Source of the DNA: an uncultured Opitutia bacterium
Lineage (GTDB): Bacteria; Verrucomicrobiota; Verrucomicrobiia; Opitutales; UBA953
Direction: 5' to 3'
Assembly (NCBI GenBank): GCA_903925205.1
Contig: CAIYEN010000279.1
Coordinates: 1-32,236 of the forward strand
Length of the DNA stretch: 32,236 bases
A program made the position numbers and the translations under genes. The first letter of the stretch is position 1; each line of letters begins with the position of its first letter. Under the pieces are notes generated by a model. It was not told the origin of the DNA. It worked only from the letters and a program-made list of their open reading frames with translations, and made no database searches. Shown in pieces: positions 1 through 32,236 of this stretch.

Positions 1-1202
1 CCAGACTTCGTCTTAATGGCCTTACCGTCCTCGCCGAGGATGGTGCCGAACCAGACGTGGCGGAGGCGCGGGAGTTTACGATCCGTCGCGCGGAACCACT
101 TGGCGCCGTTCAGGAACAGCTGCTGGAAGTGATCCTGCTGGCGACCGTCCGTGACATAAACGATCTCGTCCGCCTTGAAGTGTTCGGTGCGGTAAAGGAG
201 CGTCGCCAAGTCGGTCGAAGCGTAGTTCGAAGAGCCGTCCTTCTTCCGGACGATAAAGGGCATCTTCGTTTCGGCGTGGCGGGAGAAGCGGGGCTCCTCG
301 TCACACCACATCACCAGCGCGCCTTCGCTCTCTTCCGCAAGCCCAGCCGACTGGAGCTCCGTGTAAACCTGGTCGACCTTGTCGCGGTAGAATGATTCTC
401 CGAGGATGACGTCGGTCTTGAGCCCGAATTGATCGTAAATCCGCTGGCAGGCCGCATTGGAGACCGCGACAATCTCCGTCCACAGCGCCAGGCTAGCGGC
501 ATCGCCCTGTTGCAAGCGGGCGAGTTCGGCACGGGCGGCATCTAACTGTGCGGGGTCGGCCTTGGTCAGGACGCTGCCTTCTTTGTAAAGACGTTCGAGG
601 TCTTCTAGGGCCGTCGGGCTCTTGGCATCGAGCTGGAAGCCTGCGCGCTTGATGGCGAGGATCAGGATGCCGAAGTTCGTGCCCCAGTCACCGATATGGT
701 TATCGCGGACGAGCTCGGCGCCGCAGAACTCGATGAGCCGGGCGACCGCCTCGCCGATGACAATCGGACGGAGGTGGCCAACGTGCATCTGCTTCGCGGT
801 GTTCGGCGACGGGTAGTCGATGACGACCTTGCGGCCACCCATGATGCGGGAAGCACCGGCGCGCCACTTGGATTCATCCCGGTACTCGCGCAACCAGGAA
901 CCAAGGGCCTTGGGCGTGAGCTTGAAATTGATGAAGCCCGGACCAGCGACCTCGACCTGAATCAAGGACTCATCGAGCTCGCCCGTCGCCTTGACGGCGT
1001 CCACCAAGGCGGTCGCCAAGGCACGCGGGTTGGCCTTGGCCTTCTTGGCCGCAGCGATGGCCCCGTTGGACTGGAAGTCGGCGTGACGCGGGTCGGACGG
1101 ACGCAGCTCCGGCTGGAAGGCGGCGTCGAGGCCCGCGACGGAAGGGGCGACCTTCCTCAGCAGCGCATCAAGTTCTCGGGCAGGATTGAACCAAACGGAC
1201 AT
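1..1202 (-). CDS. argS: Arginine--tRNA ligase (partial, C-terminus beyond window start)
   Basis: Hand translation from ATG at 1202 (minus): MSVWFNPARELDALLRKV...VVIDYPSPNTAKQMHVGHLRPIVIGEAVARL...DWGTNFGIL...; HVGH (HIGH-class) signature and argS-typical sequence; open to the window edge, hence absent from the ORF track. Confidence 0.95.
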   Translation of the reverse strand, partial: MSVWFNPARELDALLRKVAPSVAGLDAAFQPELRPSDPRHADFQSNGAIAAAKKAKANPRALATALVDAVKATGELDESLIQVEVAGPGFINFKLTPKALGSWLREYRDESKWRAGASRIMGGRKVVIDYPSPNTAKQMHVGHLRPIVIGEAVARLIEFCGAELVRDNHIGDWGTNFGILILAIKRAGFQLDAKSPTALEDLERLYKEGSVLTKADPAQLDAARAELARLQQGDAASLALWTEIVAVSNAACQRIYDQFGLKTDVILGESFYRDKVDQVYTELQSAGLAEESEGALVMWCDEEPRFSRHAETKMPFIVRKKDGSSNYASTDLATLLYRTEHFKADEIVYVTDGRQQDHFQQLFLNGAKWFRATDRKLPRLRHVWFGTILGEDGKAIKTKS

Positions 1203-1267
1203 GCCTCAAGCCGTAAGCCCCTCCGCCCCCTCGGCAAGCGAAGAAGGCGAAGGGTGGCTCAGCGGGC

Positions 1268-4200
1268 TTATTTCAGCGTCATCAGGTAGGCCAGCAGGTC
1301 GGAAACTTGCTCGTCACCCAAAGCGTCCAACAGGCCCTCGGGCATGAGCGAGCGGCGGAGGTAGCGCGCCGAACGAACATTAGACTTGGGCGTGCGGATC
1401 TCCTCCCCGCCCGGCTGGCGGAGCACGTAGGCCTTGGCGTCCTCGGTGACATAGAAACCTTCCAGGACTTCGCCACTGATGAGTTCGAGTCGGAAGACAC
1501 GGTAGGCCGCCTCCATCGCGGCGTTCGGGTCCATAATATTACGAACCACCCCCTCGAGGCCCATGGCACCGGCCCCGCTGAGGTTGGGGCCAATCTGGCC
1601 ACCTTGGCCGTTGATGGTGTGGCAAGTCTGGCACATTGCGGCCAGGGCCTTCCCGCGCGCGGCGTTGCCGCCCTTGCGGCCCAGTTCCATGTAATGCTCC
1701 TGCTTACGTGCGAGCACTTCGAACTGAGCCTTCGTCAGGAGCGGCGGCACATCCGTCGTACGGACTACTTTGGCACCCTTGTGCAGTTTACCCCACGAGG
1801 CATCGCCGCCCGCATTAAAGAAGGCGAGCGCGGCTGGACGCTCCTCCCCCGCGAAGGTCCGCGTGAAGTTATCACGGATTTCTTTAGCAGAACGGGCCAC
1901 ATTCCAGACGCGGTATTCAGCGAGGGCTCCTTTCGTGCCCAGCTTCGGCACTGTCCATGCCACATTGCAGCCCAAGAAATCCTTGGTGAGCGGCACCCGG
2001 CCGACGGACTCCAGCTCGCCATTACCGTAGAGGCGGATTTCGCCCTGGGCGTCGCGCGTGATCGCGTAGTGCGTCCAGAGTTCAGGCGTGATTGGCTTCT
2101 TCGCGATGACAACGTCGTTCAAGGGAGCGAAAGCATACAGGCGCAGCAGCGAACCCGCGAAGTTGATATCCAACTGCCCCGGGGCACCCAAGACGCCGTC
2201 GTTATTATCAATACCCGGGGCGAGACGTACCCAGAACTCCAGGGTGAACGGGCCCTTGAGGTCGAGCTTGGTCTCAGCGACGGCTTCGTCACTGCCATCC
2301 AACGCGAGCACCGGACGGAAGACCGCGCCCAGCTCGGCCATCAGCGACTTCAATTCCGGGCTTTCGCCTAAGGTGAGTGCCAGCTTTTCAGCGATGGGCC
2401 CATCGATCTCTTCCTTGGCCAACGTCTTGGCCTGTAAAGCCGTCGCGATGGCGCGCGCACCCTCCTTCGAGGAACTCAGACCGCCCAAGACGGCGCGACG
2501 GCGCAGCACATCCAGTTTAGGCAGCAGCGAAAGGGCTGCCGCCGGGGCCTGCGGCGCGCGCGAAGCCGTCAAGGCAGCGAGGGCGCGGTCCACCACCGTG
2601 GCGTCGGCATGCGCGGTCAAGCCCACGAAGAGGTCAACCTCCGCACTCCGCAAGTCGCGTAGCGCTTGGAGGGCGGTGCTGAGGACGGCAACATCCTTGG
2701 CCTGCGGCGTGAACTTAACGAGGTCGGCCTCAAGCGCGGCCAACTGGAATCCACCGATGAGCGCAATGCCGAGGCTCTGCGATTTAACATCTCCCGACAA
2801 CAGTTCCTTGGCGGCTTCCGTCAGCAACGGGCCGACCTTCGCGGGGTCGAGCTTGGTGCGCGCCGCTAGGAGGCCTTCGGCAACCTCGGCCCGCACGGAT
2901 GGCTTGCGGAGCAAGGCGCGGAGGGCGTCGGCACAGGCCGGGACTTCGGCGGACTGGGCCAGACTCAGGAGCTCTTCGCTCGTGGGCGCGCGCTCCAGCG
3001 AAGGCAGGATGGCCGCGAGGACCGTTGCGCCCGCTTTCGGCTCCAACGCTAAGGTGGCGAACAGACGTTGCTCGGCCGTCAGGCCGCTCTGGGGGCGCTG
3101 CAGGAAGCCCGCCACCGCGGCGGGCTGACGCTCGAGGTACATGCGCACGAGGAAACGCTCAAACTCACGGAAGTAAGCTTCGCCCACCTTGATCGGCTTA
3201 CGGTTTCGATCCGAGGCGACTGGCTCCGCCAAGGCTGGTTGCGCAAAGGAAAGAAGCGCCGGCAACGCCCCCTCCGTTTGGATGGCTTCCCCCAACGTCT
3301 TGATGGCGGCCTGACGCACCTCGGCATCTCCATCGTTGCGCAGACTAGCGAGGATGGAAATCTGCGCGGCATCTAAGATGGCAGCGTACCGCAGGACGCT
3401 CACGGCTTCCCGGCGCACGTTGCGATTCGGAGACTTCAGCAGGCCAGCAACGAGGTCGACCGGATACTGCTTCTGCCAACCCAAGACCCAAAGGGCTTGG
3501 ATTCGTCGGGCCGCTGGTGCGGCCTCCTCCGCGGTGAGCTCGCGTAAGGCCTTCGTCGTCGCGGGCTCAGGAGCACGGTCGGCCAACGTCTGCCAGGACA
3601 GGTGTGCATCACCCGTGATCGGACCACCGAGGCGCGCGATGAGTTCCGCCGAAGGCAGCTTCGCGTAATCGGGTACCACCGGCGGGACGAAGCCCTTGGG
3701 CTTGATACGCCAGATGCGGCCCGACTGCTTATCGCGGTCTGGGTGGTTACGCGCGACTTCGTTGTGGCTGATGATCTTGTTGTACCAGTCAATGACGTAC
3801 AGACAGCCGTCCGGCCCCATGGTCATGGCGATGGGGCGGAAGAAGGGGTCATCGCACGACACGAAGTCGGCGAGTTTCTCCAGTTGGAAGCCGGCGCCGT
3901 CACGTTCCATCTTGATGGCGTTTACCTTCGAGGTGATCGGGTTTGCGACGTACATGACGTCCGCATAACCCTTCGGCCAGATGCCATGGTCGCTGAGAGC
4001 CAGACCGCTAAGGCCGGTCCCGCCCATCTTGAACTGGGGTGCTTGGATTGGGAAGGGGGGCTGATACGATTTCGCCAAGCGGTCGGCGCAACCGGGATAC
4101 CAAGCATACTCATGAAACGGCATCACGGGATAGCCATAGTCGTTGGCCTCTTGGATAAACGCCTCGCCCTGCCCCGTCAGTACGAGGCCCCAAATATTGC

Positions 4201-5542
4201 ACGGGCCCGTGCTAGTCGGCTCGAAGTAACTGCCATCGGGACGGAAACGGGCCATGCGCGTCGACGGGAAGTCGACGATATCGCCCTTCGTCGTAGTGAC
4301 CTTACCAGAGTTGAACGCACCCTGCGCCAACCAGAACCAGCCGCCCGGCGCTCGCGTGAATTGGTGCGGGAAGAGGTGGGAATCCTGGACGCCAAAGCCG
4401 GTCAGGAGGACTTCGCGCTTATCGGCCTTTCCGTCGCCATCCGTATCACGTAAGAAGACGATGTCATGGCCATGCTGAATGATGGCGCCATTTTGGTAAG
4501 GCAGCACGCCCTCGGGAATAGCGAGGCCATCGGCGAACACGCGGGGCTGCTGGACGCCGCCCGCAAACGGATGGTCAAAAACGACGACCTTATCACGCGC
4601 CTTGGACTTATAAAGGGCATCGGCAGCGGCGGGGTTTTCATTCGCATCGACGGGGTATTCTAAGGCGGTGCTAGACCAAGCCCGCCCCTGCTGATCGAAG
4701 ATCAGCATGATGAACTTGCCCATCTCTGGGCCTTCCTTGGCGAAGAGTTCGATTTCAAAGCCCTCGGGCAGACGGAAGAGCTTTTGCTGCTCCTCGGCCG
4801 AACGGCGCACGCCCTGCACATCGTTATACCCAGTGTCCTTTTTCTTCTTCGGGGCGGCCTCGGCCTTGGTCGGCGTCGCGGGCTTCAGCTTTTCCCAAGT
4901 CATGTCGGTGGGCGTCGCCGGCAACTCCTCGATGACAATGTCCTTCACCTGTACCTCGGCCTTACCGCCGGAGTGAATCTGGAGGCCGATTTTTCCGTCG
5001 GTCGCAATGTTCAGGTCAGCCTCGGTGTAATCGAGTGCGGGCACGCCATTGACCCAGCTACGGATACGGCGGCCCTCGGCGAGAATCCGGTATTCGTTCC
5101 ACTCGCCTTCCTTAACGGCGGCGAGCACGGCCTTGGGGTCGGCCGAATCCGCGATGACTTTATTGCGGCGGCTTTCATCATAGATTTTCCCGTACCAGCC
5201 AGCACCGTAATCCACTTGGTAGCCGCTCATCTCCGTGCTGTTCGGCACGCGGAGGCTGCGGATTTGGACGCCGCTGTTCACGAAGCCCGTGCCCGTGAGG
5301 CGCAACTTTACCCGTAGGTCAAAGTTCTGATAAGTCTTCTCGGTCGCAAGGAACTGGTTCTTCGTCACCGTGCGCTCGAACGACCCTCCACGAATCTCGC
5401 CGTCTTGGACGCGCCACCAGGTCAGGTCGCCTTCCCAACCCGTGAGGGATTTACCGTCGAAGATCGACGCAGGACCGGCCCAGGCGGCGACGGAGGCCAG
5501 GCAAGCAAGGAGGACGGTCAGGCAGAACTTGAACGGTTTCAT
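1268..5542 (-). CDS. PVC-type secreted multidomain protein: DUF1080 (3-keto-disaccharide hydrolase-like) + membrane-bound dehydrogenase-like propeller + HEAT-like repeats + LamG-like + cytochrome c (CQTCH)
   Basis: Translation starts MKPFKFCLTVLLACLASVAAWAG (signal peptide), then SIFDGKSLTGWEGD (DUF1080), RLPEGFEIELFAKEGPEMGKFIMLIFDQQGRAWSS, LDLKGPFTLEFWVRLAPGIDNNDG (LamG-like), MCQTCHTINGQGGQIGPNLSG (c-type haem). The 5' part of the ORF (5543-5644) is not signal-peptide-like, so the start is placed at 5542. Confidence 0.9.
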   Translation of the reverse strand: MKPFKFCLTVLLACLASVAAWAGPASIFDGKSLTGWEGDLTWWRVQDGEIRGGSFERTVTKNQFLATEKTYQNFDLRVKLRLTGTGFVNSGVQIRSLRVPNSTEMSGYQVDYGAGWYGKIYDESRRNKVIADSADPKAVLAAVKEGEWNEYRILAEGRRIRSWVNGVPALDYTEADLNIATDGKIGLQIHSGGKAEVQVKDIVIEELPATPTDMTWEKLKPATPTKAEAAPKKKKDTGYNDVQGVRRSAEEQQKLFRLPEGFEIELFAKEGPEMGKFIMLIFDQQGRAWSSTALEYPVDANENPAAADALYKSKARDKVVVFDHPFAGGVQQPRVFADGLAIPEGVLPYQNGAIIQHGHDIVFLRDTDGDGKADKREVLLTGFGVQDSHLFPHQFTRAPGGWFWLAQGAFNSGKVTTTKGDIVDFPSTRMARFRPDGSYFEPTSTGPCNIWGLVLTGQGEAFIQEANDYGYPVMPFHEYAWYPGCADRLAKSYQPPFPIQAPQFKMGGTGLSGLALSDHGIWPKGYADVMYVANPITSKVNAIKMERDGAGFQLEKLADFVSCDDPFFRPIAMTMGPDGCLYVIDWYNKIISHNEVARNHPDRDKQSGRIWRIKPKGFVPPVVPDYAKLPSAELIARLGGPITGDAHLSWQTLADRAPEPATTKALRELTAEEAAPAARRIQALWVLGWQKQYPVDLVAGLLKSPNRNVRREAVSVLRYAAILDAAQISILASLRNDGDAEVRQAAIKTLGEAIQTEGALPALLSFAQPALAEPVASDRNRKPIKVGEAYFREFERFLVRMYLERQPAAVAGFLQRPQSGLTAEQRLFATLALEPKAGATVLAAILPSLERAPTSEELLSLAQSAEVPACADALRALLRKPSVRAEVAEGLLAARTKLDPAKVGPLLTEAAKELLSGDVKSQSLGIALIGGFQLAALEADLVKFTPQAKDVAVLSTALQALRDLRSAEVDLFVGLTAHADATVVDRALAALTASRAPQAPAAALSLLPKLDVLRRRAVLGGLSSSKEGARAIATALQAKTLAKEEIDGPIAEKLALTLGESPELKSLMAELGAVFRPVLALDGSDEAVAETKLDLKGPFTLEFWVRLAPGIDNNDGVLGAPGQLDINFAGSLLRLYAFAPLNDVVIAKKPITPELWTHYAITRDAQGEIRLYGNGELESVGRVPLTKDFLGCNVAWTVPKLGTKGALAEYRVWNVARSAKEIRDNFTRTFAGEERPAALAFFNAGGDASWGKLHKGAKVVRTTDVPPLLTKAQFEVLARKQEHYMELGRKGGNAARGKALAAMCQTCHTINGQGGQIGPNLSGAGAMGLEGVVRNIMDPNAAMEAAYRVFRLELISGEVLEGFYVTEDAKAYVLRQPGGEEIRTPKSNVRSARYLRRSLMPEGLLDALGDEQVSDLLAYLMTLK

Positions 5543-5685
5543 AAGAAGGGGTTCCCCGCACGCTACCCGGCTGCCGACAGACCTCAACCCTCGGTGCGGG
5601 CTAGGCACGCAACTTTTACACCGCCAAACGCACATCAGGAGCACCCCACGCTTGCCACGGAGCCGTTAAACGACTGTTTCAAGGC

Positions 5686-6231
5686 ATGTCCTCCGTCCAT
5701 AAACTCAACCGCGACTGTGCTGCCACGCTGATCCCTGCGGGGGACATCGTCGTGCTCGAGTCGGGCAGCGAAGTCACCGTGACCCAAGCCCTCGGCGGCT
5801 CGGTCACCGTGCGCACGGGTATGGGCCTATTCCGCATCGCGCCCGCCGACCTCGATGCCTTGGGTCAGGAGGCCACTGGACTCTATGGCGAACAGCCCAA
5901 GCATGAGGCCAGCGGCCCGCTGAACCAAGACATGCTCTGGGAAGCGCTCAAAGGCTGTTTCGACCCGGAGATTCCCGTGAACATCGTCGACCTCGGCCTA
6001 ATCTACCACCTCGAGCTCTCCCCAGGAGAACGCGGGGGCCAGAAAGTCGCCGCCAAGATGACCCTCACGGCGCAGGGTTGCGGCATGGGACCCGTCATTG
6101 CGGCGGACGCCAAGTCCAAGCTCGAAGCCCTCCCTGGCGTCGAGTCCGCCGCGGTCGAAATCGTCTGGGACCCCATTTGGAATCCCCGCATGATTTCGGA
6201 AGCCGGTCGCAAGCAGCTCGGTCTCGAGTGA
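5686..6231 (+). CDS. sufT: SufT-like Fe-S assembly protein (DUF59/MIP18 domain)
   Basis: LWEALKGCFDPEIPVNIVDLGLIYHLEL...MTLTAQGCGMGPVIAADAKSKLEALPGVESAAVEIVWDPIWNPRMIS matches the DUF59/SufT pattern. Confidence 0.85.
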   Translation: MSSVHKLNRDCAATLIPAGDIVVLESGSEVTVTQALGGSVTVRTGMGLFRIAPADLDALGQEATGLYGEQPKHEASGPLNQDMLWEALKGCFDPEIPVNIVDLGLIYHLELSPGERGGQKVAAKMTLTAQGCGMGPVIAADAKSKLEALPGVESAAVEIVWDPIWNPRMISEAGRKQLGLE

Positions 6232-7370
6232 TGACCGCTTCCGTCCAGCCTGCGACGGCTCTCTACCTGCACGTCCCGTTCTGCGCGTCGTCCTGCGACT
6301 TCTGCTCCTTTTATCAGGAGCAACCGAAGCGCGGGGAAATCGACCGCTACCTCGGGGCCATCGAACGCGAACTGGAACTCCATCCTCCTGGCCGCGTCGA
6401 AACCGCCTTCTGGGGCGGCGGCACGCCTGGCCTCTTGCCGGCGGATGACCTGCGTCGACTCGGCCACGCAATGACCCGGGCAGCCGGGCAGCCAAGCGAA
6501 TGGTCCGTCGAGCTGGCACCGTCATCCGTCCGCGCCGACAAGCTCGCCGCCCTCAAGGAAATCGGTGTCACCCGCGTCTCCATGGGCGTGCAGAGCTTTG
6601 ACGACCTCACGCTCGATGCACTGGGCCGTCGGCACTCACCCAAACAAATCATGGAGGCCTGGGCGCTCATCGAGGCGGCAGGCTTTGCCTCGCGTAACCT
6701 CGACCTCATCTTCGCGATTCCCGGCCAGGACGAACAACGCTGGCACGAAGACCTTCGCCGGGCGATTGAGCTACAGCCTGATCATCTTTCCACGTATTGC
6801 CTGACGTTTGAAGAAGACACGGCGATGTTCGTAAAGCTCTCGCAGGGCAAGGTGAAGATCGACCGCGAACTGGAAGCGCGGCTCTACCGCCAAACGTGGG
6901 AACAGCTCGAGGCGAATGGCTACGCGCAGTACGAAACGTCTAATTTCGCCCGGCCAGGCCATGCCTGCCGGCACAACCTGATCACCTGGGAGATGGGGGC
7001 GTGGATTGGCTACGGCCCCTCCGCCGCCTCGCAATGGGGGCGCCGCCGTTGGACGAATCCTGCGAACCTCGACCAGTGGATTCAGGGTATCGAGGCGGGC
7101 ACACCGGTGCTCGAACAGGTCAAGGACCTCAACGCCACTGACCTACTGTGCGACGCCCTCGTCTTTGGTCTGCGCCTTAACGCCGGGGTCGATCCAGCCG
7201 CACTGGCTTCGCGTTTTGCCACGCCGTTGCCGGGACGCGTGACCCACCTCTTCGAGTCCCTCCACGAAGAAGGCCTCATGGAAACCGTCGGCACACACGT
7301 GCGCCTCACCGGTGAAGGCCGGATGCGCGCCGACGCCGTCGGGGTCGCCATCATCGAGCGCTTCGACTGA
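6231..7370 (+). CDS. hemW: HemW-like radical SAM protein (oxygen-independent coproporphyrinogen III oxidase family)
   Basis: ALYLHVPFCASSCDFCSFYQ: radical-SAM CX3CX2C; FWGGGTPGLL; VSMGVQSFDD; TGATG overlap with sufT at 6229-6233. Confidence 0.85.
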   Translation: MTASVQPATALYLHVPFCASSCDFCSFYQEQPKRGEIDRYLGAIERELELHPPGRVETAFWGGGTPGLLPADDLRRLGHAMTRAAGQPSEWSVELAPSSVRADKLAALKEIGVTRVSMGVQSFDDLTLDALGRRHSPKQIMEAWALIEAAGFASRNLDLIFAIPGQDEQRWHEDLRRAIELQPDHLSTYCLTFEEDTAMFVKLSQGKVKIDRELEARLYRQTWEQLEANGYAQYETSNFARPGHACRHNLITWEMGAWIGYGPSAASQWGRRRWTNPANLDQWIQGIEAGTPVLEQVKDLNATDLLCDALVFGLRLNAGVDPAALASRFATPLPGRVTHLFESLHEEGLMETVGTHVRLTGEGRMRADAVGVAIIERFD

Positions 7371-8260
7371 TGGAATTCGCCTTCCTCGCCTCCTTCTTCT
7401 TTGCCTGGTCCATCACCTGTGCGCGGCGGAGTTCTTATTACCACGGAGCCGACCTTGCTAACCTCGGTCGCATCACGGTCGCCTTCTGCGCGATTGGCGC
7501 CTACGTCCTGCTCTCCGGCCGCGGGCTGCTCTTTCCCGGCTGGCCTTGGCTCATCCTCGGCGGCGCGATTGGACTCGGGGTCGGCGACATCGCTAGTTTC
7601 CATTCGCTAACTCGTATCGGGGCGGGCTTGGCGCTGCTCATCATGCAGACCTTGGCGGCGCCCTTCGCACTCATCCTCGAGTACTTTATTCTTGGGCATG
7701 CTCCCTCCCAGCTTCAGATGGGGGCAGCGGCGGTCATTCTGGTCGGAGTAGCCATCGCGTTGGGCCGCCCGCCGGAAGGAGACCGCCGCCACTGGCGCCT
7801 CGGGGTCGCACTCTCGGTACTCGCAGCCTTGGGCCAAGCCTGCGGGGCCGTCAGCACACCGATGGCGAAGGCCGCCTGTCTTGCCGCCAACCAGCCCTTG
7901 CCCGATGGCCTCTCCCAAGGCTTCCTGCGTCTCATCGGCGGCCTACCAGTTGTCCTTGGCTTCGTCCTCTGGAATACGCGGACCCACGGCCTGTTCGCCC
8001 AGATTCGCCAGCCGTACGCTAGCCTCAAGGCCCGCGGGTGGATGTTGATGAATGGCCTCGCCGGACCCGGCATCGGCGTCGCCTGCTACCAATGGGCACT
8101 GAGTACGAGTTCCTCGGCCATCGTGCTCAGCATCGTCGCGCTCTCCCCGCTCTTCGCCCTCCTCTTCCAATGGCTCGTCGAAGGTAATCGACCCGGTCCA
8201 CGCGTCTGGATTGGTGGCGCCGTGGCGATTGGTGGAGTCATCCTGCTGCGGAACGCCTGA
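7370..8260 (+). CDS. EamA-family (DMT) transporter
   Basis: About 296 aa, highly hydrophobic, ten-TM-like pattern with two EamA-like halves (LGVGDIASFHSLTRIGAGLALLIMQTLAAPFALILEYFILG; ALSTSSSAIVLSIVALSPLFALLFQWLVEG); TGATG overlap with hemW. Confidence 0.8.
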   Translation: MEFAFLASFFFAWSITCARRSSYYHGADLANLGRITVAFCAIGAYVLLSGRGLLFPGWPWLILGGAIGLGVGDIASFHSLTRIGAGLALLIMQTLAAPFALILEYFILGHAPSQLQMGAAAVILVGVAIALGRPPEGDRRHWRLGVALSVLAALGQACGAVSTPMAKAACLAANQPLPDGLSQGFLRLIGGLPVVLGFVLWNTRTHGLFAQIRQPYASLKARGWMLMNGLAGPGIGVACYQWALSTSSSAIVLSIVALSPLFALLFQWLVEGNRPGPRVWIGGAVAIGGVILLRNA

Positions 8261-8267
8261 CACCCCG

Positions 8268-8300
8268 GTGGCCGGCCACTTGGCCTTCGCCGGCGCCGGC
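8268..8300. repeat. Two consecutive perfect 12-bp palindromes (GTGGCCGGCCAC 8268-8279; GCCGGCGCCGGC 8289-8300)
   Basis: Read directly; both equal their own reverse complement; in the convergent eamA/trmL spacer. Confidence 0.7.
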
Positions 8301-8357
8301 GGCCCAATGGGCGAACGGCCGAGGGCGAGGTCGCCGAGGGGCTGCCGATCGACGAAC

Positions 8358-8378
8358 GGACGCGACGCAGTCGCGCCC
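8358..8378. repeat. REP-like imperfect inverted repeat GGACGCGAC-GCA-GTCGCGCCC
   Basis: 9-bp arms with one A:C mismatch on + (G:U on -), 3-nt loop, intergenic. Confidence 0.6.
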
Positions 8379-8389
8379 CTACCTGGTAA

Positions 8390-8424
8390 TCGATTCGGCA
8401 CTCCGTACTCGATCCAGCACTCGA
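8390..8424 (+). repeat. 35-nt CTCGA-type degenerate intergenic repeat, copy 1
   Basis: tcgattcggcactccgtactcgatccagcactcga; 29/35 identical to the reverse complement of 15065-15099. Confidence 0.75.
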
Positions 8425-8438
8425 CGCTGCACTCGATC

Positions 8439-8909
8439 TTACGACCCCTTCACTTGGCGCAGCGCCTCATAGGTCGCGATGCCGCAGGCCGTCGAGAGGT
8501 TAAGCGAGCGGGTGAGCTCATTGAAATGCGGGATTTTTACGGTGTGGGCGGCGCCGACGAAAGCGTGCACCGCCTCGGGCGCCCCCGAGCTCTCGCTACC
8601 GAAGACCAACCCGTCCCCCTCCTCGTAACGGGCGTCCCAAAAACCCTGCGTCGTCTTGGTCGAAAAGAGCCAAAGCTTTTGCGGCCGCCCGGGTGAAGCC
8701 AAGAAGGCCTCCCAGTTATCGTGGTGCCGAACGTCCAACTGATGCCAGTAATCCATGCCCGCGCGGCGCAACTTGGCGTCGTCGATCTTGAAACCAAGGG
8801 GGTGGACCAAATGGAGCACGCAGCCCGTGACCGCGCACATCCGGCCGATGTTGCCCGTGTTCGGGGCAATCTCCGGGTGGAGCAAGATGAGATGAAGCGG
8901 CGGTTTCAC
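8439..8909 (-). CDS. trmL: tRNA (cytidine(34)-2'-O)-methyltransferase (SPOUT family)
   Basis: LHLILLHPEIAPNTGNIGRMCAVTGCVLHLVHPLGFKIDDAKLRRAGMDYW...VFGSESSGAPE...RSLNLSTACGIATYEAL; GTG start overlaps the smpB stop. Confidence 0.93.
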   Translation of the reverse strand: MKPPLHLILLHPEIAPNTGNIGRMCAVTGCVLHLVHPLGFKIDDAKLRRAGMDYWHQLDVRHHDNWEAFLASPGRPQKLWLFSTKTTQGFWDARYEEGDGLVFGSESSGAPEAVHAFVGAAHTVKIPHFNELTRSLNLSTACGIATYEALRQVKGS

Positions 8910-9373
8910 CGACGACGACTCATGGCCCGCGAGATCTCCCGCTTGGCGTCACGCTCCTTGATGTCCTGACGGCGGTCGTGCTGCTTCTTGCCCTTGCCCA
9001 CAGCAATCAGGCACTTGGCCAAGCCATGCTTAAAGTAGATCTTGAGCGGGATGACCGTGGCACCGCCGGAACGGACCTCCTCGGTGAGCTTAGCCACCTC
9101 GGCCGCATGGAGCAGCAACTTGCGCGTGCGGTAAGGGTCGTGGTTGTTGTGATTACCGAAATCGTATTCCGCGATGTGGGCGTGGAAAAGCACCGGCCCC
9201 TTCGGCGTCAGGCGCACGAAAGAATCCGCAATGTTCGCTCGCCCGAGGCGCAGGGACTTCACCTCGGTACCTAACAACATCAGGCCAGCCTCATAGGTCT
9301 GACCGATGAAGTAATCCCGTCCGGCCTTGGGATTGCCGACCTCTGGAAGGGAATGCTCTTTACGTGCGGCCAT
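8906..9373 (-). CDS. smpB: SsrA-binding protein SmpB
   Basis: AGRDYFIGQTYEAGLMLLGTEVKSLRLGRANIADSFVRL...HIAEYDFGNHNNHDPYRTRKLLLH. Confidence 0.95.
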   Translation of the reverse strand: MAARKEHSLPEVGNPKAGRDYFIGQTYEAGLMLLGTEVKSLRLGRANIADSFVRLTPKGPVLFHAHIAEYDFGNHNNHDPYRTRKLLLHAAEVAKLTEEVRSGGATVIPLKIYFKHGLAKCLIAVGKGKKQHDRRQDIKERDAKREISRAMSRRR

Positions 9374-9426
9374 GATGGTGCGTCGGGGCTACCCGCCGAT
9401 GGCCGGAAACCTCAGCGCGGAACCGC

Positions 9427-9678
9427 TTAGGCCTTACCCTGGTCTTCCTCGGCAAACGCCCAGGAGATGCGACCTTCGATGATTTCGCGGAGGGCGATAT
9501 CTTCAGGGGAAAGGGTCTCGTAGAGGTCACCGCCCAAGAGGTGCTTGTACTTGGGAGGGGAGCCCTGCGGGCGTTCAGCCGTCGCGCGGAGCTGCTTCAC
9601 ACGCTTGGAGACAACATTGATGAGAATGTTGGCGTCAGGAATGATCTTTCGGGCATCTTGCAGGTAGTCGTCGCGCAT
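9427..9678 (-). CDS. rpoZ: DNA-directed RNA polymerase subunit omega
   Basis: MRDDYLQDARKIIPDANILINVVSKRVKQLR...LSPEDIALREIIEGRISW; ATG at 9678 preferred over upstream GTG at 9693. Confidence 0.8.
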   Translation of the reverse strand: MRDDYLQDARKIIPDANILINVVSKRVKQLRATAERPQGSPPKYKHLLGGDLYETLSPEDIALREIIEGRISWAFAEEDQGKA

Positions 9679-9742
9679 GGTGGGTTCCCGCACAGGGAAC
9701 CACGAAACCTAGGGCAGCACCCCCCTCTGGCAAGCGTTTTCA

Positions 9743-9782
9743 AAAGGGGGCAAAAATGCCTTTGCCCTCCCCCTTTCGGGGG
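9743..9782 (+). promoter_or_regulatory. Structured spacer/leader with mutually exclusive hairpins upstream of dgkA
   Basis: AAAGGGGG (9743-9750) pairs with CCCCCTTT (9769-9776); alternatively CCCCC (9769-9773) pairs with GGGGG (9778-9782). Confidence 0.45.
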
Positions 9783-9802
9783 TAATAACCTGCCGACCTG
9801 CC

Positions 9803-10207
9803 ATGTCTGACCCTGAATCCTACGGCCAACAGATGAAATCCAAGGGGGGTATCTCCCGTGTTTTCAAGGCCTTGGGGTACACCTGGGACGGGCTCAAAGC
9901 CGCGGCCCAGCACGAAGAAGCCTTCAAACAGGAGCTTTATATCATCGTCCCGCTCTCCGTCGCGGCCTGGTTAATGCCCGTCTCGATGATCGAGCGCGCC
10001 CTCTTGTTCTCCGTCCTGCAGCTCATCCTGATCGTGGAACTGCTCAATTCGGCCATCGAGGCTAATACGGACCATATCTCCTTGGAACGTCACCCCTTAG
10101 CCAAGCGGGCCAAGGACATGGGCAGTGCGGCGGTCTTCCTAGCGATTGTCATCGCCGTCGCCTGCTGGGTCTGCGTCCTCTGGCAGCACTTCCAAAAAGC
10201 CGCCTAA
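9803..10207 (+). CDS. dgkA: Diacylglycerol kinase (DgkA family)
   Basis: RVFKALGYTWDGLKAAAQHEEAFKQEL...LILIVELLNSAIEANTDHISLERHPLAKRAKDMGSAAV. Confidence 0.93.
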   Translation: MSDPESYGQQMKSKGGISRVFKALGYTWDGLKAAAQHEEAFKQELYIIVPLSVAAWLMPVSMIERALLFSVLQLILIVELLNSAIEANTDHISLERHPLAKRAKDMGSAAVFLAIVIAVACWVCVLWQHFQKAA

Positions 10208-10227
10208 GGCCTCAGAGGCCTTCGCGG
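10194..10227 (-). terminator. Intrinsic terminator for mgtA-ptsN spanning the ptsN stop codon
   Basis: Minus strand: CCGC-g-AAGGCCT-ctg-AGGCCTT-ag-GCGG-CTTTTT; T tract at 10194-10198. Confidence 0.7.
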
Positions 10228-10775
10228 GGCTCGCTGGCTGGACCCGACTCACAAGGCGGCTTGACCGTGAGGCGGAGCATGCGGGCACGGACATCGGGAA
10301 GTTCCGCCGACTGCACGAGGGATACCCAATCGAGCAGGCCGTGTCGCACTTCCCCCAACGTGTCGCATTGACGCAGAGTCTCGATGCCACCGGTCAGCGT
10401 GATGGCTTTGGCTAGGCCGGACATTTCCTTCAGAAAGCCCACCCGCTGGCAGTCGGGAATCCAATAGGCAATCACGAGATGGACCGGCTTGCCGTCGCCC
10501 GCCTCGTAATCGAGGCCAGTCGCGGACCAGCCCAGCGCACAGTAGATATCTGCGGTAATGCCGTCGACGCGGGCATGGGGGCAAGCGACCCCTTCGGCGA
10601 TGGCGGTATTGCCTAAGCCTTCGCGAGCGAGCATGGCCTCGACAACGCCCGAGTCGTCCGGAATCTCCGGAATCGCCTCCAAGACACGGCCCAAGAATTC
10701 AAACGCACCCTTCTTGGACGTCTCGGTGAGTTCGAAGAGGCGGCCAGCCTGCAAGGCTTCGAGAAGGATGCGCAT
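10212..10775 (-). CDS. PTS EIIA / PtsN-like (EIIA type 2) protein
   Basis: VLEAIPEIPDDSGVVEAMLAREGLGNTAIAEGVACPHARVDGITADIYCALGWSATGLDYEAGDGKPVHLVIAYWIPD; conserved phospho-acceptor His in GVACPHAR. Confidence 0.85.
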   Translation of the reverse strand: MRILLEALQAGRLFELTETSKKGAFEFLGRVLEAIPEIPDDSGVVEAMLAREGLGNTAIAEGVACPHARVDGITADIYCALGWSATGLDYEAGDGKPVHLVIAYWIPDCQRVGFLKEMSGLAKAITLTGGIETLRQCDTLGEVRHGLLDWVSLVQSAELPDVRARMLRLTVKPPCESGPASEPREGL

Positions 10776-10787
10776 GGAAGTAAAAGG

Positions 10788-13412
10788 TCAGGCCGCGCGC
10801 AGGCGCGGACGGGCAATTAAGTGGGCGATGGTGACGTAGGCAACCGTCATCAATAGGAGCGCAGACCAGTAGACCGGACCGAGCCCAGCCCCATTCAGAC
10901 CAAGCCCCGTGACCCATGGAGAGAACGTCAACCAGATGGCAAAGCTGATGGCGGCAAGCGTCGTCAGGGTGAGTTGCCACGAGGCCCGTGAACCGATGAA
11001 CGGAATCTTCGGGGAGCGGATGACATGGACGACCAAGGTCTGGGTGACGATGGACTCGATGAACCAGCCGGTCTGGAAGAGGATGACGAACTGCACCTGG
11101 CCGGCCGCATCCAGCGTCGACCAAGACCCGTGGCAGACCGCGGGGCAGACGATGAACCACATGAGCGCAAACGTCAGGTAATCGAAGAGCGAAGACACCG
11201 GCCCTAACCAGACCATGAAGCCCTTGATGCCGGAAATATCCCACTGCCGGGGCTTGGAAATCTGGTCCTTCTCGACGCGGTCAAAGGGAATGGCCGTCTG
11301 CGAGAAGTCGTAGGCGAAGTTGTTCAAGAGGATCAGCACCGGGGTCAACGGCTGGAACGGCAGGAGCAACGCGGCCCCGAGCACCGAGAACATGTTCCCG
11401 AAATTCGAGGAAGCGCCCATCCGGATGTACTTCTCAATATTACAGAAAATGCGGCGGCCTTCATCGATGCCGTCAACCAAGACGAGCAGCGACTTCTCCA
11501 GCAGAACCGCGTCGGCCGATTCCTTGGCGACGTCGACCGCGGTGTCGACGGAGATGCCGACGTCGGCGGCCTTAAGGGCGAGGACGTCGTTAATACCGTC
11601 GCCCATGAAACCGACGGTGTGCCCTTGGGCCTTGAGTGAGCGAATGACCTGCTCCTTCTGCGCTGGCGTTAACCGGGCCAAGATGTCGGCCGCGAGGACC
11701 GCGGCGTCGAAAGTTACCTGATCCATGGCCGCTAACTGCGCCCCCGTAAGAACGCGGCCAACGGGCATGCCGACATCCGCACAGACCTTGCGTGAAACCA
11801 GCTCGTTATCGCCCGTGAGAATCTTCGCACGAACGCCGCGCTCGCGCAGGCCGGCCAAGGCCGTGGCCGCGGTTTCCTTCGGGGGGTCAAAGAAAGCGAG
11901 GTACCCCAACAAGACGAGGTTGGCCTCATCGGCCGTACCGAAGACTTCCTTGCTCCGATCGAACTCACGGTAGGCCAACGCGATGACGCGGAAGCCTTGG
12001 GCGGACAGCGCGCGGTACTCCTCCATAACCTCGTCCTTAATCAACGGGATCATGGTGTGGATTTCATCGTCAATCTGATACTGACCGCAGACGGCCAAGA
12101 TCTCCTCCACGGCGCCCTTACAGATCAGCAGGTGGTCCCCTTCGTGGTCGACGACGACCGACATGCGGCGGCGCTGGAAGTCGAAGGGGATTTCGTCGAC
12201 CTTGCGGCAGCTCCGTTCGACGTCGAGGTCCGTGCGGGAAAGAATCGCCCGATCGAGCAAGTTGCGTAGGCCCGTCTGGTAATAGGCGTTCATCCACGCG
12301 TAACGCAGCACATCTTCGGAATCGCGGCCAATGACGTCGACATGGCGCTGGAGCACGATGTGGTCCTGCGTGAGCGTCCCCGTCTTGTCCGTACAGAAGA
12401 TATCCATCGCCCCGAGGTTCTGGATCGCGTCGAGGCGCTTCATCACGACTTTCAGGCGCGCGAGCGAGCGCGCCCCCTTGGACAAGCAAGCCGCCAAAAT
12501 CATTGGCAGCATTTCCGGCGTCAGGCCCACCGCGACCGTGAGTGCAAAGAGGAAGGCGTCCTGCACGTTACCCGTGCGCCAGGCGCTGAAGCCGAAGGTC
12601 AACGTTACCATGATCAGCATCATGCGGATCATCATCCACACGAAGCTCTTGGTGCCGCGCTCGAAAGCGGTGGCGTCCTTGCGCTCCACGAGCCGAGCAG
12701 ACATCGCCCCGAACTGCGTCGCGCGACCGGTGGCGAGCACCAGCGCGCGGGCCGACCCACTCTGAACGTTGGCCCCCATGAGGCAGCCATTCGGGCATTC
12801 CTGGGCCGAAACGTCGCCAGGCACGGTGGCCATGACGACACGCTCGACGGGCATCGACTCCCCAGTCAGCGCAGATTGCGACAAGAAGAAATCCTTGGCC
12901 TGTAACAAGCGACAATCGGCCGGAATGATCGAGCCAGCGGCGAGCACCACGACGTCGCCAGGGACAATCTGGTCAATCGGCACGGTGACTTCGACGCCAT
13001 CGCGCATGACATCGCAAGTGGTCTTCACCATCGCCTGCAGCTTAGCGATGGTCTGCGCCGAGCGACTCTCCTGGAAATAGGAAAGGAAGACCGAGAAGAA
13101 TACCATCCCACCCACCAAGGAGGTGCTCAGGATCTTTTTCGTCTCATCGTCCTCAAAGAAGAAGGAGAGGATACAAATCACCATCAACTGCACCACGAGC
13201 GGTTCCTTAAACTTGCGGAGCAGTTCAACCAATGCACTTGGGCGCGGGGCCGAGACGGAGTTCGGACCGAACTCCTCCAGCCGCGCGGCGGCCTCGGCAG
13301 CGGTCAGGCCTTCCTTCCGCGCCTGCACGGCGGCGAAGGCGGCCTCCTCTGGGCCACGGAGCCACTGGCCAGTTTGGGCATTCTCTTCGGTGGCGGGCTT
13401 CTTCTCGGACAT
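10788..13412 (-). CDS. mgtA: Magnesium-translocating P-type ATPase
   Basis: 874 aa; MDIFCTDKTGTLTQDHIVLQRHVDV (P-type DKTGT), ALTGESMPVE, LTGDNELVSRKVC, VGFMGDGINDVLALKAADVGISVD, C-terminal TM bundle. Confidence 0.95.
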   Translation of the reverse strand: MSEKKPATEENAQTGQWLRGPEEAAFAAVQARKEGLTAAEAAARLEEFGPNSVSAPRPSALVELLRKFKEPLVVQLMVICILSFFFEDDETKKILSTSLVGGMVFFSVFLSYFQESRSAQTIAKLQAMVKTTCDVMRDGVEVTVPIDQIVPGDVVVLAAGSIIPADCRLLQAKDFFLSQSALTGESMPVERVVMATVPGDVSAQECPNGCLMGANVQSGSARALVLATGRATQFGAMSARLVERKDATAFERGTKSFVWMMIRMMLIMVTLTFGFSAWRTGNVQDAFLFALTVAVGLTPEMLPMILAACLSKGARSLARLKVVMKRLDAIQNLGAMDIFCTDKTGTLTQDHIVLQRHVDVIGRDSEDVLRYAWMNAYYQTGLRNLLDRAILSRTDLDVERSCRKVDEIPFDFQRRRMSVVVDHEGDHLLICKGAVEEILAVCGQYQIDDEIHTMIPLIKDEVMEEYRALSAQGFRVIALAYREFDRSKEVFGTADEANLVLLGYLAFFDPPKETAATALAGLRERGVRAKILTGDNELVSRKVCADVGMPVGRVLTGAQLAAMDQVTFDAAVLAADILARLTPAQKEQVIRSLKAQGHTVGFMGDGINDVLALKAADVGISVDTAVDVAKESADAVLLEKSLLVLVDGIDEGRRIFCNIEKYIRMGASSNFGNMFSVLGAALLLPFQPLTPVLILLNNFAYDFSQTAIPFDRVEKDQISKPRQWDISGIKGFMVWLGPVSSLFDYLTFALMWFIVCPAVCHGSWSTLDAAGQVQFVILFQTGWFIESIVTQTLVVHVIRSPKIPFIGSRASWQLTLTTLAAISFAIWLTFSPWVTGLGLNGAGLGPVYWSALLLMTVAYVTIAHLIARPRLRAA

Positions 13413-13525
13413 GGGACGAAAGGGTCTATCACTCTAGACTTCGGGACGAGTCCAGCCAGCCCAGAGTCCCACCTCGCTTGGTAAGTCGGCAGCAGTTCTG
13501 CGCAGGGGCCAAAGCCTAAAACGAA

Positions 13526-13549
13526 AGAACCCGCCGAGGGGCGGGTTCT
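13526..13549 (-). terminator. Intrinsic terminator downstream of rpmB
   Basis: AGAACCCGCC-gagg-GGCGGGTTCT perfect 10-bp stem; on the minus strand followed by TTCGTTTT; directly past the rpmB stop. Confidence 0.85.
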
Positions 13550-13570
13550 GTTTCGATCTCGAAGGGGCGC

Positions 13571-13801
13571 TTAGGCCTTGGTGACGAGACCGGCCTTGAT
13601 GGCCTTGACGGACACCCACTGGCGCTTGACCGAGCCGTTAGGCTGGAGGACGCGGATGCGTTGGACGTTCGGACGGAAAACGCGCTTGGTCTGCTTCACA
13701 AGCTGGAAGCCGATACCGCCGCTCTTCTTGGACTGACCGCGGTGAATGATTCGGCGGCCCTTGACGGGGCGCTTGCCGGTGACGCTGCAGATACGGGACA
13801 T
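13571..13801 (-). CDS. rpmB: 50S ribosomal protein L28
   Basis: MSRICSVTGKRPVKGRRIIHRGQSKKSGGIGFQLVKQTKRVFRPNVQRIRVLQPNGSVKRQWVSVKAIKAGLV; preceded by AAAGGAG. Confidence 0.95.
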   Translation of the reverse strand: MSRICSVTGKRPVKGRRIIHRGQSKKSGGIGFQLVKQTKRVFRPNVQRIRVLQPNGSVKRQWVSVKAIKAGLVTKA

Positions 13802-13874
13802 AGTAGTTCGAGCTCCTTTGGAAGGTCGGAGCAAAGGGGTGGTGAGCCGATTGGCAAGCGGTAAGTGGACGAGG

Positions 13875-15053
13875 TTAGCTCCGACGCAAAGCGCGATCCA
13901 ACCCCTTTAAACCCTCAGAAAACTGGGCTGGATCGAGTAAAAGGCTCAAAATCAGGTACCCGGTCGTCGCCGGCATACCGTAGAAATAACCTGGGTGAGC
14001 CCAAATCCCCTCATCCAAAGCATTAAAGGTCAGGCGCTCCTCCGAGACCCCCGTCGGCAGGGCTAGGATACCCATCCAACCCGCTGGACGAGGCAAAACG
14101 GAACAGGGGTGGCCCGAAGCGACCACCCAAGCCTTGAGTGCGGCCTCATTCTGAGCCACCCGGGCTCGGAGGGAGGCCCGGAGCGGTTCGGCCCGGCGGA
14201 TAAGGTCGGGTAATGCTAACTGCGCCGCCGTGCTTACCGAAAGGAAGGCGTCGGCAATATGCTCCAAACGGCGACAGGACTCAGCGGCATGGTTCGCGGG
14301 GCCTGCCACGACAATCCAACCGGCCTTCAGTTGCGGGGCGACCGCGACCTTGGAGAGTCCGCTGAGGACATAAAGGGCCACCTGCGTTTCATCCACCCAC
14401 GTACCGGGAGACACCGTGCCCTCGGCCGGGTAATCCAGGAAGACCTCATCGCAGATGATGCCGAGGCTGTGCTTCAGCGCAAAGTTACGGAGTAAGTCGC
14501 GATCACGGCGCCCCACGAACGCACCCGTGGGGTTGGAAGGGTTGATGCAGACGATGGCCTTCGTCCGGCCGCCTACCTTCAGCTGCCCGGGGTCGATGAC
14601 CCATTCGCCGGCCAGCTGCGTCAGCTTGTATGGACGCAGCGTGACGCCTTCCAACGCGGCGAGGACTTCGAGCAATGGATAAGCGGGTTCGGGGACGAGC
14701 ACCTCGTCGCCGGGATTACAGAGTAACTTAAAGAGCCAACTGTAACCTTCGCTCGTGCTGGCGGATAAGAAGAGGCGGTCGGCGGATACGCGGACACCGC
14801 GGGCCGAATAATAATCCGCGATGGCAGCGCGCGTCGCGGCAAGACCGCGCGGGTCGGGCTCCTGCCGCTGCAGGCCTTCCTTGCGGATGAAGGAGCCGAG
14901 TTCGGCGACGGACCAACCGAACCCGGCGCTGGCCGGATTCGCATCCGACATATCGAGGAGCGGCAGATTGGCCGAGAGACGCTTAGCCTTAGCCTTGCTG
15001 AGGGCATTAGGGACATCGGCAAAAGCAAGTCTCGTACTGAACATAGGAGCCAT
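13875..15053 (-). CDS. Class I/II PLP-dependent aminotransferase
   Basis: LSASTSEGYSWLFKLLCNPGDEVLVPEPAYPLLEVLAAL...AIVCINPSNPTGAFV...GIICDEVFLDYP...LSGLSKVAVAPQLKAGWIV; start at MAPMFSTRLAF (15053) or MFSTRLAF (15044), not the ORF-track 15284, which would overlap fabV. Confidence 0.88.
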   Translation of the reverse strand: MAPMFSTRLAFADVPNALSKAKAKRLSANLPLLDMSDANPASAGFGWSVAELGSFIRKEGLQRQEPDPRGLAATRAAIADYYSARGVRVSADRLFLSASTSEGYSWLFKLLCNPGDEVLVPEPAYPLLEVLAALEGVTLRPYKLTQLAGEWVIDPGQLKVGGRTKAIVCINPSNPTGAFVGRRDRDLLRNFALKHSLGIICDEVFLDYPAEGTVSPGTWVDETQVALYVLSGLSKVAVAPQLKAGWIVVAGPANHAAESCRRLEHIADAFLSVSTAAQLALPDLIRRAEPLRASLRARVAQNEAALKAWVVASGHPCSVLPRPAGWMGILALPTGVSEERLTFNALDEGIWAHPGYFYGMPATTGYLILSLLLDPAQFSEGLKGLDRALRRS

Positions 15054-15064
15054 AGATGACTGAA

Positions 15065-15099
15065 TCGAGGGCTGAGTCGAGGACGGAGGGCAGAATCGA
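15065..15099 (-). repeat. 35-nt CTCGA-type degenerate intergenic repeat, copy 2
   Basis: Reverse complement tcgattctgccctccgtcctcgactcagccctcga; 29/35 identical to 8390-8424. Confidence 0.75.
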
Positions 15100-15111
15100 G
15101 GACAGCGGTAG

Positions 15112-15137
15112 GCTGACGCAACGGAGGGGGCGTCAGC
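15112..15137. promoter_or_regulatory. 8-bp inverted repeat GCTGACGC-N10-GCGTCAGC in the aminotransferase/fabV divergent region
   Basis: Perfect arms 15112-15119 and 15130-15137. Confidence 0.45.
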
Positions 15138-15147
15138 ACCACTTCCA

Positions 15148-15163
15148 GGATTGAACTCAATCC
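15148..15163. promoter_or_regulatory. Operator-like inverted repeat GGATTGA-AC-TCAATCC upstream of fabV
   Basis: Perfect 7-bp arms, 2-nt spacer, ends 22 nt before the fabV ATG at 15186. Confidence 0.5.
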
Positions 15164-15185
15164 CCGCCCCTCCAAAAGTCCCCCC

Positions 15186-16388
15186 ATGACCCTTCAAGTC
15201 CTGAAACCCCGCGTGCGTGGCTTCATCTGCATCACTTCCCACCCCGAAGGTTGCGCCGCCCATGTCCGTGAGCAGATCGCCCACGTGAAGTCCCGCCCCG
15301 CACTCAAGGATGGCCCAAAGTCCGTCTTAGTCATCGGTGCGTCCACGGGCTACGGGCTCTCGTCGCGCATCGCCGCGGCCTTCGGCTCCGGCGCGGCCAC
15401 CCTCGGCGTCTTCTTTGAGCGTAACGGTGAAGGCGACAAGCCGGGTAGCCCTGGCTGGTACAACACGACCGGTTTTCACGCCGAAGCCAAGAAGGCTGGC
15501 CTCACTGCCCTCTCGCTGAACGGCGATGCCTTTTCCGCCGAGCTCAAGGCTCAGGTCATCGAGGCCATCAAGTCCAAGATGCCCGGCGGCAAGGTCGACC
15601 TCATCGTCTACTCCCTCGCCTCCCCGCGCCGCACCGCCCCGGACGGCGTCACCTACAAGTCGACGCTTAAGCCCACCGGCGCGCCTTTCCACGCCAAGAA
15701 CCTCGACACCGACCGCAAGGTCGTGAACGACGTCACCCTCGACACCGCCAACGCCGAAGAAATCGCCCACACCGTCAAGGTCATGGGCGGTGAAGACTGG
15801 GAACTCTGGATGAACGCCCTCGATGGCGCGGGCGTCCTCAAGGAAGGCTGCCAGACGGTCGCTTATTCCTACATCGGACCGCAAGTCACCTGGCCCATCT
15901 ACAAGGATGGCACCATCGGCAAGGCCAAGGAAGACCTCGAACGCGCGGGCCGCAAAATCGACGACCTCATGAAGTTGCACCGCGGTCGGGCCTTCGTGTC
16001 GGTCAATAAGGCTGTCGTGACACAGGCTAGCTCCGCGATTCCCGTGGTCCCCCTCTACGTCTCCCTACTCTTCAAAATCATGAAGGCCAAGGGGAACCAC
16101 GAAGGCTGCATCGAGCAGATTCAGCGCCTCTTCGAGAAGCAGATGTATAACGGCAACGCCCTCGACTTCGACGCGAACGGCCGCGTCCGCATCGATGACT
16201 GGGAAATGCTCCCTGAAATCCAGAAGGCCGTCTTCGATATTTGGCCGCTGGTGACCACCGAGACCCTCGACCAATACGGCGACTTCGCTGGCTACCAGAC
16301 GGACTTCCTCAAGAACTTCGGTTTCGGCCTCGCGGGCGTCGATTACGACGCGCCGACCGAAGTCGAACGCCCCATCGAGAACGTCTAA
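15186..16388 (+). CDS. fabV: Enoyl-[acyl-carrier-protein]/trans-2-enoyl-CoA reductase FabV
   Basis: RGFICITSHPEGCAAHVREQI...VLVIGASTGYGLSSRIAAAFGSGAATLGVFFER...NTTGFHAEAKKAGL...VDLIVYSLASPRRTAPDG...GGEDWELWMNAL. Confidence 0.95.
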   Translation: MTLQVLKPRVRGFICITSHPEGCAAHVREQIAHVKSRPALKDGPKSVLVIGASTGYGLSSRIAAAFGSGAATLGVFFERNGEGDKPGSPGWYNTTGFHAEAKKAGLTALSLNGDAFSAELKAQVIEAIKSKMPGGKVDLIVYSLASPRRTAPDGVTYKSTLKPTGAPFHAKNLDTDRKVVNDVTLDTANAEEIAHTVKVMGGEDWELWMNALDGAGVLKEGCQTVAYSYIGPQVTWPIYKDGTIGKAKEDLERAGRKIDDLMKLHRGRAFVSVNKAVVTQASSAIPVVPLYVSLLFKIMKAKGNHEGCIEQIQRLFEKQMYNGNALDFDANGRVRIDDWEMLPEIQKAVFDIWPLVTTETLDQYGDFAGYQTDFLKNFGFGLAGVDYDAPTEVERPIENV

Positions 16389-16389
16389 A

Positions 16390-18139
<1,750 letters not shown>

Positions 18140-18144
18140 ACGGA

Positions 18145-18837
18145 ATGACGGTGCCAGCTCAGCGCGTTCGCCACGTCACGTCGTTCGAGGCGCTTCGGAC
18201 GACGCCATTCGCCGGCGACGTGAATGCGCTCTGCTGGGAACGCACGCTGCCGGGCGACTACGCCGAGGTCATCGCCCAGTTGGGCCCAGGCAGCGGCATC
18301 GTGGCAATTGAAGATGCGCGCCTCCAGGCGCTCCCCCTCAGCCTTGATGGCCAGCGCGCGGCCGAGGCCATGCTCGCCGACCAAGCCTTACTGCGGGCCC
18401 ATGAACTCGCGCCTGCACTCAACTGTATCTATGACTGCGTCCGGGGACCAGACGCGGGCCTCGTCCCGACCGACGTGCTGTCGTTCCACGTCGACAGCGC
18501 CCCGGTCGAGGTCGACACCTGGCTGTGCACCTACCACGGCGCCGGCAGCGAAGGCCTCGCCAACGAGGCGGCCCTCCGCAAGGTGGACCAACCCGAAATC
18601 CGCGCGGCGCTGCTCACGGAATACGGCGGGGCCGACGACGCTGGCTTCGCCGAGTTTCTATCTGACTGTTCCTACGATCTCCATTACGCGCCGGTGCCGA
18701 CTGCGCACCCCTACCCGTTCGGAAAGTTTTCCCTTTGGCGCATCGCCACGCAGTGGCCCGGCAGCCCTGTTCTGCCATGCATCCATCGGGCGCCCGAAAA
18801 CACCCCCGATTCACCGCGACTGCTACTGATCAGCTGA
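18145..18837 (+). CDS. Uncharacterised protein with FHVD...IHRAPENTPDSPRLLL (possible HxD...H metal-binding, DUF1826-like?)
   Basis: Intact 230-aa ORF in operon-like spacing between the esterase and mfd; no family confidently recognised. Confidence 0.7.
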   Translation: MTVPAQRVRHVTSFEALRTTPFAGDVNALCWERTLPGDYAEVIAQLGPGSGIVAIEDARLQALPLSLDGQRAAEAMLADQALLRAHELAPALNCIYDCVRGPDAGLVPTDVLSFHVDSAPVEVDTWLCTYHGAGSEGLANEAALRKVDQPEIRAALLTEYGGADDAGFAEFLSDCSYDLHYAPVPTAHPYPFGKFSLWRIATQWPGSPVLPCIHRAPENTPDSPRLLLIS

Positions 18838-18870
18838 AAGCGGCGCTTTTCCTCGTTGTGCGTTTGACGA

Positions 18871-21800
18871 ATGAACACGTCCCCGCTGGATAGCGGGATG
18901 TCTGTTCAGCCACGCCGTGCCCTGACCGGCGTGCCCGCGCACGCTTGGGCGCCCGTGGCTTGTTCGGAAGGTGCGGCCCACGGCGTCATCGTCTTGCTGG
19001 CTTCCAACCTCGGGGCGGCCGAAACACTTGCGGAAGAGACCGCTCAACTCTTGACGCTGCTCAACGGTGCGCAGCCCGTCGCCCGCACCTTAACCGAGGC
19101 CGACGCCGCGGTACCCGCCTTCGAAGCGGACTGCGACTTACTGGGCGTGCTCTCCCTGCTGCGCCATGGAAGCCACGATGTCCAACGGCCGTTACTCATC
19201 GCCTGCACGCCAGGCTCCTTGGGACGTCGGTCCCCCGCCCCAGAAACCGCGGCCCGGGCGGAGATGGTCATCCGCAAAGGCGACACGCTCGAGCTGAAGG
19301 CCTTCGCCCAACGCCTCGCCGTGGATTTTGGCTATGACCATGAGGCACTCTGCGAACAACCCGGTGAATACGCCCTCCGCGGTGGCATCCTCGACGTCTA
19401 CCCGCTGAACGCCCAAATGCCCGTGCGCATCGACCTCTTCGGCGACAAGGTCGAATCGTTGCGGCCATTCGACCCCGCGACGCAACGGAGCGAAGGGGAA
19501 GTCGATGGCCTCGTGATTTGCGCCCCACGCGATGATTCTGGCCGCGGCGCCGAGGCCCCCTTCTTTAAGCACCTCCCGGCCGGCTCCTTGATTATAGCGG
19601 TCGACCGCTCACACGAAGACGTGCTGTGCGCCGAACTGCACACCACGAAACTCCCCCAGCTCATCCTGGAAGAATCCGATGAAGCCCCGACCGGCTACGA
19701 CAGTCAGGTACTCGAATGCCAACCCGCGGAGTCGCTGCTCATTGGCTCAGCCACCGAGGGCATCGAACATCGCCCCGCCCTCCTCCGCGCCGCCGCGGCC
19801 CTCGCCAAGGACGGCCGGCCTTGCCTGCTCACCGGAGACACAGATGGCTCAGTCGATCGCCTGAACACCGAAGTGAAAGCGTCCGCCATCCGCGGATTCA
19901 AACCGCGCGTCTGTGCGGGACGCTTCGGGGGCGGCCTCTTGCTGGCACCCGGAAAACTGGGCGGCCTACTGAAGGACGGCCTCGTCCTGCTCACGGAGCG
20001 GGAACTCTTCGGTCGGCGCAAGCGGCCGCTGGCCTCTTTGCCCCGTCGCCGGACCGCGGTCCGTGCTGCCATTGGGCGGGCGCTCGACTTCGGCGAACTC
20101 GCCGACGGCGACGCTTTGGTGCACGTCACCCAAGGCATTTGCCTCTTCCGTGGCATCAAAGCCCACGAACATAACGGACGCACCGAAGACTTCATCGGTT
20201 TGGAGTTTGCCGAGAAGTCGATGCTGCACCTCCCCGTCCGGGAGTCGCACCTGCTCTCCCGCTACATCGGCATCGGCCGAGCCACGCCCAAACTTTCCAA
20301 GCTCGGGGGCGGCGGCTGGGAACGCTCGCGGAAAGCCGCCGAGAAAGCCACTGCGGACCTCGCCGCGCAGTTGCTCGCAATGCAAGCGACGCGCTCCACC
20401 AAGCCCGGCATCGCCCACCCGAAAGACGCCGACCATGCTTGGATGGGCGAGTTTGAGCGCTCCTTCCCGCACCGCGAAACCCCCGACCAGACCCGCGCCA
20501 TTGCGGACGTGAAAGCGGACATGGAACGCCCCGCCCCGATGGATCGTCTCGTCAGTGGCGACGTCGGCTTCGGCAAAACCGAAGTCGCCCTCCGGGCGGC
20601 GTTCAAATGCGTGCTCGGTGGGCGCCAGGTCGCGATCCTCGCGCCCACCACCGTGCTCGCGCAGCAGCACTTCGAAAGTTTTCGGGAACGCCTCGCACGC
20701 TGGCCCATCTCCGTCGAACTCCTCAGCGGCTTCCGCACCGCCAAACAGAAGGCCACCGTGCGCGCCCGCGCCGCCGCGGGCACGGTCGACGTCGTGGTCG
20801 GCACCCACGCCCTCCTCTCCGACGGCACGTCCTTCGGCAAACTCGGCCTCGTGATCATCGACGAAGAACATCGCTTTGGCGTTCGGCACAAGGAACGCCT
20901 CAAAGAGATGCGGACGGAGGTCGATGTCCTCGCGATGAGCGCGACGCCGATTCCACGGACCCTCTACCTTGCGCTGGTAGGAGCCCGCGACCTAAGCGTC
21001 ATCGAGACGCCGCCCCGCGAACGCCTGCCCATCCGCACCATCGTCCGCAGCTACGATGAGAAACTGGTCCGCGATGCGGTGAAGGCCGAACTGGCCCGCG
21101 GTGGCCAAGTCTTCTACCTGCACAACCGGGTGGAAACTATCCGGGCCGTCGCCGAACGCCTCGCCGCCCTGGTCCCCAAAGCGCGCATCATCGTGGGCCA
21201 CGGCCAGATGGGTGCCGGTGAACTGGAGGAAACCATGTCCGCGTTCGTCGCCGGGGAGTACGACATCCTTGTCTGCACGACCATCATCGAGACCGGCCTC
21301 GATATCCCCAACTGCAATACGCTTATCATTGAAGGGGCCGACCGCTTTGGCCTCGCCCAGCTTTACCAGCTCCGTGGGCGCGTCGGCCGCTTCAATCGCC
21401 AAGCCTACGCCTACCTCTTCCTACATCGCCATGCGGCCTTGGTTGGCACCGCCCATCGCCGCCTCTCGGCCATCCGCCAATACAACCAGCTGGGCGCGGG
21501 CTTCCGCATCGCCATGCGCGACCTCGAGTTACGTGGGGCGGGTAACATCCTAGGCGCGGCCCAGAGTGGCCATGTCGCGAACGTCGGCTTCGACCTCTAT
21601 TGTCAATTACTTCGCCGCAGCGTCGCCAAGCTCCGCGGCGACCGCGGCGCGGGCGTCGACCGTTGCGAGGTGAACCTCGACTTCATCGACCACACCCAAG
21701 CGACCCTTGGCGTCGAGCAGGCCAACTCCAGCGCCGGCGAGGGCCCGTTGCTCACGGCGACGCTTCCGTCGGACTGGATTCCCGAAACCCGCTTACGCAT

Positions 21801-22131
21801 CGAAGCCTTCCGCAAGGTTGCACTGGCGACCGATGCAGCGGAGGTGGCCGAACTCCGGGCCAACCTCACGGACCGCTACGGTCGCCTGCCACCAGAAGCA
21901 GCGGCTTTTATCCAATTAGCGGAAATACGCTGCTTGGGCGAAGCCAAGGGTGTCACCTCCATCTCCACCGATGGGTCGACCCTCCGCTGTCTGCAAATCA
22001 GCCCCGGCCGTCCCCCGGAGCCCATCTTGGTCGGAAATCGCTTTCCCCGCTTGACCGTGAAGGACCCCCTGCGGAAACTCACGGAAATCCGTGGCTTCCT
22101 GTCGCGGCTGTCCGCACCTTCTGGCTCATGA
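18871..22131 (+). CDS. mfd: Transcription-repair coupling factor (Mfd)
   Basis: GEYALRGGILDVYPL; GDALVHVTQGICLFRGIKAHE (RNAP-interaction domain); LVSGDVGFGKTEVALRAAFK; IIDEEHRFGVRHKERLK; start may instead be ATG at 18898. Confidence 0.95.
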   Translation: MNTSPLDSGMSVQPRRALTGVPAHAWAPVACSEGAAHGVIVLLASNLGAAETLAEETAQLLTLLNGAQPVARTLTEADAAVPAFEADCDLLGVLSLLRHGSHDVQRPLLIACTPGSLGRRSPAPETAARAEMVIRKGDTLELKAFAQRLAVDFGYDHEALCEQPGEYALRGGILDVYPLNAQMPVRIDLFGDKVESLRPFDPATQRSEGEVDGLVICAPRDDSGRGAEAPFFKHLPAGSLIIAVDRSHEDVLCAELHTTKLPQLILEESDEAPTGYDSQVLECQPAESLLIGSATEGIEHRPALLRAAAALAKDGRPCLLTGDTDGSVDRLNTEVKASAIRGFKPRVCAGRFGGGLLLAPGKLGGLLKDGLVLLTERELFGRRKRPLASLPRRRTAVRAAIGRALDFGELADGDALVHVTQGICLFRGIKAHEHNGRTEDFIGLEFAEKSMLHLPVRESHLLSRYIGIGRATPKLSKLGGGGWERSRKAAEKATADLAAQLLAMQATRSTKPGIAHPKDADHAWMGEFERSFPHRETPDQTRAIADVKADMERPAPMDRLVSGDVGFGKTEVALRAAFKCVLGGRQVAILAPTTVLAQQHFESFRERLARWPISVELLSGFRTAKQKATVRARAAAGTVDVVVGTHALLSDGTSFGKLGLVIIDEEHRFGVRHKERLKEMRTEVDVLAMSATPIPRTLYLALVGARDLSVIETPPRERLPIRTIVRSYDEKLVRDAVKAELARGGQVFYLHNRVETIRAVAERLAALVPKARIIVGHGQMGAGELEETMSAFVAGEYDILVCTTIIETGLDIPNCNTLIIEGADRFGLAQLYQLRGRVGRFNRQAYAYLFLHRHAALVGTAHRRLSAIRQYNQLGAGFRIAMRDLELRGAGNILGAAQSGHVANVGFDLYCQLLRRSVAKLRGDRGAGVDRCEVNLDFIDHTQATLGVEQANSSAGEGPLLTATLPSDWIPETRLRIEAFRKVALATDAAEVAELRANLTDRYGRLPPEAAAFIQLAEIRCLGEAKGVTSISTDGSTLRCLQISPGRPPEPILVGNRFPRLTVKDPLRKLTEIRGFLSRLSAPSGS

Positions 22132-23213
22132 ACGCACTTTCTCTCTCCTGCCTCCTGCTCGGTGCCGCCACCGTGGGCTTCGCGCAAGCCCTGCCGAAGA
22201 CGCCAGAGGAACTCGCGGCCGCCAAGCGCTGGACCGAACTCAACGTTGACCGTATCACCGGCAACGCCAACGGCCAGCCGATCACTCTTTCGGACTTACG
22301 CCGGCAGCTCGAACCCTTCGTGAATGAAATCCGGCGCGAGAACAAGTCCGACGCTGAATTCAACAAGGTGATTGAAGCCTACAGCAATGAAACGCTGAAA
22401 CAGACTACCGACCGTCAGTTGGTCATCGCCGAATTTAAGACCAGCACCGGCAAGGTCCCCACCTCGTATATCGATGGGGACATCGAGGAGACCATTCGCC
22501 GCGACTACGGCGGCGATCGCAACCGCTTCGTTGCCTCTCTACGGGGACAAGGACTCACGCCCCTCTCCTACCGTAAGCTGATCGAGGACCGTATTATCTT
22601 CGAATACATGGTGGCACAGGTTCGCCGCACGGCCCTCGAAGTCGGCCCGGGCAAGCTCTACGCATACTACGATACGCATAAAGAGGAGTTCACGCGCAAG
22701 GAGAGCATCAACTTGCGACAGATCACGCTCATCCAAGGCGCCAGTGAGACCACCGCAGAAGCCAAGGCTCGGGCCGAGGCCTGGGCGGCCGCGCTCCGCG
22801 ACCCAGCGCAGATCCCCGCGACCCTGACACGCTTCAAAGTCACCGCCCGCAAGCCGCTAACCGCCCCCGGCTTCGCCGAGGTCGCCGAAGCTATCAGCAC
22901 CGACGACTTCGCCAAGCAAGGCGGCGACACGGGCTGGAAGCCGCTCGAGGAAATAAACGAACGCGTGGTCTCCGTGGTCCGCAAACTGCGCGACGGCGAG
23001 GTCTCCGAAGCCCTCCAATTCGATATCCCAGGCAGCGCGACGATGTGGTTCATCCTCAAGCGCGAGGGCTTCAAGACCGCTGGCACCGATACGCTCGACG
23101 ACCCCAAGGTCCGCCAATTCGTGGAAGATCGTGTGCGGGCGCTGGCGATGAAAGAAGCCACCGAAAAGTGGTTGGCCGAGCTCCGCGCTAAGCACTACGT
23201 GGAATACCGCTGA
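22128..23213 (+). CDS. SurA/PpiC-like periplasmic chaperone/peptidyl-prolyl isomerase
   Basis: MNALSLSCLLLGAATVGFAQA signal peptide; DRITGNANGQPITLSDLRRQL; NLRQITLIQGASETTAEAKARAEAWAAAL parvulin-like segment; ATGA overlap with mfd. Confidence 0.8.
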   Translation: MNALSLSCLLLGAATVGFAQALPKTPEELAAAKRWTELNVDRITGNANGQPITLSDLRRQLEPFVNEIRRENKSDAEFNKVIEAYSNETLKQTTDRQLVIAEFKTSTGKVPTSYIDGDIEETIRRDYGGDRNRFVASLRGQGLTPLSYRKLIEDRIIFEYMVAQVRRTALEVGPGKLYAYYDTHKEEFTRKESINLRQITLIQGASETTAEAKARAEAWAAALRDPAQIPATLTRFKVTARKPLTAPGFAEVAEAISTDDFAKQGGDTGWKPLEEINERVVSVVRKLRDGEVSEALQFDIPGSATMWFILKREGFKTAGTDTLDDPKVRQFVEDRVRALAMKEATEKWLAELRAKHYVEYR

Positions 23214-23214
23214 G

Positions 23215-24690
23215 ATGCCCGCAGCACCCTCCGCCTTCCGTTGCCGCGCCTTTCCGCAACGGTCTGCCGGCGTGCTGTTGCACCCGACCGCCCTACCGGG
23301 CCCAGGCCCCATTGGGACGCTCGGCGCGGAAGCCCATCGCTTCATTGAAGCTTTAGCCGCGGGCGGTTTCACCTGGTGGCAAGTCTGCCCGCTCGGGCCC
23401 ACTGGTTACGGCGACTCGCCCTACCAAGCCTTATCCATCTTCGCGGGAAACCCCTACCTCCTTGACCTCCGTGACCTCGAGCGCCGCGGCTTCCTGACGA
23501 AGGCGGAAGTCGCCAGTGTCCAACGCGGAACCGACCACCACACGGATTATGGCCGCCTCTGGCATGAACTCCGCCCCCTGCTCAAGCTGGCCGGCAGCCG
23601 GGCCGCGCAGGCCCTCGCTCCGGCGGCGAACTTCCAGCAATTCCAAATCGGGCATGCCGCTTGGCTTACGGCTTGGTGTCAATTCTCCGCACTCCGCGAG
23701 CAGAATGGTTTCACGGCACCCTCGACTTGGACCACCACAGTGGCCGATGCGACCCTCTGCGCCGAAGCGGCGGCGCTACAGTTCCTCTTCGCCGAACAAT
23801 GGCAGGCCTTACGTGCGCAAGCACAGCGCCACGGCATCCGCCTCATGGGCGATGAACCCATCTATGTCTCGGCGGATGGGTGCGACGTACGGGCCCACCC
23901 GCAACTCTTCCAGCTCGATGCTCTGGGCCGACCCACGGCGGTCGCCGGCGTACCTCCAGACTACTTTGCGGAAGACGGCCAGCTTTGGGGCAATCCGCTC
24001 TACGATTGGACCGCCCATGCGGCCGACGGCTTCGCTTGGTGGCAGGCACGCGTGCACCACGACCTGCAGCTTTTTGATGCCGTCCGCATCGACCACTTTC
24101 GTGGCCTCTGCGACTACTGGAGCGTCCCCGCTGGCGCGCCCAACGCCCGCGGGGGCACTTGGCACGATGGTCCGGGGCTAGCGTTCACAGTGGCCATGGG
24201 CGACTTGCCGCTGGTGGCCGAAGACCTCGGGCTGCTCTCACCGGGCGTGGACCTCCTCCGGAAGGCCTCCGGCCTGCCAGGAATGGCGGTACTGCAGTTT
24301 GGCTTCGGCGGATCGGCCGATAACCCGCATCACCCGGATAACGTCACGGCCGACCGCGTCGTCTATACGGGCACGCACGACAATGATACCCTCCGAGGTT
24401 GGCTCGCGACCGCTTCCCCGGAGGAACAAGCCAACTTGCAGGAGTTCCTCGGGGCCGTGGACGACGTACCCAGCGCCTTGACTGACGCGGTCCTCGCCAC
24501 GCCAGCCATTTGCGCCATCCTACCCATTCAGGACCTCCTAGGCCTAGGCACGACGGCCCGCTTTAATACTCCCGGTAACCCGCAAGGTAACTGGACTTGG
24601 CGCCTGACCGATAGCGAATTCGCGGCGCTCACCCGCACCCTGCCTGCTTGGCGTCCGCGCTTGGCGCAGTGCCAGCGGCTCAACGCGTAA
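23215..24690 (+). CDS. malQ: 4-alpha-glucanotransferase
   Basis: GVLLHPTALPGPGPIGTLG...WWQVCPLGPTGYGDSPYQALSIFAGNPYLLDL...RLMGDEPIYVSADGCDV...VRIDHFRGLCDYW...VYTGTHDNDTLRGW. Confidence 0.95.
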   Translation: MPAAPSAFRCRAFPQRSAGVLLHPTALPGPGPIGTLGAEAHRFIEALAAGGFTWWQVCPLGPTGYGDSPYQALSIFAGNPYLLDLRDLERRGFLTKAEVASVQRGTDHHTDYGRLWHELRPLLKLAGSRAAQALAPAANFQQFQIGHAAWLTAWCQFSALREQNGFTAPSTWTTTVADATLCAEAAALQFLFAEQWQALRAQAQRHGIRLMGDEPIYVSADGCDVRAHPQLFQLDALGRPTAVAGVPPDYFAEDGQLWGNPLYDWTAHAADGFAWWQARVHHDLQLFDAVRIDHFRGLCDYWSVPAGAPNARGGTWHDGPGLAFTVAMGDLPLVAEDLGLLSPGVDLLRKASGLPGMAVLQFGFGGSADNPHHPDNVTADRVVYTGTHDNDTLRGWLATASPEEQANLQEFLGAVDDVPSALTDAVLATPAICAILPIQDLLGLGTTARFNTPGNPQGNWTWRLTDSEFAALTRTLPAWRPRLAQCQRLNA

Positions 24691-26356
24691 GCCGGCGGTA
24701 CTTGGGACGGCGGGGGGTATCGGAGTCCTCGCCTAAGCGACGGCGCCGCGACTCTAGGTAGTCGCCGTAGTTACCTTCGTGCCAAACGAGTTTACCGTCA
24801 TCCTCAAAGGCCAAGATATGCGTCGCCACGCGATCCAAGAACCAGCGATCGTGTGAAATCACCACCGCGCAACCAGCGAAAGACTCTAACGCATCTTCCA
24901 ACGCGCGAATGGTGTTCACATCCAAGTCATTGGTCGGTTCGTCAAGGAGCAGTACGTTGGCGCCGGCCTTAATCAACCGGGCGAGGTGAATGCGATTGCG
25001 TTCACCGCCCGACATCAGCCCGACCTTGCGCTGTTGCACGTCGCCCGTGAAACCAAAGCGAGCCGCGTAAGCGCGGGCGGGGACAATGACCTTACCGAGG
25101 TGCACCATGTCCTGGCCATCTGAGATGGCTTCCCAGAGGGCCTTGTCCGCGGGCAAGGAATCACGCGATTGATCAACGTGCGCAATCTTGACCGTGTCCC
25201 CTAAAGTCAGCGTGCCCTTATCGGGCTTCTCTTGGCCGGTGATCAGGCGAAAGAGGGTCGTCTTACCCGCGCCGTTCGGGCCGATAATACCGACGATACC
25301 GCCCGCCGGCAGCGAGAAGTTGACGTCCTCCATCAGCACGCGGTCGCCATAAGCTTTCATCAAACCCTTGGCCTCAATCACGGCGCCCCCGAGGCGCGGG
25401 CCGGGCGGAATCCAAATCTCCGCCTTACTCTCGGTCTGCGCCTGATCCTGCGTGAGCATCTGCTCATAGGCACGCAAGCGGGCCTTGTTCTTCGCCACGC
25501 GGGCCTTGGGCGAAGAGCCCGCCCATTCGCGCTCGCGTTCCATCGAGCGCGAGCGGGCGATGGACTGCTTTTCTTCCATCTCAATCCGCTTCTGCTTTTG
25601 CTCGAGCCAAGAGGAGTAATTGCCCTTCCAGGGCACCCCGCGACCACGGTCGAGTTCCAGGATCCAGCCCGCCACGTTGTCGAGGAAGTAACGGTCGTGC
25701 GTAATTGCAATGACCGTCCCCTTGTAATTTTGTAGGTGGCGCTCCAACCAGGCCACGGTATCGGCATCGAGGTGATTGGTCGGTTCGTCGAGGAGGAGGA
25801 TGTCTGGCTCCATCAGCAACAAGCGGCATAAGGCCACGCGGCGCTTTTCCCCGCCGGACAAAGAAGCCACCACCGCGTCAGGGGCGGGGCAGCGCAGGGC
25901 TTCAAGGGCCATCTCAATACGCGCGTCTAGGTCCCAGCCGCCCCGGGCGTCGAGGATGGCTTGAATTTCCCCTTGGCGGGCCAGAATCCGCTCCTGCTCC
26001 TTGGCGTCATCGGTTTCCGAGACCTTCACAAAAGTATCATCATACTCCTCCAGCAGCGCCTTCATCTCCGACACGGCTTCCTTGACGCATTCAGCGACCG
26101 TCTTGGTTTCATCAAGGCGCGGCTCTTGGGCGAGGTAGCCCAACGTGTAGCCCGGGACCGCACTGATTTCACCGTCAAACTCCTTGTCCTCACCCGCCAT
26201 GATTTTGAGCAAGGTCGACTTACCCGAACCGTTGAGGCCGAGGACGCCGATCTTAGCGCCAAAGAAGTACGATAGGGAGATATCCCGGAAGACCGGCTTC
26301 TTCTCGAAGTGCTTGGTCACACCCGTCATGGTAAAAATCACCTTTTCGTCAGCCAT
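24680..26356 (-). CDS. ettA: ABC-F ATPase, energy-dependent translational throttle protein EttA
   Basis: IFTMTGVTKHFEKKPVFRDISLSYFFGAKIGVLGLNGSGKSTLLKIMAG; two Walker A, two SGGE(K/R) signatures and LLLDEPTNHLD / LLLDEPTNDLD. Confidence 0.95.
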   Translation of the reverse strand: MADEKVIFTMTGVTKHFEKKPVFRDISLSYFFGAKIGVLGLNGSGKSTLLKIMAGEDKEFDGEISAVPGYTLGYLAQEPRLDETKTVAECVKEAVSEMKALLEEYDDTFVKVSETDDAKEQERILARQGEIQAILDARGGWDLDARIEMALEALRCPAPDAVVASLSGGEKRRVALCRLLLMEPDILLLDEPTNHLDADTVAWLERHLQNYKGTVIAITHDRYFLDNVAGWILELDRGRGVPWKGNYSSWLEQKQKRIEMEEKQSIARSRSMEREREWAGSSPKARVAKNKARLRAYEQMLTQDQAQTESKAEIWIPPGPRLGGAVIEAKGLMKAYGDRVLMEDVNFSLPAGGIVGIIGPNGAGKTTLFRLITGQEKPDKGTLTLGDTVKIAHVDQSRDSLPADKALWEAISDGQDMVHLGKVIVPARAYAARFGFTGDVQQRKVGLMSGGERNRIHLARLIKAGANVLLLDEPTNDLDVNTIRALEDALESFAGCAVVISHDRWFLDRVATHILAFEDDGKLVWHEGNYGDYLESRRRRLGEDSDTPRRPKYRRLTR

Positions 26357-26429
26357 GGGGGTGGAGGTTTACCGAAGAACCCCCGGGGGCAAGCGGAACC
26401 CACCCCCTCCCCCGCTTAGGGGTCCCGCC

Positions 26430-26458
26430 TTGACAGGCTCTGCTCCAAGGGGCATATC
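26430..26458 (+). promoter_or_regulatory. Candidate sigma70-type promoter for nusA (TTGACA-N17-CATATC)
   Basis: Perfect -35 at 26430-26435, 17-nt spacer, weak (3/6) -10 at 26453-26458. Confidence 0.4.
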
Positions 26459-26470
26459 CCAAGTCCTAGT

Positions 26471-26512
26471 CACCTTTCCATAAGGTGGGTCCAGTCCGGA
26501 CCCGCCTTTTTT
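26471..26512 (+). terminator. Intrinsic terminator with competing upstream hairpin in the nusA leader (candidate attenuator)
   Basis: Terminator AAGGTGGGTCC (26482-26492)-agtcc-GGACCCGCC(TT) then T6 (26507-26512); alternative hairpin CACCTT (26471-26476)-tccat-AAGGTG (26482-26487). Confidence 0.7.
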
Positions 26513-26547
26513 GTCGCCCATTTTCTCACCACACCACCCGTATACCC

Positions 26548-27804
26548 ATGAGCGTAGACATTAAGCCCTACCTGCAATACCTCGAAAAGGAAAAGAATAT
26601 CCCCAAGGATGAAGCCTGCGCGCTCATCGCCGAAGCCATCAAGTCTTCCGTCGAGAAGTCCGTCCTCGCGGGCCAAAACATCGAGGTCATCGCCGACCCC
26701 GCCACCGGCAAACTCGATGCCTTTGCGGTCTATATCGTCAGCGACTCCCCGTCCGACCCCTTAAAGGAAATCAACCCCGTCGCCGCCACCGCCCTCAAGG
26801 CCGACGCCAAGATCGGCGAAGAAGTCCGCCGCCCGATTGCCGTGTCCGACCTCGGTCGCATCGCGGCCATGAGCACCAAGCAGCTCCTCAACCAGCGCTT
26901 CCGTAAGATCGAGAAGGACCAAGTCTTCAAGGAGTATAAGGATAAGATCGGCGATATCGTCACTGGCACGGTGCGCCGTAACGACCGCGGCAACGTCGTC
27001 GTCGAGCTCGGCTCCGCTGAAGCCGTCCTGACCCGCGCCGAAAGTTGCCAAGGCGAAATCTTCCGCACGGGCGACCGTATCCGCTGCCTCCTCCTCGAAA
27101 TCCGCGAAGACACCCAGCGTGGCCGGGAATTCGTCCTTTCCCGCGCCCACCCGAATTTCGTCCGCCGCCTCCTCGAGCTAGAAGTCGCTGAAATCGCTGA
27201 TAAAACGGTCAAAATCGCGGCAATGGCGCGCGACCCCGGCTACCGCACCAAGATTGCGGTCGACTCCTCCGACCCCAAGGTAGACCCCGTCGGCGCCTGC
27301 GTTGGTGCTCGTGGCGCTCGCGTCCGCAACATCGTGAAGGAACTCAACGGCGAAAAGATCGACATCATCCGCTGGCGCCCCGAGCCCCTGCAGTTGCTTG
27401 AAGAAGCCATCCGCCCGGCCAAGCCTCGCAACGTGCACGTCGACGAGCGTAACCGCCTCATCCACTTCGAAGTCGATGAAGACGACATGCGCATCGCCAT
27501 CGGCTCCAAGGGTCGCAACGCCCGCCTGACGTCCAAGCTCATGGGCTGGCGCCTCGACATCACGAAGTCGACACGCGCTCCCGAAAGCGTGGACGCCCAG
27601 CTCGGCGAAAAGGCCCTGCGCCTCGCCGCTCAATTGCAACTATCGCCTGACCTCATCGCTAAGTTCGTCGGCCTCGGCATCGCCGAACTCGCCGCCTTCA
27701 GCGATGTGACTGCCGAAGACTTGGTTGGAACCTCGATCACCGAGGATGAATTCAACACCGTCCTCGCTGCCGTCGCCAAGGCCAAGACCGCTGGCCAGGC
27801 CTAA
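26548..27804 (+). CDS. nusA: Transcription termination/antitermination protein NusA
   Basis: MSVDIKPYLQYLEKEKNIPKDEACALIAEAIKSS; S1 (KIGDIVTGTVRRNDRGNVVVELG), KH (VDPVGACVGARGARVRNIVKELNGEKIDIIRW); ORF-track start at 26485 lies inside the terminator hairpin. Confidence 0.95.
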   Translation: MSVDIKPYLQYLEKEKNIPKDEACALIAEAIKSSVEKSVLAGQNIEVIADPATGKLDAFAVYIVSDSPSDPLKEINPVAATALKADAKIGEEVRRPIAVSDLGRIAAMSTKQLLNQRFRKIEKDQVFKEYKDKIGDIVTGTVRRNDRGNVVVELGSAEAVLTRAESCQGEIFRTGDRIRCLLLEIREDTQRGREFVLSRAHPNFVRRLLELEVAEIADKTVKIAAMARDPGYRTKIAVDSSDPKVDPVGACVGARGARVRNIVKELNGEKIDIIRWRPEPLQLLEEAIRPAKPRNVHVDERNRLIHFEVDEDDMRIAIGSKGRNARLTSKLMGWRLDITKSTRAPESVDAQLGEKALRLAAQLQLSPDLIAKFVGLGIAELAAFSDVTAEDLVGTSITEDEFNTVLAAVAKAKTAGQA

Positions 27805-27851
27805 GTCTGGCGCAGACTCCGCTCCCTCTACCGTCCACCCAGTACCTGCAC

Positions 27852-30299
27852 ATGACCGAGAAGAAGAAGAAACCCGAAGCAAAGAAGGCCTCGACCACCC
27901 AGCGTTACAGCGACGTGGCCAAGGAACTCGGCCTCGAGGTCAAGGCATTGCTCGCCTTGGCGGACCAGTTCGTAGAGGCCCATCCGGACTTCAAGGACCT
28001 CGTCTACGCCGAAGGCAAGAAGCCGGCCGCCTCCAGCAATTTCAGCAAGTTCTACCGCGATGACTTCATGAAGTTTGCGGCGGACAAGTTGCCCAAAAAG
28101 GAAGAGCCCGCCCCCGTGGTCGCTCCGGTGGTCGCTCCCGTGGCCGCCCCCATTAAGCCCGTGATCGAAGCCGCTAAGCCCACCGCACCGGCAGCTCCGA
28201 CTGCTCCGGCCGCCGCTAAGCCTAACGTCCCGCCAGCCGTCCTGCCTCCGCGCCCCGCCCCCTTAGCTCCGCCGCGGCCGACCGCGGGCCCCGCTCCGGT
28301 CGTCCCGCCGCGTCCCGTCGCCCCGCCGACGACTCCGCGCAACGAACTGCCTCCCATTGTCATCACGCCTTCGCAGCCCCCAGCTGCGCCGAGCCGCCCC
28401 AGCCCCCTCCCTCCGATCGTCCGCCCGCCGGCTGCACCGGTGGTCACGCGTACCGTAGGTGGTGCCGGGCAAGTCGCCCCAGGCAGTAAGGGTGCCGTCA
28501 CGGTCCGTCCGCCCATCGTGGTGCGCGACTTCGCCATCGCCCTCAACCTCAAGCCCTTCCAAGTCATCGGCAGCCTGATGGAGTTAAACAAGGTCGTCAG
28601 CGTCGCTTCAGTCATTGAAGAAGCCGACGCACGGAAGGTCGCCGAGAAGCATGGCTACGTCCTCGAGATTCGCCACCGCGGCGAAGGCGCTCAGCCCGTC
28701 AAGAAGGTCGAAAAGAACACCGACGACGATCCCGCCCTGCTTGCGGTCCGTCCGCCGGTCGTCTGCGTGCTCGGCCACGTCGACCACGGCAAGACCACGC
28801 TCCTCGACTACTTCCGCAAGACCAACGTGGTGTCCGGCGAAGCCGGCGGCATCACCCAGCACATCGGTGCTTACTCCGTCAAGTACCAGGGCGAGAAGCC
28901 CGAGTACAAGGGGCGCACCGTCACCTTCCTCGACACGCCAGGTCACGCCGCCTTCGCCAAGATGCGCGAACGTGGCGCCTCCGTTACGGATATCGCCGTC
29001 CTCGTGGTGGCGGCCGACGACGGCTTCATGCCGCAGACCGAAGAAGCCCTCAAGTTCGCCCAGAAGCATGCCAGCGCCATCGTTTGCGCCGTGAACAAGG
29101 TGGACGCCAAGGGCGCCAACATTGATCGCGTGAAGCAGCAGATGCAGCAGCGCGGCATCACCCCGGAAGACTGGGGTGGCGAAACCATTACCAACGCTGT
29201 CTCCGCGCTCAAGGGCACGGGCATGAACGAGCTCCTCGAGTCGATCCTCCTGCAGGCCGAAATCCTCGACCTCAAGGCGAACCCCAAGTGCGCCGCCCAA
29301 GGCGTCGTCATCGAATCCCAGATGGAGACCGGCCGTGGCCCAACCGCGACCGTCATCGTCCAGAAGGGCACCCTCAAAGCTGGTGACTCCTTCGTCTGCG
29401 GCGAAACGTGGTGTAAGGTCCGCGCGCTCATGGATGAACGCGGTGGCCGCATCCAGAATTCCGCTCCAGGCACCCCGGCCCTCGTGCTCGGCTGGGACGC
29501 CGTCCCGGCTCCAGGCACGAAGTTCCAGACCTTAAAGAACGACCGCGAAGCCCGCGAACTGGCCGAAGAAGCCGCCCTCGCTGGCCGCAAGGCCGCCGAA
29601 GCCCAACAGCAGGCGCCGAACACCGGCGCTCGCCCTGGCATGACGGACCTCGAACGCCTCATGGCCGCCCTCGCACAGGATAAGGAGAAGATTCTCCGCG
29701 TCCTGCTTAAGGCTGACGTCAACGGCACGCTCGAAGCCCTCGAAGGTTGCCTCCGCGAAATCAAGTCCACCAAGGTCCGCCTCGACATCGTCGGCGGCTC
29801 CGTCGGCCCGATTACGCAGAGTGACGTCCAGTTGGCCGAAGCGGCCCGCTCCATCATCGTCGGTTTCGACACCAAGATTGAGAACGGCGTCCAAGCCCAC
29901 CTCAAGCGCACGGGTGTCCGCATCGTGACGCATGACATCATCTACGAACTCATCACCTTGGTGAAGGAAGCCATGTCGGAGCTCCTCGACCCCGAAGTGC
30001 GCGAGAACAAACTCGGTGGCGCCGAGGTCCGTGCGGTCTTCCCGCTGGGCAAGGAACACAAGGTGGCTGGTTGTATGGTCACCGAAGGCCTCGTCCGTCG
30101 CCAAGCCAAGGCTCGGCTCGTCCGCAAGGGCCAGATTATCCACCAGGGCCCCGTCGAGACGCTCCGGCGCTTCAAGGACGATGCTTCCGAGGTCAAGGCC
30201 GGCTTCGAGTGCGGTATCAAACTGGGTGGCTACGATGAGTACCTGCCAGGCGACATCATCGAAGTGGTCGAGATGCTCCAGGTCCGCCCCAGCCTCTAA
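27852..30299 (+). CDS. infB: Translation initiation factor IF-2
   Basis: VVCVLGHVDHGKTTLLDYFRKTNVVSGEAGGITQHIGAY; TFLDTPGHAAFAKMRERGA; P/A-rich N-terminal linker. Confidence 0.97.
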   Translation: MTEKKKKPEAKKASTTQRYSDVAKELGLEVKALLALADQFVEAHPDFKDLVYAEGKKPAASSNFSKFYRDDFMKFAADKLPKKEEPAPVVAPVVAPVAAPIKPVIEAAKPTAPAAPTAPAAAKPNVPPAVLPPRPAPLAPPRPTAGPAPVVPPRPVAPPTTPRNELPPIVITPSQPPAAPSRPSPLPPIVRPPAAPVVTRTVGGAGQVAPGSKGAVTVRPPIVVRDFAIALNLKPFQVIGSLMELNKVVSVASVIEEADARKVAEKHGYVLEIRHRGEGAQPVKKVEKNTDDDPALLAVRPPVVCVLGHVDHGKTTLLDYFRKTNVVSGEAGGITQHIGAYSVKYQGEKPEYKGRTVTFLDTPGHAAFAKMRERGASVTDIAVLVVAADDGFMPQTEEALKFAQKHASAIVCAVNKVDAKGANIDRVKQQMQQRGITPEDWGGETITNAVSALKGTGMNELLESILLQAEILDLKANPKCAAQGVVIESQMETGRGPTATVIVQKGTLKAGDSFVCGETWCKVRALMDERGGRIQNSAPGTPALVLGWDAVPAPGTKFQTLKNDREARELAEEAALAGRKAAEAQQQAPNTGARPGMTDLERLMAALAQDKEKILRVLLKADVNGTLEALEGCLREIKSTKVRLDIVGGSVGPITQSDVQLAEAARSIIVGFDTKIENGVQAHLKRTGVRIVTHDIIYELITLVKEAMSELLDPEVRENKLGGAEVRAVFPLGKEHKVAGCMVTEGLVRRQAKARLVRKGQIIHQGPVETLRRFKDDASEVKAGFECGIKLGGYDEYLPGDIIEVVEMLQVRPSL

Positions 30300-30302
30300 G
30301 TC

Positions 30303-30674
30303 ATGTCGCAGCGCCAGCTCCGGGTAGCCGAATTGATCCAGCGCGAAGTGTCCGTCGCGCTCCGGCGCAATTGGATTACCGAATCGGCGTTGATCACGAT
30401 TACCCGCGCGACCGTTTCGCCCGACCTCCGCCAAGTGCGGGTGGGCTACGCGGTCTCGGGCGGTGACCCTGAAAAGAAGGCGGCGCGTATTTTCTTGAAG
30501 CGTATCCGGCGCGAACTGCGTGCCGCGGTCAGTGGCATCTTACAGATGAAGAATGCCCCTGAGCTCATCCTCGCGGAGGATGACGTCACGGGCGGCGTCG
30601 CGCGCGTCCAGGCCCTGCTCGACGAGATGTCACGCAAGGATAAGCCGGCCACGCCCGCGGATGCCGACGAGTAA
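30303..30674 (+). CDS. rbfA: Ribosome-binding factor A
   Basis: RQLRVAELIQREVSVALRRNW...ITITRATVSPDLRQVRVGYAV...LRAAVSGILQMKNAPELIL; directly after infB. Confidence 0.9.
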   Translation: MSQRQLRVAELIQREVSVALRRNWITESALITITRATVSPDLRQVRVGYAVSGGDPEKKAARIFLKRIRRELRAAVSGILQMKNAPELILAEDDVTGGVARVQALLDEMSRKDKPATPADADE

Positions 30675-30686
30675 GCCGCGGCGGCC

Positions 30687-31760
30687 TTAAGCCGTCGGCG
30701 CGCCGACTTCCGGAAAATCACGGAGCGCTTCGCGCACCGCGGTGGCACGACGGCTATCCCGGCCATCGCTATCGAGCTCCGCGCCTTGGCGGGCTTGCAC
30801 ATGCGCCGGCTGCCCTTCGATCATCAGCCGGTCGACGACATGGCGCCGTTCCTCGGGCAAGCAACCCATGTCGCAGGCTAAGCGGAGATGCGAAAGCATA
30901 TTCATCGACTCCGCGCTGCTCAGCAGGCGCGCGTGGCGGAGCAGCCCGAGCGAACGCGCGAGACGGTCAACAAAGCGCTCCCCTTCTTCCTGGGCCAGCT
31001 TACGCCGGGCGTTCCATTCTTGCTCAACTAAGGTTTTCACCCAACCGCCGAGGTGACGAAGGATTGCGTCCTCCGACAACCCGAGGGTCTGCTGATTCGA
31101 AATCTGGAAGATATTACCGGCCGCTTCGGTGCCTTCGCCCAACCAGCCGCGCACCGCCAAGCCATCTTGGCTGAGGGCACGCGTAACCTTCTCGATATGT
31201 CCTGCGAGGCAGAGCCCGGGCAGGTGCACCATGGCCGAAGCACGCAGGCCCGTGCCGACGTTCGTGGGACAAGCGGTTAGAAAGCCTAGCTGATCCGAGA
31301 AAGCGATCCCCAGCGACGCGCCAATCGCGTCGTCGAGTTGTTCGGCAATATTCCAAGTACCGCGCAGGTGCCAGCCCGCCTTGACGACTTGGATGCGGAG
31401 GTGATCCTCTTCGTTCACCATGACCGAACAGGTCTGGTCGCGGCTAATGACGGCGGCGCCGCTCTTACCTGAGGCGAGTTCCTTGGATACTAAGTGACGC
31501 TCCACCAACACGGCCCGGTCGAGGTCCGGCAGGTCGCCCATCTTGAAGACATGCGACTTCCGGAAGCGGGGCAACTTAGTCAGGGCCTCGAGGCAACGCT
31601 CGGCAATTTCCTTCCGGTGGGCAGGCTTAGCCCAACCCGGAAAGGGAAACCCTTCGAGATTGCGGGCGAGGCGCACGCGGGTGCTGAGCACCACGGCCTG
31701 CTGGGCACCCAGCAAGTGGGTGAGCTCATTCTCGTCGGCGAGGATTTCCTGAACAGACAT
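30687..31760 (-). CDS. mcsB: Protein arginine kinase McsB
   Basis: VVLSTRVRLARNLEGFPFPGWA...MVNEEDHLRIQVV...GFLTACPTNVGTGLRASAMVHLPGL; phosphagen-kinase family motifs. Confidence 0.93.
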   Translation of the reverse strand: MSVQEILADENELTHLLGAQQAVVLSTRVRLARNLEGFPFPGWAKPAHRKEIAERCLEALTKLPRFRKSHVFKMGDLPDLDRAVLVERHLVSKELASGKSGAAVISRDQTCSVMVNEEDHLRIQVVKAGWHLRGTWNIAEQLDDAIGASLGIAFSDQLGFLTACPTNVGTGLRASAMVHLPGLCLAGHIEKVTRALSQDGLAVRGWLGEGTEAAGNIFQISNQQTLGLSEDAILRHLGGWVKTLVEQEWNARRKLAQEEGERFVDRLARSLGLLRHARLLSSAESMNMLSHLRLACDMGCLPEERRHVVDRLMIEGQPAHVQARQGAELDSDGRDSRRATAVREALRDFPEVGAPTA

Positions 31761-31764
31761 GGGT

Positions 31765-32236
31765 TTAAAGGGTAGCAAGTTGGGCGGCGATGCGGGCAAC
31801 CTCATCGCGAAGCTTCGCGGCGGCCTCGTAATCTTCCGCCGCGATGGCAGCGGTCATTTCCTGCTGCGCTTCGAGGAGGCGATGGCGGAGTTGTCCTAGT
31901 GGAACCGTTCCGGCGGGGGCCCGACCGACGTGCTGGGTCTCATGCTGCACCTTGGAAAGAAGGCCACCGAGGGCCACCCCGAAGACCTGCCAGCAGGACG
32001 GACAGCCCAAGCGGCCGCGGCGCCGAAACTCGACGTCGGTGAACCCACATTCGGGGCAAGTGATGGCTGGAGCAGGTGTCGCGGCATTGACCGCATCGGC
32101 GAGTTTAAAAACCGCCGCATCCCCCGCCCCGCCCTTGGCGGCACAGGCCTCGCAAAAATCCACCTTCGTCACCTTACCCTGGACGATTTGGGTCAGGTGG
32201 ACGGTCGCGACGGCGTCGCAGACGGAGCACTTGAGC
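31765..32236 (-). CDS. mcsA: McsA-like protein (UvrB/UvrC motif, four CXXC; partial, continues past window end)
   Basis: Frame is open past the ORF-track start: ...LKCSVCDAVATVHLTQIVQGKVTKVDFCEACAAKGG...CPECGF...CPSCWQVF plus C-terminal UVR-like QEMTAAIAAEDYEAAAKLRDEVARI. Confidence 0.9.
   Translation of the reverse strand, partial: LKCSVCDAVATVHLTQIVQGKVTKVDFCEACAAKGGAGDAAVFKLADAVNAATPAPAITCPECGFTDVEFRRRGRLGCPSCWQVFGVALGGLLSKVQHETQHVGRAPAGTVPLGQLRHRLLEAQQEMTAAIAAEDYEAAAKLRDEVARIAAQLATL

Follow-up and report, generated by a model that had tools for sequence, protein, structure and literature searches.

A compact two-hairpin leader as a probable transcription attenuator of the nusA operon in Opitutales

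Introduction

Autoregulation of nusA is known in Escherichia coli, whose rimP leader carries GGGCTTTAGGCCC followed by T7. In Bacillus subtilis, NusA controls its own expression by stimulating termination in the leader, according to Mondal et al. (2016), cited in PMC12288461. The rimP-leader in its general form has a premature terminator 4-130 nt before the first gene, with a GGGc(...)gCCC stem and a T-stretch (PMC2965389), and shows no visible antiterminator according to Naville and Gautheret (2010; PMC2965389), whose main text does not mention Verrucomicrobiota. Here we describe a nusA leader from this phylum. Leader control of the nusA operon is itself already known in other bacteria; the layout of this leader is new, and it would extend leader termination control of the operon to Verrucomicrobiota.

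Results

The locus and its terminator

The window is the whole stretch of DNA analysed (32,236 nt), which lies in a 2.47-Mb draft genome from a lake-dwelling Opitutales lineage. The relevant features are as follows.

24680-26356, reverse strand: ettA, divergent from nusA (open reading frames and profile matches)
26430-26458, forward strand: putative nusA operon promoter (TTGACA 26430-26435, N17, weak -10 CATATC 26453-26458)
26468-26470, forward strand: conserved AGT, likely transcription start (invariant in the genus alignment)
26471-26487, forward strand: hairpin 1, the candidate competing hairpin or antiterminator (CACCTT 26471-26476, loop TCCAT, AAGGTG 26482-26487; exact CACCTT in the genus, co-variation, prefix folding)
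26482-26487, forward strand: shared strand, the basal 5′ arm of the terminator and the 3′ arm of hairpin 1 (bases change jointly across genera)
26482-26512, forward strand: predicted intrinsic terminator with an 11-bp stem, 5-nt loop, and T6 (folding; order-wide search)
26548-27804, forward strand: nusA, first gene of the operon, 418 aa (TIGR01953 NusA, 334.7 bits)
27852-30299, forward strand: infB, encoding IF-2 (TIGR00487, 648.6 bits)
30303-30674, forward strand: rbfA-like gene (NF001802, E = 2.3e-14, under the curated cut-off of that profile)

The terminator is formed by a 5′ arm, AAGGTGGGTCC (26482-26492), the loop AGTCC (26493-26497), and a 3′ arm, GGACCCGCCTT (26498-26508), with T6 at 26507-26512, the first two T of which make the last two stem pairs. 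The initial annotation had placed an 11-bp stem and T6 here, oriented with nusA and ending 35 nt before its ATG at 26548, and every coordinate matched. It had also noted that no co-directional gene lies upstream, which is correct: ettA is divergent and malQ ends at 24690, about 1.8 kb from the terminator, so a terminator serving an upstream gene was ruled out.

The hairpin at 26482-26508 is strong (-20 kcal/mol) and is followed directly by T6. The leader as a whole folds at -23.7 kcal/mol, better than its shuffles (z = -3.1); for the 45-nt RNA that runs from the conserved AGT through the end of T6, the value is -20.5 kcal/mol (z = -5.7). When both strands of the window were scanned, this hairpin was the top terminator-like site; its rank and the shuffle z-scores rule out a chance hairpin. 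A repeated element was also rejected, as the organism's own genome holds one strong copy and one match to the covariance model of the genus. Our Rfam search of the window returned no match at the gathering score; the best sub-threshold match, L20_leader (21.9 bits against a cut-off of 58.7), was taken as chance.

Promoter and presumed transcript start

The promoter TTGACA-N17-CATATC had been proposed before, and its coordinates stand, with TTGACA invariant in our alignment of 43 distinct leaders of the genus. The -10 element fared less well, since CATATC shares only 3 of its 6 bases with TATAAT and a strict promoter scan does not accept it. Conservation averages just 57% between TTGACA and AGT, a stretch made up of the spacer and -10 region. 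Across the order, TTGAC lies 25-75 nt (mostly 48-65 nt) 5′ of the stem in all 62 leaders that have a terminator. From the spacing of the -35 and -10 elements we infer a start at the conserved AGT, with RNA polymerase likely to begin near A26468.

Two further short elements were seen. An invariant GTC (26513-26515, forward strand) directly follows the T-run in 43 of 43 distinct genus leaders; it lies outside both hairpins and has no evident role. Near the presumed transcript start, TTCAC(A/T)TTT occurs in leaders L091, L093, and L106-L108, also where hairpin 1 uses another arm; because it is kept even there, the motif may have a role of its own. T/G/C-TCAC is present in 28 of the 62 leaders, compared with 13.5 in shuffles.

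A competing hairpin at the start of the leader

The complementarity noted earlier between CACCTT (26471-26476) and the base of the terminator 5′ arm was confirmed. In prefix folding, hairpin 1 is seen from +20 and is the preferred nascent fold up to +38, by then together with the upper terminator stem (-15.8 kcal/mol); the full terminator takes over from +39 (-17.7 to -20.5 kcal/mol). Folding, which had been suggested as a check, thus yielded both alternative structures and placed the switch between them at +39. The description of the two hairpins as mutually exclusive is right only for the basal strand that they share; hairpin 1 and the upper part of the terminator stem can form side by side.

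Conservation within the genus

We detected nusA in 52 of 55 genomes of the genus, and in 48 (the organism's own genome included) the contig extends far enough 5′ of nusA for the leader to be evaluated. The element was present in all 48, each with an exact CACCTT, so it survived a comparison in which loss of both hairpins among close relatives would have spoken against it. The shared pattern reads TTGACA, a variable stretch, AGT(T)CACCTT, 4-6 nt, (A/G)AGGTGGG(T/C)CC, the loop, GG(A/G)CCCGC(C/T)TTTTTT, and GTC, with minor departures in two members (L010 and L045). Most of the genomes compared are MAGs, and odd single bases, for example in L010, may therefore be errors. Conservation reaches 96-100% in the shared 5′ arm, in the 3′ arm and its T-run, and in GTC (by part, S strand 96% and T arm 97%). 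As the sequence hardly varies, co-variation within the genus is uninformative. In one member of the genus (G006:C2:258427-259574), a nusA at a contig end is broken by several stops and frame changes into pieces of 42-76% identity, representing either a decayed gene or assembly errors.

Distribution across the order and phylum

Beyond the genus, direct reading of nusA leaders across the order revealed the layout described above. We also used a uniform search (terminator at or below -8 kcal/mol and at most 140 nt from the start, one representative per genus, dinucleotide shuffles as controls). A nusA-leader terminator was found in 61 of the 72 order genera sampled (4-8 in the shuffles); among phylum genomes outside the order, 33 of 40 had one (2-5 in the shuffles). 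Most members of the order have a GGG...CCC stem with GYGGG/CCCRC. The covariance model built from the genus matched leaders of the sister genus g5 and of five genera in another family (E from 5e-5 to 1e-7). It found none in genera g2-g4 of the same family; read directly, the nusA leaders of these genera are mostly diverged forms of the same layout.

Seven of the 10 order genera with no nusA-leader terminator (L201, L205, L206, L207, L211, L213, and L223) have small genomes (0.8-1.3 Mb), a pattern that would fit loss of the attenuator in the course of genome reduction. Small-genome members of the organism's own genus retain it. The order seems to lack the 30S maturation factor RimP: RimP_N (PF02576) had no match in 18 of 18 order genomes, while 10 of 14 control genomes matched.

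Co-variation of hairpin 1 with the terminator

We evaluated hairpin 1 by taking the best simple hairpin between the 26 nt upstream and the first 7 nt of the terminator stem in 62 order leaders. True partners paired at a mean of -2.76 kcal/mol, compared with -1.58 kcal/mol for partners swapped between genera (z = -5.8, a value not equalled in any of 200,000 permutations). With the upstream sequence shuffled, the mean was -1.38 kcal/mol. Because relatedness can inflate such tests, we repeated the swaps on reduced sets. The signal was kept when the organism's own genus was cut to one leader (z = -4.9), when this genus and its sister were excluded (z = -4.2), and with one leader per family (median p = 0.002). 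With swaps confined to within families it was z = -1.6 (p = 0.058), and outside the order the test was weak (z = -1.8, p = 0.04). An earlier statistic, based on how many pairs are expected with the initial 10 nt of the stem and insensitive because the leader is rich in C and U, still gave z = 4.0 in the swap test.

Triples of upstream, shared, and downstream bases change jointly across genera, appearing as U-A-U, A-U-A, or C-G-C four bases before GGG and as A-U-G or G-C-G one base before it. Under the rule used, 13 of the 62 leaders have no simple hairpin 1, and together with the within-family swaps this indicates that the structure is not universal. From the comparison of leaders we conclude that hairpin 1 exists across much of the order but is missing from some genera. 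Co-variation across related nusA leaders had been named as a check on the proposal, and in the order both alternative hairpins co-vary. The attenuator or antiterminator layout that had been put forward is strongly supported by its conservation in the genus, its order-wide occurrence, and this co-variation.

Translation-based control

The initial annotation had also allowed for control by IF2 or the state of the ribosome, for which we found no evidence. Within the genus, the leader has no kept reading frame and nusA lacks an SD-like core, which makes translation-based control unlikely. A leader peptide was rejected because the frame of the shared-strand GTG relative to nusA varies among members of the genus, with all three frames represented, and an in-frame GTG extension of NusA (ORF from 26485) was rejected because indels in the terminator loop and leader of relatives shift the frame. 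The sequence AGTCACCTTTC (26468-26487) resembles the 16S anti-Shine-Dalgarno end, and AAGGTGG, which includes the shared strand, resembles an SD. Ribosome sensing through the SD-like AAGGUGG was ruled out, as the resemblance is lost in other genera.

Discussion

The comparative data establish a conserved predicted terminator together with a conserved, co-varying competing hairpin: two hairpins that exclude each other over one shared strand, as expected of a terminator/antiterminator pair. Since both hairpins are backed by these data, we interpret the element as an attenuator of nusA-infB-rbfA and not a stray terminator. The reading that we lean towards is a compact transcription attenuator of this operon, with NusA most likely pushing towards termination.

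On this reading, hairpin 1 (26471-26487) would fold first and the upper terminator stem, GGGUCC/GGACCC, next. As the 3′ arm GCC-UU emerges, AAGGUG would quit hairpin 1 to finish the terminator stem beside the U-tract. Completion of the stem would leave an RNA of about 45 nt and no nusA mRNA, and failure to complete it would permit read-through. NusA would slow polymerase and help hairpins in the exit channel to complete, favouring termination and limiting its own operon. Actual termination, read-through, and the role of NusA as regulator are parts of this scheme that we infer.

Several reports bear on these steps. NusA reportedly aids both pause hairpins and terminator hairpins and promotes pausing (PMC12288461), and the last basal pairs to close are reported to set the rate at which a terminator hairpin forms (PMC8060035). 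Because hairpin 1 holds the basal 5′ arm, and with it the rate-limiting pairs, slowing polymerase or aiding hairpins should lead to more termination. Terminators in B. subtilis that depend on NusA or NusG often show weak pairing at the base of the stem or breaks in the U-tract (PMC8060035); since the terminator here is strong and its U-tract uninterrupted, any dependence on NusA would have to come from hairpin 1. Feedback by NusA on its own operon is the likeliest form of control, by analogy with B. subtilis and E. coli and from the role of NusA in hairpin completion, and this order-wide switch in the nusA leader probably lets NusA limit its own production. Leader control would be kept even where RimP seems to be lacking; this suggests that what is sensed is NusA or the behaviour of polymerase, and not RimP. 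A narrower proposal, which we put forward tentatively and hold to be possible though doubtful, is that the leader is a minimal NusA sensor of about 45 nt throughout this order, where we found no RimP. In such a sensor hairpin 1, through an enforced exchange of strands at the rate-limiting basal pairs, would render a strong terminator NusA-dependent, and the competition between hairpins would read the NusA level directly. So small and mutable a switch would be a testbed for how NusA autoregulation reads that level.

The same two hairpins could answer to another controller, such as polymerase speed, NusG, NTP supply, or temperature, or to some RNA-binding protein with either the conserved stem (GUGGG...CCCRC) or AGUCACC at the 5′ end as its target. 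The primary sequence of the stem is highly conserved (96% in the S strand and 97% in the T arm), which suggests recognition beyond pairing, an argument that Naville and Gautheret made likewise for the rimP-leader (PMC2965389), and NusG is reported to stimulate terminators with weak basal pairs (PMC8060035). We nevertheless consider another controller unlikely, as both the gene content of the operon and the precedents from other bacteria indicate NusA and the sequence suggests no other factor. It is more improbable still that the element is a constitutive partial terminator, setting a fixed low level of the nusA operon with hairpin 1 merely tuning its efficiency. The strength of the terminator, with neither a ligand-binding domain nor a leader peptide, would fit such an unregulated device, but a weaker promoter would suffice for that purpose, and the order-wide retention of two exclusive hairpins suggests a switch. 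That the terminated RNA of about 45 nt is the main product, acting in trans as a small RNA through a free 5′ end, CACCUUUC, that resembles an anti-Shine-Dalgarno sequence, is very improbable: its 5′ AGU(U)CACCUU is invariant in the genus and single-stranded in the terminator fold, but in other genera the 5′ arm changes with the shared strand, as for a cis hairpin and not a fixed seed, and the SD-like character is absent outside the genus.

Attenuation with NusA feedback, our preferred reading, can be set against the known leaders. Like the general rimP-leader, the element is a terminator in the leader of a nusA-infB operon, here 35 nt before the ATG, with a G-rich 5′ arm, a C-rich 3′ arm, and a U-stretch. 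It differs in directly preceding nusA and not rimP, in having a conserved, co-varying competing hairpin, and in its stem, which in the organism's own genus is GGGu(...)aCCC and not GGGc(...)gCCC, although many other genera of the order have GGGC/GCCC. The gammaproteobacterial leader of Rfam RF01770 occupies the same operon position and is likewise an attenuator with an antiterminator, with two terminators there and one here. None of 145 phylum genomes, the organism's own included, matches RF01770 at its gathering score of 47 bits, whereas the E. coli control does. We therefore regard the element as working like a rimP-leader and do not file it as a member, given that neither a match to RF01770 nor RimP was found, and given the c/g deviation and the competing hairpin.

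As in classical attenuators such as the B. subtilis trp leader, a shared strand pairs with either an upstream or a downstream arm; unlike them, this leader has no leader peptide or known effector-binding region, and hairpin 1 opens the presumed transcript. The resemblance to the B. subtilis ylxS-nusA leader lies in an intrinsic terminator of the nusA operon and in the negative feedback by NusA that we propose. The B. subtilis leader is 180 nt long (PMC2965389), whereas the leader described here would span only about 80 nt and presumably open with its first hairpin.
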